A stretch of DNA of 64,000 nucleotides, from contig NZ_JAASQL010000001.1 in NCBI RefSeq assembly GCF_011762155.1, positions 1,798,001 to 1,862,000 of the forward strand, written 5' to 3'. The position numbers and the translations under genes are program-made. Source of the DNA: Wenyingzhuangia heitensis. Lineage in GTDB: Bacteria; Bacteroidota; Bacteroidia; Flavobacteriales; Flavobacteriaceae. Of the stretch, positions 1 through 64,000 are shown piece after piece (the first letter of the stretch is position 1; each line of letters starts with the position of its first letter). The notes below the pieces were generated by a model that saw only the letters and a program-made list of their open reading frames with translations, was not told the origin of the DNA and ran no database searches.

Positions 1-2
1 TA

Positions 3-209
3 ATGGAGCAAGATATTTCTATTGATATAGATAATAGAGAGTTACAAAGAGATCCTTTTAGGTTGGAGCGACAAATTGAAGATTGCAAAAGACAATTTGC
101 AGATGAAGTATTAAAACATATTCATGTGGAAACTCAAAACTTAACCAACAGAGAACGTTTTATGAGACGTAGTGTTCGTTTTGTTTTACGTGTTCAAAGT
201 GTAAAATAA
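3..209 (+). CDS. small phage protein of unknown function
   Basis: This 68-residue charged protein is not recognised. Its ATG overlaps a TAA at 1-3 (TAATG), which suggests translational coupling to an upstream phage gene outside the window. The C-terminal half is basic and probably helical. It sits in the early/middle region, just before the C4-like RNA and the antirepressor. No family is assigned. Confidence 0.55.
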   Translation: MEQDISIDIDNRELQRDPFRLERQIEDCKRQFADEVLKHIHVETQNLTNRERFMRRSVRFVLRVQSVK

Positions 210-298
210 ATAAGATTTAATATATCTAAAATAATTTATATATTTGTAAGGCAAAACATTACCAAGGATAAGTCCTTAAAACAATTTTTTTAATTATA

Positions 299-385
299 GC
301 GAACCCCTCGCCACGTTGAAGGTGCTAGTGATAGCCCTAACTCATTCTTTGGAATGTTTTGCACAACCGACTCGAGGGGTTTCGT
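299..385 (+). ncRNA. C4-antisense-like structured RNA upstream of antirepressor
   Basis: The outer stem pairs AACCCCTCG (302-310) with CGAGGGGTT (373-381). Inside are GTGC (322-325) with GCAC (361-364) and a perfect hairpin CATTC-TTTG-GAATG (343-356). The element lies on the sense strand directly ahead of an antirepressor gene. That is the context of the C4 RNA of phages P1 and P7, which represses antirepressor translation by pairing near its ribosome-binding site. The segment around 342-350 has imperfect complementarity to the purine-rich start region near 410-425. Fold and context are seen; the C4 assignment is an inference. Confidence 0.6.
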
Positions 386-404
386 GTGTCTAAATTTTTC
401 TAGT

Positions 405-1073
405 ATGCAAAAAGAAAATGAAATGATGAAAGCGTTTGAGTTCAGCGCAACTAAACAAGAAATAAGAAGTCTTGTTGTGGAAAATGAACCGTGGTTTGTC
501 GCAAAAGATGTTTGTGATGTTTTAGAAATCCAAAATAATCGACAAGCGATTAGGGAATTAGATAATGACGAAAAGCTGATGTATAAATTATATACGTCAG
601 GTCAGAATCGAAAAACGTGGTTAATTTCACAAAGTGGATTATATGCTTTAATACTTAGGAGCAATAAACCACAAGCCAAAACCTTTAGAAAATGGATTAC
701 TAGCGAAGTAATACCTAGTTTGTTAAAAAAAGGATATTACAGCGTAAGTATAAACAAGGCTCATGATAATGTTATTGATGTTAGAGATATACCTTATAAT
801 ATTGTTAAGATTAACGACAAAGATGTAAAAGTAGTTACTATTAAAGATGTACACTGGTTTAGTATTAACGACTACCATGCTGTAATTGGCAGTAGAACTG
901 GAGCAACGCAAACAGCAAAAAAATTAAACAAGGTAAAAGAGTTGGCTTGTAAAATTTGGTTGTTTGGAGCAACAAACCCTAGTTGGTTTACCACAGAGGT
1001 AGGTTTGCAATTAATAGCATCGGGTAGTAAAAAAATACAAGTGAGTCAATTACAATTAAATTTAGGGCTATGA
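405..1073 (+). CDS. BRO-family phage antirepressor
   Basis: The N-terminal about 110 residues form a Bro-N domain: the stretch with WFVAKDVCDVL, the following LDNDEK and the WLISQSGLYALILRS motif are typical of antirepressors and BRO proteins, which bind DNA or counteract repressors. The second half (about residues 120-222) has a related-looking lysine-rich domain with a WFTTEVGLQLI segment, reminiscent of antirepressor C-terminal domains but not assigned. The reading frame extends upstream to 354, but that part overlaps the folded RNA, so ATG 405 is preferred; ATGs at 423 and 426 are also possible. The stop overlaps the next gene (ATGA at 1070-1073). Expression is probably controlled by the C4-like RNA. 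Confidence 0.8.
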   Translation: MQKENEMMKAFEFSATKQEIRSLVVENEPWFVAKDVCDVLEIQNNRQAIRELDNDEKLMYKLYTSGQNRKTWLISQSGLYALILRSNKPQAKTFRKWITSEVIPSLLKKGYYSVSINKAHDNVIDVRDIPYNIVKINDKDVKVVTIKDVHWFSINDYHAVIGSRTGATQTAKKLNKVKELACKIWLFGATNPSWFTTEVGLQLIASGSKKIQVSQLQLNLGL

Positions 1074-1297
1074 GAGTAACAAAGTTTTTTAAAACAAAGT
1101 CTGAAATGACTGCCTTTGCTAAAGAATTTGCAAAAGAGCAAACAGAAAACTGGTATTTGCGTACCACATTGCCGTGTAACCATGCGGTAAAAGAAAACAG
1201 AAAAGCCATTGTTTTGGTAACAAAAGAACGTATTACACAACGTTTAATTTGTTGTGGTACTTGTAAAAACGCAAACTCTTTAACCCTTAAAAGCTAA
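1070..1297 (+). CDS. small phage protein with C-terminal cysteines
   Basis: This 75-residue basic protein is not recognised. It overlaps the antirepressor stop by four bases (ATGA), which points to coupled translation. Cysteine C36 and a C-terminal CCGTC cluster could bind a metal or form disulfides. Six bases separate it from the next gene. It is supported as real by the tight packing and ordinary codon use; its function is unknown. Confidence 0.6.
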   Translation: MRVTKFFKTKSEMTAFAKEFAKEQTENWYLRTTLPCNHAVKENRKAIVLVTKERITQRLICCGTCKNANSLTLKS

Positions 1298-1302
1298 ACA
1301 TC

Positions 1303-1530
1303 ATGAGTGTAAAATTAGATAAAAACGGAAACTTAATTATAGTGATAGAAAAAAAACGTATGTATTTAGACCCATTTGAAGAAATACAATTGCGTAAAGA
1401 TGCTCTACACGATGCTATTGCAGAACATAATAGGGAAGCCTTTTTGGGAAGTAACCCATACAGTGGATTGATGGAACTTTTAAAAGACTTTGAACCTAGT
1501 ACCGAACAATGGGAAAAAGTATTAAAATAA
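1303..1530 (+). CDS. small phage protein of unknown function
   Basis: This 75-residue acidic protein is not recognised. It starts with two short beta-strand-like segments (VKLDKNGNLIIVIEKKRMYL) followed by helices. It is the last gene of the antirepressor operon and is followed within 11 bases by a strong intrinsic terminator. Confidence 0.6.
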   Translation: MSVKLDKNGNLIIVIEKKRMYLDPFEEIQLRKDALHDAIAEHNREAFLGSNPYSGLMELLKDFEPSTEQWEKVLK

Positions 1531-1540
1531 ATTAAAAATT

Positions 1541-1580
1541 AAAGCTATCTAAACATAATTTGTTTAGATGGCTTTTTTTA
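1541..1580 (+). terminator. intrinsic terminator after early operon
   Basis: A 14-bp stem (1541-1554 with 1562-1575, one G-U pair) with a 7-base loop runs into a T tract. It ends the antirepressor operon. The bases just after it form the -7 box of the next gene. Confidence 0.85.
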
Positions 1581-1586
1581 TTTTTG
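1559..1586 (+). promoter_or_regulatory. Bacteroidota-type promoter for the 1598 gene
   Basis: TTTG at 1559-1562 and TATTTTTG at 1579-1586 fit the Bacteroidota sigma-A pattern TTTG/TAnnTTTG with a 16-base spacer, slightly shorter than usual. The start codon is 12 bases further on. The promoter overlaps the preceding terminator. Confidence 0.55.
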
Positions 1587-1597
1587 AAAAAAAACTC

Positions 1598-2230
1598 ATG
1601 AATTTTTTTAGATTTATTTTCGGAAGTAAAAAACAAGAAGAGCCTTTAAAAGAAGAAGAGCCTTTAAAACAAGATATTACAATATCTGATTTTAGAAAAA
1701 AACAAGAGGCATATCAATTAAAAAAGTCAATAGAAAACATTGAGGTTTCTTTATATGTGAGTTATAGTATTTTACATGAATTAAATGATGAAGTTTATTT
1801 TACATATCAAAATAAATTTAATGATTTGAGAAAAGAGGTTGAAACTTTATCTAAAGCAAATATTAATAGCAAAATTTGGGTTAAAGCAAATAAAATGGCT
1901 AAAAAAAGATTCATGTCTGATTTTGATATTGATAAACTAGATGATGTAATGATAGATTTAAACTCAAACCCTTCTTTGTTTTTAGACAACTTGAATGCTT
2001 TTCATAAAGAAAAATTAATAAAAAGTATAGATGAGTTTTATAAATACTGGTTACGTGCGGTTAAAGCTCTAAAGCAGAAAGCAGCAAAAACGAAAAGGAA
2101 ATTATATGTTATAAATGGTTACAAAGAGTTAAAAAAAGAACTTATAACACTCAAAGCATTAGATTTTGAGTTAGAGCTAATAGATAAAAAAATAGAACAA
2201 ATATCCAATGAAGATTGGTCTAGTTTATGA
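1598..2230 (+). CDS. lysine-rich helical phage protein of unknown function
   Basis: This 210-residue highly charged protein has long helical, probably coiled-coil segments (about 40-200), rich in Lys, Glu and Leu. It begins with MNFFRFIFGSKKQ followed by a short repeat EEPLKEEEPLKQ. The frame opens at 1568, but that ATG lies inside the terminator stem, so ATG 1598 behind the TATTTTTG box is chosen. It is a single-gene unit between two terminators. Such isolated units in prophages are often accessory (moron) genes; no function can be given. Confidence 0.6.
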   Translation: MNFFRFIFGSKKQEEPLKEEEPLKQDITISDFRKKQEAYQLKKSIENIEVSLYVSYSILHELNDEVYFTYQNKFNDLRKEVETLSKANINSKIWVKANKMAKKRFMSDFDIDKLDDVMIDLNSNPSLFLDNLNAFHKEKLIKSIDEFYKYWLRAVKALKQKAAKTKRKLYVINGYKELKKELITLKALDFELELIDKKIEQISNEDWSSL

Positions 2231-2234
2231 TATA

Positions 2235-2267
2235 AAACCCGATTTGCAAATTTAGCAAATCGGGTTT
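2235..2267 (+). terminator. perfect 13-bp hairpin terminator
   Basis: AAACCCGATTTGC (2235-2247) pairs perfectly with 2255-2267 around a 7-base loop, then TATTTTTG follows. It terminates the 1598 gene. Confidence 0.85.
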
Positions 2268-2274
2268 ATTTTTG
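2243..2274 (+). promoter_or_regulatory. promoter embedded in terminator
   Basis: TTTG at 2243-2246, inside the terminator stem, is followed after 20 bases by TATTTTTG at 2267-2274, a full match to the Bacteroidota promoter consensus. The next ATG is at 2279, so the transcript would be leaderless or nearly so. Confidence 0.5.
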
Positions 2275-2278
2275 TCTT

Positions 2279-2533
2279 ATGTGTAAGGCTATCAAACAGA
2301 AAATAGGAACGGAACGTAATAAGTTGTACAGGTACAATTTGATAGCTGAATACTATCAGGAAATTTACGATCAGTTTAAAGGCTATATCACGATGACAAA
2401 AATACATAGTGATTTTATATACCCTAAGTTTGGTATTAGCAAACAAACCCTGTACACCGTTTTAAATACCAATATTAAAGGTGATTTAAAAAAGCTAGAT
2501 GAGTTTGAAAAGTCTCAATTAAGTTTGTTTTAA
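2279..2533 (+). CDS. small possible DNA-binding phage protein
   Basis: This 84-residue protein has a helix-turn-helix-like stretch around residues 40-65 (FGISKQTLYTVLN), resembling recognition helices of small phage regulators. A middle or late activator is conceivable, but no family is recognised. It has its own promoter and a possibly leaderless start. Its stop (2531-2533) overlaps the stop of the convergent late gene (2530-2532), forming TTAA. Confidence 0.55.
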   Translation: MCKAIKQKIGTERNKLYRYNLIAEYYQEIYDQFKGYITMTKIHSDFIYPKFGISKQTLYTVLNTNIKGDLKKLDEFEKSQLSLF

Positions 2534-2982
2534 ACGTCTGTAGCTTCAATTCCGTAGGTAATTTCATACTGTTGCACTCCATCATCTCTCTTTGTTCTTC
2601 TAAAGCGTTTACGCACCAATCTACTTGTATTTTCCATAATTCTAAAACCTTGAAGTTTCTCGTGTATATTTTGTATCTCCTCGTGAATACTCCAAGCGTG
2701 TTGTTTTTGTCCTACAGGAGCAAGCTTGCTAGTGTTGGTTAGTTTTAAATTAGCTACCGTAATTACAATGTCTCCAGATGCGTTTTGTCTGTTTATAGGT
2801 GTTTTTTTACGGTCTTTACCAATGTCACTAAAAACAACACTAGAAATATCTATCAATGCACATGGCCATTTAACAGGAAAGTTAGGGCTGTAATTGTCTA
2901 ACTGCCCTGTGTCTTCATCAATATAAGCAATGCTTTGTATTTCTGATAACTTGGTTTGTATTTCGGGAATAAAATGTATCAT
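2530..2982 (-). CDS. probable tail completion / head-tail joining protein
   Basis: This 150-residue protein is the last gene of the minus-strand head operon. The pattern (about 45 residues, then ALIDISSVVF, a long loop, a VITVANL strand, a helix with EEIQNIHEKLQ, and a final strand YEITYGIEA) is like small tail-terminator or completion proteins such as the Mu gp37 group. It overlaps the gpG-like gene by four bases. Family assignment is from order and shape only. Confidence 0.5.
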   Translation of the reverse strand: MIHFIPEIQTKLSEIQSIAYIDEDTGQLDNYSPNFPVKWPCALIDISSVVFSDIGKDRKKTPINRQNASGDIVITVANLKLTNTSKLAPVGQKQHAWSIHEEIQNIHEKLQGFRIMENTSRLVRKRFRRTKRDDGVQQYEITYGIEATDV

Positions 2983-3533
2983 CTTTTTAAACTGTTTTTA
3001 AGATTTTGCTCAACTTCTTTCATATTAACATCTACCACCTGTTTTAAAATACGGTGTACTTCTGGGTGTTCTCCAATAAACTGCCTTTGTTCAATTTTCA
3101 TTTTAGTTCCTACGGGTTGCATGGCCATCGCTTTCCATTTTTGAGCTTCTGCAGACAACCTTTTATTACGTTGTGTATTTGCCATTGCTTTTTTTCTCAC
3201 GTTAAATTGTATGCCTCCGTACACCTTATAATACATTGCCCAAAAGAAACTTTTCATTTTTTTAGTGACTTCTATTTCTCCACCTTCATTCTGAATCTTC
3301 ATGTAAGGCAAATTACTGGACCAGGTAATATCTGTGTCTGTAGTAGTAGGGTTTTGTATGCTTCTACGTCCTTTACCAGAACGAACCAAAGTAGATCCTT
3401 TACTGTTTGGGTACTTGTCCGACTTCCATGCTTCATCAAAAAAAGCCTTGCGTTCAAAGTTCCTGTCAAACTCCTGACTAAGCTCTGTGTTAGCATCTTT
3501 TAATATTTGTTGACTTATTTGTTTGAAATCCAT
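2979..3533 (-). CDS. Mu gpG-like virion morphogenesis protein
   Basis: This 184-residue protein resembles the phage virion morphogenesis family (Mu gpG), acting in head completion or tail joining. Visible hallmarks are the RSGKGRRSI stretch (about 52-60), the PYMKIQNEGGEI segment with the family's conserved YxxxxNEGG, and the following VTKKMKSFFWAMYY. It lies directly downstream of muF, as gpG follows gpF in Mu, although here a small opposite-strand gene intervenes. The ATG at 3533 has no competing upstream start. Confidence 0.75.
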   Translation of the reverse strand: MDFKQISQQILKDANTELSQEFDRNFERKAFFDEAWKSDKYPNSKGSTLVRSGKGRRSIQNPTTTDTDITWSSNLPYMKIQNEGGEIEVTKKMKSFFWAMYYKVYGGIQFNVRKKAMANTQRNKRLSAEAQKWKAMAMQPVGTKMKIEQRQFIGEHPEVHRILKQVVDVNMKEVEQNLKNSLKR

Positions 3534-3540
3534 ATCTTTG
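3506..3540 (+). promoter_or_regulatory. promoter for the counter-oriented gene at 3546
   Basis: TTTG at 3506-3509 and TATCTTTG at 3533-3540 are separated by 23 bases and fit TTTG/TAnnTTTG exactly. The box sits over the start of the minus-strand gpG-like gene and five bases before ATG 3546. This would drive the small plus-strand gene independently of the late operon. Confidence 0.5.
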
Positions 3541-3545
3541 CTTTT

Positions 3546-3824
3546 ATGATTACTATTTTTGATTTTAAACCCACACAGTTGGAATTGGACGATATTCGTT
3601 TTGATTCCCTCTCAATGACCCTTAAGTTTGGCTTAGAGGTTGAAGGAGATTTAACACCTGAGGTTTACAAAAAAATCATAACACAAGACAACGCTTATTA
3701 TGATTTAGCGGTCTTATTTGAATTTAGAGAAGATCAACAAAAAGCTGATGAATTTTGGAATAAACTTCCATTATCCTATAAGATAGATGGCTTAGGTGGT
3801 GATTATGCTCTTACTTCAGTTTAG
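3546..3824 (+). CDS. small acidic protein, possible immunity protein to MuF toxin domain
   Basis: This 92-residue protein is clearly acidic (18 Asp/Glu against 9 Lys/Arg) and not recognised as a family. It lies on the plus strand between two minus-strand head genes and overlaps the last 14 bases of the muF gene tail-to-tail. The frame opens at 3507, but ATG 3546 follows a good TATCTTTG box. Small acidic proteins next to the 3' end of polymorphic toxin genes are commonly immunity proteins, and the neighbouring MuF protein ends in a zincin-like domain. The opposite orientation would allow expression in the lysogen. Function is inferred from context only. Confidence 0.55.
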   Translation: MITIFDFKPTQLELDDIRFDSLSMTLKFGLEVEGDLTPEVYKKIITQDNAYYDLAVLFEFREDQQKADEFWNKLPLSYKIDGLGGDYALTSV

Positions 3825-5334
3825 TATGTTTTTTAATATACTCGTTTGTTTTCCTTCCAATAGTACTGTAATCTTCCATTAAATAGACCATCAAGTCTTT
3901 AGATGCCTTTTTCTCATTAATTCCATTCTTTTTTAGTTGATCTCTAAAATTTGTGATCCAAGACTTATAACCATGTCCGTTCTCTAAAATTTCTTTTTGA
4001 TGTATAGCTTTACCTCCTAGTTTTTCTAAAAAATCTACATAGGTATGTCTTGCACAAAATTGATTTACTGTTTCCATGTTCTTAACTCCAACCTGACCTA
4101 GTTTAAAAGGTTTGCTTTTGGTTTTAGCATGTAGTATTTCATGCCACATAGATTCAATAGAATATTCCTGGTTAAATGTTAATTTTTTACCTGATTTAAT
4201 ATTTGCTAAAGCATTTTTAAACTCCTCTAAAGGATTCATTCCAATACTTGTAAACGTGTTGCTACTAATTGAAATTGAAGAACCTCCTACCCAGTCTCCT
4301 GTAGATGGTCTGTATGACATTCCATGTTGCATTAAATAAGATTTAGCCTTAGCTACATTAACCTTTTCTAATCCGTTTCTAAAGTCGTTAGGGTTTAGTT
4401 TAGCGTATTCAAATAAAACATCTTTAACCTCCTTGTTTGTTGGAATTTCTCCTTTAATGTGTTTATTCAAATCAACAGTAAACTTGTTTGATTTAATGTT
4501 TCCTTTTCTTACTTCTTCTTTTACAAAATCAGCCCCTTTTATTTTATTGTATGGATGGTTTGGAGGGAAAATTATTTTTTTCTTCCCAGGATTAAAACGG
4601 AAAATTTCTAGTTTGTTTTTTCCATTCTTATCTATAGCAGTCGTTGCTTTTTCTCCTAACTCAATAGCTTTTTTACTGTCAGATGTTTTATGTAATGCTC
4701 TTAATAGTTGCACTACTAAACATCTACACCTCCACCCATTGGGAGCAAAATACTTGTCCCAAAAAGGATCGTCTTTAGGTAGCGTAATATTGTGCAATAC
4801 AGCATGTGAATCTCTTACCTTGTCATCATTGGCCGTACGGTATTGTAATAAATAACGTTCATCATCACTAAAGCTTTCCCATCTATCAGCCATTTGAGAA
4901 CCTCCTACAGCAAATTCATATTCAGCTTCTAAATAGTGACTATTATATGCTGTTACTATTTTAGAAACATCATATTCAAAAGTTGCAAAAGGTTTAATTT
5001 GTTTCTCATCGGTTAAAAGCTCACGAGAAAGCTCTAACAATTGTGTATGTGTTTTTACGGCAGAAAATGTATATACATCATTTTGTAGATGTTTTAACAT
5101 CGTGGGCGATAAATCTACCTGCTTTAAAGCATAATTAAACACATTGTTAGTTGCATCAATTAAATGGATATATTCTTTGGTGTCCGCTAAATCTTTAGGG
5201 TGATAATTTCCTTTTGTATGTAATGTTTTTAAAGCCTTTTTAACAGCATTTAAAACAGGTTTAAAATTATCTTCTAAAGCAAGTGTGATTTGCTCTTTTT
5301 GATGTTTACAAGTTCCGCACTCACAATCATACAA
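3811..5334 (-). CDS. MuF head morphogenesis protein with zincin-like C-terminal domain
   Basis: This 507-residue protein has a MuF/SPP1-gp7 minor head domain in the first about 260 residues, including the YRTANDDKVRDSH and WDKYFAPNGWRCRC motifs (about 165-205). Its N-terminus has CECGTC, possibly metal-binding. The family's core ends near 260; here about 245 extra residues follow. They contain HEILH (398-402), with E421 exactly 18 residues beyond the second His, the HExxH-X18-E arrangement of gluzincin metallopeptidases. MuF proteins of temperate phages are known carriers of variable C-terminal toxins. The start is the first ATG after the portal gene. Whether the tail is a toxin or a structural peptidase is not settled. 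Confidence 0.75.
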   Translation of the reverse strand: MYDCECGTCKHQKEQITLALEDNFKPVLNAVKKALKTLHTKGNYHPKDLADTKEYIHLIDATNNVFNYALKQVDLSPTMLKHLQNDVYTFSAVKTHTQLLELSRELLTDEKQIKPFATFEYDVSKIVTAYNSHYLEAEYEFAVGGSQMADRWESFSDDERYLLQYRTANDDKVRDSHAVLHNITLPKDDPFWDKYFAPNGWRCRCLVVQLLRALHKTSDSKKAIELGEKATTAIDKNGKNKLEIFRFNPGKKKIIFPPNHPYNKIKGADFVKEEVRKGNIKSNKFTVDLNKHIKGEIPTNKEVKDVLFEYAKLNPNDFRNGLEKVNVAKAKSYLMQHGMSYRPSTGDWVGGSSISISSNTFTSIGMNPLEEFKNALANIKSGKKLTFNQEYSIESMWHEILHAKTKSKPFKLGQVGVKNMETVNQFCARHTYVDFLEKLGGKAIHQKEILENGHGYKSWITNFRDQLKKNGINEKKASKDLMVYLMEDYSTIGRKTNEYIKKHTKLK

Positions 5335-5378
5335 ATAATCGATACGGTTGTGTAATGCCCCAAAATAACTTTTAGGGC

Positions 5379-6623
5379 TTAAACGAAAAAATTGTTTGGG
5401 TCGTTTGAATCAACACCTAAATGTAGTTTTGCTTTACCATCTGGATTGCTTTGGTTTTTATCTCCAGTAACAGGGATTCCAAACTTATCTATAAACCATT
5501 TATCTTCTATGTTTTTATACGGCAATAGTTTTTCAGTCCATTCAAACAACTGGTCTAAATCTTCAGCATCTTCAAAATCAAACTCAACATCTCCTTTAAG
5601 TATTCCTAGCTTAATTAATGCCGGAATAACCTTGCTATTCCATTCTTGTTTTAAATCAACCAAATCAGCATTTACCAACTCCTGTAATACCTCTCTTGAA
5701 CTTTCATCTTTTGAACGACTTCCGTTTTTAGTGTCTTGGCCAATAATAGCTCCGTTAATTAACAAACAGTTTTGATCATCACAAAGTTTTATAAAATTGG
5801 TGTAAAGGTCTCCGTTTGTTTTTACATTTTCGGCAAACTCAAAACTTTCACTTTCATCAATAATAAACCAAGCTGCAGAACCTAAATCACGCATCATTTT
5901 TTCTGCACGGTTCATCATTCCTTTATCATGTGTATTGGTTTTCATGACACGTGGAGGAATACCAGCTATTTCGCACAATTCAGAATTACAGCTTTGAGCA
6001 AACTTTTTAAATAATACATGAGGTACTGCATTGTTTAACAGTCCAAAACCTTCCTTTTCTACAAACTCTAAAACCCATGTACCGTATTCTCTAGCGTTAC
6101 GGTAATCAATTTTATGAACATCATAGTAATCTTTGTATAGGTACCCATTAACAGGATCTAAGTTGTCTCTGTTAATTAAAGTAACTTCAAGTTCTTTGTT
6201 TTTATTAAAAGAAAACTCAATCAAAGATATTTTATGATACTTTTTATCTAGTATGTGTTGACTAATTTCACGAGACCAAATGGCGTTGTTGATGAAGTCT
6301 GTTTGTTCCTCGTCAATATCTCCGTTAGGTTTTCTAAGAAGTATTCTTTTAGATAGAGACTTTAGGTCTCTATTCTTTATTTGAGACAATAACAAAGGGT
6401 CTTTTCTAACCTCTGTTAGTAATTGTTGTAACAGGTACCATTTAGGATTATCAATCATACTAGCCAATTGCTCTCCTTTTTTCCAGTCCTTAATGTCTTT
6501 ACGAGTTTGAGAAACCGCTTTAGGAGCAATTTGGTTGGCTAAATTCGCAGAACTAGTCACAACAGCACCCGGACTTAAATTTTGATTCTTTTTAGGATTG
6601 TATATTTTTTTACTCTTAGCCAT
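5379..6623 (-). CDS. portal protein, DUF935 / Mu gp29-like
   Basis: This 414-residue protein has the DUF935 portal architecture: a basic N-terminus with PNGDIDEEQTDFINNAIWSR-like region, IDYRNAREYG, and the WFIIDESESFEF and NADLVDLKQEW segments. Portals form the dodecameric ring through which DNA enters the head and to which the tail binds. The gene lies between the gp36-like gene (two-base gap) and muF, the expected neighbours. The length is somewhat below that of Mu gp29. Confidence 0.85.
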   Translation of the reverse strand: MAKSKKIYNPKKNQNLSPGAVVTSSANLANQIAPKAVSQTRKDIKDWKKGEQLASMIDNPKWYLLQQLLTEVRKDPLLLSQIKNRDLKSLSKRILLRKPNGDIDEEQTDFINNAIWSREISQHILDKKYHKISLIEFSFNKNKELEVTLINRDNLDPVNGYLYKDYYDVHKIDYRNAREYGTWVLEFVEKEGFGLLNNAVPHVLFKKFAQSCNSELCEIAGIPPRVMKTNTHDKGMMNRAEKMMRDLGSAAWFIIDESESFEFAENVKTNGDLYTNFIKLCDDQNCLLINGAIIGQDTKNGSRSKDESSREVLQELVNADLVDLKQEWNSKVIPALIKLGILKGDVEFDFEDAEDLDQLFEWTEKLLPYKNIEDKWFIDKFGIPVTGDKNQSNPDGKAKLHLGVDSNDPNNFFV

Positions 6624-6625
6624 AA

Positions 6626-7084
6626 TTACTCGTGATTAAATTTTTTTCTTGAACCACTTCTAAAAGGTTCAGTTTGTTCCTCGTCTTCTGTATTAGGCTG
6701 TTCTAATACTGGTAAAGTGCTTAATGTTACTTCTCCTTTTGCTAATTGATTTAACCATGCTACAGATTTATCATAACGATCTTCTGCCTGTTCTTGAATC
6801 ACATCGGCATTACATAACTCAACAATCCACCACTTGGTAATGGTTTTAGTGTGTGCTAATATTAAAGGGTTACGTGCAGCTCCTGCGCTGTTAAAAATGG
6901 CTTCAACATCATAAACAATACGTCCGTCTATCCATTCCCTTTGGTTGTTCCCCGTTAAATAACTCTTTACTTGGTCTATGGCTGCAGCAATGGCATTTAG
7001 AACTAAGTCATCATTTCCTTCTGTTATTTGATCTATCTGATAGTTGTAAATAACACTTCCTAAATCTTCTTTATTTAAAAACAT
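6626..7084 (-). CDS. Mu gp36-like protein (DUF1320)
   Basis: This 152-residue protein fits the gp36/DUF1320 family: an N-terminal helical pair with LNAIAAAIDQVKSYL, a central hydrophobic stretch RNPLILAHTKTITKWWIVELC, and the RYDKSVAWLNQLAKGEVTL signature near the end. The family acts near the head-tail connector. In Mu it lies after the capsid gene; here it lies between large terminase and portal, so the head module is rearranged. Confidence 0.7.
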   Translation of the reverse strand: MFLNKEDLGSVIYNYQIDQITEGNDDLVLNAIAAAIDQVKSYLTGNNQREWIDGRIVYDVEAIFNSAGAARNPLILAHTKTITKWWIVELCNADVIQEQAEDRYDKSVAWLNQLAKGEVTLSTLPVLEQPNTEDEEQTEPFRSGSRKKFNHE

Positions 7085-7088
7085 AGTC

Positions 7089-8621
7089 TTAATATTTTCG
7101 GTTAGCTATGGCACCCATAGCATAACTTGTTTCAGTTCTTACAGTCCTTTTGTTTAATAACCAGCAACCTCCTTCTAATGCATCGGGTCCATCCATCACA
7201 GTTGCATCTTCTGACACTCCTAACATTTGCTCCACCATACGAACCATGTTAGGCTCTTTTTTTTGAGCGATGTTAAAAATCAAGTTTCCTAATCTGTTTA
7301 ATGGTTCTAGTGTTCCCTCTATTCTAAAGAATTTATCAGGCTTTTTACGGGTGTCTGGAGTTATTGGTACGGTGTAACCATATTCATCTGCTTTTTGATA
7401 TACTAATGGTAAAAGGACCTGTGTATAATGTGGGTCTTGTAAAGAGTTGTTTTCAACATGAACCCTTGCACTATCTACTCCTTTTTCTTTAATGTATTCG
7501 TAGGCTTCATAAAGCCAATCCACAAAATTTGCATTGTTTGTTTGATCTAACCAAACTTTGTATACATAACGTTTTCGTCCTTTTGCTCCTACAATCACAA
7601 CTCCTTTGTGAGAGGCTTGTTTGCTTTTTCCTCTGTCTTTATTAGAGGTAGATGGATCTGCATAAATAATTACATGGTCACAACTTTTTAAAGGAGGACA
7701 AACACCCCATGTTATTTCTTTAAAAGTGTCTCCTTCAGACACTGGATTGTTATAGTATTCTTTTTGTTGAGCTGACCAAGGTATTTTTGAAAGTGTTCTA
7801 TCTATTAAAGCTTCTGTGTTTTTTTGGGGCCATGTACTATTACCATCTTTGTCACGAATGTTAATTATTTCGTGCTTGTCAGCCACTTTAGCCATTTCTG
7901 TAATACAACAGAACTTTGCAATTAGGTTTCCACAAGCAATCCACAACAAAGGTTCAGACACTGAACGTGTAGCATATAAAGCTTCGTTGATCCATTTTAC
8001 TTTGGCTTTGATACGTTTTTTGTTTCTGCACTCCTCATCAGTGTCAATGTCATCAATTAAAATAACGTCTGGTCTAACAGCATCGTTACGGGTACCACGT
8101 GGAGATTGTCCGGCACCTAAGGCTCTAAAACTTGCTCCTTTTTTGGTGACAAATTCATCTGCTTCCCATTTCCCTACTTTTTGCTGAACACCATAATCAT
8201 TAATAATAGTTTCACTAGTTTCTAATAACAATTTATAAGGCAATAGCAAGCGTTCTGCATTGTCTTTAGTATTAGAAACCATTAATACGTTTTTCTTTCT
8301 ACCTGTTAGAACTAAAAACAATACTTCCATCATGGTACGTCCAGACTTGGAAAGTTCACGAGACCATGAACGTACTTCGTACCATTCTGCATTTTTAAGA
8401 ATACGCTTAGTAGCTGCTAAGTGAAAAGGGGCAGGTTCAGAAGTATAGAAGTTGGAAAAATGGTATTTAAACCACTTTTCAGGATGTGCTTCTAAATAAG
8501 TAATACGCTTTCTTTTTTCTGAAGGCGTTTCACTCTTGTCTACAGGACTAGATTTAAAAGCATTTGCTTTGTACTCTTCCCAGAGCTCTAAGTATTTTTT
8601 ATTCTCTGTTTTAATGGTCAT
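7089..8621 (-). CDS. large terminase subunit, Mu gp28-like
   Basis: This 510-residue packaging motor has an ATPase half with ELSKSGRTMMEVLF in place of a canonical P-loop (about 88-101), VLMVSNTKDNAERLL, and a Walker B-like VILIDDIDTDEE (about 186-197). The nuclease half has HVIIYADPSTSNKD (RNase H-like catalytic Asp), EAYEYIKEKGV and a C-terminal MDGPDALEGG. It translocates DNA into the prohead and cuts it. Start and stop overlap with the small terminase by one base (TAATG on the minus strand). Confidence 0.85.
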   Translation of the reverse strand: MTIKTENKKYLELWEEYKANAFKSSPVDKSETPSEKRKRITYLEAHPEKWFKYHFSNFYTSEPAPFHLAATKRILKNAEWYEVRSWSRELSKSGRTMMEVLFLVLTGRKKNVLMVSNTKDNAERLLLPYKLLLETSETIINDYGVQQKVGKWEADEFVTKKGASFRALGAGQSPRGTRNDAVRPDVILIDDIDTDEECRNKKRIKAKVKWINEALYATRSVSEPLLWIACGNLIAKFCCITEMAKVADKHEIINIRDKDGNSTWPQKNTEALIDRTLSKIPWSAQQKEYYNNPVSEGDTFKEITWGVCPPLKSCDHVIIYADPSTSNKDRGKSKQASHKGVVIVGAKGRKRYVYKVWLDQTNNANFVDWLYEAYEYIKEKGVDSARVHVENNSLQDPHYTQVLLPLVYQKADEYGYTVPITPDTRKKPDKFFRIEGTLEPLNRLGNLIFNIAQKKEPNMVRMVEQMLGVSEDATVMDGPDALEGGCWLLNKRTVRTETSYAMGAIANRKY

Positions 8622-9181
8622 TACTTTTTAGACTTAAGCGTTATGTAATCATCAAAAACAGGTAATAGTGTTCTGTAAAGTTCAAAATCTGATTGCTTAA
8701 CCATTTCTAAAACACCAGTTGATACTTCAAAAATTTCAGCTAAAGAAACCTCCGTTTCTAGCTTTTTTACGGCATTGGTAATGGAGGTGATCTGGTGAGA
8801 TTCACTTGAAGTAGGAAAGTTTCCTACTTTAATAGGAAAGTCTTCAGGGTTGTAGTCTGGGTAGGTTACATACTCAACTCCTTTTTTATCTTTTAGCTTT
8901 GTTCCTTTTAACAAAGCATCTGGAATATCATATACAATAGGCCTATCTGCAATATGATCGTTTAATAGTTCTAATTGCTTGTAATAGCCCTCTATAATTT
9001 TAGGACGTGTAATTAAAACAGACGTACGTTGCTTGTCCCAATCTTCCTCTTTTATCCATTTTCGTAAAGTCCTTAATGATACTCCAGCACGCTTTGCTAT
9101 TTCAGCAACATCGGGCTTTCCTTCACTTCTTAAATAGAGTTCTTTAGCATGTGATTTTTCGTCTGTTTTTGTACGTCCCAT
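8621..9181 (-). CDS. small terminase subunit
   Basis: This 186-residue protein opens with a helix-turn-helix domain (about 10-50: ELYLRSEGKPDVAEIAKRAG then TLRKWIKEEDW), as in small terminases and gpP-type terminase N-termini that recognise DNA for packaging. The rest is acidic and helical, suited to oligomerisation. It is the first gene of the minus-strand head operon, reading away from the divergent control region. Confidence 0.75.
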   Translation of the reverse strand: MGRTKTDEKSHAKELYLRSEGKPDVAEIAKRAGVSLRTLRKWIKEEDWDKQRTSVLITRPKIIEGYYKQLELLNDHIADRPIVYDIPDALLKGTKLKDKKGVEYVTYPDYNPEDFPIKVGNFPTSSESHQITSITNAVKKLETEVSLAEIFEVSTGVLEMVKQSDFELYRTLLPVFDDYITLKSKK

Positions 9182-9361
9182 TCTTTGATTTTAAGAACAA
9201 AGTTGAGTTAACCATACCTCCAAATCAAAAAAGTGTAAAGCGGGTTTATAGTGTTAAAAGCTTTGTTTACAAAGGTGTTAACACCCTTTTCAACTTTTTT
9301 TTTACACCGTTTTTACTGCCAATATTTGTGCTCGATAGATGCAGAACATAAATAAAAACGG
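9182..9361. promoter_or_regulatory. divergent late control region with GTGTTAA palindromes
   Basis: This 180-bp space separates the divergent head and capsid/tail operons. It contains a perfect 12-bp palindrome GGTGTTAACACC (9274-9285), a related half-site GTGTTAA (9251-9257), and an inverted pair GTGTAAA (9233-9239) and TTTACAC (9301-9307). These could bind a late activator or repressor controlling both operons. No full TTTG/TAnnTTTG promoter is evident, which fits activator-dependent late promoters as in Mu. Sites are seen; their role is inferred. Confidence 0.5.
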
Positions 9362-10339
9362 ATGCCAGAAAACAAGAAATTAAGATTTGTATTTAATGAC
9401 CCTTCACAAAAAAACAGCTATGGTTTTTATGTGCTAACATCGGGTATTGCATTACAAAGATTCAACGGTAACCCAATTATGTTGGATGACCATAGGTTGA
9501 GTAATCATACTGTTTTAGGGAGATGGTTAAATATTAGTGTTGAGGGTGATCTGTTAATGGCTGAACCTGAATTTGACACTGCAGAACCATCTGTACAAAA
9601 AATAGCTGGTCAGGTAGAGCGTGGATTTATAAAATCTTGCTCTATGGGATTCTTCTTTGATCCTAAAGACTTAAAGCTGATTGATGGAAAGTTAGTACTT
9701 ACTAAATGTGAATTATACGAGTGTTCTATAGTTCCAGTCCCATCAAACTCAAACTCAGTAGCTCTTTATATAAAAGATGAAAATGGAAAAGCGCAATTAA
9801 TGGATCAAGAAAAGATTCAACAACTGTGTTTGTCTATTCAAACGGCTTCGCAATTAGAAAATCACAATACAAATAATATGAAGAAAGTAACCTTATCCGC
9901 AGCTGCTTTTGTAGCGCTAGGAATGAAAGACACAACTGAAGAGGTTGATGTTGACGCTATTAATGCAAAAGTGCTTGCATTGAGTTCCGAAAATGAAAAA
10001 AATAAAGCCGATTTAAAAGTCTTTAGAGATTCTGAAGAAACTGCAAAATTAAAAGCTGTTCAAGACAAAGTTACAGCTGCTAGGTTAGCTGGTAAAATTG
10101 ATGCTACAGAGGAAGCTGAGTATGTTCAGCTAGGAGTTTTAAATCCAACTGTTTTGGATTCAACTCTAGCTAAACTATCAGGTAAAAAGAGTCTTAATGC
10201 TGAGATTGAGAAAGGAGCACAAGACCCTTCTGAAGTAAAAACAGCTGAAGACTTTTTTAAGCTAGATGATGCTGCTCGATTGTCGTTTAAAAACGAGAAC
10301 ATGAGCCAGTATTTAAAAATATTCACACCTAAAAACTAA
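9362..10339 (+). CDS. prohead protease with C-terminal scaffold region
   Basis: This 325-residue protein has an HK97-type serine protease domain (about 1-145): LDDHRLSNHTVLGRW supplies a probable catalytic His44, ERGFIKSCSMGF the Ser (92 or 94), and YECSIVPVPSN the typical closing strand. Residues 173-325 are Ala/Lys/Glu-rich and helical, like a scaffold that is cleaved during head maturation. It resembles Mu gpI, whose C-terminal part is also made separately as scaffold gpZ. It is the first gene of the plus-strand late operon, five bases before the capsid gene. Confidence 0.8.
   Translation: MPENKKLRFVFNDPSQKNSYGFYVLTSGIALQRFNGNPIMLDDHRLSNHTVLGRWLNISVEGDLLMAEPEFDTAEPSVQKIAGQVERGFIKSCSMGFFFDPKDLKLIDGKLVLTKCELYECSIVPVPSNSNSVALYIKDENGKAQLMDQEKIQQLCLSIQTASQLENHNTNNMKKVTLSAAAFVALGMKDTTEEVDVDAINAKVLALSSENEKNKADLKVFRDSEETAKLKAVQDKVTAARLAGKIDATEEAEYVQLGVLNPTVLDSTLAKLSGKKSLNAEIEKGAQDPSEVKTAEDFFKLDDAARLSFKNENMSQYLKIFTPKN
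9878..10339 (+). CDS. possible nested in-frame scaffold protein
   Basis: An in-frame ATG at 9878 (Met173 of the protease) begins MKKVTLSAAAFVALGM, which starts abruptly at the junction between the protease domain and the helical scaffold part. The preceding 20 bases are A-rich, as is common before Bacteroidota start codons. Phage Mu encodes its scaffold Z as such a nested gene in I. The 153-residue product is predicted by analogy only. Confidence 0.35.
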   Translation: MKKVTLSAAAFVALGMKDTTEEVDVDAINAKVLALSSENEKNKADLKVFRDSEETAKLKAVQDKVTAARLAGKIDATEEAEYVQLGVLNPTVLDSTLAKLSGKKSLNAEIEKGAQDPSEVKTAEDFFKLDDAARLSFKNENMSQYLKIFTPKN

Positions 10340-10344
10340 ATAAA

Positions 10345-11262
10345 ATGCCAGCAAATTTTCCAGAAATATGGTTAGGTAGAGTAATTCAAAACCTAAACAC
10401 CGCAGATGTTGCTACCTTCTTAGAAGGTATTATGGAGCTAGATGTAGACGTTACGCAAATTAACGGAGGTACACCTACAGAAATGAATAAAATTTATGTG
10501 CCTACAACTGAGTTTGAAGCAGAAATTTTAATCAACAATACTACTTATCCTATTCCTTTTCAGGAGTACGAAGATGGTACTATTGAAATCACTTTAGATA
10601 AGTATCAAACCAAAGTAATTACGTTACCAGATGATAAAACATTAGGTTCTAGTTATGATATTATTGATACAGCTACTAAAGGTACTACAAGACCTATCTT
10701 AACCACTAAGAACAAAAAAGCAATTCATGCAATTGCTCCACAAACCAATACAGTTAAAACACCTGTTTTAGCAGCTACGGGAGGTGCTGAAGCTTTAGCA
10801 GATGCTTCTGGTAGATTAAGATTGACTTATGAAGATTTGGTAATCTTTAAAGGTAAGTGTGATGATGGTGAATGGCCAGCTGAAGACCGTAGATTAGTTT
10901 TGTGTACCAATCACTGGAATGATTTATTGTTAGATCGTAAAAACTTTGGTAATCAATTAATTGATTATGCTAAAGGAAAGCCAAACCCTGTAATTGCTGG
11001 TTTTGAATTGCATACATATATTGCAATGCCATTATTTACTGCAGCTGGTGCAAAGAGACCTTATGGTGTTGTTGCAGATCCAACTGATAAAACGGCATCT
11101 GTAGCTTTTGTTAAAGATGCTATTGCAAAGAAAACAGGTATTACTACTCAGTATTTTACACCTGCAGCAATTAATCCTACTCGTCAATCAAATGACCTTT
11201 CTTACAGACATTACTTTATTGTAACACCTTATAAGACTGAAAGAATCGGAGCGATTATTTAA
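10345..11262 (+). CDS. major capsid protein
   Basis: This 305-residue protein follows the protease/scaffold gene and is followed by a strong terminator, as expected for a very highly expressed capsid gene. Its pattern (N-terminal helix, strands FEAEILINNTTYPIPFQEY, LTYEDLVIFKGKCDD, RRLVLCTNHWNDLL, C-terminal RHYFIVTPYKTERIGAII) fits an HK97-fold shell protein. No Mu gpT signature is recognised, so the call rests on order and shape. Confidence 0.75.
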   Translation: MPANFPEIWLGRVIQNLNTADVATFLEGIMELDVDVTQINGGTPTEMNKIYVPTTEFEAEILINNTTYPIPFQEYEDGTIEITLDKYQTKVITLPDDKTLGSSYDIIDTATKGTTRPILTTKNKKAIHAIAPQTNTVKTPVLAATGGAEALADASGRLRLTYEDLVIFKGKCDDGEWPAEDRRLVLCTNHWNDLLLDRKNFGNQLIDYAKGKPNPVIAGFELHTYIAMPLFTAAGAKRPYGVVADPTDKTASVAFVKDAIAKKTGITTQYFTPAAINPTRQSNDLSYRHYFIVTPYKTERIGAII

Positions 11263-11283
11263 TCCAACAGAATACTAAACAAT

Positions 11284-11318
11284 AAAAAGCCACTACAAAA
11301 GTAGTAGTGGCTTTTTTT
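11284..11318 (+). terminator. strong terminator after capsid gene
   Basis: AAAAAGCCACTAC (11284-11296) pairs with 11304-11316 and is followed by a T run. It separates capsid from the lysis and tail genes and could set their ratio through partial read-through. Confidence 0.85.
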
Positions 11319-11331
11319 ACAAAATCACACC

Positions 11332-11649
11332 ATGTTAGAAACTTTTTTATATCCAGTTATTGCATCTTTTTTGACTGCCTTAACTACATGGGGTTTTGCA
11401 AAAGGCAAAACAAAACAGCAGATACGAGCTTTACAAATAGAGAACGATGAAAAATCTGCTAAGTATTATCAAGGATTAGTTGATGATTTAGCTGTTAGGT
11501 TAAAAAAAGCATTAGACCAGTTACAAGATTTAGATCAAAAGTATAGAGGTTTATTAAACGACCACCAGGAGGTTTTAAGCATCAACAAAGAGCTGATTGA
11601 TGAGTTAAGAAAATATAAACAATTACGCAAAGAACCTATAAAGACATGA
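11332..11649 (+). CDS. membrane-anchored coiled-coil protein, possible spanin-like lysis protein
   Basis: This 105-residue protein has one N-terminal membrane segment (about 4-23, FLYPVIASFLTALTTWGFA) followed by a long heptad-like coiled coil (about 30-95). This layout matches inner-membrane spanins. It overlaps the peptidase gene by four bases and belongs to a lysis cassette with a peptidase and a two-pass membrane protein. No outer-membrane partner is visible. The spanin role is an inference. Confidence 0.6.
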   Translation: MLETFLYPVIASFLTALTTWGFAKGKTKQQIRALQIENDEKSAKYYQGLVDDLAVRLKKALDQLQDLDQKYRGLLNDHQEVLSINKELIDELRKYKQLRKEPIKT

Positions 11650-12053
11650 AAAGCCCAACTAACAAAATAGTTTTAAGAGGTAACGACCCAACAGGGTATG
11701 GTTATTATGGAGCTAGCAGAAGCAATGGAACTAGAAAACATGAAGGTACAGACTACTGTGCTACACCAGGAGAAAATATTTATGCATGTATTAGCGGAAA
11801 AGTTCGTGTAGGTGTTGTTTATAGTAATTCTACAAAAATGAAGCTCGTAGAAATTACTGGAGCTGATTATCGAGTAAAACAAATGTACGTACAGCCTAAT
11901 GTTAAAACGGGTGATTTTGTTAAGGAAGGTGATTGCATTGGAACCTCACAAGATATTTCTGCTTATTGGGGTGGTAACATGCTAAACCACGTACACATCT
12001 CAGTCTGGAAACATGGATTATTAACGGATCCTGAACCTATTATAAAAGAGTAA
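11646..12053 (+). CDS. M23-family peptidase (endolysin)
   Basis: This 135-residue protein consists almost wholly of a LytM/M23 zinc peptidase domain: HEGTD (His and Asp ligands, about 33-37) and HVHIS (HxH, about 117-121) are both present, with the typical TPGENIYACISGKV strand region. It should cut peptidoglycan cross-links during lysis or DNA entry. No signal peptide is visible, so release through a holin is expected, in line with the next gene. Confidence 0.85.
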   Translation: MKSPTNKIVLRGNDPTGYGYYGASRSNGTRKHEGTDYCATPGENIYACISGKVRVGVVYSNSTKMKLVEITGADYRVKQMYVQPNVKTGDFVKEGDCIGTSQDISAYWGGNMLNHVHISVWKHGLLTDPEPIIKE

Positions 12054-12056
12054 GCT

Positions 12057-12458
12057 ATGTTTAAAAAGTTATTTAGCACTATAGGTAAACTATTTTCTCC
12101 TGGAGAACTAGGGAAAAGTATCATTAGTGGAGTTGACAAATCAATATTAACCTCAGAGGAAGGTATTGATTATCACAAGGAGTTTTTAAAGCTATATGAA
12201 CCGTATAAAATTGCTCAACGTTTCTTAGCATTAATGTTTACGGGCGTTTATTTAATGGTTCACTTAATGACGTCTATAGCTCATTTTGTTTTAGTTCTAA
12301 TGAAGCAAAACGCAGATCATGTTGTTGAATTATATCAATACAACAATGAGGGATTAGGAACAATAGTACTTGTAATTGTTTCCTTTTATTTTGGAGGTGG
12401 AGCTATTGAAGGCGTTGTAAACAAGTATAAAACTAAAAAAGAAAACGATAAAAATTAA
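12057..12458 (+). CDS. probable holin
   Basis: This 133-residue protein has two hydrophobic segments (about 58-84 and 101-120) with a charged Lys-rich C-terminus (KYKTKKENDKN). Its place right after the endolysin and its size support a holin that opens the inner membrane. No named holin family is recognised. The gene begins four bases after the endolysin stop. Confidence 0.65.
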   Translation: MFKKLFSTIGKLFSPGELGKSIISGVDKSILTSEEGIDYHKEFLKLYEPYKIAQRFLALMFTGVYLMVHLMTSIAHFVLVLMKQNADHVVELYQYNNEGLGTIVLVIVSFYFGGGAIEGVVNKYKTKKENDKN

Positions 12459-12463
12459 ATCAT

Positions 12464-12814
12464 ATGACACCAGTAGAAGTATTCCAGGAACACAAGAATT
12501 TAAAAGAATACCACGAGACATCAGATGGTAATAAATTCTTTGATGCATTAATGGCTAAAAACCATGCAAAAGGTTTAAAAGTTAAAGAGGTGAAGTCTTA
12601 CAAACGTGAAGATCATAAACCTAAAAAGAAAGAAAAAGTTGTGAAGCTATCTGCTGAGGATAGAATTAAAGCAGTTGAAGTTTTAGAAACTATTGAAGCT
12701 GTAGAAGATGCTTTAAAAGATGAGACAGCAAAAACAGTATTAACTGCAGGTGAAAAAAGAATTGAAGAGTTGACAGCTGCTAGTTCTGGAGATGCACCAG
12801 ACACAACAAAGTAA
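12464..12814 (+). CDS. charged phage protein of unknown function
   Basis: This 116-residue hydrophilic protein is rich in Lys and Glu. An N-terminal motif FQEHKNLKEYHETSDGNKFF is followed by a basic linker (residues 45-60) and an Ala/Glu-rich helix. It lies between the holin and the tail sheath. A role in head-tail joining or tail assembly is possible but not supported by a recognised family. Confidence 0.55.
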   Translation: MTPVEVFQEHKNLKEYHETSDGNKFFDALMAKNHAKGLKVKEVKSYKREDHKPKKKEKVVKLSAEDRIKAVEVLETIEAVEDALKDETAKTVLTAGEKRIEELTAASSGDAPDTTK

Positions 12815-12836
12815 TTAATCATAATAACACAAGAAT

Positions 12837-14057
12837 ATGTTACCAGGAGCGGATATACAATTTAGTAACGGGAATGTAGGTTCTGTAGTTGCTAGTGCAG
12901 ATGGTTTGTTTGGACTTTTAGCATCAGCTGTTGCTGTTGCTACTAAGTTTGATTTAGAAACAGCCTATTTGTTAAAAGGAATGGCAGATGTTGCTGAGTT
13001 AGGTATTTTACCAGACTTAGACAATCATAAATTATACATCACTTTAAAAGAGTTTTACGAGGAAGCTGGAGAGGGTACTGAATTGTATTTGTATGCTTTT
13101 GGTAAAGACACAAAGGTTAGTGATTGGTTTACTGCAGATGCAGGAACTGGTAAAGTACCTGCAGAAACATTGTTAAATGTGGCTAATGGTGCAATCAATG
13201 GTTTGTTTACGTGTTATGATCCTACAGAAGCTATTACTGTTGCTGATGAAATGGATGAGGATGTTGTTTTAGCAAAGCAAAAAGCACAACTATTTGCTGA
13301 AAACTATATCAATAGTAAGTTTGCTCCCTTCTTTATTTTGATTGAGGCTTATGCATTTACAGGAGTACATGCAGATTTACCAGACTTAGAATTAGAAGAT
13401 AATAACCGTGTAGGTATTGTTGTTGGTTCTGGTCAAAAAAGAACGGGTGTACCTGCTAGTTTAGGCTGTGTAAATCATGTAATTATGGGGCGTTTGGCTA
13501 GAATACCAGTAAGTTCTAATCCGGGTAAAGTAAAAGATGGAGCGTTGCAAATTTTAACCGCTTACATCGTTGATTCTCCTGTGGAAGAATATGATGTAGA
13601 ATATTTACATGATAAAGGATATATCACATTAAGAACTCACGTGGGTAAAGCAGGGTATTATATTACAGATGATCCTTTAGCGACCAATCCAGATGATGAT
13701 TATAGATACATCTCCAGAAGGCGTGTTATTGATAAGGCTTATAGGATTGCTCACGGTATTGCTACCAATGAAATTAATGAAGATTTTGATTTGCAAAATG
13801 ATGGTACCATTGATCCTTTTTATGCAAAAACAGTTGAGGGATTGGTAGAGGAAGCCATTTTTAACCAAATGACCGCAAATGGTGAATTATCTCGAGATAA
13901 AACAGACAACAACGATTTAGGAGTAAAAGCAACTTTTGACACAACGGTAAATGTTGCTACTACAAGTACTACTAAAATGGATTTATATGTTAGACCTAAA
14001 GGCACAAGCCGATGGTTTAAAATAAACTTAGGCTTTAACGTAAACTTAAACAACTAA
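12837..14057 (+). CDS. tail sheath protein (DUF2586-like)
   Basis: This 406-residue protein lies directly before the tail tube gene and matches the DUF2586 group of Bacteroidota phage sheath proteins: an N-terminal beta-rich part, IVVGSGQKRTGVPASLG (about 196-212), DDDYRYISRRRVIDKAYRIA (about 288-307), and a C-terminal part with VNVATTSTTKMDLYVRP. The RRxVxKAxRIA helix is typical of sheath C-terminal domains. It forms the contractile outer layer of the tail. Confidence 0.7.
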   Translation: MLPGADIQFSNGNVGSVVASADGLFGLLASAVAVATKFDLETAYLLKGMADVAELGILPDLDNHKLYITLKEFYEEAGEGTELYLYAFGKDTKVSDWFTADAGTGKVPAETLLNVANGAINGLFTCYDPTEAITVADEMDEDVVLAKQKAQLFAENYINSKFAPFFILIEAYAFTGVHADLPDLELEDNNRVGIVVGSGQKRTGVPASLGCVNHVIMGRLARIPVSSNPGKVKDGALQILTAYIVDSPVEEYDVEYLHDKGYITLRTHVGKAGYYITDDPLATNPDDDYRYISRRRVIDKAYRIAHGIATNEINEDFDLQNDGTIDPFYAKTVEGLVEEAIFNQMTANGELSRDKTDNNDLGVKATFDTTVNVATTSTTKMDLYVRPKGTSRWFKINLGFNVNLNN

Positions 14058-14061
14058 CACA

Positions 14062-14478
14062 ATGGCAAAATTTGATTCAAGAGAATACGAATGGGCAGAC
14101 CTTACTTTAATTTTAGGAGGTCGAGATATAACAGGTATTAGAGCTATAAAATACAAAACAAGTATAGAGCGTGAGCTTTTGTATGCAAAAGGACGTTACC
14201 CAAAATCTATACAAAGTGGAAATATTAAGTACGAAGGAGAAATTAAAATGTTACGTAGTGAATATGAAGCTTTAGTATTAGCTGGAAGAGGAACTGTTTT
14301 AAGTTTGTCTTTAGATTGTTCGTTTACCTATGGTAATCCAAGTGAAGGAAATGCTTTGAAAACTACAAGAGCTTCGGGGATTAGATTTTTAGAAGAAGAG
14401 GTAAGTGATGAGCAAGGAAGTAAATTCCAAGAAATTACACTACCCTTTATTTGTTTAAGAATTAAAAACAACGCTTAA
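14062..14478 (+). CDS. tail tube protein
   Basis: This 138-residue protein follows the sheath by four bases. The sequence DLTLILGGRDITGIRAIKYK, then a basic AKGRYPKSIQSGNIKYEGEIKM segment, resembles Mu gpM/P2 gpFII-like tube proteins, in which a beta-hairpin and a loop build the inner tube. The order sheath, tube, chaperone, tape measure is the standard contractile-tail order. Confidence 0.7.
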   Translation: MAKFDSREYEWADLTLILGGRDITGIRAIKYKTSIERELLYAKGRYPKSIQSGNIKYEGEIKMLRSEYEALVLAGRGTVLSLSLDCSFTYGNPSEGNALKTTRASGIRFLEEEVSDEQGSKFQEITLPFICLRIKNNA

Positions 14479-14480
14479 TT

Positions 14481-14783
14481 ATGGCTATTAAAGACATTAC
14501 ACCCGAACAGATACAAGCGTGGAAAAACGCTCATGGGAATATTTTTAAAATCACTATTGGTACAGGGAAAAGCTTCATTGTAAGATCTCCTAAAATTAAA
14601 GAGATTGAAGGTGCTCAGTATTTGTTAAAGGAAGGAAAATTTATCACTTATAACATTTTCTTATTTAAGCTTTGCTATTTAGCAGGTGATGATATTCCAG
14701 TAGATGAAGCTGAATTATCTGCAGCTGCAGATAAAATGTTACAGTCTATAGAAGTAGTTACTTCTGAAATGGAAAAGCTTTAG
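14481..14783 (+). CDS. tail assembly chaperone, short (unshifted) form
   Basis: This 100-residue product contains PEQIQAWKNAHGNIFKITI and a helical C-terminus. It lies between tube and tape measure, where contractile and siphophages place the gpG-type chaperone. Its TAG stop (14781-14783) is followed in the -1 frame by an open, protein-like frame running to 15052. This short form and the longer fusion probably both bind the tape measure protein during tail assembly. Confidence 0.75.
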   Translation: MAIKDITPEQIQAWKNAHGNIFKITIGTGKSFIVRSPKIKEIEGAQYLLKEGKFITYNIFLFKLCYLAGDDIPVDEAELSAAADKMLQSIEVVTSEMEKL

Positions 14784-15052
14784 AGGAGGCTTCTTTAGAG
14801 TGGGATTCGCCCAAAGTTCAACAATCTCAGCCTAAGTCTCCTCAAAAGAAACATCAAACAGTTACAGAGAGTGAATGGTGTAAGTTGATGTTTGAATGGA
14901 CGAGCTGGATTAGGAAAGAGAGCTTTATGCTTAAGTATTATGCCAGAATAGATCCTGATCAACTCTCCATTAATGAATGGGCACGCAATGTAGTTGAACT
15001 ACGATGGATTAGACAACAAGAATCTAACACAGAAAACGAAAAGAACACTTAA
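14481..15052 (+). CDS. tail assembly chaperone, -1 frameshift fusion form
   Basis: Reading shifts to the -1 frame near the end of the upstream frame and continues for about 90 codons (EEASLEWDSPKVQQSQ..., ...WARNVVELRWIRQQ) to TAA at 15050-15052. The last stop in the -1 frame is TGA at 14765-14767, so the shift must occur between 14768 and 14780. Slipping from AAG to AAA at the GAA AAG codons is the simplest choice; no classical X XXY YYZ heptamer is present. A downstream AGAGGAGG (14782-14789) may influence ribosomes. Fusion length is about 190 residues. The tape measure gene starts five bases later. Confidence 0.7.
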
Positions 15053-15057
15053 TCATA

Positions 15058-16977
15058 ATGTCGAATTTACTAGAATATACACTAAGTCTAAACGACTCCA
15101 TGAGTGCCAAGCTTAAAAAGATTGGTGTAAACTCTGGTGCGGCGTTAGATGTGTTTGCAAGACTGGAAGGTCAAAGCAAAGAAGTAGATCGTGTTATGAG
15201 AGGTACCGGTAATGCCGTTGGAGCCTTAAGACAAAAGTTAGAGCATTTAAAATCTGAACGTGATTGGATTCCTACAAGTAATATTAAAAGTATTCGTAGG
15301 TACAATACGGAAATTCAAAAGCTAGAACAAAGAGTAAGAAGGTTTGAGACCATTAGCGGATCTCGTACCAAAAGATATTTTAGAGAGGCATTTGGACAAA
15401 TTCCCTTTGCTAATTTAATTACGAATCCTTTAGTGATTGCTGGAGCTGTTGGAGCAAAAGCTATTAAAGTAGGTATTGAGGAAGAAATGCAAAAAACTTC
15501 TTTTAATGTTTTATTAGGTGGTGAAGCTGCAGGGGAACAATTTTTTAAAGAAGTTAAAGAGTATGCAAAAAACACCCCTTTTAGAAAATTAGGAGTTGGA
15601 GATGCTGCTAAAACCATGCTTGGTTTTGGGATTGAATTAGAAAAAGTAATGCCTACGCTGAGAGCGATTGGAGATATTGCTGGAGGGAACCAGGAGCGAA
15701 TGAAATCTTTAGCCCTTGCCTATTCTCAAATGAGTAGTACGGGTAAATTAATGGGACAAGATTTAAACCAAATGATTAATGCCGGGTTTAACCCATTAGA
15801 CCAAATAAGCAAACAAACAGGTAAAAGTATTGGGCAGCTAAGAGAGGATATGAGCAAAGGACTTGTAACTACTTCTATGGTTGAAAATGCATTTATTACA
15901 GTAACTCAGGAAGGTGGAAAGTTCCACAATATGGCTCAAAAAATGTCCAGAACATTAGGAGGTCGTGCAAGTACTGTCATGGATAATTTTACTGATAAGT
16001 TTATCGCTATTTATGGGGCTATTAGTCCAGTTGCTATGTTGTTGTTAGATTTGGCTAATTATACGCTAACAGCTGTTAGCTCAGGAGTATCTTATTTAAA
16101 CGATAAGCTTAAAGAAGGACACCCAGTAATGATGGTAATTGCAGGAACATTATTTACCGTTGCAGCTGCTATGGGGGTTGTAAAAATAGCATCAATGTCA
16201 ATGTCAGCATGGACAACCATTCAGTTTTATGCTTTAGAGCTTCAAACTGCTGCTTGGTGGCAATTAAACGCTGCTATGTTGGCCAATCCTACTGTTTGGA
16301 TTGTTGCTGGAATTATTGCAGCAATTGCAGCTATAGGTTATTTGGTTTATAGAGTTGATGGTTGGGGTCAGATGTGGGATCATACTATGAAAGGTATGAA
16401 AGCTGTTTGGAGTGGTTATGTTAGTTATGTTAAAATAGCTTGGCTAGGACTAGAACACTTGTTGCTTTCGGGTATTGAATCCATCATGATTGGTTGGTAT
16501 AAACTTCAAGGTTTATGGAATGCAGATGAAGCAAATGCAGGACTTGAAAAAATAAAGAAACAATCTGAAGCTCGTAAAAAAGCAATTGTTGATGAAGGTA
16601 AAGAAATCATCAAACAAGGTAAGTCTGCTTTAGACCATTTTAAACAGGCTGGAGCTAGTTTAAGTTTTAATGATAAAAACTTAGGAGATCTAAAAAATGA
16701 TTTGTCTGCAAAGCTTGGAATATCAGCACCTACTATTGGAGGTAAAACACTTACTACAAATTTATCTAACAATAAAAACACACAGAATTCTGAAAGTAAT
16801 AGTAAAGCTGTTACTGGAGGAAGAAAGAATACAACCATTAACATTAAACTGAATGATTTAATAGGGGTTTTAAATATAGAAAACAAAGGATTTAAAGAAA
16901 GTGTTAGCCAAATGGAAGATCAAACAACCGATGCCCTTTTACGTGTGTTAGGATTAGCAGCAACAGCAAGTAGTTAG
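15058..16977 (+). CDS. tape measure protein
   Basis: This 639-residue protein has the tape-measure domain: an N-terminal helical part (VDRVMRGTGNAVGALRQKL), MQKTSFNVLLGGEAAGEQFF (about 143-162), AKNTPF, LALAYSQMSSTGKLMGQDLNQM (about 214-235) and FNPLDQISKQTGKSIGQLREDM. Hydrophobic stretches lie at about 318-340, 355-380 and 410-432, as in tape measures that enter the host membrane on injection. Its length sets tail length. It follows the frameshifted chaperone, as usual. Confidence 0.9.
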   Translation: MSNLLEYTLSLNDSMSAKLKKIGVNSGAALDVFARLEGQSKEVDRVMRGTGNAVGALRQKLEHLKSERDWIPTSNIKSIRRYNTEIQKLEQRVRRFETISGSRTKRYFREAFGQIPFANLITNPLVIAGAVGAKAIKVGIEEEMQKTSFNVLLGGEAAGEQFFKEVKEYAKNTPFRKLGVGDAAKTMLGFGIELEKVMPTLRAIGDIAGGNQERMKSLALAYSQMSSTGKLMGQDLNQMINAGFNPLDQISKQTGKSIGQLREDMSKGLVTTSMVENAFITVTQEGGKFHNMAQKMSRTLGGRASTVMDNFTDKFIAIYGAISPVAMLLLDLANYTLTAVSSGVSYLNDKLKEGHPVMMVIAGTLFTVAAAMGVVKIASMSMSAWTTIQFYALELQTAAWWQLNAAMLANPTVWIVAGIIAAIAAIGYLVYRVDGWGQMWDHTMKGMKAVWSGYVSYVKIAWLGLEHLLLSGIESIMIGWYKLQGLWNADEANAGLEKIKKQSEARKKAIVDEGKEIIKQGKSALDHFKQAGASLSFNDKNLGDLKNDLSAKLGISAPTIGGKTLTTNLSNNKNTQNSESNSKAVTGGRKNTTINIKLNDLIGVLNIENKGFKESVSQMEDQTTDALLRVLGLAATASS

Positions 16978-16979
16978 TT

Positions 16980-17645
16980 ATGGAGTTAAAAGATACAGAC
17001 ATATTATATGCTTCTTTAGTTGGTTCTAAGATTGTAAAAGAGATACCAAGGTTAACAGCAGTTCAAAACGAATTGATGAAACATGTAATTCCGCCTATTA
17101 ACTTTTTGCCATTTACAAGACAAACAGGTGTTAATAGTAACAATGGTTCTGTAGTTTCTGAAGATGAGTTGTGGAAATCAAACCCATCGACCCCTAAAGA
17201 AGATCAATTTTTTCCTTTAGAAATGTCTATAGATGATGGGATTACATGGTTTATGCTCCCTTATGAGCCTTTAATATCTGTAAACGGTAAGAACAATATT
17301 ACTCGTAGAAAGGTTGCTAAGGCAAAGAATTTAGAAGGAACTGTAAAAGAGCACTGGTCTCGTGGAGATTATGATATTACCATTACTGGAGTGTTGTTAG
17401 GAGATAAAGAAGTTGGAGATGTAGCAGAATGTTTTCCTAAAGAGGATTTTGAAAGTCTTAAACAATGTATGACAGCCGCTAAGAGTATACAAGTAAAATG
17501 TGAGATACTACAGTTGTCTGGAATTAATAATATAGTAATAGAGGATTTTAGTTGGCCATTTACCAAAGGTGAAAATGTTCAGGCTTATGAGATTAAAGCG
17601 TATAGTGACAGTTCTTTTAAACTGTTATTAGATATAGAAGATTAA
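16980..17645 (+). CDS. tail/baseplate protein between tape measure and hub
   Basis: This 221-residue protein occupies the place of Mu gpN (DNA circulation/tail protein) between tape measure and hub. A middle region GITWFMLPYEPLISVNGKNN and RKVAKAKNLEGTVKEHWSRGDYDITITGVLLG resembles LysM-adjacent tail proteins of Bacteroidota phages. No named family is claimed. It begins two bases after the tape measure stop and two bases before the next gene. Confidence 0.55.
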   Translation: MELKDTDILYASLVGSKIVKEIPRLTAVQNELMKHVIPPINFLPFTRQTGVNSNNGSVVSEDELWKSNPSTPKEDQFFPLEMSIDDGITWFMLPYEPLISVNGKNNITRRKVAKAKNLEGTVKEHWSRGDYDITITGVLLGDKEVGDVAECFPKEDFESLKQCMTAAKSIQVKCEILQLSGINNIVIEDFSWPFTKGENVQAYEIKAYSDSSFKLLLDIED

Positions 17646-17647
17646 TT

Positions 17648-18730
17648 ATGAGAGCAATTATTTTAGGATTATTCATGTTTATCGGAATGGTAAGTATGAC
17701 AGGAAACTCAGCAAACCTGCCACAAACAAAAGCTAAAGTAGAGAATATTAAAAGTAATGTTATGTATGCAATTAATTGGTATGTAGAGTTTGAAACGGAA
17801 GGTAAAAGAACTCAACTCGCTATTTTGGACGAATTAGAAATTATTGCATCCGTAGACAATTTAACAGATGTGGCCACTATTAGTTTACCAGAAGCCGTAA
17901 TGAATACTGCTTTGAATTTTGAAGGTAAAATAAAGAGAGGTTCTAAGGTTTTAATAAAGTTAGGTTATGATTCAGATCTTAAAACTGAGTTTGTTGGTTA
18001 TGTACAGGAAATAGTAAATAAAGATTCCTCTTTACAAATTAAGTGTGAAGATGCTTTGTTTTTATTTAGGAAAGGAATTAAAAGTGTTGAGCTAAAATCA
18101 ACCTCTTTAAAAGAAGTAGGAAAATATATAGTTGATCAAATAGATGAAGGTTACACAGTTGATTGTGATTACGGTATTACTTATGAAAAGTTTACCATAC
18201 ATAATGCAACTGGTTATGATGTATTGAAAAAGCTCCAGGAGGAAACAAAAGCTAATATTTATTTTGATACCAATAATAAGGTGTTACATATACATCCTCC
18301 ATATGTGACTAAAACAGGAGAGGTTTTTTATTCGATGCAAAAAAATATTGAAAATTCCTCTCTTGAATTTAAAAACAAAGTTGACGACAAAACCGAAATA
18401 ATTATAGAAAGTACCGGTAAAGATGGTAAGGTTAAAAAGCTAACTGCAGGAACAACTGGAGGAAATAAGATTAATATAAAAGTAGGTCCCATGAGTGAGG
18501 AATCTATGAAAAAAATTGCTGAATCAGCATTAAAAAAGGAAGCTCAATCACGGTTTGAAGGAACTTTTGACACATGGCTTATTCCATATGTTTCTCCTGG
18601 TTATTCAGCAAGGATAAAAGACGAAGATTATCTAAATAAGTTGGGTTGGTATTATGTTGTTTCGGTAACCACAAAAATAAGCTCACAAGGGGCTGTTAGA
18701 ACAATTACACCAGGAATAAAATTGAGCTAA
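17648..18730 (+). CDS. baseplate hub protein, gpP/gpD-like, with signal-peptide-like N-terminus
   Basis: The 360-residue product fits a late-control-D/Mu gpP hub: VDNLTDVATISLPEAV, KIKRGSKVLIKLGYDSDLKTEFVGYVQEI and the following beta-rich domains, ending with a gp27-like SPGYSARIKDEDYLNKLGWYYV segment. Unusually, residues 1-22 (MRAIILGLFMFIGMVSMTGNSA) look like a secretion signal. An in-frame ATG at residue 39 (nt 17762) would give a normal hub start. The stop overlaps the spike gene by one base. Confidence 0.65.
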   Translation: MRAIILGLFMFIGMVSMTGNSANLPQTKAKVENIKSNVMYAINWYVEFETEGKRTQLAILDELEIIASVDNLTDVATISLPEAVMNTALNFEGKIKRGSKVLIKLGYDSDLKTEFVGYVQEIVNKDSSLQIKCEDALFLFRKGIKSVELKSTSLKEVGKYIVDQIDEGYTVDCDYGITYEKFTIHNATGYDVLKKLQEETKANIYFDTNNKVLHIHPPYVTKTGEVFYSMQKNIENSSLEFKNKVDDKTEIIIESTGKDGKVKKLTAGTTGGNKINIKVGPMSEESMKKIAESALKKEAQSRFEGTFDTWLIPYVSPGYSARIKDEDYLNKLGWYYVVSVTTKISSQGAVRTITPGIKLS

Positions 18731-19230
18731 TGGATAAAGCTGCAGAACTAAAAAAACTATTACGTGTAATTGTTGGTTTTCAGAATAGTTTACCAATACC
18801 TGCAAAGGTTGTTGAAGTTGATGGAGATTCTTGTTCTGTAGAAATTGATGGCCTTGTATTAACAGATGTAAAACTAAAAGCAACTATTAGTGATAATACA
18901 GATCATTTATTAATCACTCCCAAAGTAGGTACCAACGTTCTGCTAATGAGTTTAACAGGTGAGTTAGACAATTTAACAGTTGTAAAAGTAGATGAAGTAC
19001 AGTCTATTCATTTTAAACAAAATGGGTTAGAGTTTTTGGTAGATGGTTCTGATGGTAAAATTTCTGTAAAGAACAATGACACTTCTTTGCTTGACCTGTT
19101 TGGAGAATTAAAAGAGCTAATAAGTAAAATAACTGTGAGTACTGGTGTAGGTCCTTCAGGAACTCCACTACCTCCAACAATACAATCATTAACGCTTTTT
19201 GAAGATAATTTTAAAAAGCTTTTAAAGTAG
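18730..19230 (+). CDS. baseplate spike protein, gpV/gp45-like
   Basis: This 166-residue protein has an OB-fold-like N-terminal part (LPIPAKVVEVDGDSCSVEIDG, then LLITPKVGTNVLLMSLTGELDNLTVVKV) followed by a repetitive beta region and a helical end. This is the outline of the membrane-piercing central spike of Mu and P2. Order hub, spike, gp25-like supports the call. Confidence 0.65.
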   Translation: MDKAAELKKLLRVIVGFQNSLPIPAKVVEVDGDSCSVEIDGLVLTDVKLKATISDNTDHLLITPKVGTNVLLMSLTGELDNLTVVKVDEVQSIHFKQNGLEFLVDGSDGKISVKNNDTSLLDLFGELKELISKITVSTGVGPSGTPLPPTIQSLTLFEDNFKKLLK

Positions 19231-19236
19231 ATTAAA

Positions 19237-19446
19237 ATGGCATTAGATAAAGTACAGTTAAAAGAAGATTTTAAGGCTTTGTTTACAGATATGCGAACCA
19301 GAGAGGAAAACGCAGATGATGAATTTGCAGAAAGGTTTGCCAGTTTAATGGATGCGTATATAAAAACTGCTAAAATAAATTATACATCAGGTTTGGTAAC
19401 GCCACAGGGTACGGTTACAGGAACTTTTGTAGGTAATTTAAGTTGA
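19237..19446 (+). CDS. small baseplate-region protein
   Basis: This 69-residue protein consists of an acidic helix (KEDFKALFTDMRTREENADDEFAERFASLMDAYIKTA) and a short beta-like tail rich in Gly and Thr. It lies between spike and gp25-like genes. Small proteins of this shape recur in baseplate clusters; its function is not known. Confidence 0.55.
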   Translation: MALDKVQLKEDFKALFTDMRTREENADDEFAERFASLMDAYIKTAKINYTSGLVTPQGTVTGTFVGNLS

Positions 19447-19447
19447 T

Positions 19448-19789
19448 ATGAAAGATATAGCAATACAATTAGTAGACAACACCGATAGTAACGGTGAATT
19501 AATGGATGTGAAAATACAACCGGTAAGGGATGCTAATGGTAAAATAATTCAAGGAATTGTAATTGGAGATACACTACAACAAAACAAGGCTTTGATTTTA
19601 ATTGCTCATCCTAATGATTTTAAAGCAAACCCAACTCTTGGTGTTGGTATTGGAGACATCACGTTAGATTCTGACTTATTAGACTACAGACACGAAATTA
19701 GGGAGCAATTCTCTAAAGATGGATTAAAGATTACGGAGTTGGATCTATATAGTGTTGATAGTGTAAAAATTGAAGCGCATTATGAGTAA
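19448..19789 (+). CDS. gp25/gpW-like baseplate wedge protein
   Basis: The 113-residue protein shows the gp25-like core: ALILIAHPNDFKANPTLGVGIGDITLDSDLLDYRHEIREQF. The NPxxGxGI block followed by a helix with an arginine and the acidic strand is shared with T4 gp25, P2 gpW and Mu gp46, which start sheath assembly on the baseplate. It overlaps the next gene by eight bases. Confidence 0.7.
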   Translation: MKDIAIQLVDNTDSNGELMDVKIQPVRDANGKIIQGIVIGDTLQQNKALILIAHPNDFKANPTLGVGIGDITLDSDLLDYRHEIREQFSKDGLKITELDLYSVDSVKIEAHYE

Positions 19790-20066
19790 AGTAAAACAAG
19801 GACAGTCTTTTTTAGACAAAGTAACTCAATTAACAGGGAGTTATGAAAATGCCTTAGAAATGGCTTTGTTAAATAATGTAAGTGTAACCGATGATGCTGT
19901 TTTAAAAACAGAATACAAAGTAAGTACAATTACTAAAATAGGAGTTGTAAGCTTTTTTAAATCACATGATGAACCTGCAACAGCTATTGGTGTAGCCGAT
20001 CAAGTAGAACCGGATGATTTTGGAATTGGAGAAATGGAAATAGGATCCACATTTATAGTAAGATAA
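19782..20066 (+). CDS. LysM-like tail protein, gpX-like
   Basis: The 94-residue protein begins MSKVKQGQSFLDKVTQLTG and contains ALLNNVSVTDD, the outline of a LysM-type repeat as in phage tail protein X. Such proteins join the hub to the tail tube. ATG 19782 is preferred over 19770 because it gives the usual short overlap with the preceding stop. The family link is tentative. Confidence 0.55.
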   Translation: MSKVKQGQSFLDKVTQLTGSYENALEMALLNNVSVTDDAVLKTEYKVSTITKIGVVSFFKSHDEPATAIGVADQVEPDDFGIGEMEIGSTFIVR

Positions 20067-20935
20067 TGGCAAAGAGTTTAAAAGACATAAAATTAGAAAT
20101 GACCACCAAGTTTGTGAGCTATAATGTTGTAAAGACATTATATGGTTTAACAGAAGGTAAGACTTTTGAAGATGAGTTTTCTTTGGTGAGTTTTGAAAAT
20201 ATTTTATTTGATGTGATCGCCTATCCTATTTATTTAATGGGGCTTTTATTTGATCAGCATGAAAAAGAAATGACAGAAAAGCTTAGAGATCAAAAACGAG
20301 GTAGATTAACCTGGTACCGAACGATGGCTTTGCAGTATCAACATGGTTTTGACTTAGTAACAGATTCTGATATTTTTGATAATACCGGTGCAACACAAGA
20401 TCAAATTACGGCTTCTATGATTATAAAAAACGCTTCGGTAAATGATGGTGAGAAACCAGGAACAATCGTTGTAAAAATTGCAGGTGAAGAGAATGAAGAA
20501 TTAGCACCAGTTCCTTTAGATACCATTCCTTCTATTAAGGCATATTTTAAAGAAATCAAATTTGGAGGAAATAGAATCTCTGTTGTAAACTCATTGCCTG
20601 ATATTCTTTATTTAGACTATGACATTTACATAAATCCATTGGTTTTAGATGTTTATGGAGTAAGTAGTAAAACAGGTAGAAAGCCTGTAGAGGATGCAAT
20701 AGAGGAATTTAAAAGAGAGTTTTCATTTGATGGTGAACTTGTGTTAGAAGATTTAGACAATAAAATTCAAGCAGTTGAAGGTGTTGAAATTGCACATAGA
20801 AAATTAGTTAGATCTAGTTATATAGTTCCAGAGATTAATGGTTATGGTCCCCCTCAGGAAATTGAAGTGAAAAAAGTATTAGAGAGCGGTTATTTTGCTA
20901 CTCCTGATTTTAATGGAATTAACTATGTGGTATAA
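20066..20935 (+). CDS. baseplate J-like protein
   Basis: This 289-residue protein lies after the gp25-like and LysM-like genes, where Mu gp47/P2 gpJ sits. It has a helical N-terminus, EKLRDQKRGRLTWYRTMALQ, a central IKAYFKEIKFGGNRISVV strand pair, DYDIYINPLVL, and VEDAIEEFKREFSFDGELVLEDL near the C-terminus, typical of J-like wedge proteins. The start overlaps the preceding stop by one base. Confidence 0.65.
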   Translation: MAKSLKDIKLEMTTKFVSYNVVKTLYGLTEGKTFEDEFSLVSFENILFDVIAYPIYLMGLLFDQHEKEMTEKLRDQKRGRLTWYRTMALQYQHGFDLVTDSDIFDNTGATQDQITASMIIKNASVNDGEKPGTIVVKIAGEENEELAPVPLDTIPSIKAYFKEIKFGGNRISVVNSLPDILYLDYDIYINPLVLDVYGVSSKTGRKPVEDAIEEFKREFSFDGELVLEDLDNKIQAVEGVEIAHRKLVRSSYIVPEINGYGPPQEIEVKKVLESGYFATPDFNGINYVV

Positions 20936-21389
20936 TATTGACTTTGATAAGCTGCTAAAATTAGTAACTCCTCCGTTTTTACAAAAAAAAGTATTTATGG
21001 TTTTTGTCTCTGTTTCTTTAGAGCCTATAAAAACTATATATAATGATTGGATAATTAACAGAGATGCTAGGTTATATAACCTTGAACACAATGGACAGGT
21101 TTGTTATTTAAGGAAAGTTTTGAATGATAGGTTTGATAGCACTCAACGCAGAATACAAATAGCGGATGGGAATCAATATGACCGAACTTATATATACACA
21201 AGAGTAGAACAAAACCCTAAGTATTTAGGAAAGTTAACACTTCATAGTAGGTCTGATTATGCCGACACAGGAGTTGATTTTATTGTATATGCACCAAGCT
21301 CTATAATTACAGAAAACAACTATGCTATAGAAGCTTTAGTGAATGAATATAAACAAGATGTTAAAAGATTTAAAGTAGTTGGATTATGA
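20925..21389 (+). CDS. baseplate/tail protein of unknown family
   Basis: This 154-residue protein starts at ATG 20925 (MWYNIDFDKLLKLV), overlapping the J-like gene by 11 bases; the upstream in-frame ATG at 20895 would overlap further. It has a positional match to Mu gp48/P2 gpI, the protein linking baseplate and fibres, but no signature is recognised. Aromatic-rich strands (YNLEHNGQVCYLRKVL, RTYIYTRVEQNP) suggest a beta-rich fold. It overlaps the next gene by four bases. Confidence 0.5.
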   Translation: MWYNIDFDKLLKLVTPPFLQKKVFMVFVSVSLEPIKTIYNDWIINRDARLYNLEHNGQVCYLRKVLNDRFDSTQRRIQIADGNQYDRTYIYTRVEQNPKYLGKLTLHSRSDYADTGVDFIVYAPSSIITENNYAIEALVNEYKQDVKRFKVVGL

Positions 21390-22222
21390 ATTATATTAAT
21401 TTTCAGCAAATAGGAGGTTTTCCATTGGAAACGGAAACATTGCTAGAGGTTCAAAAAGCCTATAGTATTTTTAATGCTTATGGAAAAGCCATGGGTGATA
21501 AAGTCATTGTTAGTGGCTGTACGGTTGTAGGGAATAATGTTAGTGATGGTTATATTTATTTAAACGATGAACTAATATCATTTAAAGGAGGAACACTACA
21601 ATCTAAAATTTACATTAAAGAAGATGTTCAAAATGTTGAATTTGCAGATTTAGTAACTAAACCTGTTTACTATACAAGATATGCCACTTTTGGAAATACT
21701 ACCAATAGTATTGATTGGGCAGACTTTAAAAGAATAGATCCTATTTTAACATTAATGTCCAGAATGGATGAGTTAGAGAAAACAAATGCAGTTTTTATAA
21801 CTGGAGGAGCTATGGTTTTATGGAATAAACCAGCTAATGAAATTCCTGAAGGTTGGAAAGAGGTTGAAGACTGGAGAGGAAGAATGCCTATTGGTTTTGA
21901 TCCTAACTATAATTTTGCATTTAATAATGATGAAGTTAATTACAGGCTTAATGTGTTAGGGCAAACAGGAGGTGTTAGAGAATCTAAATTAAATCTTTCT
22001 GAATTACCCAATTTTACTTTAAAGTGGAAAAATAGCCAAGGTACCAAAATAGATATCGCAGGAGCTCGCGATGCTATTGTTTACTCGGATATTTCTCAGA
22101 GTTCAGGAAATCACAGAAAAGACATAGATACGAGTCCTTTGGAATCTATAGGAGAAGGTAGATCTCATACTAATATGTCTCCATATAGAACAGTATTATT
22201 TATAGAACGAATTAAACCCTAA
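21386..22222 (+). CDS. tail-collar-domain fibre protein
   Basis: This 278-residue protein ends in a phage tail-collar-like domain: GAMVLWNKPANEIPEGWKEV, WRGRMPIGFDPN, GQTGGVRE, LSELPNFT, and the closing SHTNMSPYRTVLFIERIKP with the characteristic NxxPYxxxxFI-K. Collar domains cap short fibres and help attach the receptor-binding tip. The N-terminal half presumably docks to the baseplate. Confidence 0.75.
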   Translation: MNYINFQQIGGFPLETETLLEVQKAYSIFNAYGKAMGDKVIVSGCTVVGNNVSDGYIYLNDELISFKGGTLQSKIYIKEDVQNVEFADLVTKPVYYTRYATFGNTTNSIDWADFKRIDPILTLMSRMDELEKTNAVFITGGAMVLWNKPANEIPEGWKEVEDWRGRMPIGFDPNYNFAFNNDEVNYRLNVLGQTGGVRESKLNLSELPNFTLKWKNSQGTKIDIAGARDAIVYSDISQSSGNHRKDIDTSPLESIGEGRSHTNMSPYRTVLFIERIKP

Positions 22223-22225
22223 ATA

Positions 22226-23335
22226 ATGGCAAATTTAACCACAATTTTAAATTGGTTTAAAACAGGTTTAAAACCAACACAAAGCCAATTTGCACAATCT
22301 TTTTCGTCTTTTAGACATAAAGAAGATAAAGTGCCTGTTGCTGAAGTAGAAGGTATTGATAACCTTCTTAGTTCTAAAGCTGATGCTGAAGCTTTTCAAA
22401 ACCATATTGAAGATGAAGAATTACATGGAGGTGCTACGGGTAAATACACCACCACCATTGCCGATGGCGTAGCAACAGCAGAACCATGGGGAGCCATTCC
22501 TGCGGGAACTGACGTTGCTACTTTAAAAGACAGAGAAATAAGTTCCTTAATAGATCAAGCATTATTTCCAACAGTATTGGCCTATATAAGTTCAAATAGA
22601 AGCTTAGCAGTTAACAACATGGACACCGCTACAAAAGAAGTTGGTACGAGTTATACTGATACTTTAGTTGATGTTATTTTTTCTCCAGGACAAATTAAAA
22701 ACGGAGACGGATCTACTGCAGGAAATTTAACAGGAAACTTAAATAGAGTTGTTGTAAAAGCTCCTGATAATAGCACGGTGATTGATGACAATGCTCCAGG
22801 ATCTAACAGCGTTCAAAAATCTATCCCTTCCTATAAATTAGAAGTAGGAAATAATGTGTTTACTTTTGAAGCCTACAACGCAGCAGGAACTACAACATAT
22901 ACCGACAACAAAGGAGGAACTGCAACCGTAGAAAGTATTGAAACTGCTAAAGCCATTGCAACGGCTATAACAGTTACTAAAACAATTGCTACAAGATACT
23001 ACTACTTTGTGTATTTAGGAGCTAGAGATTCTCATCCAACAACATCATCAGGAATACGAGCATTATCTAATAAGAATTTTTTAAGTGCTAGCAATACTGC
23101 TAGTTTTTCTTTAGCAGTTCCTGCTAATACTTCTGAAGTAGTTATTTATACAAAGTCAGGAAAGGTAGTAAGCGCTAATAATCCTGCTACAAACGAGAAT
23201 TTAACAGTTACACAATTACAATTTACAGAAGTAAATGATGCTGGTGGAGATGCCGTACAATACACTAGAAATGTAATTGATTTAGGATTAAACGGATTTT
23301 CAAGCATTGCAACTTTTAATATAACAATTGGATAA
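22226..23335 (+). CDS. tail fibre protein
   Basis: The 369-residue protein starts MANLTTILNWFKTGLKPTQSQFAQSFSSFRHKEDKVP, a docking segment commonly seen at the N-terminus of Bacteroidota phage fibres. It is followed by Thr/Ala/Asn-rich beta repeats with two IAT..(T/A)ITVTKTIATRYYYF-like strands. It probably forms part of the host-recognition fibre. No enzymatic domain is seen. Confidence 0.65.
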   Translation: MANLTTILNWFKTGLKPTQSQFAQSFSSFRHKEDKVPVAEVEGIDNLLSSKADAEAFQNHIEDEELHGGATGKYTTTIADGVATAEPWGAIPAGTDVATLKDREISSLIDQALFPTVLAYISSNRSLAVNNMDTATKEVGTSYTDTLVDVIFSPGQIKNGDGSTAGNLTGNLNRVVVKAPDNSTVIDDNAPGSNSVQKSIPSYKLEVGNNVFTFEAYNAAGTTTYTDNKGGTATVESIETAKAIATAITVTKTIATRYYYFVYLGARDSHPTTSSGIRALSNKNFLSASNTASFSLAVPANTSEVVIYTKSGKVVSANNPATNENLTVTQLQFTEVNDAGGDAVQYTRNVIDLGLNGFSSIATFNITIG

Positions 23336-23336
23336 T

Positions 23337-25004
23337 ATGGCCACATTTGATTTAACAAAACCCGTAAAAAATAACCTTAGAGGAGATGACACCGCTAAGT
23401 TTCGTATGGCTAATGATGCTGCACGTGATGCTTTAATTACTGGAGACTTAATTAAACTTGGTCACATTATTTATCATGAAGCAGATGGTAAACATTATAA
23501 ACTAAAAACTTATCCAACTTTTGGAATCCTTACAGGTGTTGTTTGGGACGAGCTTGGCGGTTCTCCATTAAACAACACTCTAACTTCTGACAGTACAACA
23601 GAAGCACTAACTGCAGCACAGGGAAAGGCATTAAAAACTTTGGTTGATAGTAAACAAGCCAAAACAACCACAGCTATTGCTACTGGAGGTATAGATTTAA
23701 ACAATACATATAATAATAAAATAGTAACTATTGATTTGGCTACAGACTTTGTAACCATTAATGAGACTAATATTACAGATGCTGTTTTTCAAGTACAAAT
23801 AACTACAAAAGCTATTGGAGCAGAAGTTCGTTTTACAGGCGATTCTGCCAATTTAGAGTACAATTCTTTAACCGATAATAAAATTGTATTTACTGATAGA
23901 AATATGTCAGTTTTTGTTTTTAAAAATGATAATGGTAAATTCTGTTGGCGTGTAGTTGGTAGTACATTGCCAGTACAAATTACAAGTGAGAATATTATAG
24001 ATATTGTAACAAACGCTGGTTTTAGTTCTTATCCAAAGCCATATTTTAATAATTTATATCCCTTGTCTATACCCCCAACGCAAAGTAGGACTATTACAAT
24101 AAATGGGGCATTTTTTAAGGAGCCAGTTGAAAATATGTTGGCTCGTTTTATTAGATATTCAGAAGAACCTTTATTAGACGTAAATGGACTACCAATACAT
24201 GATGAAACTAAAGTAATTAGAGAGCTTCAAGTAAACTCTTTAACTTTTGTGAACGATAGTGTTATGGAAGTAAACGTAACAGGAGTTAATATTCATGACA
24301 CAGCAACAAATGGAACAGGTGCCTTTGAATTAGACGGAACAACTGAAATAAATAACGTGTATTGGTTATTTCTTCATAACGGTGCTACTAGAATTTTTAA
24401 GAATGAATTTACTGTTAGCTCGGGAGATATTTATATACCAAGAGCTGGTTTGACTACTGATATTCCTGAGGGTGATTGGTCAGATGTCACAGGAGTTGTA
24501 GATATCACAGAGGGTGGTAGCGTTAGGTTAATTTCTTCGGAGTCTACAGGAACTGCATCTATTAAAGAAGATGGTATAGCTCTACCTATGGATAAAGATT
24601 GGTCTGTAAAATGGAGTATTGATATTTCACAATTTAGAAATGTTATAGGAGGTTACTCTGATCTCCGTGGAATGTGTCTTCAAATATGCCGAGATTCAGA
24701 TGATGTACCTGTAATGGGGATGGTTTGGCTAAAGAATAATACTGAAGATAAGTTTTATTTTACCGAAGGAACTACTGGTGTAGTAGGAGGAATACAATCA
24801 CCCTCTTCTCCTACAGATCAAGATAACGCATACCCCTTATTGACATCAAGGGTATTTGAATATAGGAGAGATAATGGAGTCTTTCAATTTAAGTATGGCG
24901 GTTACTTACTACAAGCTGCTAACCAATCTAATGTTCAAAAGTACATTAAAGCAATCTCTACTAAAGTTGATTTAGTTAATATTAGTGTAACAATAAAAGA
25001 TTAA
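23337..25004 (+). CDS. large tail fibre / adhesin protein
   Basis: This 555-residue protein is beta-rich and low in charge. The N-terminus includes TFDLTKPVKNNLRGDDTAKF and a segment with TSDSTTEALTAAQGKALKTL, the SxxxxxALSAxQGxxL motif common in fibre shafts. The C-terminal half (about 350-555) may be a carbohydrate-binding or jelly-roll head. ATG 23337 lies one base after the preceding stop; the ATG at 23328 overlaps that gene. Confidence 0.65.
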   Translation: MATFDLTKPVKNNLRGDDTAKFRMANDAARDALITGDLIKLGHIIYHEADGKHYKLKTYPTFGILTGVVWDELGGSPLNNTLTSDSTTEALTAAQGKALKTLVDSKQAKTTTAIATGGIDLNNTYNNKIVTIDLATDFVTINETNITDAVFQVQITTKAIGAEVRFTGDSANLEYNSLTDNKIVFTDRNMSVFVFKNDNGKFCWRVVGSTLPVQITSENIIDIVTNAGFSSYPKPYFNNLYPLSIPPTQSRTITINGAFFKEPVENMLARFIRYSEEPLLDVNGLPIHDETKVIRELQVNSLTFVNDSVMEVNVTGVNIHDTATNGTGAFELDGTTEINNVYWLFLHNGATRIFKNEFTVSSGDIYIPRAGLTTDIPEGDWSDVTGVVDITEGGSVRLISSESTGTASIKEDGIALPMDKDWSVKWSIDISQFRNVIGGYSDLRGMCLQICRDSDDVPVMGMVWLKNNTEDKFYFTEGTTGVVGGIQSPSSPTDQDNAYPLLTSRVFEYRRDNGVFQFKYGGYLLQAANQSNVQKYIKAISTKVDLVNISVTIKD

Positions 25005-25006
25005 GT

Positions 25007-25636
25007 ATGAAGACATATTTAGAAAAAATTATATCGGAAAAAGCAAATTGGCTATTAAATATATATCCAAATGTAGAATCTATCCCATTTGATCAATTAG
25101 GTTTTTTAATGGAGCATGAGCCTTATATTAACCCTAAAGGAGTTAAGGAGTATAAAAGAAGAACATTTAAAAATAAAGAGGTAGTTACCATATTTTACCA
25201 AAAACACTATGCAACCTACAAAGAGGTTGAAAATGTTTTTATAGGAACTAGTAAAAAACTTATCTATTACGCTGAAGACGGAACACCTGTAAAGCAAAAA
25301 CCTACGGATTTCTACAAGCATGATGTAGAACCTGTACATAATGATGTTCATGAAGTAGTAAACTATGTATCCAGAGCATCAGAGGAATTTTTAAAAAATG
25401 AAAGGTCTAATGCAGAAAGTAAAATGAAGGCTTCAAATCCCATTATGTACGCTAAGTTTTACACAGCCTATAAATCTTTAATAGAGGATTGGAAAGCCAC
25501 AGGAGATGCTACAGCATTAATTAGTGCAATAGATAATGAAACTGATCCCGACCTACTAGATGATGTATTAAATAAAATTGTAGAGGGCACAGTAGATACA
25601 ACCGTAGGCAATTATATTAAGTATGTAATAAGTTAG
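25007..25636 (+). CDS. fibre-associated protein of unknown function
   Basis: This 209-residue protein follows the large fibre gene by two bases. It has YKRRTFKNKEVVTIFYQKHYATYKEVENVFIGTSKKLIYYAEDG, followed by long acidic helices. Position suggests a fibre-assembly chaperone, but no such family is recognised. Confidence 0.5.
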   Translation: MKTYLEKIISEKANWLLNIYPNVESIPFDQLGFLMEHEPYINPKGVKEYKRRTFKNKEVVTIFYQKHYATYKEVENVFIGTSKKLIYYAEDGTPVKQKPTDFYKHDVEPVHNDVHEVVNYVSRASEEFLKNERSNAESKMKASNPIMYAKFYTAYKSLIEDWKATGDATALISAIDNETDPDLLDDVLNKIVEGTVDTTVGNYIKYVIS

Positions 25637-25638
25637 TT

Positions 25639-26151
25639 ATGTTCTGGAGTAAAAACAATTTTTTCAAACAGCAAAAAGCCGATGTAAATGAAGCTGGACG
25701 TTTACAACGTTTAGCTCACAAACGCAAGGTTGTAAAACGTCTTTTAGAAATTAAAAAGTTTCATGAATTTGAAATAGATTATTTCTTAGAAGCCTACGAT
25801 TATATGGTAGAAAACAAAAATGTATTTGATGGTGCTACCATTGTAAAAGATGCTGATGATATTCCAAAACTAGAAATATCTGCCATGCTGCATGATTATC
25901 AATATGTTGCTTTACTTCCAAAATTTAAAGGTTCAATATGGTTTAAAATGAAAAATAAATTTGACAAAGAATACAGAGAGAATCTAATCAGATTTGGCAA
26001 CATGCCCCAGTTGGAAATAAATAAAAAAGTAAACCTAAAAATATTTCAAATTCGTTTTTCATTCTACGTTAATTCAGAGCAAAGAATTAAAAACAGATAT
26101 AATTTACTAAGAATTTCAACACCATTTTATTGGTTGATAAAGCTTTTTTAA
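25639..26151 (+). CDS. late phage protein of unknown function
   Basis: This 170-residue basic protein contains ISAMLHDYQYVALL around residue 80, loosely like the HDYLY motif of DUF1353 phage proteins, and a hydrophobic, basic C-terminus (about 140-170). It ends the long late operon just before the folded leader of the thymidylate-synthase-like gene. Function unknown; the DUF1353 link is weak. Confidence 0.5.
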   Translation: MFWSKNNFFKQQKADVNEAGRLQRLAHKRKVVKRLLEIKKFHEFEIDYFLEAYDYMVENKNVFDGATIVKDADDIPKLEISAMLHDYQYVALLPKFKGSIWFKMKNKFDKEYRENLIRFGNMPQLEINKKVNLKIFQIRFSFYVNSEQRIKNRYNLLRISTPFYWLIKLF

Positions 26152-26158
26152 AAATAAA

Positions 26159-26287
26159 CTGGAGTGAATAAAAGTCCTCCAGCTGTAAATAAAAAGTTCC
26201 TACGCTTATATAAACACAGAGCCCACAGGCTGCTGGAGGACGAAAGTCTTCGAGTGCTTGTGGGCTTTTATGTATTAAACGTAGGAA
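26159..26287 (+). promoter_or_regulatory. strongly folded leader with alternative pairing
   Basis: The 157 bases between the last tail gene and the thymidylate-synthase-like gene contain nested stems: 26197-26204 with 26280-26287, 26207-26214 with 26267-26274, 26220-26227 with 26259-26266, and an apical stem closed by GAC-GAAA-GTC (26239-26248). Together they make a hairpin of about 90 bases with a GNRA loop. Upstream, GTCCTCCAGC (26174-26183) matches GCTGGAGGAC (26232-26241) inside that hairpin perfectly and can also pair with CTGGAG (26159-26164). TGTGGGCTTTTA could act as a weak terminator. The pairings are seen; a switching role is inferred. Confidence 0.65.
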
Positions 26288-26308
26288 TAACAAATATAAA
26301 CTTAAAAT

Positions 26309-26944
26309 ATGAATAAATATCATAAACTACTTAGTGAAATTGTGACTAAAGGAGAGTTGCAAACAAATAAAAAAGGTGCAATAAAGTATATTTTAAATCA
26401 AACATTAGAACTTCAAAAAGGAGATTTGTTGGAGGTGTTTGAAGATCATGCAATAGCTAGGAATAAATTAAAACAAGAACTTGATTTGTTTACACTTGGT
26501 GTTGAGCGAGTTGAGGAATACAACGAAGCTGGTATAAGTTGGTGGAATTACTGCGGTGAAAGGCTTAAAAATTCATATCCAAAGTATTTTGAAAAACTCC
26601 CAGAGCTGATTGATAAAATAAATGAGGAATTAAGAAGTTCTAAGAATTACGTTTTGTTCCTAGGCGAAAATGGAGTAGAAACTAATCAGCAACCATGTGT
26701 AAGTTTGATACAGTTTCAAATAAACAACGGAGAACTATCTATTACTGCTTATTTGCGTAGTTCTGATGCTAGTCTAGGGTTACCATCAGATATTTATCAT
26801 TTATGGCTTATAAGTCGTAAAATAGGCTTGCCGTTAAACAACATAACGTTGATGTTGGCTAATGTACACATATATGAGAATAATCTAACTAATACAAAGA
26901 GGCTTCTAAGAGGAGATAGTGTTAGATTCAGTCTGAATGTTTAA
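26309..26944 (+). CDS. thymidylate-synthase-like protein, possibly dCMP-specific
   Basis: This 211-residue protein matches the ThyA fold over most of its length: an N-terminal YHKLLSEIVTKGE helix, KQELDLFTLG (E. coli Glu58 region), PCVSLIQFQ (nucleophile Cys130), YLRSSDASLGLP (Arg150, Ser151, Asp153) and VHIYENN (His187, Tyr189). At the position of E. coli Asn177 it has Asp161, the residue found in dCMP-specific relatives such as T4 dCMP hydroxymethylase. The phosphate-binding Arg pair is replaced (SKNY) and the family's last about 50 residues are missing. It lies at the right end of the prophage, where Mu carries mom. The family is well supported; substrate and activity are inference. Confidence 0.75.
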   Translation: MNKYHKLLSEIVTKGELQTNKKGAIKYILNQTLELQKGDLLEVFEDHAIARNKLKQELDLFTLGVERVEEYNEAGISWWNYCGERLKNSYPKYFEKLPELIDKINEELRSSKNYVLFLGENGVETNQQPCVSLIQFQINNGELSITAYLRSSDASLGLPSDIYHLWLISRKIGLPLNNITLMLANVHIYENNLTNTKRLLRGDSVRFSLNV

Positions 26945-26949
26945 GTTTA

Positions 26950-26989
26950 TTTTAAACTGCTTTAAAAGACTGTTTAAAGCAGTTTAAAA
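26950..26989. repeat. perfect 17-bp inverted repeat near the prophage right end
   Basis: Arms at 26950-26966 and 26973-26989 are perfectly complementary around AGACTG. They begin six bases after the stop of the thymidylate-synthase-like gene. No T tract follows, so it may be a bidirectional terminator of modest strength or a protein-binding site at the phage end. Confidence 0.75.
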
Positions 26990-27005
26990 TAGATTGTTAT
27001 CTTTG

Positions 27006-27049
27006 GAAAAAATGCACGTTTTGATTTGAAAATTTGTACTTTTTGATTT
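27006..27049. repeat. two adjoining 22-bp repeats, candidate transposase end sites
   Basis: The segments 27006-27027 and 27028-27049 are direct repeats matching at 18 of 22 positions, with common core GAAAA...TTTTGATTT. Mu's right end carries adjoining 22-bp MuA-binding sites R1 and R2. Read from the phage end inward, both contain AAAxGTRCA, similar to the AARYRC core of Mu sites. A weaker copy starts at 27066. They mark the likely attR. Confidence 0.65.
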
Positions 27050-27122
27050 TTCGATTATAATATTTGAAAATTAGAAATTTTAACATAAACTTTGCTATTG
27101 AGAATTTGTTCTAAACATACTT

Positions 27123-28007
27123 ATGAAAACTAAATTACATATATTTAAAGTTGTTGCTCAAAATTTAAGCTTTACCAAAGCTGCTGAACAACTATATCTT
27201 TCACAACCAGCCATTTCAAAAGCAATTAAAAACTTAGAACAAGAATATAAAACAACATTATTTATAAGAAGAAGGAACTCTATTGAGATGACACCGGAAG
27301 GGAAATCATTTCTTTTGTATACAAATAGAATATTAGCAGTTTATTCTGAAATGGATGAAAAATTTTTATATAAAAAAGATCACTTTCCTCAGTTGATAAG
27401 TTTTGGAGTAAGTACAACTCTTTCCAACTACACAATTCCTAAAATAATTGCAAAATTTAGAACGCAGTTTCCTCAAACAAAGTTTAAGATTGTCAGTAAT
27501 AATTCTGAAGTTATTGAAAACTTAATTTTGAATGAAGATATTGATTTTGGTATAACTGAAGGAAGTACTTCCAACCCCAGATTACAATTTGAAAAATTTA
27601 CTAAAGATGAAATTGTTTTAGTTACCAATAGCCAGAATAATACTTTCCCAAAAGGAAATATTGATATAAATACATTACAAAAAATTCCAATGATAGAACG
27701 TGAAATAGGTTCTGGAACTAAAGAAATTATTGATAATTTTTTATCAGCTAATAACATAAAAAAACTAAACTGTGTAGTCTCTTTTAACAGTACGGAAGCT
27801 ATTAAAAGTTATTTATACAATTCAGATCATTACGCTTTACTTTCTATAAACGCTATTACTGATGATTTAATGAATAACAAACTTAAAATAATAGACATTA
27901 AAGATTTAAGCATTGAAAGGTGGTTTTATTTTGTAAAAAGAACAGGATACCTTTCTAGCACTTATGATTATTTTAAAAAATTCATCAAAAACAATCATAA
28001 CTTTTAG
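27123..28007 (+). CDS. LysR-family transcriptional regulator
   Basis: This 294-residue protein has the LysR winged helix-turn-helix at 1-60 (FKVVAQNLSFTKAAEQLYLSQPAISKAIKNLEQ) and a substrate-binding domain from about 90. It lies directly upstream of and in line with a YeiH-family transporter gene, a pairing known from E. coli yeiE/yeiH and from CysB/Cbl-like sulfur regulators. It probably senses a small ligand and activates the downstream gene through the palindrome at 28008-28028. The start is the first ATG after the prophage end, about 74 bases away, so the prophage end may have replaced or reshaped its promoter. Confidence 0.9.
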   Translation: MKTKLHIFKVVAQNLSFTKAAEQLYLSQPAISKAIKNLEQEYKTTLFIRRRNSIEMTPEGKSFLLYTNRILAVYSEMDEKFLYKKDHFPQLISFGVSTTLSNYTIPKIIAKFRTQFPQTKFKIVSNNSEVIENLILNEDIDFGITEGSTSNPRLQFEKFTKDEIVLVTNSQNNTFPKGNIDINTLQKIPMIEREIGSGTKEIIDNFLSANNIKKLNCVVSFNSTEAIKSYLYNSDHYALLSINAITDDLMNNKLKIIDIKDLSIERWFYFVKRTGYLSSTYDYFKKFIKNNHNF

Positions 28008-28028
28008 TTATATAGACTAACTATATAA
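28008..28028. promoter_or_regulatory. candidate LysR-type operator
   Basis: TTATATAG-ACTAA-CTATATAA is a perfect 8-bp inverted repeat with a 5-base spacer containing T-N11-A arrangements, starting right after the LysR stop and about 55 bases before the transporter start. LysR proteins typically bind such sites upstream of their target. Confidence 0.55.
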
Positions 28029-28083
28029 TTTGCATATAGATTATTAAGTTGATTTACTTTTATATCAAATAACAATTCAGGAT

Positions 28084-29004
28084 ATGAAAGTTTTTTTTGC
28101 AAAAACCATTTACCTTTTTATAGTTTTAATTACTTTTTTAGGATTTATTAGTAGTCCTACAGCATTAATAATAGGTTTTGTTTACACACTACTTTTTAAA
28201 AACCCATTTAAGGTTTATAGTTATAAAGCAATTCATTTATTTTTAAAAATTTCGGTAGTTGGGTTAGGCTTTGGTATGTATTTAAAACAAACTATAGAAA
28301 CGAGTAAACAAGGACTAAGCATTACCATTTATTCAATTATACTAACCGTATTATTAGGTATATCACTTTCCAAAATTTTAAAACTAAATTTAAAATTAGG
28401 ATATCTTATTACCTCTGGAACTGCAATTTGTGGAGGAAGTGCCATTGCAGCAATTTCTCCTATTATTAAAGCCAAGAGTAAAACGATTAGTATTGCCTTA
28501 GGAATTGTATTTTTATTAAACTCTATTGCTTTATTTCTATTTCCTGTTATTGGACATGTTCTAAATTTAACGCAACAACAATTTGGTTTGTGGTGTGCTA
28601 TTGCAATACACGATACAAGTTCTGTATTTGGAGCTGCATTAGGTTATGGAGAAGAAGCTCTACGAATAGCTACAATAGTAAAACTATCTAGAACTTTGTG
28701 GATTATTCCTTTATCTATTTTTTCAATGTTTTTCTTTAAATCAAAAGGCGAAAAAATAAAAATCCCATATTTTATTGTTTTTTTTATAATCGCTATTATT
28801 ATAAATAGCTACCATATTTTACCCAATCCGACCACACATTTTATTGTTTTAATATCTAAAAGATTATTAATACTAACCTTATTTATTGTAGGTTCTTCTA
28901 TTTCTATAACAGATTTAAAATCTACAGGGTTAAAACCCATACTATTAGCCGTGATTCTATGGGGTTTTATTTCTGTATTCTCTTTGGCTTTTATTTTAAA
29001 CTAA
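28084..29004 (+). CDS. YeiH-family putative sulfate/anion exporter
   Basis: This 306-residue membrane protein has about ten hydrophobic segments and the UPF0324/YeiH signatures: TSGTAICGGSAIAAISPIIKAK (about 115-136) and AIHDTSSVFGAALGYGEEALRIATIVKLSRTLWI (about 175-208). The family is linked to export of sulfate or related anions, mostly by homology. It is probably controlled by the LysR gene upstream. Confidence 0.85.
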   Translation: MKVFFAKTIYLFIVLITFLGFISSPTALIIGFVYTLLFKNPFKVYSYKAIHLFLKISVVGLGFGMYLKQTIETSKQGLSITIYSIILTVLLGISLSKILKLNLKLGYLITSGTAICGGSAIAAISPIIKAKSKTISIALGIVFLLNSIALFLFPVIGHVLNLTQQQFGLWCAIAIHDTSSVFGAALGYGEEALRIATIVKLSRTLWIIPLSIFSMFFFKSKGEKIKIPYFIVFFIIAIIINSYHILPNPTTHFIVLISKRLLILTLFIVGSSISITDLKSTGLKPILLAVILWGFISVFSLAFILN

Positions 29005-29041
29005 AACCTTAAAAATCATTAATTTGATTTTTTTAAAAGAG

Positions 29042-30019
29042 TTACAACAACACATTAAACAAATATCCAGAGGCTATAATACATAAGGTAACCACACCAA
29101 AAAAGATGGCAATTAGTTTTAGAGTCATTACTTTTTTTAACAACATGGCTTCGGGCAAAGACAAGCCTACAACACCCATCATAAAAGCAATGGCAGTTCC
29201 TAACGGAATTCCTTTGGCAACTAATACTTGTACCACAGGTAAAATTCCGGAAGCGTTAGAATACATAGGCACAGCTAAAATGGTAGCAATGGGTACAGCA
29301 AACCAATTGTTTTTGTTCATATAAGTTTCAAAAAAACCTTCGGGAATGTAACCATGCATCAACCCACCAATGGCAATTCCTACAAGTACATATGGCACAA
29401 TTCCTTTTAGTATATTAAGAACTTCTTTCCATATAATAGGCAAACGTTGTTGCAGTGTTTGTTTTTCGGCAATAAAAATATCTTGTTCTTTTTGTGCATT
29501 TTTTAGTACGTTTTTTACCCAAGGAGTTAAATAGGTTTCTAGGTTTAATTTTTGCAGAATTATTCCCGAAATGGTTCCTAATAAAATACCACTAATCACA
29601 TAAATAATAGTGGTTTTAATACCAAACAAACCTATAAAAAGTCCAATAGCAACTTCGTTTACCAAGGGAGATGTAATTAAAAAAGCAAAAGTTACTCCTA
29701 AGGGAATTCCACCTCTTACAAAACCAATAAACAAGGGAACAGACGAGCAAGAGCAGAACGGAGTAACGACTCCAAAAAGACTTGCCATAAGATATTCTAA
29801 ACCGTATAATTTATGGTTAGAAAGATAGTTTTTAACCTTATCTATAGGAAAATAACTGTTTACAATTCCCATAATAAAAATAACCACCAACAAAAGGATT
29901 AAAATTTTTACGGTGTCATAAATAAAAAAGTTGAGTGCTTCTGATAAGTGCAATCCTTGGGTCATGTTTAACAAATCATAAACAATCCAATTGGCCATAT
30001 GTTGAATCCAGTCAAACAT
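29042..30019 (-). CDS. YraQ/ArsP-type permease
   Basis: This 325-residue polytopic membrane protein belongs to the PF03773 permease family. The motif TPFCSCSSVPLFIGFVRGGIPLG (about 88-110) with paired cysteines is its hallmark, and a second repeat carries VPMYSNASGILPVVQVL. ArsP members export trivalent organoarsenicals; others have unknown thiophilic substrates. It is the last gene of the arsR-thioredoxin-osmC operon and overlaps osmC by eight bases. Confidence 0.85.
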   Translation of the reverse strand: MFDWIQHMANWIVYDLLNMTQGLHLSEALNFFIYDTVKILILLLVVIFIMGIVNSYFPIDKVKNYLSNHKLYGLEYLMASLFGVVTPFCSCSSVPLFIGFVRGGIPLGVTFAFLITSPLVNEVAIGLFIGLFGIKTTIIYVISGILLGTISGIILQKLNLETYLTPWVKNVLKNAQKEQDIFIAEKQTLQQRLPIIWKEVLNILKGIVPYVLVGIAIGGLMHGYIPEGFFETYMNKNNWFAVPIATILAVPMYSNASGILPVVQVLVAKGIPLGTAIAFMMGVVGLSLPEAMLLKKVMTLKLIAIFFGVVTLCIIASGYLFNVLL

Positions 30020-30419
30020 CTTTATGTGTTTTAATAGTTCCTAAAATAGAACAAGATTGTTTTACGGTATTATAGATGGTTCCAAACTTTACAATGTTCT
30101 TTTTTAACAAATCTAGATTTAAGGTATCATCTTGGGTATAAATAATTAGCGTATAAATAATATCATCCATCCTAGAGGGTTTTTCTAAACGGGTGGCTGT
30201 TACCTCTATAGTTGCTTTGGTATAGCTAAACTTCATTAGCTCAGAAAAACGTTCTACATTTTTTAAAACACAAGCTGCAAAAGAACTTAAAAAAAGTTTT
30301 GCAGGGTTGGGCAATGTATGGGCTGTTTGTGCTGTGGTTCCAAAATTTAGGCTAGACTTTTTAAAATAAATTTGTGCATCTTGATTAAAAAGTGAAGCTG
30401 CTTTTACTTGATAATTCAT
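30012..30419 (-). CDS. OsmC-family thiol peroxidase-like protein
   Basis: The 135-residue protein has the OsmC/Ohr fold with two reactive cysteines, C50 (SSFAACVLKNV) and C123 (VKQSCSILG). Family members reduce organic hydroperoxides or bind persulfides and other thiol ligands. It lies between the small thioredoxin and the permease, which suggests that it handles a thiol-bound or oxidised form of the permease substrate. Confidence 0.8.
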   Translation of the reverse strand: MNYQVKAASLFNQDAQIYFKKSSLNFGTTAQTAHTLPNPAKLFLSSFAACVLKNVERFSELMKFSYTKATIEVTATRLEKPSRMDDIIYTLIIYTQDDTLNLDLLKKNIVKFGTIYNTVKQSCSILGTIKTHKDV

Positions 30420-30424
30420 TATTT

Positions 30425-30661
30425 TTATTTTAAAAGTGTCAATACTTCATCTTTTGTAGGAATTCTCCCTTTAATGGTAATTACATCATCTATAACTAGA
30501 GCAGGAGTACTCATTACATTGTATTCCATAATTTCCATAAGGTCTTCAATTTTATCAATAGTTGCCTCTATATTATTTTCATCAACAACCTCTTTTACAA
30601 CTTTTGTCATAGATTGACATTTTGCACAACCCGTTCCTAAAATTTTAATTGCTTTGCTCAT
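30425..30661 (-). CDS. small thioredoxin-fold disulfide protein
   Basis: This 78-residue protein has an N-terminal GTGCAKCQ redox motif (C12-x-x-C15) and a cis-Pro loop STPALVIDD (about 51-59). It belongs to the "redox-active disulfide protein 2" group, which regularly accompanies ArsR regulators and YraQ/ArsP permeases. It may pass a thiophilic ion or electrons to the permease. Confidence 0.85.
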   Translation of the reverse strand: MSKAIKILGTGCAKCQSMTKVVKEVVDENNIEATIDKIEDLMEIMEYNVMSTPALVIDDVITIKGRIPTKDEVLTLLK

Positions 30662-30709
30662 ACTATTTAATTTTTATTGTGTAAATAATTGATTTTATGT
30701 GTTTAAAAA

Positions 30710-31003
30710 TCAATCAAAAAATTGCTGAAACAGTTCTTTTGCTATCTTCCAGTTTTTTTGATGGATACAATATTTTGTCTTGGGAGGTTTTAATTCACCT
30801 TGAATCAATCCTGCTTTTTTTAATTCTTTTAAATGTTGAGAAATGGTAGATTGTGCCAACGGAAAAACAATAACCAAATCGCCGGTAAAACAAGAACTCT
30901 GCTTTTCTAAATAGTTTAAAATAGCAATACGTGTTGGGTGTGCCAATGCCTTTGCATAAGCTGCCAGCTGAAGGTCTTTTTTAGATGTTGAGGCTCTTTC
31001 CAT
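30710..31003 (-). CDS. arsR: ArsR-family repressor
   Basis: The 97-residue winged-helix protein contains the family's recognition region (FPLAQSTISQHLKELKKAGLIQGE, about 47-70). Cys38 and Cys79 (KYCI) could form a metalloid or persulfide sensing pair. It is the first gene of the operon and has a perfect palindromic operator seven bases upstream of its start. It probably represses the operon until a thiophilic effector binds. Confidence 0.85.
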   Translation of the reverse strand: MERASTSKKDLQLAAYAKALAHPTRIAILNYLEKQSSCFTGDLVIVFPLAQSTISQHLKELKKAGLIQGELKPPKTKYCIHQKNWKIAKELFQQFFD

Positions 31004-31009
31004 ATCCCT

Positions 31010-31025
31010 ATCGTAAAATTACGAT
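31010..31025. promoter_or_regulatory. ArsR operator
   Basis: ATCGTAA-AA-TTACGAT is a perfect inverted repeat with 7-bp arms, located between the arsR start codon and its upstream region. It resembles known ArsR operators and implies autorepression of the operon. Confidence 0.75.
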
Positions 31026-31290
31026 GAGCATGGTGGTTTTTCTATGATATTTATCACGTATAGACGTAGTATCTAGTTTTTAAATAAATATTTTAGAGGA
31101 CAATCCACTTGGTAAAACATCAAATAACAGTTATGCTATAAACTAGAAGTTTTTTGTATTAAACAGTCTTCTTTATAGAAAGATGAATACTAAAAAATTT
31201 TAAAAACAAAATCTCAATTATTTAGAACAGAGTTTTTTTATTTTACCTTTAGTTGTATATAGTTTATCTAAATTTATAACTACACTTTTA
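31026..31290. other. intergenic region between arsR and the amino-acid permease
   Basis: This divergent stretch of 265 bases must carry promoters for both flanking units. I see AT-rich DNA without a convincing TTTG/TAnnTTTG pair, hairpin or small gene. Confidence 0.4.
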
Positions 31291-32595
31291 ATGAAAACGA
31301 AAGAAAATATAAGTGATAAAATAGGATTAAAAGAAGCTATTTCTATAGGGATTGGTGGGATGGTAGGAGGTGGTATTTTTGCCGTTCTTGGTTTGGCTGT
31401 GGCTTTGGCAAAAGGTGGGACTCCCATGTCTTTTTTAATAGCAGGAATTATAGCTTTGATAACATCATACAGTTACGTAAAATTATCTCTTAGGTATCCA
31501 GATAGAGGAGGAACGGTAAAGTTTATCAATCAAGGATTTGGAGTAGGAGTTTTTAGTGGAGGAATAAACAACCTACTTTGGATTAGTTATATTATTATGT
31601 TGGCTTTGTATGCATCGGCCTTTGGTTCTTATACTCCTAATTTGTTTCAGTTAACCAACAACTCTACTTTAGATGCTCATTTGTACGCTTCGGGAATTAT
31701 TGTTTTAGCAACGGCTATTAATTATTATAGCATTGCGGTGGTTGGAAAAATAGAATCGTATGCGGTAATTATAAAATTAGTGATTCTATTATCTTTTGTA
31801 GGGTTTGGTGTGTATGGTTTGTTTGGAAATCCACATTTAGAACAATTATCTTCAAAACATTGGGAATCCCCTTTTAAATTATTAACTGCCGGAATGGTTA
31901 TTTTTGTAGCCTATGAGGGATTTGAGTTAATAGCCAATGCGGCTCCAGATATTGTCAACCCCAAAAAAAACATTCCCAAAGCTTATTATGGATCTGTAAT
32001 TTTTGTAATATTTTTATATGTAATTATAGCGGCCATTACCGTTGGATCTTTAGATTTTAGTGTAATTGCAACGGCAGAAGATTATGTGCTAGCAGAAGCT
32101 GCCAAACCAATGTTAGGAAAGTTAGGTTTTACAATTATTACTATAGCGGCTTTAATTTCTACTTTTTCGGCCATTAATGCTTCTTTATATGGGGGGAGTA
32201 AAGTAAATTATGAAATTGCCGAAGATGATGAGCTTCCTAAAGAGTTTACGAGAAAGTTATGGAATCAACCAATTGGTTTGTTTATTACGGCTATTGCTAC
32301 GTTGGTATTGGTAAATACATTAGAGTTAGAAAGTATATCAACCGCAGGTAGTGTAGGTTTTTTATTGATATTTGCTGTGGTTAATTTTACGGGCTTTAAA
32401 CTATCTAAAGACATTAACGGAAAAAAGAGCATTCCACTTTTAGGAGCTATTTTTTGTTTTTTAGCGATGATTGCTTTACTCGTTCAACATTTTACAACAA
32501 GCAGGGGAGATGTATATATTGCTTTAGGCATTATTGTTTTTTGCTTTGTATTGGAATTTATTTATAAAAAAACAGAAGTTAAAAGTTCGTTATAA
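31291..32595 (+). CDS. APC-family amino-acid permease
   Basis: The 434-residue protein has about twelve membrane helices. The N-terminal GLKEAISIGIGGMVGGGIFAVLGLAV (helix 1 with the unwound GxGGGI region) and FVAYEGFELIANAAPDIVNPKKNIPKAYYGS (about 208-238) are typical of APC transporters. The substrate is not known. The gene is monocistronic, ending at a bidirectional terminator. Confidence 0.85.
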   Translation: MKTKENISDKIGLKEAISIGIGGMVGGGIFAVLGLAVALAKGGTPMSFLIAGIIALITSYSYVKLSLRYPDRGGTVKFINQGFGVGVFSGGINNLLWISYIIMLALYASAFGSYTPNLFQLTNNSTLDAHLYASGIIVLATAINYYSIAVVGKIESYAVIIKLVILLSFVGFGVYGLFGNPHLEQLSSKHWESPFKLLTAGMVIFVAYEGFELIANAAPDIVNPKKNIPKAYYGSVIFVIFLYVIIAAITVGSLDFSVIATAEDYVLAEAAKPMLGKLGFTIITIAALISTFSAINASLYGGSKVNYEIAEDDELPKEFTRKLWNQPIGLFITAIATLVLVNTLELESISTAGSVGFLLIFAVVNFTGFKLSKDINGKKSIPLLGAIFCFLAMIALLVQHFTTSRGDVYIALGIIVFCFVLEFIYKKTEVKSSL

Positions 32596-32643
32596 ACGAG
32601 TTTAGTTCTTGTTTTAAAGTTTTTTTATTGACAGACAAGTAAT

Positions 32644-32676
32644 AAAAAACTCCATCAGATGTTGATGGAGTTTTTT
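32644..32676. terminator. bidirectional terminator
   Basis: AAAAAACTCCATCA pairs with TGATGGAGTTTTTT (32644-32657 with 32663-32676). A and T tracts on both sides serve the convergent permease and the small membrane protein gene. Confidence 0.85.
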
Positions 32677-32682
32677 GTTTGT

Positions 32683-32979
32683 TTAACGTGGAATTTTTTT
32701 CTGAATATTAAAAACAATCCAAAGACCTAACATTCCAGATATGCAAGAAACAGATAGGTTTAACATCAGTAATAAATAATGAATTTTTGTAAGGCTTACT
32801 ATATTGTTAGGTGCAAAGCCTAATCGGCCAAAAGATTTAAGAATAAAAATACTAACAAACACTCCTATAATACTGTTGGCTGTAAATCCTAAAGAATATT
32901 TGGGTTTTAGTTTACCAAAAACAACGGCTCCCAAAATTCCAAAGAGAATACTTAGTAAAGAAATAAGAGTTTCTGTCAT
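32683..32979 (-). CDS. small membrane protein of unknown function
   Basis: This 98-residue protein has three likely membrane helices (about 5-22, 32-50, 68-92). No family is recognised. It lies downstream of cydAB on the same strand with a 60-base gap, so it may be cotranscribed, but a link to the oxidase is not shown. Confidence 0.6.
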   Translation of the reverse strand: MTETLISLLSILFGILGAVVFGKLKPKYSLGFTANSIIGVFVSIFILKSFGRLGFAPNNIVSLTKIHYLLLMLNLSVSCISGMLGLWIVFNIQKKIPR

Positions 32980-33038
32980 TTTTTAAGTTTTGATTCGGTT
33001 TGTATTCAAGCCTTTTATGTGTTTGAGAAGTGAGCAAT

Positions 33039-34112
33039 TTAATGTCCATATTCTCTATCATCAATCTTGCCTTTATTCAGTTTTTTCTGAATGATAAAGT
33101 AAGCTACAATTAAAATCCCTCCAATAATCATCCAAGGAATCGCAACAGACAATCCGTAGGTACTAGTCGCTGTATTATAAATAGTTAAATCTGGGTTTAA
33201 ATTGTTGGTAGACGGTAATAAAACAGGAAACATAGTTGCCAGTGTAGAAGTAACTCCACCTGTAATAATTAAGCTAGAGAATATAAATCCGTGAACTTCT
33301 TTTTTTAGTTTTTTAATAAAGAACATCCCTATCAATCCTATAAAATATACAAGAGGAAAAACTAAAAATAAAGGATATTCTAAATAATTAGCCAAAGGAT
33401 GAGGTTCTACAATATGCCATATACTTAAAGAAAAAACAGTTAATATAGCTAAGGCAATATTCAACCTAAAAATAACGGTTTTTAAATGGTTGTTAATGCT
33501 GGCATTGGTTTTTACAAGAATCCAATTGGCACCGTGTATGGCCAAAGTAACTACAGCTATAATACCAATAACAATAGTAAACCAATCAATAACACCAGGG
33601 TGTGTTGTAGATGGGCTAAAACTACTGTCCCATAAAGGCAAAAAGAAATAGTGAGGTTCGTAGGCAGACATTCCATATTCTACGCCTCCTAAATTTACAC
33701 CTCTGGCAACGTTTCCTAGAGCAATTCCAAAAAACAATGCCAATAACAAACTAGAAACACCAAAAGCTTTGTCCCAAATAGTTTTCCATATAGAGTGATT
33801 GATCTGTGATCTTAACTCTAATCCTAAAGCTCTAAAAATAATTAACCACAACACAATAATTAAGGGCAAATAAAAGCCACTAAACACCGATGCATAAAAG
33901 GTAGGAAAAGCCATAAATAACAATCCACCAGCAGCTACTAACCAAACCTCGTTAGAGTCCCAAAACAATCCAGCAGCTTTAGATATTACTTCTTTGTCTT
34001 TGTCTGTTTTGGCAAAAAACAAATGAATAATTCCTGTACCAAAATCATAACCATCTAAAATAAAAAAGACCGTTAGTATAACTGCAATAATAATGTACCA
34101 AATAATTTCCAT
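33039..34112 (-). CDS. cydB: cytochrome bd oxidase subunit II
   Basis: The 357-residue membrane protein opens with a conserved helix (IWYIIIAVILTVFFILDGYDFGTGI, the LDGYDxGxGI motif) and continues with GLFWDSNEVWLVAAGGLLFMAFP, both characteristic of CydB. With CydA it forms the quinol oxidase bd, which reduces oxygen at low tension in the cytoplasmic membrane. It begins three bases after cydA. Confidence 0.95.
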   Translation of the reverse strand: MEIIWYIIIAVILTVFFILDGYDFGTGIIHLFFAKTDKDKEVISKAAGLFWDSNEVWLVAAGGLLFMAFPTFYASVFSGFYLPLIIVLWLIIFRALGLELRSQINHSIWKTIWDKAFGVSSLLLALFFGIALGNVARGVNLGGVEYGMSAYEPHYFFLPLWDSSFSPSTTHPGVIDWFTIVIGIIAVVTLAIHGANWILVKTNASINNHLKTVIFRLNIALAILTVFSLSIWHIVEPHPLANYLEYPLFLVFPLVYFIGLIGMFFIKKLKKEVHGFIFSSLIITGGVTSTLATMFPVLLPSTNNLNPDLTIYNTATSTYGLSVAIPWMIIGGILIVAYFIIQKKLNKGKIDDREYGH

Positions 34113-34115
34113 GAT

Positions 34116-35447
34116 TTAGTGTTTTAAAGATTTAGGTCCGTGGTAAATTGTTTTCCCCACAAGAATTAAAAATAAAAGTCCTAGTAACATATACAAGGCA
34201 ACAAAACCAAGCAATGTAAATAAAGTGTTTCCAGATGATACTGTTGGAGATATTCCATCTACCGTTTTTAACAAACCATATACTAAATAAGGTTGTCTAC
34301 CCAATTCTGCCACATACCAACCGGTAATGTTTGCTATAAATGGAAAAGGAACTAAAAATAACAATGTCCACAACAAAGGTTTAAAGGTGTATAGTTTTTT
34401 ACGATATAAAAAGACAACGGATAACATCATAATTCCAATAAAAATAGTACCCAAGCCTACCATAATATGATAGGAATAATACAAAGCAGGAATGTTGTCT
34501 GGTAATTCACTTTTTTTAAAGTGATCCATTCCAATAATTTGTTTGTTCCAATCTTGATAGGTTAAAAAACTTAATATATTTGGAACCGCTATTTTATTGT
34601 CTAACTTTTTTTCAACCATGTTTGGCTGCCCAATTAAAACAATTTCGGCACCTGCATGTTCTGTTTCAAAAATACCTTCCATAGCAGCAAAAGCAGCGGG
34701 TTGATATTTAGCTACGTTTTTCGCATTTAAATCTCCTGTAGGAAAAGCTACCAATAAACTAGCCACTAGTCCAAACACAATTCCTGTTTTTACAAATAGT
34801 TTTCCATGTTCCTCGTTCTTTTTTATCAGTAAATAAAAAGCACCAATACTAGCCACTACAAATGCAGAAGTAACTAAAGAAGCCATTTGATTGTGTAAAA
34901 AAGCGGGTAACAACCAAGGATTGCTAAATAGTTGAGAGAAATGAGTTAATACAAATTTTCCGTTTTCTAAAATTTCATAACCTACGGGGTGCTGCATCCA
35001 AGCATTGGTGGCTAAAATTAAATACCCACTTGCCCAAGAGCCTAAAAAGACAAAGAACCCTGTTAAGAAATGTAGTTTTTGACCCATAATTTTTTCACCA
35101 AAAATAAAGAGTGCTAAAAAAGACGATTCTAAAAAGAAAGAAAAGGTTCCTTCCATAGCTAAGGTTTGTCCTATAATTCCTCCCGTAAGCTCAGAGAATT
35201 TTGCCCAGTTGGTACCAAACTGAAATTCCATAGGAATACCCGTAATTACACCCATAGTAAAATTGATGGCAAAAATTTTCATGAAAAATTTAGCTGCATC
35301 GTTGTAAATTTCTTTGTTTGATTTTAAATAATATCCTTTAAAAAACAGGATAATTAAAGACAATCCCATAGTTAATTGTGGGAAAATGTAGTGGAATGTA
35401 ATCGTAAATGCAAATTGCAATCGATCGTAAAAAATCATGTCTTCCAT
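34116..35447 (-). CDS. cydA: cytochrome bd oxidase subunit I
   Basis: This 443-residue protein has the CydA signatures: FHYIFPQLTMGLS with heme ligand His19, GIPMEFQFGTNW, the second His region LHNQMASLVTSAF, and GWYVAELGRQPYLVYGLL. The quinol-binding Q-loop is of the short type, matching the overall length. It is the first gene of cydAB; no clear promoter match was found in the 155 bases upstream. Confidence 0.95.
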   Translation of the reverse strand: MEDMIFYDRLQFAFTITFHYIFPQLTMGLSLIILFFKGYYLKSNKEIYNDAAKFFMKIFAINFTMGVITGIPMEFQFGTNWAKFSELTGGIIGQTLAMEGTFSFFLESSFLALFIFGEKIMGQKLHFLTGFFVFLGSWASGYLILATNAWMQHPVGYEILENGKFVLTHFSQLFSNPWLLPAFLHNQMASLVTSAFVVASIGAFYLLIKKNEEHGKLFVKTGIVFGLVASLLVAFPTGDLNAKNVAKYQPAAFAAMEGIFETEHAGAEIVLIGQPNMVEKKLDNKIAVPNILSFLTYQDWNKQIIGMDHFKKSELPDNIPALYYSYHIMVGLGTIFIGIMMLSVVFLYRKKLYTFKPLLWTLLFLVPFPFIANITGWYVAELGRQPYLVYGLLKTVDGISPTVSSGNTLFTLLGFVALYMLLGLLFLILVGKTIYHGPKSLKH

Positions 35448-35602
35448 AGGGAGATAGATGTAAGCAAAAGTTAAAAAATAGTGAACTCAATTTTAGAAAA
35501 AAAATCAATTAGAATAAGGAATTTTTTTGCTAAAATTGTAGGTATAAATTTACGAGAATTACTTTGTTTATCTGTTACTTTTGATACATAAAAACCCTGT
35601 TT

Positions 35603-36634
35603 TTAATCATTTTTTATAGAGGATTCTCTTACTATTAAATTGGTTTTTATTTCTACAGTTTTATAATCCATATAGTTTTCTTTTGGATTGTCTATTTCAT
35701 CAATTAAATAATTAATAGCGGTTTTTCCTACTTTGGAACCTGGCTGATCTACCGTAGTAAGGTTTGGATTTACTATTCTGGAAGCCAGAGAGTTGCTGAA
35801 TCCTACAATGGCAATTTCTTCAGGAATTTTAATGTTGTTCTTTTTAAAAACTTGCATGGCACCCACTGCACAGTTGTCGGTAATACAAAACACAGCATCG
35901 GGTCTTTGTGGATTTTTTAAAACGGTTTCGGCCAATTTTCTTCCTTGTTCTAGCGGAATGTATTTAGAACTATATACTAGAGATTCATCAAAAGGCAAGT
36001 TGTTTGTTTTTAAAGCTCTTAAATAACCTTCATATCTTTTTAGAGAGTTAAAAGAGTCGTTGGTTTCTTTAAATATGGCAATTCTTTTACGACCTGTATC
36101 AATCAAATGTTTTACAGCATTAAAAGCAGCTTGTTCATCGTCTATAATTACTTGAGTACAAGGGACTTTTCTAGATACTTTGTCAAATAAAATTAAAGGC
36201 ACCTGCTCTATGTATTTGATAATTTTGTCTACGTTATAGGTATCCCTAGTTAAGGATAGTAAAATTCCATCTACTCCCAAATGCAGCATGGTGTTTAACA
36301 ATTCTATTTGTTTGTCATAACTATCTTTAGATCCTGTAATAATAACATGATATCCTTTTTTTTCCGCCTCTTCTAAAATAGCTTCTAATATAGTTGAGGA
36401 GTAATAATGAGTAAGATTTGGAACCACTACACCAATAAGATGTGTTCTATGTTTTCTAAAACCTTGTGCAAATATATTGGGAAAGTAATTTAACTCTTTG
36501 GCCTTTGCATGCACTAAAGCTATGGTTTCTTTGCTAATGTCTTTGTGGTTTTTTAAGGACCTAGAAACAGTAGATATAGATAGATTTAAAGCCTCTGCTA
36601 TATGTTTTAAGGTAACGGTCTGTCTTTTCTTCAT
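35603..36634 (-). CDS. LacI-family transcriptional regulator
   Basis: This 343-residue protein has a LacI helix-turn-helix (VTLKHIAEALNLSISTVSRSLKNHKDIS, about 6-33) with hinge helix and a periplasmic-binding-like effector domain (about 60-340). It is divergent from the TonB receptor of the sugar locus, with a perfect 16-bp LacI-type palindrome in between. It probably senses a sugar released by the two glycosidases and controls the whole locus. Confidence 0.9.
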   Translation of the reverse strand: MKKRQTVTLKHIAEALNLSISTVSRSLKNHKDISKETIALVHAKAKELNYFPNIFAQGFRKHRTHLIGVVVPNLTHYYSSTILEAILEEAEKKGYHVIITGSKDSYDKQIELLNTMLHLGVDGILLSLTRDTYNVDKIIKYIEQVPLILFDKVSRKVPCTQVIIDDEQAAFNAVKHLIDTGRKRIAIFKETNDSFNSLKRYEGYLRALKTNNLPFDESLVYSSKYIPLEQGRKLAETVLKNPQRPDAVFCITDNCAVGAMQVFKKNNIKIPEEIAIVGFSNSLASRIVNPNLTTVDQPGSKVGKTAINYLIDEIDNPKENYMDYKTVEIKTNLIVRESSIKND

Positions 36635-36663
36635 ACAACAAATTTCTACAAATAAATAGATTA

Positions 36664-36679
36664 CCGCAAACGTTTGCGG
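36664..36679. promoter_or_regulatory. LacI-type operator
   Basis: CCGCAAACGTTTGCGG is a perfect 16-bp palindrome with the central CG typical of LacI operators. It lies 30 bases from the lacI-type start and about 88 bases before the TonB receptor start. A TAATTTTG box (36723-36730) may be the receptor's -7 element, which puts the operator upstream of the promoter core. Confidence 0.8.
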
Positions 36680-36766
36680 GTTAATTTTTGTAAATTATGT
36701 AAAATAAACTTGCTTTTAGTGATAATTTTGTAATAGAACAATTTAATAACTATAAATACGGAAATC

Positions 36767-39418
36767 ATGAAAAAAATTATTTTTACAGTTTTGTGTACTA
36801 TATTCTACCTAAACGGTAGTGCACAAACAAAGATTACGGGGACAGTAAAGGATGCAACGGGTTTTCCCATTCCTTTAGCAAATGTTAAAATTAAAGGAAC
36901 CAATGCAGGAACTACTTCGGATTTAGATGGTAATTTCTTAATTATATCTAAAGAGTCAGGAGAAAAAACAATTGAAATTTCGAATATAGGAAACGATACG
37001 TTTACAAAAGTGATTGTTTTAAACGGAAAAGCAATTGTAATAAACGCTACATTAAAAGGAGGAGTTAGCAATTTAGAGGAAGTGGTACTAACAGCTTCTA
37101 CTACGTTTAGATCTCAAAAAGAGGCACCCATGTCTATTAGTTCTGTTAAAGCAACAGAAATCACAAAATTATCGGCAAATAGCCAGGCAGATATTTTGCG
37201 TAGTGTACCCGGAATTACTGCCGAAGGTGGTGGTGGAGAGGTTGCTGCCAATGTATTTGTAAGAGGTTTGCCTTCTGGAGGACAGTATGTATTTAACCCT
37301 TTACAGTACGATGGAATGCCATTAATTAGTGCTTTTGGATTAAACTCTTCTGCGCATGATGTATATGCTAGAACAGATATTGGTTTTAAAGGAGTTGAAT
37401 TTGTACGTGGAGGTTCTGCTATTTTATATGGAGCAGGTTCTGTAGCGGGTATTATTAACTATACAAGTAAAACAGGAGATACAGATCCAGGAAACATAGT
37501 AAATGTAGAATGGGCAAACGGAGGTAGAATTAAAACGGATTTTTATTCTGGAGGTAAATTAGGAGGAAAAGATTCTGATACTTACTATGCGTTAACAGGA
37601 TTTGTAAGGTATGATGAAGGTCCTTTAGATGTTGGTTTGCCAACAAAAGGAGTGCAGTTAAGAGGTAATATTAAAAAGAAGTTTGACAAAGGTTCTTTTA
37701 CCATGCACGGACAATTTATAGATGATAAAGTTCAATTTTATACAGGAGTTCCTTTAGATGGAGACTCTAGAGAAAGAATAGCAGGGAATGATGGAGAAGA
37801 TGTAGAGCAATTATTATCTAGTCAATTAGCAAATACATCGTTTTTAACACCAAACGGTAACTATACAAGTCCTATTGGAGATGGAGTTGCAACAAAAGGG
37901 GGGTATTTCTTAGGAGATTTTAATTATAGGTTTGACAACGATTTAAAATTTAGAGCCAAAGCTAGATATGCTAAATATCAACACAGTTTTGCTTTATTAG
38001 GTGGTGCTGGAGATCCAACAAAATTAAGTGATTTGGTTAACAATATTGATGCTAACAACACGGGATATAGTGCGGTTTATCAAGGTGGTGGTAATATTGA
38101 AATAGATGGAAACACAAGAGTTGTAAGTAACAACTATACAGACAGAATTAGACCTATGACTGATTATTCTGGAGAAGCTTCTTTAACCAAAACAATAGAG
38201 TTAACTAATACAGAGCACAACATTACGGTAGGTACTTTCTTATCTAGAACAGAAGCAGAAGATATCAACTATCAATTTTCTTACTTATCAGAATTTAACA
38301 ACGATCCTAGATTGGTAAACTTAAATTATACGGATGCTGGAGGAAATAACGTAATTTATTCTCAAGGAGGAATTTACAACAGAGCAGGACAAACTGCAAA
38401 TAAGTATTTATCACAAAATAGATCTGCATTTTATATTTCTGATGAAATTGTAATGGATAAATGGAGATTTGATGTTGGATTTAGAGTAGAAAGTACAAAT
38501 GGTGAGTTTATGGATGGAAATATTGTAGAGTCTACCGTATATACAGATCCTGAATTAACAAGTGAATTGGCAAACGTAAAGTCAGCAGATGGAACTTTTA
38601 CAAAAGGAACAGTGAGCGCAACAGATTGGGCAGCTTCTTTTGCAGCATTATATAAATTAAATGATACGTTTAACTTATACGGAAACCTTTCTAAAGGATA
38701 TTTCTTTCCACAGTTAAGAACCTTTACTCCAGTAGCGGGTATTCCAGAAACTAAATATGATGCTGAAAAAATTTATCAGTTTGAGTTAGGTACCAAAATT
38801 AGTACTAGTAAATTTAGTGGTGCAGTAGCTGTATATGCAGTGTTTTTAGAAGATAGAGTAAAACTTCTTCAAGAAATTGATGCAACAGGATTGTTAATAG
38901 ATAATTCTAGAGAAACACAAAGCACTCAAACGTTTGGTATAGAGTTAAATGGAGATTTAGAAGTAGTTAAAAACTTACACTTAAGAGGTACAGCTACATT
39001 CCAAGATCATGAATTAACAGAAAACATCAGTGAAAATTTGGTAGACAACACAGTATCAAGAACCAACGAAGGAAATGAATTGGCAAGACAACCAAACTTT
39101 ATAGGAAGCTTAGGGTTGCACTATGACAACAGTAAGTTTGATACTAGTTTTACAGTAAACCATACAGGAAGTAAGTTTAACCAAGATGTAAATGAAGTGG
39201 AGTTAGATCCAATTACAATTGCACGTGTGAACGCTGGATATACTTTTGATATAGAAGATGATAAAACATTAAGATTAGGAGCTTCAATATTCAATTTATT
39301 TGATAGTGATGGAGTTACAGAAGGAAACCCAAGAGGAGATTCAGTTTCTGGAACTTACTTTAAAGGTAGACCAATTTTACCAAGAAGATTCTTTGTAACG
39401 GCTTCATTCAACTTCTAA
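36767..39418 (+). CDS. TonB-dependent outer membrane receptor
   Basis: This 883-residue protein has a signal peptide (1-19, ending NGSAQ), a carboxypeptidase-regulatory-like beta domain (about 20-105, ITGTVKDATGFPIPLANVKIKG), a plug domain (about 115-235, ADILRSVPGI and FVRGGSAILYGAGSVAGIINY) and a 22-strand barrel ending in PRRFFVTASFNF. It imports a ligand across the outer membrane. No SusD gene is adjacent and the length is below usual SusC proteins, so it more resembles single-gene receptors for small ligands. It heads the LacI-controlled sugar locus. Confidence 0.9.
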   Translation: MKKIIFTVLCTIFYLNGSAQTKITGTVKDATGFPIPLANVKIKGTNAGTTSDLDGNFLIISKESGEKTIEISNIGNDTFTKVIVLNGKAIVINATLKGGVSNLEEVVLTASTTFRSQKEAPMSISSVKATEITKLSANSQADILRSVPGITAEGGGGEVAANVFVRGLPSGGQYVFNPLQYDGMPLISAFGLNSSAHDVYARTDIGFKGVEFVRGGSAILYGAGSVAGIINYTSKTGDTDPGNIVNVEWANGGRIKTDFYSGGKLGGKDSDTYYALTGFVRYDEGPLDVGLPTKGVQLRGNIKKKFDKGSFTMHGQFIDDKVQFYTGVPLDGDSRERIAGNDGEDVEQLLSSQLANTSFLTPNGNYTSPIGDGVATKGGYFLGDFNYRFDNDLKFRAKARYAKYQHSFALLGGAGDPTKLSDLVNNIDANNTGYSAVYQGGGNIEIDGNTRVVSNNYTDRIRPMTDYSGEASLTKTIELTNTEHNITVGTFLSRTEAEDINYQFSYLSEFNNDPRLVNLNYTDAGGNNVIYSQGGIYNRAGQTANKYLSQNRSAFYISDEIVMDKWRFDVGFRVESTNGEFMDGNIVESTVYTDPELTSELANVKSADGTFTKGTVSATDWAASFAALYKLNDTFNLYGNLSKGYFFPQLRTFTPVAGIPETKYDAEKIYQFELGTKISTSKFSGAVAVYAVFLEDRVKLLQEIDATGLLIDNSRETQSTQTFGIELNGDLEVVKNLHLRGTATFQDHELTENISENLVDNTVSRTNEGNELARQPNFIGSLGLHYDNSKFDTSFTVNHTGSKFNQDVNEVELDPITIARVNAGYTFDIEDDKTLRLGASIFNLFDSDGVTEGNPRGDSVSGTYFKGRPILPRRFFVTASFNF

Positions 39419-39459
39419 GAAGCATACAAACAATACCAAAGTAGTTTAGTTAAGTTATG

Positions 39460-39500
39460 CTCATCATCCTAATTTATATAAGGTGGATGATGAGTTTTTT
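39460..39500 (+). terminator. terminator between receptor and glycosidase genes
   Basis: CTCATCATCC (39460-39469) pairs with GGATGATGAG (39485-39494), followed by TTTTTT. It may reduce expression of the downstream enzymes relative to the receptor. Confidence 0.8.
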
Positions 39501-39513
39501 AAAAGTGAAAATC

Positions 39514-40818
39514 ATGAAAAATTTAGAAAACGAAGCAAAAAGAGTGCTTTTAGGGAACTGGAAAGATGGATTTAGTGTGCCGTGTGCCAATTTATATCCT
39601 TTTCAATGGAAGTGGGATTCAGGATTTATAGCTATTGGTTTTGCTCATTTTGATATGGACAAAGCAGAAAAAGAAGTAGCTACTTTATTAGATGCACAAT
39701 GGGACAACGGATTTATTCCGCACATTGTGTTTCATACCAAAAGTGACACCTATTTTCCTGGACCAGAGTTCCACCAATCGGAATTGCATCCAGATTCTTC
39801 TAAAAAATATAAGTCTACAGGAATGACTCAACCTCCTGTAACAGGTTTTGTGTTAGAAGAAATGTATAACATTAGCAAAGATAAACCAGCGACGTTGGCA
39901 TATATTAATTCGGTTATCGATAAAGTATATCACAACCATCAGTATTTTTATGAAAATAGAGATCCTCATCAAGAAGGTTTGGTATACATCTATCATAACT
40001 GGGAGTCAGGTACAGATAATTCTCCTATTTGGGATGATATTTTTGCAACCATGAACCCACCACATTATGAGTTTACACGAAGAGATACCACACATGTAGA
40101 TGCTTCGGAAAGACCAACTAACAGAGAGTATGATCATTATTTACATATTATAAACATTGCCAAAGAGCACAATTATAGTGATGAAAAAATAGCGGAATTG
40201 TCTCCGTTTTTAGTACAAGACCCTTTGTTTAATTCGATGTTGATAAAATCTAACGAGGCATTGATCAATTTGTACAAAATGATTGGAGGTAATGATGATA
40301 AAATTAAACAGTTAACGGAATGGAATACCAAATCTGTGCATAGTATGAATACCAAGTTATACGATGAGAATTTGAAAGTATATGTACATTACGATTTAAG
40401 AAATAATAAACCAATTCCTTTTATTACATCTTCTTCTTTTTCTCCAGTATTTGCTAACATTGCTACCCCAGAACAAGTGGAAGGACTTGTTACTGTAATG
40501 TTAGACAAATTTGGAGGAGAAGATAAATACTTGTGTGCTTCTTTTGATCCTACTAATGAACGTTACAATCCTAAAAAATATTGGAGAGGTCCTGTTTGGG
40601 TAAACTTAAATTGGATGTTATACAGAGGATTAAGAAAATATGGATACAGTGAGTTGGCAGAAAGAGTAAAAAAAGATACCATAGAGATTGTAGAAAAAAG
40701 TGGGTTTTATGAGTATTTTGATGCTAGAAAAGAGATACACAATACCGGTAAAGCTGGTTATGGAGGAGGAGACTTTTCTTGGAGTGCTGCTTTGTTATTA
40801 GATATGTTAAAAGATTAA
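39514..40818 (+). CDS. GH63 glycosidase, possible mannosyl/glucosylglycerate hydrolase
   Basis: This 434-residue cytosolic (alpha/alpha)6 enzyme has bacterial GH63 marks: FQWKWDSGFIAIGFAHFD (about 30-47), QWDNGFIPHIVFH, GMTQPPVTGFVL, HNWESGTDNSPIW with probable acid Asp168, and YWRGPVWVNLNWMLYRGL (about 356-373). Bacterial GH63 members of this length include hydrolases of mannosylglycerate and glucosylglycerate, which release glycerate. A glycerate kinase gene lies in the same locus, which supports that substrate. ATG 39514 is chosen because the frame's first ATG (39457) lies before the terminator. Family is clear; substrate is inferred. Confidence 0.8.
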   Translation: MKNLENEAKRVLLGNWKDGFSVPCANLYPFQWKWDSGFIAIGFAHFDMDKAEKEVATLLDAQWDNGFIPHIVFHTKSDTYFPGPEFHQSELHPDSSKKYKSTGMTQPPVTGFVLEEMYNISKDKPATLAYINSVIDKVYHNHQYFYENRDPHQEGLVYIYHNWESGTDNSPIWDDIFATMNPPHYEFTRRDTTHVDASERPTNREYDHYLHIINIAKEHNYSDEKIAELSPFLVQDPLFNSMLIKSNEALINLYKMIGGNDDKIKQLTEWNTKSVHSMNTKLYDENLKVYVHYDLRNNKPIPFITSSSFSPVFANIATPEQVEGLVTVMLDKFGGEDKYLCASFDPTNERYNPKKYWRGPVWVNLNWMLYRGLRKYGYSELAERVKKDTIEIVEKSGFYEYFDARKEIHNTGKAGYGGGDFSWSAALLLDMLKD

Positions 40819-40826
40819 TAAACAAC

Positions 40827-42782
40827 ATGATGAATAAAGGTTTACAGATCGTTTTTTTTATTTTTTTATGGAGTAGTTTAACAAACTATGCTCAACAAAA
40901 GGTGGTTTCTCCAGATAAAAATATAGAGGTAAATATAGAGTTGTCTGAGGTGATTGTTTTTTCAATTGCATATAATAATCAGTATTTAGTAGATAAGGGA
41001 ATCATCTCTTTAGAACTGCTAAAAGAGGTTTTGGGAAAACAACCAAAGTTACTAAGAACAGAAACAGCTACTGTAAATGCTTTTGTAAACCCTGTTATTT
41101 CGTTAAAGAATAAAGAAATTGTAAATCATTACAATTCGTTACACTTGTTTTTTGAGAACGATTATCAGTTAGAGTTTAGAGTTTTTAACAACGGAGTAGG
41201 GTATCGATTTATTACCACCAAAGACCAAAACATTACAGTTGTAAATGAACAAGCTGAATTTCAATTGTCTGACAATTATAAAAGTTATATCTCTAAAACA
41301 GAAAAAACATATAGCAATTATGAACACGCTTATGATCCTGTTTGGTTGCAAGATTTTAATACGTCTGAAATAGCAACATTACCTGCATTTGTAGATGCTC
41401 AAGAATCTAAAATGTTAATTGCAGAAGCAGATTTGTATGATTATCCTGCAATGTTTATTCAGGGAACTAAAGGAAATTCTGTATCGGGTTGGTTTCCAAA
41501 ATATCCAACCAAAATAAAACCAGGAAAAAGAGTAGATAGAAGGTTAGATATTGTAGAAGAAGGTAACTTTATAGCAAAAACTTCGGGAAATAGAAGTTTT
41601 CCTTGGAGAATATTTGCCATTGCAAAAGAAGACAAAAATATTGTGACTAACGATTTGGTTTATTTGCTTTCTAGAAATTCTACCTACAAAAATTTTGATT
41701 GGATAAAACCAGGACAAACCTCTTGGGAATGGTGGCACGCAAGTAATATTATTGGAGTAGATTTTAAAGCAGGTTACAATACAGAAACTTATAAATATTA
41801 CATAGATTTTGCCTCTCACTACGGAATGGAATATACGTTAATGGATGAAGGTTGGTCTTATAGTGTGTTAGACATTACCAAACCCAATCCAGATATTGAT
41901 TTAGAAGAACTAATTCGATACGCAAAAGAAAAAAATGTGTCTATCATACTTTGGGCATCTTGGTTGGCCGTAGAAAATACACCTACTTTTTTTGACTATG
42001 CAAAAAGTTTAGGAGTAGCGGGTATTAAGATTGATTTTATGGATAGAAGTGATCAATGGATGATGAATTTTTACGAAAGAACAGCTAAAAAAGCTTTTGA
42101 AAAAGAATTGCTGGTCGATTTTCATGGTTCTATCAGTCCAAGAGGATTGAGAAAGGCTTATCCCAATGTTATTTCTTACGAAGGTGTAACGGGAATGGAA
42201 CAAAATAAAGGAGGAGGTTTTGATACTCCTAACAATCATGTGATTTTACCTTTTACCAGAAACGTTGTAGGGCCTATGGATTATACTCCAGGATCTATGA
42301 AATCTGTACATCCAGAATATTGGCATGCCAACTGGACAAATCCAATGAGTATTGGAACAAGAGGACATCAACTAGCACTTTTTGTTGTTTTTGAAAGCGG
42401 ATTACAAATGTTGGCAGACAATCCATCAGATTATTACAAAGAAGATGAGTGTACTCGTTTTATAACAGACGTACCCACAACTTGGGATGAAACCATTGTG
42501 ATAAGTGGAAAAATAGGAGAACATATTGTGGTTGCCAAAAGAAAAGGCAAAGATTGGTATGTTGGAGGAATAACAAACGATGAGGGTAGAAAAATAAGCA
42601 TTGATTTTTCTTTTTTAGAAAAAGGAAATAAATACGAAATGGATTTGTTTGTTGACGGAGTAAATGCAGATAGTTATGCTATTGATTATAAAAGAGAATC
42701 AAAAAGTATAACATCAAAAAGTAAGGAAGTAATAACAATGACCTTAAATGGAGGTTTTGCTGCAAAACTTACAATTAAGTAA
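40827..42782 (+). CDS. GH97 alpha-glycosidase, retaining type
   Basis: The 651-residue protein has a signal peptide (1-22) and the GH97 layout: N-terminal beta-sandwich, (beta/alpha)8 barrel with TSWEWWHASNI (about 298-308), MDEGWSY, GVAGIKIDFMDRSDQ and YEGVTGMEQN. Asp403 and Glu458 are 55 residues apart, like nucleophile Asp415 and acid/base Glu470 of the retaining alpha-galactosidase BtGH97b. Inverting SusB-type enzymes lack that Asp. It is therefore likely a periplasmic alpha-galactosidase or similar. The frame starts at 40779 inside the previous gene; ATG 40827 (or 40830) gives the signal peptide. Confidence 0.85.
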   Translation: MMNKGLQIVFFIFLWSSLTNYAQQKVVSPDKNIEVNIELSEVIVFSIAYNNQYLVDKGIISLELLKEVLGKQPKLLRTETATVNAFVNPVISLKNKEIVNHYNSLHLFFENDYQLEFRVFNNGVGYRFITTKDQNITVVNEQAEFQLSDNYKSYISKTEKTYSNYEHAYDPVWLQDFNTSEIATLPAFVDAQESKMLIAEADLYDYPAMFIQGTKGNSVSGWFPKYPTKIKPGKRVDRRLDIVEEGNFIAKTSGNRSFPWRIFAIAKEDKNIVTNDLVYLLSRNSTYKNFDWIKPGQTSWEWWHASNIIGVDFKAGYNTETYKYYIDFASHYGMEYTLMDEGWSYSVLDITKPNPDIDLEELIRYAKEKNVSIILWASWLAVENTPTFFDYAKSLGVAGIKIDFMDRSDQWMMNFYERTAKKAFEKELLVDFHGSISPRGLRKAYPNVISYEGVTGMEQNKGGGFDTPNNHVILPFTRNVVGPMDYTPGSMKSVHPEYWHANWTNPMSIGTRGHQLALFVVFESGLQMLADNPSDYYKEDECTRFITDVPTTWDETIVISGKIGEHIVVAKRKGKDWYVGGITNDEGRKISIDFSFLEKGNKYEMDLFVDGVNADSYAIDYKRESKSITSKSKEVITMTLNGGFAAKLTIK

Positions 42783-42915
42783 TGTTTCTTAAAAACGTAT
42801 CTTACAAAGAGAATTGTCTTTTTAGATAGGCTAAAAATATAGCTTAGTTGTTTAATTTATATAAAAATACAAACAACACTTTGTAAATGAATAATAATCT
42901 TATAAACTAAATATT

Positions 42916-44568
42916 ATGAATTGGTTAGACTATACAATAGTAATTACATATATTCTTTTCTTTTTAGGAATGGGCTTCTTTTTTAAAGAGAACAAAAACT
43001 CTAAAGATTACTTTTTAGGAGGTAAAAGCTTAGGGTGGTTTCCGTTGAGTTTGTCTACAATGGCAACACAACTTTCTGCAATTAGTTTTATTTCTGCACC
43101 TGCCTTTGTAGGGTTAAAATTAGGAGGAGGTATGAAATGGTTAACATTCGAATTTGCCGTACCGTTAGCTATGATTTTTATAATGATTGTAATTGTACCT
43201 CCTTTATTTAGATCTGGTGTAGTTAGTATTTATGAAGTGGTAGAAAAACGTTTTAGTGCCTCTACACGATTGATTTTAAGTATTGTTTTTCAAATTAGTA
43301 GAGCCTTAGGAACAGGAGTAATGGTATACACTATTGCTATTATTTTACAAGCTGTTTTAGATATAGATTTTGTGTATACTATTTTAATAGTGAGTGTTAT
43401 TACTATTATTTATTCTTGGCAAGGTGGTATGAAGGCGGTAGTCTGGGGAGATGCAATTCAGATGATTATTTTGGTATTAGGTTTAATTATTTGTTTGACC
43501 ATTGGATGGAATTTATTGCAAGATAATGGAGGATTGCCTAATGGTTTTGATACCGAAAGATTACAAGTAATAGATTGGAATATGGGAGTAGGAAAAGGAA
43601 ACGATTATGGTTTTTTACCCATGTTAATTGGTGGTTTCTTTTTGTATGTTTCTTATTATGGTTGTGATCAAACACAAGCACAAAGATTATTGTCTAGTAA
43701 AGACGAGGGAACAATTAGAAAATTGTTGTTAGCTAATGGATTGTTACGATTTCCTGTCGTTTTAGTCTATTGTATTATGGGATTGGTTATTGGAGGTTTG
43801 GTTTCTGTAGCCCCTGGTTTTTTAGAAGAAATTGTAGCTACAACACAAAAACATTTTCCTGTAGCTTTTGAAAAAACAGGAATAAAAGCAGATTTAATGT
43901 TACCTGTTTTTATTATGAAATATTTACCTCACGGGTTGATAGGTATTTTAATGGTAGGAATTTTATCTGCAGCCATGTCGTCATTAAGTTCTACGGTAAA
44001 CTCTTTATCAGCAGTTACTGTTGAAGATTTTTTTAATAGAGGAAAGGCAAAAGATAGTTTAAGTCCCAAAAAATACATGATGATTTCTAAAATAGCAGTT
44101 GTTTTTTGGGGAATTGTTTGTATCAGTTCAGCCTTTTTATTTGGAGGAAGTAAAAGTGCGGTAATTGAAATTATCAATGCTATTGGTTCTGTTTTTTATG
44201 GACCTGTTTTGGTAACTTTTATATTGGCTTTCTTTTCTAAAAAAGTAAATCATGTGGGTATGAATGTCGGAATTATATCAGCAGTATTAATCAACCTTAT
44301 TTTTTCTAAAACTATGCAAGAATTACTTCATATAGATTTAGGAATTCATGTATTTTGGATTTGGTTAAACTTTACAGGAGTTATTATAGCATTGGTAGTT
44401 GCCTACGGAGTAAGTGCACTTACAAAAAATGTAAAAGTTAATACACTAATGGAGGTGAACTTTACACTTAAAAAGAAAGACTTTTTTATCAAAGAGGTAT
44501 ATATTTTAGTAGCCTTTTTTATAGTAATTGTTGTGTTCAGTTTTTTTCTTCCCAACCTTTTAAGTTAA
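42916..44568 (+). CDS. sodium/solute symporter (SSS family)
   Basis: This 550-residue protein has about fourteen membrane helices and SSS signatures: DYFLGGKSLGWFPLSLSTMATQLSAISFISAPAF (about 30-63), MKAVVWGDAIQMIILVLG and GILMVGILSAAMSSLSSTVNSLSAV (about 343-367) with the sodium-site serines. In this locus it should bring the sugar or sugar-glycerate released in the periplasm into the cell. It lies 133 bases after the GH97 gene and four bases before the kinase gene. Confidence 0.9.
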   Translation: MNWLDYTIVITYILFFLGMGFFFKENKNSKDYFLGGKSLGWFPLSLSTMATQLSAISFISAPAFVGLKLGGGMKWLTFEFAVPLAMIFIMIVIVPPLFRSGVVSIYEVVEKRFSASTRLILSIVFQISRALGTGVMVYTIAIILQAVLDIDFVYTILIVSVITIIYSWQGGMKAVVWGDAIQMIILVLGLIICLTIGWNLLQDNGGLPNGFDTERLQVIDWNMGVGKGNDYGFLPMLIGGFFLYVSYYGCDQTQAQRLLSSKDEGTIRKLLLANGLLRFPVVLVYCIMGLVIGGLVSVAPGFLEEIVATTQKHFPVAFEKTGIKADLMLPVFIMKYLPHGLIGILMVGILSAAMSSLSSTVNSLSAVTVEDFFNRGKAKDSLSPKKYMMISKIAVVFWGIVCISSAFLFGGSKSAVIEIINAIGSVFYGPVLVTFILAFFSKKVNHVGMNVGIISAVLINLIFSKTMQELLHIDLGIHVFWIWLNFTGVIIALVVAYGVSALTKNVKVNTLMEVNFTLKKKDFFIKEVYILVAFFIVIVVFSFFLPNLLS

Positions 44569-44572
44569 TCGT

Positions 44573-45697
44573 ATGAAATTTGTAATAGCCCCCGATAAGT
44601 ACAAAGGTTCTTTAACAGGAATTGAGTTTTGTAATGCGGTAGAAAACGGAATTAAAAAAGTGATAAGTAATGCTGAGTTTCTTCATATTCCTTTAGCAGA
44701 CGGAGGAGATGGAACTATGGATGCTTTATTATACTCTTTAAAAGGACAAAAAGTAAAAGTTGAAGTAAATAATCCTTTGTTTCAAAAAATAGGAGCAAAT
44801 TATTTATGGGTTGCTTCTAAAAAAATGGCGGTTATAGAAATGGCAGAAGCCTCAGGTTTAAGTTTGTTAAAATTAGAGGATAGAAATTGTATGCATACCA
44901 CCTCTTTTGGAACTGGTGAGCTAATTGTTGATGCTATTAAAAAAGGAGTAACCACTATTGTTTTAGGAATAGGAGGTAGTGCGACCAATGATGGAGGGAT
45001 GGGAATGGCTACAGCTTTGGGATATCGTTTTTTAGATAAAAATGATGAGGTTTTAAAACCTATTGGATCCAATTTAGATAAAGTGGTTACAATAGATAAA
45101 ACCCAAGTACATCCATTATTAAATAACGTAACTTTTAAAGTTGCTTGTGATGTAAAAAATCCTTTGTATGGAAAAAATGGAGCCGCTTATGTTTATGGTA
45201 CTCAAAAAGGAGCTTCTGATGCTGAAATTGAAATTTTAGACAAAGGATTGCAAAGTTTTTCTCAAGTATTGTTAAAGCAATATACTATAGATTGTCAACA
45301 AATGGAAGGAGCTGGAGCTGCAGGCGGAATGGGTGCAGGAGCAGTTGTATTTTTAAACGGAGTTTTAACTTCTGGAATAGAATTGGTTAAAGAAATTACA
45401 GACTTTGATAAAGTAATTAACAATGCAGATTGGATTATTACAGGAGAGGGAATGTTAGACAATCAGACATTATCTGGAAAAACAATTACAGGTGTACTTA
45501 ATTCTGCTAACAAACAAAATATTCCGGTCGCAGCTTTTTGTGGAAGCGTAGTTATCACCGAAGAAGAGCAAACAAAACTGGGAATTACATATGTAACCTC
45601 TGTATTAAAGAACGTTGTGGATATTGATACAGCGATAAAAACAGCTTATAAAAACCTAGTCTTTAGCACCTATAATTTTGCAAAATTGATACAATAA
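44573..45697 (+). CDS. glycerate kinase (GarK/GlxK family)
   Basis: The 374-residue protein opens MKFVIAPDKYKGSLTG and has LADGGDGTMDALL (about 42-54), EMAEASGLSLL, TSFGTGELIVDA, IGGSATNDGGMGMATALG (about 135-152), GAGAAGGMGAGAV and WIITGEGMLDNQTLSGKT, all hallmarks of type I glycerate kinases. These phosphorylate D-glycerate to 2-phosphoglycerate (some make 3-phosphoglycerate), feeding lower glycolysis. It is translationally close to the symporter (four-base gap) and links the locus to a glycerate-containing substrate. Confidence 0.92.
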   Translation: MKFVIAPDKYKGSLTGIEFCNAVENGIKKVISNAEFLHIPLADGGDGTMDALLYSLKGQKVKVEVNNPLFQKIGANYLWVASKKMAVIEMAEASGLSLLKLEDRNCMHTTSFGTGELIVDAIKKGVTTIVLGIGGSATNDGGMGMATALGYRFLDKNDEVLKPIGSNLDKVVTIDKTQVHPLLNNVTFKVACDVKNPLYGKNGAAYVYGTQKGASDAEIEILDKGLQSFSQVLLKQYTIDCQQMEGAGAAGGMGAGAVVFLNGVLTSGIELVKEITDFDKVINNADWIITGEGMLDNQTLSGKTITGVLNSANKQNIPVAAFCGSVVITEEEQTKLGITYVTSVLKNVVDIDTAIKTAYKNLVFSTYNFAKLIQ

Positions 45698-45729
45698 AAA
45701 TATTTGTTTAGATTTTAGTTTTTTTATTT

Positions 45730-45767
45730 AAAACCATCTTTTGTATCTACAGTAGATGGTTTTTTTG
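45730..45767 (+). terminator. terminator of the sugar locus
   Basis: AAAACCATCT (45730-45739) pairs with AGATGGTTTT (45754-45763), followed by a T run. An inner CTAC/GTAG pair adds stability. Confidence 0.85.
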
Positions 45768-45879
45768 TTGATTAGAATTAACTAAGGGCTACAAATATTA
45801 GTCTTAAAATAACTTGTAATTCTATTTTATCGATTGTATTTTTAGCCTACTAAGTAATCAATTAAAAACACATAAGTTT

Positions 45880-46557
45880 ATGTCTATTGCTATCCAGCCT
45901 TCAATATTTCAGTTCTTAAATGCGTTAAAAGAAAACAATAACCGAGAGTGGTTTGCAGATAATAAAGCTTGGTTTGTGGGAGAAGAAGAAAAGTTAAAAA
46001 CTTTTTTTACCAATGTAATGGAGGGGTTAAAAGAAGAAGATGATATTGAGGATATGAAAGCGTATCGTATATACAGAGATGTACGTTTTTCTAAAGATAA
46101 ATCTCCTTATAAAGTTTATAGAAGTTGTAGCTATAAAAGAGCTACGGAAGCTTTAAGAGGTGGCTATCATGTAGAAATTACTCCAGGAGGTTCTTTTTTA
46201 GCTTGTGGTTTTTGGCAACCCAACAAAGAGGATTTGTTAAGAATTAGAAAAGAGTTTGAATTGGATGCGAGTGAAATTAATGAAATTATAAATTCAGTAG
46301 CTGTACAAAAAACATTTGGAGGTTTTTACAAAGGGGAAGCTTTAAAAACAGCTCCTAAAGGTTTTGATAAAGAGCACAAATCTATAGCCTTAATCCGTAA
46401 AAAAGATTTTATGTTGTTACGCAAATTTACGGATGCTGAGGTTTTATCAGAAGATTTTTATGGTCAAATTTTACAGTCTTTTAAAATAGCTAAACCTTTC
46501 TTAGATTATATGAGTGATGTGTTAACAACCAATTTAAATGGCGAATCTACTATTTAG
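45880..46557 (+). CDS. DUF2461 family protein
   Basis: This 225-residue protein matches DUF2461 (TIGR02453): FLNALKENNNREWFADNKAWF at the N-terminus, YRIYRDVRFSKDKSPYKVYRS (about 61-81) and GGYHVEITPGGSFLACGFWQP (about 94-114). The fold is known in the family but the activity is not. The gene's last eight bases overlap the convergent gene. Confidence 0.85.
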   Translation: MSIAIQPSIFQFLNALKENNNREWFADNKAWFVGEEEKLKTFFTNVMEGLKEEDDIEDMKAYRIYRDVRFSKDKSPYKVYRSCSYKRATEALRGGYHVEITPGGSFLACGFWQPNKEDLLRIRKEFELDASEINEIINSVAVQKTFGGFYKGEALKTAPKGFDKEHKSIALIRKKDFMLLRKFTDAEVLSEDFYGQILQSFKIAKPFLDYMSDVLTTNLNGESTI

Positions 46558-47350
46558 TTTCTTGTTTATAAGTATTTCCTTTTTTTATGGCTTTGTGATT
46601 TTCATAACATTCTAAAACAGCTTCTATTAATTGTAAATCTGTTGCTTTACTAATAAAGTAAGGAGAGTAGTTACATTCTGACAACACTTGTGTTAACTGA
46701 TTGATATCCATTTGTAAATAATCTAGAATAATTTCTCTATCAAATCTGTTGGTAAGAATCTCACGAGTGGCATCCTTTTCTTTTAATTCTTTTAAATCTT
46801 TTAGTTTTTTTGGTTTTTTTCCAAACAAGTTGTAAACACCATCTACAGGATTTTGTAAAGATTTTAAAATATTTCCAAAGCCAGAAACAGAGCTATTGCT
46901 TTTTCTTATTTCATAGGTTTGTGGCAAACCATTAATATGTATTCTATTGTACTTGTCTTTTGGTACATTTTTAATATCAATATCTAAAACTCCTATCAAT
47001 TTATGACCAATAACTACTTCGTCAAGGTTTTGTATTTTAGGATGTAATTCAATATTTAGTTCTGTACCTTTAGATAAATCTCTAGTGATTTTAAGCTTAA
47101 TAGATTCGTAACCAATATGAGAAACCAATAAAGTATCACTTTCTTTAATTTCAATTTCAAACAATCCATCTTTGTCAGATACCGTTCCATCAATATTTGT
47201 TAAGTTTAATAATGTGGTTCCCGATACAGAAGTACTGTCTAATGCGCTAGAAATTTTTCCCTTTAAAGTAAATTTCATCAAATCTTGAGAAAATCCTACA
47301 TTAATGGTAAATAAAAGAATGATGGTTATGTATAGGTAATTGTTTTTCAT
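46550..47350 (-). CDS. carboxypeptidase-regulatory-like domain protein
   Basis: The 266-residue secreted protein has a signal peptide (1-21, ending VGFSQ) and a CarboxypepD_reg-like beta domain (about 28-110: LKGKISSALDSTSVSGTTLLN, SDKDGLFEI, SHIGYESIKL). The C-terminal part (about 150-266) is helical with a KDLKELKEKDATREILTNRFDREIILDYL segment common in flavobacterial envelope proteins of unknown role. It probably pairs with the small secreted protein encoded just upstream. Confidence 0.75.
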   Translation of the reverse strand: MKNNYLYITIILLFTINVGFSQDLMKFTLKGKISSALDSTSVSGTTLLNLTNIDGTVSDKDGLFEIEIKESDTLLVSHIGYESIKLKITRDLSKGTELNIELHPKIQNLDEVVIGHKLIGVLDIDIKNVPKDKYNRIHINGLPQTYEIRKSNSSVSGFGNILKSLQNPVDGVYNLFGKKPKKLKDLKELKEKDATREILTNRFDREIILDYLQMDINQLTQVLSECNYSPYFISKATDLQLIEAVLECYENHKAIKKGNTYKQETK

Positions 47351-47360
47351 GTTGGTGGGG

Positions 47361-47771
47361 TTATTTTTGTAGAAGTTTTGCTCTTCTTTTTCTATAAATA
47401 GGTGCTATAAATTCAGGATCATTTTTTAAACATTTATCTAATTCTTCGGTTACGTTAATAAATTCAGAATTCATAGTTTCTTTAGTTCCCTTGTTTAAAT
47501 ACCATAGTGTTAATCGTACTCTTTTTCCGTCTTTACACCTAAAGGCATATCTACCTGGATCAGTTTTCCATCCGTCATATAACAAATCAGACTCGTTTAT
47601 GTTCTCTCTAACAGGAACTCTAAAATCGTTAAAAACAGAATATCTTTCATTATCCTCAGATACTTCTTTGGTTACCGATGTTTCATTCTTTGTGTTTGTT
47701 TGTGAAAAAACAAGCTGAAATGACATCAGAAAAAGCAGTGTGCAAGTAAGTTTTAAGTAAAGATGTTTCAT
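47361..47771 (-). CDS. small secreted protein of unknown function
   Basis: This 136-residue protein has a signal peptide (1-23, ending LVFSQ). The rest is charged, with WKTDPGRYAFRCKDGKRVRLTLWYLNKG in the middle and a Lys/Arg-rich C-terminus. No family is recognised. It is ten bases upstream of the carboxypeptidase-regulatory-like protein gene on the same strand, suggesting an operon. Confidence 0.6.
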   Translation of the reverse strand: MKHLYLKLTCTLLFLMSFQLVFSQTNTKNETSVTKEVSEDNERYSVFNDFRVPVRENINESDLLYDGWKTDPGRYAFRCKDGKRVRLTLWYLNKGTKETMNSEFINVTEELDKCLKNDPEFIAPIYRKRRAKLLQK

Positions 47772-47785
47772 TCAATAAATATAAA

Positions 47786-48793
47786 CTAATTATTCAAGTT
47801 GATTCTTGCCATAATAGGGAAATGATCAGACATTTTTGAACTAAAAGAAGTAAACGAATTTACTGCCATATTATTGCTAGGTAAAATAAAATCTATCCTA
47901 AAAGGAATAAAATAATCATACGATTTTCCAAAACCTTTTCCAGCTTCTACAAACGCATCTTTATGAGTTTCCATTAATTGTTTGTAGTTCCAAGAAAATG
48001 CTGTGTTATTAAAATCTCCTGCTAAAATGGTAGGATAGGGACAAGCTTTTATGTGTTTTTTTAATTGTAAAATTTGTTCTGATTGTTTTTTAAAAACATC
48101 TTTAAATCTTAAAAATAATGCTTCGTTATTTTTACTTCCATAATGTTCTTTTTGCGTATCTAAACTAAAAGACTGAAGATGGATATTATAAATTCTAATA
48201 ATTTTTTTATCAATTTTTAGATCTGCATAAATAATATCGTTAGAAGTGTTTTTAAAATCAAAAGAACCAGAATTTACTACAGGATAGTTAGAGTAAATAA
48301 CCAAACCACTAGATTGATTTTTCTTTTCTATGGCTTTCGTAAGTTTAATAGAAATATTTTTGGTGTTAGAAAACTCTTGCATACAAACAATATCTGCTTG
48401 CTGTTGATTGATAAAGTTGCTAATATCTTTTTTAATATTACGGTCTTTAATCCATTTATACCTGTTAAACTGTCTAACATTGTAGCTAATTAAAGTAATA
48501 TCGTTTTTGTTCTTTATTTCTTTTTTAGCAAAAGAAAATAAAGCCTTGGTGTGACTAAAGCCAATTGCAATAACAATAACAGATAATAAAAATTGTTTTT
48601 TAAGTTTAACAATCCATAAAATTATAAAGACTAAATTAAGAATTAATAACGAAGGATACGTTAAACTTAAAATAGCAATACTAGGATAGTTTATGGGATT
48701 TATATATGGAATTATATAGCTAATAATTAATAAAGCAGCAACAAGACTGTTTGTAAAAAATAGAAACTTGTCTAAAATATTTAAACGTTTCAT
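47786..48793 (-). CDS. endonuclease/exonuclease/phosphatase family membrane protein
   Basis: The 335-residue protein has two or three N-terminal membrane helices (about 10-95) and then an EEP domain: LISYNVRQFNRYKW, IVCMQEFS (metal-binding Glu), LAGDFNNTAFSW and SDHFPIMARI (catalytic His). This arrangement is common in Bacteroidota and is of uncertain substrate, nucleic acid or phosphodiester. It is three bases downstream of a rhomboid gene in a mutL-rhomboid-rhomboid-EEP run. Confidence 0.85.
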   Translation of the reverse strand: MKRLNILDKFLFFTNSLVAALLIISYIIPYINPINYPSIAILSLTYPSLLILNLVFIILWIVKLKKQFLLSVIVIAIGFSHTKALFSFAKKEIKNKNDITLISYNVRQFNRYKWIKDRNIKKDISNFINQQQADIVCMQEFSNTKNISIKLTKAIEKKNQSSGLVIYSNYPVVNSGSFDFKNTSNDIIYADLKIDKKIIRIYNIHLQSFSLDTQKEHYGSKNNEALFLRFKDVFKKQSEQILQLKKHIKACPYPTILAGDFNNTAFSWNYKQLMETHKDAFVEAGKGFGKSYDYFIPFRIDFILPSNNMAVNSFTSFSSKMSDHFPIMARINLNN

Positions 48794-48796
48794 CGG

Positions 48797-49645
48797 TTAT
48801 TTTTTTCCTTGTTGAAATAAAAACTCTTTCTCTTCTTTAGAAAGGGAATCGTAACCAGATTTGCTAATTTTATCTAGTATGCTGTTTATTTTTTGTTGAT
48901 TATCCGCTGTACTAGTTGGTCTTGTGTTTTTTCTACTTGTTGATTTGTAACTAGTCTTTAAAGGAGATTTCTTTTTAAATAAATTTTTGAATGGATTTTT
49001 AAACTTAAAACTGTTTTGATAATAAATAGCTAAAAACCCATAAAGTGCTCCTCCTAAATGAGCCAAATGGCCACCAGTATTATTGTCTGCTAAGTTGATT
49101 AAATCTAATCCAACAAACACTAAAGCAATTATCCAAAGCTTAACATAGCCTATAAATCTAAATTTTAATTGGTAATTAGGCATGTAGGTAGTTAAACCAA
49201 TTAGAATAGCCATAATACCAGATGATGCTCCTACCAAGGTTGCGTTTTGTTGTTGCAGCGCAGGAAAGTAACTATAACTTACCATAAAGACAATTCCACC
49301 AAAAATGGTTCCCATTAAATAAAAGGTAAGTAGTTTTTTAGGAATAAAATAGTCGGTAAACAGATTTCCAATATAGAATAAATAAATTAGGTTAAACAGA
49401 ATATGAATAAAACCTCCGTGCATAAAACCATAGGTAATTAATGTCCATGGCTTTGTTACAAAAGAATTTAAATCTGCTGGGAGAGCTAACCATTCAAAAA
49501 ACACATTGCCATGTGATCCCATTAAGGTTCCTAAGCTATCTATAAAGTAGGTAAGTATAAAAAGTCCAATGTTTATAAATATTAGTTTTTCTACCAACGT
49601 ACCTGTTTGGTATTTGTTCTTTAGTTGATTAATTATATTCTTCAT
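48797..49645 (-). CDS. rhomboid-family intramembrane serine protease
   Basis: This 282-residue protein has six to seven membrane helices and rhomboid motifs: YGFMHGGFIHILFNLIYLFYIG, the catalytic GASSGIMA and HLAHLGGALYGF with the catalytic His. A cytosolic C-terminal tail of about 70 residues follows, ending SYDSLSKEEKEFLFQQGKK-like, usual in flavobacterial rhomboids. The frame starts at 49687 within the upstream gene; Met at 49645, right after the preceding stop, is preferred. Confidence 0.85.
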   Translation of the reverse strand: MKNIINQLKNKYQTGTLVEKLIFINIGLFILTYFIDSLGTLMGSHGNVFFEWLALPADLNSFVTKPWTLITYGFMHGGFIHILFNLIYLFYIGNLFTDYFIPKKLLTFYLMGTIFGGIVFMVSYSYFPALQQQNATLVGASSGIMAILIGLTTYMPNYQLKFRFIGYVKLWIIALVFVGLDLINLADNNTGGHLAHLGGALYGFLAIYYQNSFKFKNPFKNLFKKKSPLKTSYKSTSRKNTRPTSTADNQQKINSILDKISKSGYDSLSKEEKEFLFQQGKK

Positions 49646-49646
49646 A

Positions 49647-50363
49647 CTAATACCTTCTATATTGATTTTTTTTCCAAACAATGGCAATAATTAAACCAAT
49701 TATGGCACCCCCAACGTGTGCAAAATAAGCTGTGTTTACAGGGCTAAGTAAAGGTTGTCCTGTAAGTCCCGAAAATAGATCGGCCAGTACAATAACGGGA
49801 ATAAAGTATTTTGCTTTTATTTTTATAACAAAATATAGATATATTTCAGATTCAGGAAAATTCCATCCATAAGCTGCTAACAAACCAAATATAGCCCCAG
49901 AAGCTCCTAGCAATCTCATGTTGTAAATGCTATTGGCTGTTTGTAGGTTTTCATCAGCGTATCTTTTGGTTGTACTAAACAAATCATAAATTTCTTGTTT
50001 GCTAGCTCCCATATTTTGTAATGTGTTTAATACACTGGTAAACTCTATTTGTCTTTCAAACAAATAAATCAAACTGGCTCCAATACCTGCAGAAAAGTAG
50101 AAAAATAAAAATTTATTCTTACCATACAATTGTACTATTGGTGAGCCAAAAAAGTAAAGTCCAAGCATATTAAAAAATAAGTGACCTATACTTGCATGCA
50201 TAAAAATTCCGGTAACTAATTGCCATGCTCTAAAGTTTGGATTTTCCCAATAGTGTAGATTAAATAATTCATTTAAATCTATTGTTTTTATACCCCAAGT
50301 TGCTGCAAAAAACAATACGTTAATAATGATAATGTGCTTTATTACTTCTGGAATTCTATTCAT
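49647..50363 (-). CDS. rhomboid-family intramembrane serine protease
   Basis: The 238-residue protein has six membrane helices with GIFMHASIGHLFFNMLGLYFFG, catalytic GASGAIFG and AHVGGAIIGL with the catalytic His. It is a second, shorter rhomboid immediately upstream of the first, probably an old tandem duplication. A loop of about 40 residues (about 105-145) between helices is larger than usual. Confidence 0.85.
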   Translation of the reverse strand: MNRIPEVIKHIIIINVLFFAATWGIKTIDLNELFNLHYWENPNFRAWQLVTGIFMHASIGHLFFNMLGLYFFGSPIVQLYGKNKFLFFYFSAGIGASLIYLFERQIEFTSVLNTLQNMGASKQEIYDLFSTTKRYADENLQTANSIYNMRLLGASGAIFGLLAAYGWNFPESEIYLYFVIKIKAKYFIPVIVLADLFSGLTGQPLLSPVNTAYFAHVGGAIIGLIIAIVWKKNQYRRY

Positions 50364-50368
50364 GTGTT

Positions 50369-52258
50369 TTAATCTAAATTAAAAAGAACATCTAGTTTTT
50401 TGTTTGAAATACTAGAGTATATTTTTTTTCTGAATGGCGATATATTTGCTTCTTTACAAGTAAATAAATCATTAATTAGTGCTTCTTGTTCTGGTTCAGT
50501 AAGTCTGGTTCCTGTTTTAATAGCCAGTGTTTTAGATAAGGATTTTGCAATCATATCTAGTTGACTAAAACTGTTTTCTTGAATGTCTTCCTGAAAATCT
50601 TCTATCAATTGTTCAAAAACCATGCTAATCTGACTTTCGCTAATAGTTGTAGGAATACCTGTCACAATTACATTCTCTTTGGTAATTTCATCAAACATAA
50701 ACCCCGTACTTTCTAATTCCATTTTAATGTTTTTTAAAATATGAATCTCTTGTTGACTGTAGTTAATGCTTATAGGAAATAATAATTGCTGACTAGAGGC
50801 TTCTTTAACAGTTATGTTTTCCAAAAAATTTTCGTACAAAACTCTTTGGTGTGCCAAATGTTGGTGTACTAAAAATGTACCTGTGTTTAAATTGCACAAA
50901 ATATATTTGTTCTGAATTTGAAACGTATCTTTTATTAGCTTAGTTTCTTTGGTTTCAAATAATTGAGGAGTTAGTTTTTGGGTGTCAATCTCGGTATTGG
51001 CAATAGATTCTATTCCGTTGTACAATACTTCCCAGTCATTTTTCTTTTTGGGTACAGAGGAACTACTATCAAAACTTTTAGAGTGTGAACTATTATTTGC
51101 TGTAGTTGTTTTAGGACTATCCGTTTCAAAAGGATTAAAGCTAGTTTCCGTTTTAAAAGGATTAAAATTAGGGTCTACCTGTATTCTAGGTTCACTAATT
51201 GGTTTGTTTTTATAACTATATGGAGTTTCTAGGTTTTTGTCTTTGGTAAAATCTAGAGAGGGCACAACGTTAAATTGACCTAAACTGTGTTTTACGGCCG
51301 CTCTAATAATTTCGTACAATACCTTTTCGTTATCAAACTTCACCTCTGTTTTGGTTGGATGAATGTTAATGTCAATAGTATTGGTAGGAACTCTTAAATA
51401 TAAAAAATAACCAGGATGGCAACCTCTTTCTATCACACCATCAAAAGCAGCATTTATAGCATGATGCAAATAAGGACTTTTGATAAAACGATCGTTGACA
51501 AAAAAGAATTGTTCTCCACGTTTCTTTTTAGAAAATTCGGGTTTCATAATAAATCCATCCAAACTTAATACATCTGTATCTTCGTTTATAGGAATTAAAC
51601 GTTCGTTGGTTTTATGACCAAATATATTTACAATACGTTGTTTTAAATTTCCGCTTGGCAAATTAAAAATTTCAGAATTGTTATGATTTAAGATAAAATG
51701 AACCTCAAAATGAACCAAAGCTACACGTTGAAATTCATCAATAATGTGTCTGGTTTCAACAGCATCAGACTTTAAAAAATTTCTTCTGGCAGGAATGTTA
51801 AAAAATAAATTCTTAACAGCTGTATTAGTTCCTGTTGGAGTAGAGGTAAGCTCTTGATTGGTTATTTTACTTCCTTCTATTTGTATGCAGGTTCCCAATT
51901 CATTAGGAGCCAATTTGGTTTTCATTTCTATTTGAGCAATTGCAGCAATAGAAGCCATGGCCTCTCCTCTAAAACCTTTGGTACTTAGGTTAAACAAGTC
52001 TTCGGCTTCTCTAATTTTAGATGTTGCATGACGTTCAAAGCACAAACGAGCATCAGTTTCTGACATTCCAGAACCATCATCAATTACTTGAATTAATGTT
52101 TTTCCGGCATCTTTAAGAATTAGGTGTATATTTTTTGCACCTGCATCAATGGCATTTTCTAATAGTTCTTTAACTACAGATGCGGGTCTTTGAACCACCT
52201 CTCCAGCTGCTATTTGATTTGCGACATGATCAGGTAATAATTGTATAATGTCAGACAT
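50369..52258 (-). CDS. mutL: DNA mismatch repair protein MutL
   Basis: The 629-residue protein has a GHKL ATPase domain (IAAGEVVQRPASVVKELLENAIDAGA, DDGSGM, ATSKI, STKGFRGEAMASIA), a transducer domain and, after a Ser-rich linker (about 365-410), a C-terminal dimerisation domain (about 430-629). The position of the endonuclease motif DQHA(x)2E(x)4E reads HQHLAHQRVLYE, so the metal-binding Asp is missing, and the CPHGRP motif is also absent. It probably acts as a non-nicking matchmaker. Six bases separate it from the rhomboid gene. Confidence 0.95.
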   Translation of the reverse strand: MSDIIQLLPDHVANQIAAGEVVQRPASVVKELLENAIDAGAKNIHLILKDAGKTLIQVIDDGSGMSETDARLCFERHATSKIREAEDLFNLSTKGFRGEAMASIAAIAQIEMKTKLAPNELGTCIQIEGSKITNQELTSTPTGTNTAVKNLFFNIPARRNFLKSDAVETRHIIDEFQRVALVHFEVHFILNHNNSEIFNLPSGNLKQRIVNIFGHKTNERLIPINEDTDVLSLDGFIMKPEFSKKKRGEQFFFVNDRFIKSPYLHHAINAAFDGVIERGCHPGYFLYLRVPTNTIDINIHPTKTEVKFDNEKVLYEIIRAAVKHSLGQFNVVPSLDFTKDKNLETPYSYKNKPISEPRIQVDPNFNPFKTETSFNPFETDSPKTTTANNSSHSKSFDSSSSVPKKKNDWEVLYNGIESIANTEIDTQKLTPQLFETKETKLIKDTFQIQNKYILCNLNTGTFLVHQHLAHQRVLYENFLENITVKEASSQQLLFPISINYSQQEIHILKNIKMELESTGFMFDEITKENVIVTGIPTTISESQISMVFEQLIEDFQEDIQENSFSQLDMIAKSLSKTLAIKTGTRLTEPEQEALINDLFTCKEANISPFRKKIYSSISNKKLDVLFNLD

Positions 52259-52271
52259 TAAAAAATAGGGG

Positions 52272-52550
52272 TTATTTTAGTATGTACATAGCAATACCTG
52301 CTAATATTGCTATAATTAAAGCAAGTCTATAGGTAGATTTGCTATCGGCTTTAGCGTTAGATCTAGTTCTAGACCACTCGTTTTTTAAATTGTTTTTAGA
52401 CAAAGTAACCTCAAACTCACTATCATCAGAAGCTTTTTCTTGTTTGTAGCGTTGTTCTAAAGCCTCCAAACGTTCTTTACGCTCATCATAATAACGAGGT
52501 TTGTAATTAAATACGTAATGCCCGGTGGGCTTAAATGGAGTTTTAAACAT
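52272..52550 (-). CDS. small C-terminally anchored membrane protein
   Basis: This 92-residue protein has a basic, tyrosine-rich N-terminus (GHYVFNYKPRYYDERKERLEALEQRYKQEK) and a single C-terminal membrane helix (about 76-91). It is well conserved in shape among flavobacteria next to mutL, but its role is unknown. Confidence 0.65.
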   Translation of the reverse strand: MFKTPFKPTGHYVFNYKPRYYDERKERLEALEQRYKQEKASDDSEFEVTLSKNNLKNEWSRTRSNAKADSKSTYRLALIIAILAGIAMYILK

Positions 52551-52622
52551 AGTATAAAAGAAAAAACATTATCATCAAATTTACGAAAAATTCGACAATA
52601 ATGTTTTGTATTTAAAGAAGGA

Positions 52623-53102
52623 TTAGCGTTTGTTTAACTCAGCCATTTTAATAGCTGCCACAGCACACTCAATTCCTTTATTTCCTAGTTTTCCTCCAGA
52701 TCTATCTAAAGATTGTTGTTTGTTGTTATCTGTTAACACACAAAAAATGGTAGGAGTATCGTATTGAATATTTAAATCTTTAATTCCTTGAGTAACTCCT
52801 TCACAAACAAAATCAAAATGTTTGGTTTCTCCTTGAATTACGTTTCCAATAGCAATAATAGCATCAACATTACGGCTTTCTAGCATTTTTTTGCAACCGT
52901 AAATCAATTCAAAACTACCTGGAACTTTCCAAGTAATAATGTCTTCTTGAGCTACACCATTGTCTAACAAAGTGTCTATAGCTCCTAAAGTTAAGTTTTC
53001 TGTAATTTCAGGATTCCATTCAGAAGTAACAATTCCAAAACGGTATCCTTTTACATTGGGTAAACTTTCTTTATCGTAAGTAGATAAGTCTGTGGTAGCC
53101 AT
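52623..53102 (-). CDS. ribH: 6,7-dimethyl-8-ribityllumazine synthase
   Basis: The 159-residue protein shows lumazine synthase motifs: FGIVTSEWNPEIT, WKVPGSFELIYGCKKM (about 59-74), AIIAIGNVIQGETKHFDFVCEGVTQGI (with the catalytic His) and PTIFCVLT. It makes the riboflavin precursor from ribityl-aminouracil and dihydroxybutanone phosphate. The start overlaps the stop of the TPR gene by one base, suggesting coupling. Confidence 0.95.
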   Translation of the reverse strand: MATTDLSTYDKESLPNVKGYRFGIVTSEWNPEITENLTLGAIDTLLDNGVAQEDIITWKVPGSFELIYGCKKMLESRNVDAIIAIGNVIQGETKHFDFVCEGVTQGIKDLNIQYDTPTIFCVLTDNNKQQSLDRSGGKLGNKGIECAVAAIKMAELNKR

Positions 53103-53878
53103 TAGTTAGCGTATTTTGCTTGGTTGATGTATAAATCGATGTTTCCTGCTTGAGAAGACGTTGGATAGTCTTCTTTAATGTTTGTAAACAACTCTTCTGC
53201 TTTGCTATAATCTTGTAAAGACAAGGCCAGTTTACCCGCTTTTAATAAATAAACAGGTGCAACAGCAATATTGTCTGATGCAGCCGCCGCTTTAGAATAA
53301 TAATTTAAAGCTTCTTCGCTGTTATTGTCTGCTAAATAAGCATCACCAATACTACCTTTAATTACTGTGTTTAAAACCACATCATTACTAGTAACACTTG
53401 TTAAATACTCAATAGCATTGTTGTATTCTTTTAAGTTTAAATAAGAAATACCAGCATAATATTTTGCTAAGTTCCCTGCTTCTGTACTTCCGTATTGTTT
53501 GGCAATATCAACCAAACCAAAATTACCTTGAGCACCTTCTAAAGCTGTTTTATATGCTTCAGTATCGTTGCTGTTTGTTGCTTTTGTAAATTCTTGTTTA
53601 GCAAACACCAATGCATTCGCTGCTTTCTTTTGTGCAGGAATTTCAATAAATTGAGTATATCCCATATATCCGAAAATGATTACAACAGCAGCAATTAAAC
53701 CTATAAATAAAGGTTTGCTATTTTTCTCAATCCATTTTTCAGATTTGTTAGCAGTTTCGTCTAATGTGTTAAAAACTTCTGCAGTAGTACTGTGTTCAGT
53801 ATTTCCGCTATTGTCTACGATTACTTCTTCTTCATTTTCAATCGTCTTTTTATAACCTCTTTTTTGGTATGTAGCCAT
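53102..53878 (-). CDS. membrane-anchored TPR protein (YfgM-like)
   Basis: The 258-residue protein has an acidic N-terminus, one membrane helix (about 53-75, PLFIGLIAAVVIIFGYMGY) and TPR-like repeats (about 90-250, YYAGISYLNLKEYNNAIEYL, DAYLADNNSEEALNYYSKAA, KAGKLALSLQDYSKAEELF). It resembles YfgM/BamD-like ancillary proteins of envelope protein export. It leads the ribH operon and has a good promoter. Confidence 0.75.
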   Translation of the reverse strand: MATYQKRGYKKTIENEEEVIVDNSGNTEHSTTAEVFNTLDETANKSEKWIEKNSKPLFIGLIAAVVIIFGYMGYTQFIEIPAQKKAANALVFAKQEFTKATNSNDTEAYKTALEGAQGNFGLVDIAKQYGSTEAGNLAKYYAGISYLNLKEYNNAIEYLTSVTSNDVVLNTVIKGSIGDAYLADNNSEEALNYYSKAAAASDNIAVAPVYLLKAGKLALSLQDYSKAEELFTNIKEDYPTSSQAGNIDLYINQAKYAN

Positions 53879-53924
53879 GGACTTATATAATATTTTATTA
53901 ATTAACTTTTTTATGTGAGTTGGA

Positions 53925-53954
53925 CAAAAATAGTTTTTTTAATTGAATATCAAA
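53925..53954 (-). promoter_or_regulatory. Bacteroidota promoter for the TPR-ribH operon
   Basis: On the minus strand, TTTG (53951-53954) and TATTTTTG (53925-53932) are separated by 18 bases, an exact consensus match. The start codon lies about 45 bases downstream. Confidence 0.6.
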
Positions 53955-54015
53955 ACAGAGGATTCCCCAAAAAAATGATAAATTGCGAAACCTTTTTTAA
54001 TACGATAAAATAAAC

Positions 54016-55098
54016 ATGCATCTTCAAAAATTATCTTTGGTAAATTATAAGAACCTTTCGTCAGAAAATTTTGCTTTTGATGCTAAGATCAACTGCTTTG
54101 TAGGTAACAATGGAGTAGGAAAAACCAATGTGTTAGATGCTATTTATTATTTGTCTTATACCAAAAGTTATTTTAATGCTGTAGCTACCCAAAATATTAG
54201 GCACGGTGAAGAGTTTTTTATGGTAGAGGGAGATTATTTAATGGATGAAGATAGGGTCGAGAAAATTGTATGTAGTCTAAAAAAGGGAACTAAAAAGATT
54301 GTAAAAAGAAACGGTAAGGCTTATGATAAGTTTTCGGATCATATTGGAAATTATCCTTTGGTGATTATTTCTCCATCTGATAGAGATTTAATTATTGAAG
54401 GAAGTGAAACTAGAAGAAAATTTATGGATGGAGTTATCTCTCAGCAAGATAGAGCTTACCTTCAGAATTTAATGAATTATAACAAAGTGCTTACACAAAG
54501 AAATGCTTTGTTAAAATACTTTGCAGCTAACAGAACTTTTGATGCCTTAAATTTAAGTGTTTACAACGAACAACTTTCTGATTTAAGTGCATACATTTAT
54601 GAAAAAAGAACGTGGTTTTTAAATGAGTTTGCTCCTATTTTTAATGCCTGTTATCAAGCGATAAGCAACTCTAAAGAAGAGGTGAAGTTGTTGTACAAAA
54701 CACAGTTACACGAAAAATCATTGTTAGAGCTGTTTGAAGAAAACTTACCTAAGGATAGAGTTTTACAATATACATCGGTAGGAATTCACAAAGATGATTT
54801 ACAGTTTGAATTGAATGATTATCCTATTAAAAAGTTTGGATCGCAAGGACAACAAAAGTCTTATTTAATAGCATTAAAATTGGCTCAGTTTGAGTTTATG
54901 AAACAAGTAACAGGTAAGAAACCTATTTTATTATTTGATGATATTTTTGATAAATTGGATGAAAACCGTGTAACACAAGTCATTAATTTGGTAAATAAAG
55001 ATCATTTTGGGCAAATTTTTATTACAGATACACATAGTGATAGAACGGAATCTGTAGTAAAAAAAACAAATCAACCTTATAAAATATTTCATTTGTAA
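54016..55098 (+). CDS. recF: DNA replication/repair protein RecF
   Basis: The 360-residue SMC-like ATPase has a Walker [21 protein letters not shown] (about 31-50), the signature region [19 protein letters not shown] (about 275-293) and Walker [18 protein letters not shown] (about 305-320). It loads RecA at gaps with RecOR. It is divergent from the TPR-ribH operon and coupled to the DUF721 gene by TAATG. Confidence 0.95.
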
Positions 55099-55418
55099 TG
55101 GCAAAACGTAAAATTGATCAACGAACGGTAAGACAAAGTGAAGCCAATCCTATGAGTGCTTTGCTAAAACACTTTATTAAAGTAAATAATTTAGAAAAAG
55201 GTTTTCAGAAAATTAATGTAGAAGAAGAGTGGGTAAAGTTAATGGGACCAGGAGTAAAATCTTATACAGAAAATATTAGTTTAAAAGGAGGAACTTTAAT
55301 TGTTAAAATATCTTCAGCAGCATTGCGTACTGAACTTAGTTATGGGAAAGAAAAAATTTTAAAAATGATGAATGAAGCTTTGGGAGATGCTATTATTACC
55401 AAAGTAATTTTAAACTAA
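55098..55418 (+). CDS. DUF721 / DciA-like protein
   Basis: This 106-residue protein matches the DUF721 family: EWVKLMGPGVKSYTENISLKGGTLIVKISSAALRTELSYGKEKIL. DciA members of this family help load the replicative helicase, and recF-DUF721 pairing is frequent in bacteria. Whether this short Bacteroidota form loads helicase is unknown. It starts on the recF stop (TAATG) and overlaps the convergent gene end by four bases. Confidence 0.85.
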   Translation: MAKRKIDQRTVRQSEANPMSALLKHFIKVNNLEKGFQKINVEEEWVKLMGPGVKSYTENISLKGGTLIVKISSAALRTELSYGKEKILKMMNEALGDAIITKVILN

Positions 55419-58234
55419 AACAATGTAGTTGTAATAAAAATACCACTCACAAAAATGTTGTTTGGGTTGGTAATATCTTTTTCTAACAAATAGCTACCTC
55501 TATAACCAATTCCTATTTCGGCCTCTTTAATATTAAAGAAAGTATTGTCAAAAATAACCTCAAACCCAACAGAACTTTGTTTGGTTGTTCTATTGTTAGA
55601 GAGCGTTAGTTTGCTATAATCGGCAAATAAATTAGCTCTAATTCTTTTAAAATAAGTAATTCCTATCAATCCAAAATCGGGATAAAACAAAGGCAATTGA
55701 TAGATGTAAGAAAAACGATGTGCTTTTACAGATATTATAGTGTTATAACCCCTGGCATAGGTAAAACTGTCAGATTGTAAAAGGTCGTCATTTCTTTGAT
55801 ATCCAAAAGAAAAATAACTGTTGTGGCTGTTAACAAATCCGGGTAAAAATAAACGGTTTGATGTAGAGAAATAGGTGGCATCACTTCCTGTTATTCCTTT
55901 GCTAAAATTATTAAGAGTTGTAAAACCGGCTTTGGTATTTATGTTTTGCGTTGCTTTATTTCTTTTGGTAGAAAGATATATAGAAGAATTGTAAGCTGTA
56001 AATTCGATATTATTTAATTTCACCTCTCTCTGACTTTCATCTAAAGTGAATTTAGAATTAAATCCTCTTAAGTATTCATATCCTGCGTTAAAAGAAAAAT
56101 TGGTGGTATAATTTCCTTTTATTTGAGCTAGTGGAATGGTAACGCTAGGTGTTAGAGAAATAGTATTGTAGCTAATTGCTCCATTATATAGCGTATTGTT
56201 TTCATCAGGAATAGCGGTATTGTAATCTCTATGATTGTATTCTAGTTCTAAATTTAATACAGGAAACCATTTTTTATATGAAGCTATTGCTCCCAAACTA
56301 AAAGAACTGTTTTCGTTTAAATAAATATCAGTATAGGCTACGGTGCTAAAATCATTTAAAAGATTGGTAGCCGTAACGTTTGCTGTAATTTTCTGATTGC
56401 TAATACCATATTGCCAATCGTGAAATTTTAAATCTTCAAAAATAGAGGTATAGCTACGAGTTGAGTATTTTTTTTGTTCTATTTTATTTAAAATATTTCC
56501 TTGTTCAAAAACAATGGTTTTCTGATTGTTCCAGTTCATAAAAACAGGTTCTATAAGCTTATATTCTTTTGCTTTAATTTTTGAAACTGAAATTTTGGTT
56601 CCCGTGCTAGTTTGTTCTGTAAAGTATATTTTTTTGTCTTTTACAAAAGGTTGATAAGCTCCAATATTGGCATTGGTTATTTGATAAATATTAGAACTAC
56701 CGTCTAAAGGAGTTTTATAAATATTGTCTATTCCGTTAAACGTAGCACTGTAGTAAACAGCATTTTTAAAAATATTAATATTGTCTATAACATGACTTGT
56801 CCAAGGGGTTAACTGTATTTCTTTTAAATTAGTATCTGTTTTAAAAATAGCCAATTGGTGTTGTAATTTTTTAATAAACACAAAATTATTGTTGTCTATA
56901 AATTGAGGTCTACTTATAAAACCATCAACAGAAATTTCTTTTTCAACAACACCATTCTGAGCATTTAAAAGAATCAATTTACTTTTGTTTTGATTTTGTT
57001 CTGTAACCAATATTAAAGTATTGTCTTTGTTAAATGTTGGTGAAAAATATCTTTTTTGATGACTAAGTCTTTTTCTTTTTTTGGATGTAATATCATACAC
57101 AAAAACATCATTATAACTAGTATTGTTGTATCTGGGATTTAATGAAATACCCGTGTAAACCAATTGATGACGATGGTAGTTAAAATACGAATCTACCTGA
57201 TTGGTAGCAGAGATTATTTTAGTTTCTTTACCTAAGCTATCTATTTTATAATAAGTAGGTATTTTGTGTAAGGTGCTTTTTAATGCTATAATATTTCCAT
57301 TCTCGGTTACTTGCGGATATTTATAAATAGCCACATTTTTTTGTTTTTTAGTAAATTGATTGTAATTTTTAACCTGTAAAGAATCTCTTTGTAGCTGCCA
57401 CAAACGTGTGTTTTCTTCAACGGTTTTTTGATACATTTTTGTAGTTCCTAATCCGGTTTCTTTTTTTAGTTGATAACTAAATCCATAAAAAGGAAAATGA
57501 AATCCAGCAGCTTTGTGTGCAATATTATCTAGTGTAGAAGCATTGTAATGATTGCGATAATAGTTTAAAATTTGATAACCTTCTTGATAATGGTTAGGCA
57601 AAAGATCTTTGTAAGAACCGTTTCTTGTTTTGGCATAGTCATATATCTTATTTTTTTGATATAAAGCTCTTTGCAAAGCAGAAAAGTTAGGCAATCTTCC
57701 TCTACCGCTTTGCGTTAATGCGGTTTCCATAACAACAGCATCTCCTTCAAAATACCAATTAGGTACGGCTAAAATACTACCTACAGCCCAACCAGATTCA
57801 CCAAATAAATAATACAAAACATTGGTTCCTCCTGTTTTATGATTTATAAATTGTTGTACGTGTCTGTATTCGTGTATAGCCAATGTACTTATCCAGTTGG
57901 TCGTTCCTAAAGCATTAAATTCTTGTGGCGGAGTGTTAAAAAACTCACTTCTAAATGGGCTATAAGTTACAAACCCGTTAGATTCTACACTATTAGCTCT
58001 TAAAACAATAGTAATAGGTTGGTAGTGATAACCGATAGATTTGCTATTGTTTTTTTGAATGTAAGATATTGTATTGGCTATTTGTTGTGCTTCTTTTTTT
58101 TGCCCTATTTTATAAATTACATTTACATAAGTACTGTTTAGTTTTTCCCAGTTTTGGGGTTCGTGTTGGTCTTGCGACCACAAAATAAAAGGGAGTATAA
58201 AAACAATACTCTTAACAATTTTTTTTAAAAACAT
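55415..58234 (-). CDS. secreted zincin with TolB-like propeller and barrel-like C-terminus
   Basis: The 939-residue protein has a signal peptide (1-20), a zincin domain with HEYRH at 121-125 and YFEGDAVVMETALTQSGRGR (third-ligand region, about 165-185), then TolB-like beta-propeller repeats (about 285-575) and a C-terminal beta-rich part (about 620-939) with alternating strands that ends ...FISGIFITTTLF like an outer-membrane barrel. It may be an outer membrane-anchored peptidase. The frame starts at 58252; Met at 58234 gives the cleaner signal peptide. Confidence 0.7.
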   Translation of the reverse strand: MFLKKIVKSIVFILPFILWSQDQHEPQNWEKLNSTYVNVIYKIGQKKEAQQIANTISYIQKNNSKSIGYHYQPITIVLRANSVESNGFVTYSPFRSEFFNTPPQEFNALGTTNWISTLAIHEYRHVQQFINHKTGGTNVLYYLFGESGWAVGSILAVPNWYFEGDAVVMETALTQSGRGRLPNFSALQRALYQKNKIYDYAKTRNGSYKDLLPNHYQEGYQILNYYRNHYNASTLDNIAHKAAGFHFPFYGFSYQLKKETGLGTTKMYQKTVEENTRLWQLQRDSLQVKNYNQFTKKQKNVAIYKYPQVTENGNIIALKSTLHKIPTYYKIDSLGKETKIISATNQVDSYFNYHRHQLVYTGISLNPRYNNTSYNDVFVYDITSKKRKRLSHQKRYFSPTFNKDNTLILVTEQNQNKSKLILLNAQNGVVEKEISVDGFISRPQFIDNNNFVFIKKLQHQLAIFKTDTNLKEIQLTPWTSHVIDNINIFKNAVYYSATFNGIDNIYKTPLDGSSNIYQITNANIGAYQPFVKDKKIYFTEQTSTGTKISVSKIKAKEYKLIEPVFMNWNNQKTIVFEQGNILNKIEQKKYSTRSYTSIFEDLKFHDWQYGISNQKITANVTATNLLNDFSTVAYTDIYLNENSSFSLGAIASYKKWFPVLNLELEYNHRDYNTAIPDENNTLYNGAISYNTISLTPSVTIPLAQIKGNYTTNFSFNAGYEYLRGFNSKFTLDESQREVKLNNIEFTAYNSSIYLSTKRNKATQNINTKAGFTTLNNFSKGITGSDATYFSTSNRLFLPGFVNSHNSYFSFGYQRNDDLLQSDSFTYARGYNTIISVKAHRFSYIYQLPLFYPDFGLIGITYFKRIRANLFADYSKLTLSNNRTTKQSSVGFEVIFDNTFFNIKEAEIGIGYRGSYLLEKDITNPNNIFVSGIFITTTLF

Positions 58235-58276
58235 AGCATTTTTTACACCCATAAATATTTTTTTTCTATAGGTGAT

Positions 58277-60487
58277 TTATTTTTTTCTTTTTGCTGCTAC
58301 TACCAATTCAATTTTATCTAAGGTAGTAGTAGTGGTAAACATTCCGTAATTAATCACTACTTTTTTCTTATCTATTTTTTCTATAGTACCACAAGCTCTA
58401 CTGTCTATCAATCTAACTTTATCATCAATTTTAAACACATAACTAGCTTTTTTAGCCGCCGCAACTTTTTCTTCTTTTTCCTTTTCTTTTCGTACTTCTA
58501 CTACTTTGTTAAGTACTTCTTTTTCTATTTGTTTTAAAACTTGTGCAGCTTCTTTTTTTGCTTTTTGTTCTGTAGCTTTTTGTGGCTTTGTCTTTTTTAC
58601 TTTTGGATGCGCTTCGTTGTATTTAATTTTTTCAATCAACACCCATTTATCAAATTCTGTTTTAAATTCTTTTCTGTTATTGGTTTGAAAATATTTATTT
58701 AACAATTCATTTGTTTTTCTACCAATACTCAATATTTTTTGATTGGTGTCATACAGCGTTTGAAAACTTTCTAATTTTTCTTGAACTTTAGATTCTTTTT
58801 CGGCCAATTGATCTGCATGTTCCTTTGCTTTAGAGCTTTGCTGCTCCATGTCTAACGTGTTTTTTTGTAGGTTATTACGTTCTTGTTGCAGTTTAGAAAT
58901 GGTTTTGTCAAAACGAACTTTGGATTTGTCTATTTTCTTTTTAGCTCTATTTATCAGACTAAATGGAATTCCGTTTTTTTGAGCCACTTCAAAGGTAAAA
59001 GAGCTTCCTGGTTGTCCAATTAGCAACGTAAACATTGGCTCTAGTGTTTTGTTATTAAAAGCCATGTTGGCATTTACTACGTTTTCTAGTTCGTCAGCCA
59101 AAACTTTTAAATTGGTGTAATGTGTAGTTATAATTCCAAAAGCTCCTTGTTCATAAAATTCTTCTAAGAAAATTTCTGCCAAAGCACCTCCTAATTCTGG
59201 GTCTGATCCTGTTCCAAATTCATCAATTAAAAATAAGGTATTGTTGGTACATTTTCTTAAAAAACCGCGCATGTTTTTTAGTCGGTAACTGTAGGTGCTT
59301 AGCTGGTTTTCTATAGATTGATTGTCTCCAATATCTGTTAAAATATGATCAAAAAAGTGAGTTGTGCTGTTTTCGTGTACGGGAATTAGGATTCCGCTCT
59401 GAATCATTACTTGTAACAATCCAATGGTTTTTAAAGTAATACTTTTTCCACCTGCATTGGGACCCGAAATGACGATAATTTGTTGTTTTTTGTCTAAGTT
59501 TAGTGTTTGCGGTACAACGGGTAGTTTTAAACTTTTGTTTTTTTGTAGTAGTATAGGGTGATAAGCATCAATATAATTAATGGCTTGTTCTTTAGAGAAT
59601 TCGGGTTTTACTCCTTCAATTTCTTTTGCATAAAAAGCTTTGGCTTTTAAAACATCTAAAGCAACCAGTAGATCTAAATATTCTTTAATTAGTGGAGCAA
59701 ACGGACGAATATTATTTGTTAAGATTCTAAGAATTCTGTCAACTTCTTGTTTTTCTTCTAAAATTAATTCTTGTAATTGTCTATGGTAATTTAAAGTGCT
59801 TTGAGGTGCTATAAAAACAATGCTTCCTGTTTTAGAGGTTCCTAAAATACTTCCTTTTACTTTTTTACGATGAATGGCTTGTACGGCTAATACAGGTTGA
59901 TTTTCTATAATAGATTCACGAATATCATCTAAAAAACCAGCTTTGTTATACTTAGCCATTTCACTATTAAAAGAAGCTGTAATTTGGCTACGAACTTCAT
60001 TTAAGTTTTTACGAATTCTGTTTAAAAGTTCTGAGGCTTTAGGATGAACTTCTCCATAATTGGTGATTATCTTAAAAATGGCATCAGAAATACTCTTGGT
60101 AAATTCAATATTTTCTGTTAACAATTCTAAAGTAGGGTAGTAGTCTTTAAATTTTCTAAAATGCAGAATTAACTCATTAGATGTGTTAGAAATATTGGCG
60201 ATTTTTAAAAAAGCATCTGGTAATAATTTACTGTTTTCAATCTTTAACAGTTTTACTTCTTTTTCAATATCATCAAAATAATGATTGGGAATCCTGTTTT
60301 CGCTAACCAAAGAGCCTAAATACTCATTTACTTGAGCTAAGGCTATTTCTAAATCTGGCTTGTTAGAAATAGGAACAATAGTTAATATTTGTTCTTTTCC
60401 TTTTTCTGAGGCACAGTGTTGAGAAATGTTTTCTAAAATAATCGAAAACTCTAAATCTTGTAAGGTTTTGCTATGTATTTGACTCAT
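58277..60487 (-). CDS. mutS2: MutS2-type protein without Smr domain
   Basis: The 736-residue protein has a MutS core and ATPase: IIVISGPNAGGKSITLKTIGLLQVM (Walker A), FLIDEFGTGSDPELGGALAEIF (Walker B) and TTHYTNLKVLA. A long coiled coil (about 500-690) and a KOW-like terminal domain (VFKIDDKVRLIDSRACGTIEKI) follow. The Smr nuclease domain of Bacillus MutS2 is absent, so a non-nucleolytic role such as ribosome collision handling or recombination control is possible. The frame runs to 60556, but Met at 60487 (MSQIHSKTLQDLEF) fits the family start. Confidence 0.9.
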   Translation of the reverse strand: MSQIHSKTLQDLEFSIILENISQHCASEKGKEQILTIVPISNKPDLEIALAQVNEYLGSLVSENRIPNHYFDDIEKEVKLLKIENSKLLPDAFLKIANISNTSNELILHFRKFKDYYPTLELLTENIEFTKSISDAIFKIITNYGEVHPKASELLNRIRKNLNEVRSQITASFNSEMAKYNKAGFLDDIRESIIENQPVLAVQAIHRKKVKGSILGTSKTGSIVFIAPQSTLNYHRQLQELILEEKQEVDRILRILTNNIRPFAPLIKEYLDLLVALDVLKAKAFYAKEIEGVKPEFSKEQAINYIDAYHPILLQKNKSLKLPVVPQTLNLDKKQQIIVISGPNAGGKSITLKTIGLLQVMIQSGILIPVHENSTTHFFDHILTDIGDNQSIENQLSTYSYRLKNMRGFLRKCTNNTLFLIDEFGTGSDPELGGALAEIFLEEFYEQGAFGIITTHYTNLKVLADELENVVNANMAFNNKTLEPMFTLLIGQPGSSFTFEVAQKNGIPFSLINRAKKKIDKSKVRFDKTISKLQQERNNLQKNTLDMEQQSSKAKEHADQLAEKESKVQEKLESFQTLYDTNQKILSIGRKTNELLNKYFQTNNRKEFKTEFDKWVLIEKIKYNEAHPKVKKTKPQKATEQKAKKEAAQVLKQIEKEVLNKVVEVRKEKEKEEKVAAAKKASYVFKIDDKVRLIDSRACGTIEKIDKKKVVINYGMFTTTTTLDKIELVVAAKRKK

Positions 60488-60560
60488 GCTTTTAATTGTG
60501 TACTTACTGTAGATATTGTTATTTTGTAAGCAAAACAAAAATACACATTCAAACATTAAT

Positions 60561-61271
60561 ATGCAGAGTCTACTTCCAAATGATTGGCAACAAATTTTAA
60601 AAGCTGAATTTACTAAAGATTATTGGTTAGAGTTAACTAATAAAATAGAATTGGCTTATTTAGAAAAAGTTTGTTATCCGCCTAAAAAACATGTTTTTAA
60701 TGCTTTTAATTATTGTGCTTTTAAGGACGTAAAGGTGGTTATTATTGGTCAAGATCCTTATCATGGCAAAGGTCAGGCAAATGGATTGTGTTTTTCTTAT
60801 GTAGATACTAAAAAGTTTCCACCTTCTTTAAAAAACATTTACAAGGAAGTTGGTGCAGATTTAGATATAACAATGCCTGCTAAAAATGGAGATTTAAGTG
60901 CTTGGGCAAAGCAAGGAGTTTTGTTGTTAAACACCACATTAACAGTGCAAGAAAGTTTACCTAATAGTCATCAAAAATATGGATGGACTGCGTTTACAGA
61001 TACTGTGATAAAAACCATATCTGATGAAAAAGAAAAAGTTATTTTTTTACTTTGGGGAGGGTTTGCTCAAAAAAAAGAAAGTTTAATAGACGAATCTAAA
61101 CACTTAATTTTAAAAGCAACGCATCCGTCTCCTTTAGGAGCCAATAAAGGAGGTTGGTTTGGTTGTAAACACTTTTCTAAGACAAATGTTTATTTAAGTA
61201 AAAATGGTAAGAAAGCAATTGAATGGACGTTGAAAGATAAAAATCAGCCTCCGACTCTTTTTACTTTGTAG
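60561..61271 (+). CDS. ung: uracil-DNA glycosylase
   Basis: The 236-residue enzyme has the family-1 motifs GQDPYHGKGQANGLCFS with catalytic Asp65 and HPSPLGANKG with His188. It removes uracil from DNA. ATG 60561 (MQSLLPNDWQQIL) is chosen because the frame's first ATG lies inside the divergent mutS2 leader. The last 28 bases overlap the convergent SUI1 gene. Confidence 0.95.
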   Translation: MQSLLPNDWQQILKAEFTKDYWLELTNKIELAYLEKVCYPPKKHVFNAFNYCAFKDVKVVIIGQDPYHGKGQANGLCFSYVDTKKFPPSLKNIYKEVGADLDITMPAKNGDLSAWAKQGVLLLNTTLTVQESLPNSHQKYGWTAFTDTVIKTISDEKEKVIFLLWGGFAQKKESLIDESKHLILKATHPSPLGANKGGWFGCKHFSKTNVYLSKNGKKAIEWTLKDKNQPPTLFTL

Positions 61272-61594
61272 TTTTCTTTTTTAAGAATTTCCATAATTTT
61301 ATCTCGGTGTTTTCCCTGAATAATAATTTCTCCATCCTTAATACTGCCACCAACACCACATTTGTTTTTTAAGAGTTTTCCCAATGCTTTTAAATCGTTA
61401 TCACTACCAATAAAACCTCTAATAATAGTGACTGTTTTTCCGCCACGACCTTTGTTCGAAAATATGGCTTCTAAATTTTGTTTGTTGTTGGGTAATGTTT
61501 CCTCTTCGGTTTCACCGTTGTCAAAATAAACATCATCATTTGTAGAGTAAGCAAACGCTCCTAATGCAGATAAATCGTTTAGTTTTTTAGCCAT
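61244..61594 (-). CDS. SUI1/YciH-family translation factor
   Basis: This 116-residue protein has an N-terminal extension and a SUI1 domain (about 40-113): TVTIIRGFIGSDNDLKALGKLLKNKCGVGGSIKDGEIIIQGKHRDKI. Bacterial YciH-type proteins resemble eIF1 and affect start-site selection. It overlaps the ung gene end and the upstream small membrane protein gene by one base. Confidence 0.85.
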   Translation of the reverse strand: MAKKLNDLSALGAFAYSTNDDVYFDNGETEEETLPNNKQNLEAIFSNKGRGGKTVTIIRGFIGSDNDLKALGKLLKNKCGVGGSIKDGEIIIQGKHRDKIMEILKKENYKVKRVGG

Positions 61595-61845
61595 TATGTT
61601 TGAATTGATTTTTGCTTTACAAAGATATAAATAGTTATCAATTGAAAAACCAATCCAATAGCAATAGATACGTAATAAGGTATTTTAATAATATCAATAT
61701 TAAGATCTCCAATAAGTAGACCAAATAATATAAAAATAGAACCTATAAAAATTAAAAATAATTTAAAGGTATTTAATCGGTTTTGTTTTTTGTTTTTTGA
61801 CTTTTTCCGTCTGTATTTTCTTTTTTTTGTAGAAGACACCCCCAT
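61594..61845 (-). CDS. small two-helix membrane protein
   Basis: This 83-residue protein has a very basic N-terminus (KKRKYRRKKSKNKKQNR) and two membrane helices (about 28-46 and 53-73). No family is recognised. It overlaps the SUI1 gene by one base and is probably in one operon with it. Confidence 0.6.
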   Translation of the reverse strand: MGVSSTKKRKYRRKKSKNKKQNRLNTFKLFLIFIGSIFILFGLLIGDLNIDIIKIPYYVSIAIGLVFQLITIYIFVKQKSIQT

Positions 61846-61897
61846 CTTTTTCTCTCTTTTTTATCAAAAATATAAAAAAGATAACAATAATCAGTAA

Positions 61898-62857
61898 TTA
61901 CTTAATTAAACCTAACTCTTTTAGTCTTTCTGTTAAATAATCACCAGCGGTAATGTCTGTAAATTGTTTAGGGTTTTGGTCTGATATACAATTATTTAAG
62001 CAGGTTAGATCCATGGTTGGTACAGGATGCATAAAAAATGGAATGGAATAACGAGAGGTTCCCCACAATTCTTTTGGTGGATTCACTACTTGATGAATGG
62101 TAGATTTTAATTTGTTATTGGTCAATCTAGACAACATGTCTCCAACATTAATCATCAACTCATTAGGCTGGGCAATAGCATCTATCCATTTTCCTTCTAA
62201 ATTTTGAACCTGTAATCCTTTGCCTTGAGCACCCATTAATAAGGTGATTAAATTAATATCTCCGTGGGCAGCAGCTCTAAGAGCTCCTTTGGGTTCTGAT
62301 TGAATAGGCGGATAGTGTATAGGTCTTAAAATACTATTTCCGTTGTGTATAAATTCATCAAAGTAAGTTTCTTGTATGTTTAAATAGATAGCCAATGCTC
62401 TTAAAACATACTTGGCTGTTTTTTCTAATTGCTGATATACTTCTTTTCCAACTTTATTAAAATCAGGAAGTTCTTCTACTATAATATTAGGAATTAGTAC
62501 TTTTTGTATAATGTCTAATATTTCTTCATTTTTATCTACATACTGACCAAAATGCCAAAACTCTTTTAAATCTCCTTCTTTTTTCCCTTTGGCACTTTCT
62601 TTTCCAAAAGAGGTATAACCACGCTGTCCTCCTAAGCCTTTAACTTCATACTTAGCTTTAACTTCTTGTGGTAAATTAAAAAAGTTTTTTACTTCTTTAT
62701 AAAGTTTCTCTACCAATTCATTAGACAAAAAATGACCTTTTAGAGCTACAAAACCAATAGTACTAAATGCATCACCAATTTGATTTACAAATTCTTGCTT
62801 GTTGCTTTTATTTTCTGATAAAAATAATTGTAGGTCTATAGATGGAATTTGTTGCAT
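61898..62857 (-). CDS. 2-oxoglutarate/Fe(II) oxygenase, isopenicillin-N-synthase type
   Basis: The 319-residue protein has the DIOX_N region (GFVALKGHFLSNELVEKLY) and the jelly-roll core with iron ligands His198-x-Asp200 (AAHGDINLITLLMG) and His255 (STIHQVV), plus Arg269-x-Ser271 (SRYSIPFF) for 2-oxoglutarate. Such enzymes hydroxylate or desaturate small molecules; the substrate is not predictable. It lies five bases after the envelope protein gene upstream. Confidence 0.85.
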   Translation of the reverse strand: MQQIPSIDLQLFLSENKSNKQEFVNQIGDAFSTIGFVALKGHFLSNELVEKLYKEVKNFFNLPQEVKAKYEVKGLGGQRGYTSFGKESAKGKKEGDLKEFWHFGQYVDKNEEILDIIQKVLIPNIIVEELPDFNKVGKEVYQQLEKTAKYVLRALAIYLNIQETYFDEFIHNGNSILRPIHYPPIQSEPKGALRAAAHGDINLITLLMGAQGKGLQVQNLEGKWIDAIAQPNELMINVGDMLSRLTNNKLKSTIHQVVNPPKELWGTSRYSIPFFMHPVPTMDLTCLNNCISDQNPKQFTDITAGDYLTERLKELGLIK

Positions 62858-62862
62858 GGGTT

Positions 62863-63630
62863 TTATTTTTTATAAAGAGGAATTCTATAGGTTAGCGTAT
62901 AGTTTATATTGGCTCCAGTTCCGGTTTTAGTTATTTTACCAAAGCCAGGACTGTAATTGTTTTCTAAATTATCGGCTTCTTTACTTGTGATTATTTTATT
63001 AATGTTTACCATAAACCCTAAATAAAAGTTTTTTAGAACTTCTACTTTAATTCCGGCAACAAACTCTACCCAATGAGCATTTAAACCGTTGTATTTATTG
63101 GAAGATGTTACTTCTTTGGCTTCAAAATATTCACCTTCTTGAAAAATAGTGTAATTGTTTAATTCGTTGGTAAAAGAGGCAAAACCATATCTAGCACCTA
63201 AATAAAGTTCGTTATCCATATCTAACCAATTGGTGTATAAGTTGTAGTTAATACCAGCTTTTAAGTAACTTCCCTTTACGGTGTTGTTAAAAGTATCTTC
63301 TTCTAAGGCTCTATCTGCATAACCTGCTTCTGCGGCAATAAATAATCGGGTGTTAATCCTATAATCTGCAACTATTTCTCCTCCTTTAAATTTTCCGTCC
63401 CAAGAGTAAGTTAAAATGGGTTTAATAATATCTATACCAAATCTGAGCCCATATGTTTTTGGATTGTAAAATTCACCAACGCTATCTTTTACAACTTCTA
63501 AATCTTTAGTGTTTTCTACTATTTTACTTACAAGTTCTGGGTTTGTTTTTTCTTGAGATACAACGTTAAACTGCATCAAAAATATAGCTAAAAAACTAAT
63601 GATATATTTTAACATGAGCTTCTGTTTCAT
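62863..63630 (-). CDS. outer membrane beta-barrel-like protein (DUF6048-like)
   Basis: This 255-residue protein has a signal peptide (MLKYIISFLAIFLMQFNVVS, cleavage about 25) and a series of amphipathic strands (YGLRFGIDIIKPILTY, LFIAAEAGYADR, LYLGARYGFASF, FYLGFMVNINKI), ending in NYTLTYRIPLYKK, like a small outer membrane barrel. Starts at 63630 or 63615 are both possible. It overlaps the next upstream gene, and the pair is common in flavobacteria. Confidence 0.65.
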   Translation of the reverse strand: MKQKLMLKYIISFLAIFLMQFNVVSQEKTNPELVSKIVENTKDLEVVKDSVGEFYNPKTYGLRFGIDIIKPILTYSWDGKFKGGEIVADYRINTRLFIAAEAGYADRALEEDTFNNTVKGSYLKAGINYNLYTNWLDMDNELYLGARYGFASFTNELNNYTIFQEGEYFEAKEVTSSNKYNGLNAHWVEFVAGIKVEVLKNFYLGFMVNINKIITSKEADNLENNYSPGFGKITKTGTGANINYTLTYRIPLYKK

Positions 63631-64000
63631 CGTTTATACTTTGTTTAGTAGTTTCGCTATCTAAAATCCAATTATTTTTAGTTGTGGTTGTTGTAACATT
63701 GTTATAAATACTTTTAAAACCACATGCTTGAGATACAAATATGTCTTCTGTTGTATAATTTATAGTTAGGTCGTCTACTGTTCCGTTTCCTAATTCATCT
63801 TGCATAGATAAATGGTAGACTACAAAAGTGTTTTGAGTGTCTAAAGGAAGGCTAAGGTTTCCTGTTTTAGAAACAGTACCGTTAAAAATTGTGTCTTTGG
63901 AGTTTGCCCATACTATTAAATCAATTTCTTTAAGGGAGTCTCTTTCGGTATTATTGTAAAATTCAATCACCAAACTAGGAGTGGTGTTGTCTAAACAAAA
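63596..64000 (-). CDS. DUF6452-like envelope protein, partial
   Basis: The frame is open to the window edge, so the start is missing; the visible part continues upstream of the first in-frame TTG as FCLDNTTPSLVIEFYN. The Cys followed by a TPSLVIEFYN strand fits the flavobacterial lipoprotein group DUF6452, paired with the DUF6048-like barrel gene downstream. The stop overlaps that gene by up to 35 bases. Confidence 0.7.
   Translation of the reverse strand, partial: FCLDNTTPSLVIEFYNNTERDSLKEIDLIVWANSKDTIFNGTVSKTGNLSLPLDTQNTFVVYHLSMQDELGNGTVDDLTINYTTEDIFVSQACGFKSIYNNVTTTTTKNNWILDSETTKQSINDETEAHVKIYH

Follow-up and report, generated by a model that had tools for sequence, protein, structure and literature searches.

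A thymidylate synthase-like gene at the right end of a Mu-like prophage of Wenyingzhuangia heitensis: a possible cytosine-nucleotide enzyme next to a conserved structured RNA

Several enzymes built on the thymidylate synthase (TS) fold offer points of comparison for phage genes annotated as ThyA. In PMC8670742, TS positions 147 and 177 are named as the best discriminators between phage contigs with and without modification, and the replacement of Asn177 by Asp is described as able to shift TS to dCMP, with 5-methyl-dCMP as product; according to its entry, the structure of L. casei TS N229D was determined with dCMP (1njc). The dCMP hydroxymethylases, of which gp42 of phage T4 is the reference here, carry a signature that pairs an acidic residue, Asp or Glu, at the third position ahead of the Cys with a Ser-x-Tyr motif, and the mutants D145N and S94N are reported as inactive (PMC6400193). 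A further comparison is provided by the CMP hydroxymethylases MilA and BcmA, MilA being known here by its published description. As for the genomic context, excerpts of PMC7761591 already remark on a DNA-modification gene at the right end of transposable phages: most putative Bacteroidetes prophages of this type have one among their last ORFs, which is compared there to mom. Neither thymidylate nor ThyA is mentioned in PMC7761591, or in the main texts of PMC12135933 and PMC6199706, and our literature search found no paper on a thymidylate synthase of hankyphage or of Bacteroides Mu-like phages with a methyltransferase.

The window analysed here, a stretch of 64,000 nucleotides of the W. heitensis genome, contains a Mu-like prophage in which PHROGs recognises a transposase and a DNA transposition protein. 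Its final gene (26309..26944, plus strand) encodes a protein of 211 residues, hereafter the ThyA-like protein. An earlier note on this DNA, made from the letters alone, had placed the gene at a prophage end, and this was borne out: homology with the copy of a congener stops at 27050..27059, so that the right end, at about 27059, lies 115 bp beyond the stop codon; the left end is only approximate. Past the stop codon but still within the prophage lies an AT-rich inverted repeat (26950-26995, TTTAAACTGCTTTAAA...TTTAAAGCAGTTTAAA), perhaps a terminator or else a site for the transposase, and the two similar stretches TGCACGTTTTGATTTGAAAA and TGTACTTTTTGATTTTTCGA found by the right end (27013-27054) are possible transposase binding repeats. 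The early region of the prophage encodes a BRO-N/anti-repressor protein (354-1073). PADLOC matches to ThsB and AriA (E 0.004-0.006) were taken as chance.

The ThyA-like protein matches the Pfam family Thymidylat_synt (PF00303) with 64.5 bits for a cut-off of 24.3 (E 1.1e-17), and its PHROGs match is labelled 'thymidylate synthase'. An AlphaFold2 model, for which 45 aligned family sequences served as input, reaches a mean pLDDT of 89 and a pTM of 0.88. Its top PDB matches are thymidylate synthases (6auj_C, TM 0.84 on the query length, rmsd 2.9 Å, 21% identity) and its matches among viral models include gp42 of phage Acj9 (TM 0.78). On the basis of this predicted structure, the protein has a TS fold, and its Pfam score makes it a member of the thymidylate synthase superfamily PF00303. 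Comparison of the gene with its copy in Wenyingzhuangia aestuarii revealed 30 synonymous and 4 replacement codon differences (dN/dS 0.028); judged from these codons, it is under purifying selection, and a chance match to the superfamily is excluded by this ratio together with the E-value.

Relatives were gathered in three scans, of which two, on viral sequences, overlap. We kept the best 80 loci each out of 129, 263 and 254 confirmed relatives, and the sample therefore consists of the closer ones. A family ORF was called in 235 of the 243 loci, yielding 158 distinct sequences with the window copy included; the remaining eight comprise the locus of the host ThyA and seven of the family whose ORF was removed by an overlap filter. 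The earlier note had listed ThyA motifs, and alignment confirmed them, Cys130, Arg150, Ser151, Asp153, His187 and Tyr189 being equivalent to E. coli Cys146, Arg166, Ser167, Asp169, His207 and Tyr209. These six, as well as Trp79, Asp161 and Glu57 (Glu58 of TS), are invariant in the 158 distinct sequences, closer relatives as they are; the codon of the catalytic Cys130 is at 26696..26698 and that of Asp161 at 26789..26791, both on the plus strand. HMMER, MAFFT and hhalign all align Asp161 with E. coli Asn177, as had been proposed, and position 131, which is His147 in E. coli, is occupied by Leu, Val or Ile and by His in none of the 158. Both dUMP-specific residues of ThyA are replaced in this family, at the very positions tied to modified DNA in the passages of PMC8670742, which supports the suggested preference for cytosine.

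The phosphate-binding site was also said to have altered arginines, and this holds. The three aligners agree on Lys21, Ser111 and Lys112 in the window in place of E. coli Arg21, Arg126 and Arg127, the last two being invariant (158/158) in a register that may be off by one residue, so that Lys112 (codon 26642..26644, plus strand) could stand at the Arg126 position. Among 40 sampled relatives, the Arg21 position is held by 36 Lys, 3 Arg and 1 Asn. With these arginines replaced by Lys, Ser and Lys, the substrate may therefore differ from an ordinary nucleoside monophosphate. The statement that the protein has no C-terminal closing segment has to be divided. The shortening is real, with 20 residues past Asn191, after the HxY motif, compared to 53 past Asn211 in E. 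coli. The segment is nevertheless not simply absent: the protein ends with V-R-F-S-L-N-V and a stop codon (26921..26944, plus strand), and in all 158 sequences a TS-like F-x-L-N lies one residue short of the C-terminus or at most two residues from that point, with one or two extra residues in 41 of them. The fuller pattern [VI][KR]F-x-LN[VTI] is found in 133 of the 158 and resembles TS tails such as IKAPVAI and IKAEVAV.

Overall, the family shares with bacterial ThyA the fold, the nucleophile, Glu58, Arg166, Ser167, Asp169, His207, Tyr209, the LGLP motif and the tail pattern. It differs by the Asp at position 177, the Leu, Val or Ile at position 147, the replaced Arg21, Arg126 and Arg127 and about 33 fewer residues after the HxY motif, and identity to the E. 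coli and host enzymes is only 23-26%. Among the 40 records listed of 1305 in a phage collection, the lowest E-value outside the family is that of ThyA from the uncultured phage MedDCM-OCT-S28-C10 (AP013540, 26.5% identity, E 3e-12); it also has Asp at 177 but retains the Arg pair, and its gene lies between those of a dTMP kinase and a dCMP deaminase. The 'thymidylate synthase' of hankyphage p00 (DAC76694.1) belongs to the same family: it is 63% identical to the window protein and has the same right-end position and the same upstream RNA (see below), whereas it is followed by an N6 methyltransferase gene and preceded by a DGR reverse transcriptase gene, relatives of neither of which were found in the window prophage. 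A link to the DGR, suggested by hankyphage having both a DGR and an RT-3 RNA, was rejected: with five neighbour reverse transcriptases as queries, blastp matched no ORF of the window prophage. Only 13 of the 55 prophage ORFs have any match in hankyphage p00 and the ThyA-like protein is the most conserved, ahead of the large terminase (47%), an AAA ATPase (37%), a small late protein (34%), MuB (27.5%), MuA (27%) and the portal (24%). The family thus appears constrained about as a housekeeping enzyme is, E. coli and host ThyA being 64% identical.

We then consider the genes that accompany the family. A cluster of D12 N6-adenine methyltransferases is encoded on the same strand in 148 of the 235 loci (75 upstream, 73 downstream), a count that includes contigs met in both viral scans, and 147 of 149 such genes lie within 300 bp of the ThyA-like gene. 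Restricting the count to distinct proteins whose locus extends at least 1.5 kb to either side, which set aside 72 of the 158 for short flanks, left 86 loci. The methyltransferase lies beside the gene in 58 of these (27 upstream, 31 downstream); the 28 without it include the locus from W. aestuarii, whose copy is nearest to that of the window. This neighbour supports a role in DNA modification. No ORF of the window prophage matches the neighbour methyltransferase and no D12 match was found in the whole genome; the pair is therefore not obligatory. The earlier note had likened the position to that of mom in Mu, and the comparison is strengthened by the right-end location, by the methyltransferase neighbours of the relatives and by the remark in the excerpts of PMC7761591. 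A Pfam scan of 16 of the 55 prophage ORFs recognised no nucleotide kinase, dCTPase or glycosyltransferase, and none was noticed among the 40 commonest neighbour clusters, inspected by eye and partly with Pfam. In 395 genomes of the class, the ThyA-like protein occurs in 2 and a related phage terminase in 18. Five genomes, among them that of the window, reach at least 43% terminase identity. The gene is present in two of these and missing from three (G358, G534 and G228, with terminases at 46-58% identity); at the expected right ends of these three prophages, one looks truncated and two carry different tails.

Some observations on the relatives are reported for their own sake. In Bacteroidales phages, a protein of about 80 residues with a helix-turn-helix look and no Pfam match (58 loci, for example L230:4283-4525, cluster 5) is often encoded just upstream of the ThyA-like gene and is a possible activator of the module. 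In five loci (L005, L010, L058, L062 and L064), tracts of 7-10 G resembling those of phase-variable genes lie no more than about 260 bp upstream of the ThyA-like gene, where the preceding gene ends or close by. Three copies of the gene are found in one genome (L110, L112 and L160; CP051546.1) and two in Bacteroides ilei (L122 and L123), so that several such prophages coexist there. Family members labelled as non-Bacteroidota, in a Legionellaceae MAG (L089) and a Fibrobacter MAG (L091), likely come from misbinned contigs.

The most surprising by-product of the analysis is a structured element located between the late genes and the ThyA-like gene, which folds strongly (z -9.1). Folding and a covariance model describe a small RNA of about 121 nt on the minus strand (26170..26290), with helices P2 and P3, a pseudoknot P1 and a U-run end. 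By descriptor and covariation, one P1 strand is in the apical loop (26232..26241, minus strand) and the other, P1', at the 3' end (26174..26183, minus strand), followed by UUUU. Sequence inspection and a box scan place a promoter-like box, TATATTTG, just ahead of the RNA (26291..26298, minus strand); we take it, in its general form TAnnTTTG, to be a -7 box of the Bacteroidota type. Searched for in 80 GTDB loci, the RNA turned up in 71; its strand is opposite to that of the gene, and it precedes either the gene itself or the methyltransferase-ThyA pair. The covariance model R1, built on 12 sequences, accounted for 67 of them (63 at E ≤0.0013 and four at E 0.05-0.09, in the right place) and a descriptor for the other four, two of which were also found by the model in a smaller search. 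The RNA was missing from nine loci, two of which have less than 400 bp of upstream sequence, and it is present in hankyphage at 40550-40685. In 62 model matches (58 distinct rows, four plus-strand shadows included), aligned to the nested helices and not to the pseudoknot, 96.0% of cells pair, and double changes occur in 34 of the 37 pairs (580 cells). The alignment has a covariation score of 0.746, compared to 0.22 for shuffled and at most 0.10 for slid alignments. The eight pairs of P1 are less variable and 95-98% paired, with double changes in five.

Several features indicate the strand that is likely to be transcribed. Of the 67 model hits, 61 have the box TAnnTTTG just ahead of the 5' end when read on the minus strand and none has it on the plus side, for a background of 0.8%; the R1 training sequences, four of which are among the 67, were picked with this box, while the model itself excludes it. 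All 67 hits have UUU at the 3' end, and reading the minus strand of 56 non-redundant RNAs (out of 133) gave a modest excess of G-U over A-C pairs (58 versus 37). We infer that the RNA is transcribed on the minus strand, divergently from the gene. A riboswitch or leader of the ThyA-like gene was rejected: the plus strand is stable too, but the box lies where the minus strand would start. A stricter scan of the 395 genomes of the class gave hits above threshold in four, G395, G228, G324 and G513; the window's own RNA was below this threshold, yet it was matched at E 3.5e-7 in another model search. G395 has the RNA together with the ThyA-like gene. In G228 (L263:5106-5224, minus strand, on the same contig as a phage terminase) and G324 (L264:983-1111, plus strand), the RNA adjoins a D12 methyltransferase gene and the ThyA-like gene is absent. 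The G513 hit, like another in G228, resembles a chance GC-rich repeat. The two methyltransferase loci rule out the RNA as an obligate partner of the enzyme, and the RNA therefore marks the whole module. At gathering threshold, Rfam returned nothing in the window and, in seven related loci, only RT-3 and one tRNA, located elsewhere; at the RNA itself there were only sub-threshold hits. A literature search for such an RNA listed no paper that appears to describe one, so that, as far as this search and Rfam reach, it is previously undescribed. Our guesses are that it controls the module or insulates it from late transcription.

Taken together, these data lead us to propose that the ThyA-like gene encodes a folate-type enzyme of TS fold acting on a cytosine nucleotide, most likely dCMP, within a right-end modification module that helps the phage past restriction, a reading to which we give a probability of roughly 45%. 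In this reaction, Cys130 would add to C6 of the cytosine ring, N3 would be held and protonated by Asp161, and the one-carbon unit of methylene-tetrahydrofolate would be transferred to C5. The product would be 5-methyl-dCMP, which seems slightly likelier, or 5-hydroxymethyl-dCMP. The modified nucleotide might then enter phage DNA during replicative transposition, or alter the nucleotide pool, and the phage would thereby be helped past restriction. In many relatives, though not in this phage, the module would also comprise the N6-adenine DNA methyltransferase, with the divergently transcribed structured RNA lying ahead. Substrate, product, incorporation and protection are what we infer, a protective role for the DNA being suggested by the position of the gene and by its neighbours.

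The parallel with T4 gp42 drawn in the earlier note stands in part, and an enzyme of this type, making 5-hydroxymethyl-dCMP for base replacement or further decoration, is unlikely in our view. The shared features are Asp161 at the place of gp42 Asp179, Lys21 at that of Lys28 and a short C-terminal region, and Acj9 gp42 is among the viral fold matches. The hydroxymethylase signature is missing. In a T4-type set of gp42 and 55 distinct relatives (best 80 of 170 matches), Asp145, Ser94, Tyr96 and Arg123 are present in 56/56 and Arg124 in 55/56, whereas the equivalents of Asp145, Ser94, Arg123 and Arg124 in the ThyA-like protein are Gln127, Pro91, Ser111 and Lys112. Three residues before the Cys, Gln127 is found in 158/158 family members versus Asp in 56/56 T4-type sequences, and Ser-x-Tyr is replaced by Pro91-x-Tyr93 or, in an alternative register, Asn88-x-Tyr90. 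Two of these residues are those whose mutation is reported to abolish activity (PMC6400193), and the kinase and glycosyltransferase searches of prophage ORFs and neighbour clusters also speak against this reading. With hhalign, the family profile aligned over its full length to bacterial TS (score 106, 202 columns, the TS side being three sequences) and over only 73 C-terminal columns to the T4-type set (score 48). From these alignments, the protein looks like an independent TS-derived cytosine lineage, compared to which a T4-type hydroxymethylase seems less likely; dCMP methylation would therefore be at least as likely as hydroxymethylation. Closeness to TS, including the fold and the tail, could be explained by an ordinary accessory thymidylate synthase that raises dTMP in lytic growth. 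This is improbable given the invariant Asp at the Asn177 position, the host's own normal ThyA (G000:C1:924477-925295) and the scores of the NCBIfam TS equivalogs, eight models of which match the protein and none up to its cut-off (at best 50.6 of 174.55 bits; 46.2 of 108.35 bits).

A repurposed nucleotide-binding protein or counter-defence sponge, keeping the TS pocket without catalysis, would fit the altered phosphate site, the accessory position at the right end and a very tight conservation that could reflect a partner; we rank it as unlikely too, after the gp42-like enzyme and before the accessory synthase. The nucleophile, Glu57 and the other catalytic residues, needless in a sponge, are invariant in the 158 sequences, and their retention disfavours a pure binding protein. 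Least probable of all, and remote in our estimate, is a CMP-directed enzyme of the MilA type working on ribonucleotides or RNA, perhaps tied to the adjacent RNA. Asp161 corresponds to the cytosine-type Asp186 of MilA, Lys112 is possibly at or beside the Lys133 position and a structured RNA adjoins the gene; but Ser151 (158/158) stands where MilA has Ala176, the large C-terminal domain of MilA and BcmA is lacking, and the RNA is found next to a methyltransferase gene at loci that lack the ThyA-like gene. A Lys at the Arg126 position is a MilA trait, and a ribose preference had been read by eye from Lys112; it was not retained, as the three aligners place Lys112 at Arg127, one residue away, in a register that could be off by that much.

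Extending the proposed cytosine enzyme beyond this phage, we tentatively suggest, with slightly less assurance than for the window gene itself, that Bacteroidota transposable phages share a right-end module, which would combine the pseudoknotted RNA with the N6-adenine methyltransferase, a TS-derived enzyme of a third cytosine type, independent of both the gp42-like and the MilA-like ones, or both. This enzyme would make a 5-methyl or other C5-modified cytosine nucleotide as a counter-defence, and the RNA would control or assist the module. The label 'thymidylate synthase' given to the hankyphage genes hides an enzyme apparently set up for cytosine, which is more conserved than the phage's own transposase. 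The adjacent RNA offers a marker for finding such modules, as well as a new RNA structure to explain. If cytosine is indeed modified, a mom-like protection based on a different chemistry would exist in common transposable phages of the Bacteroidota, including those of gut Bacteroides.
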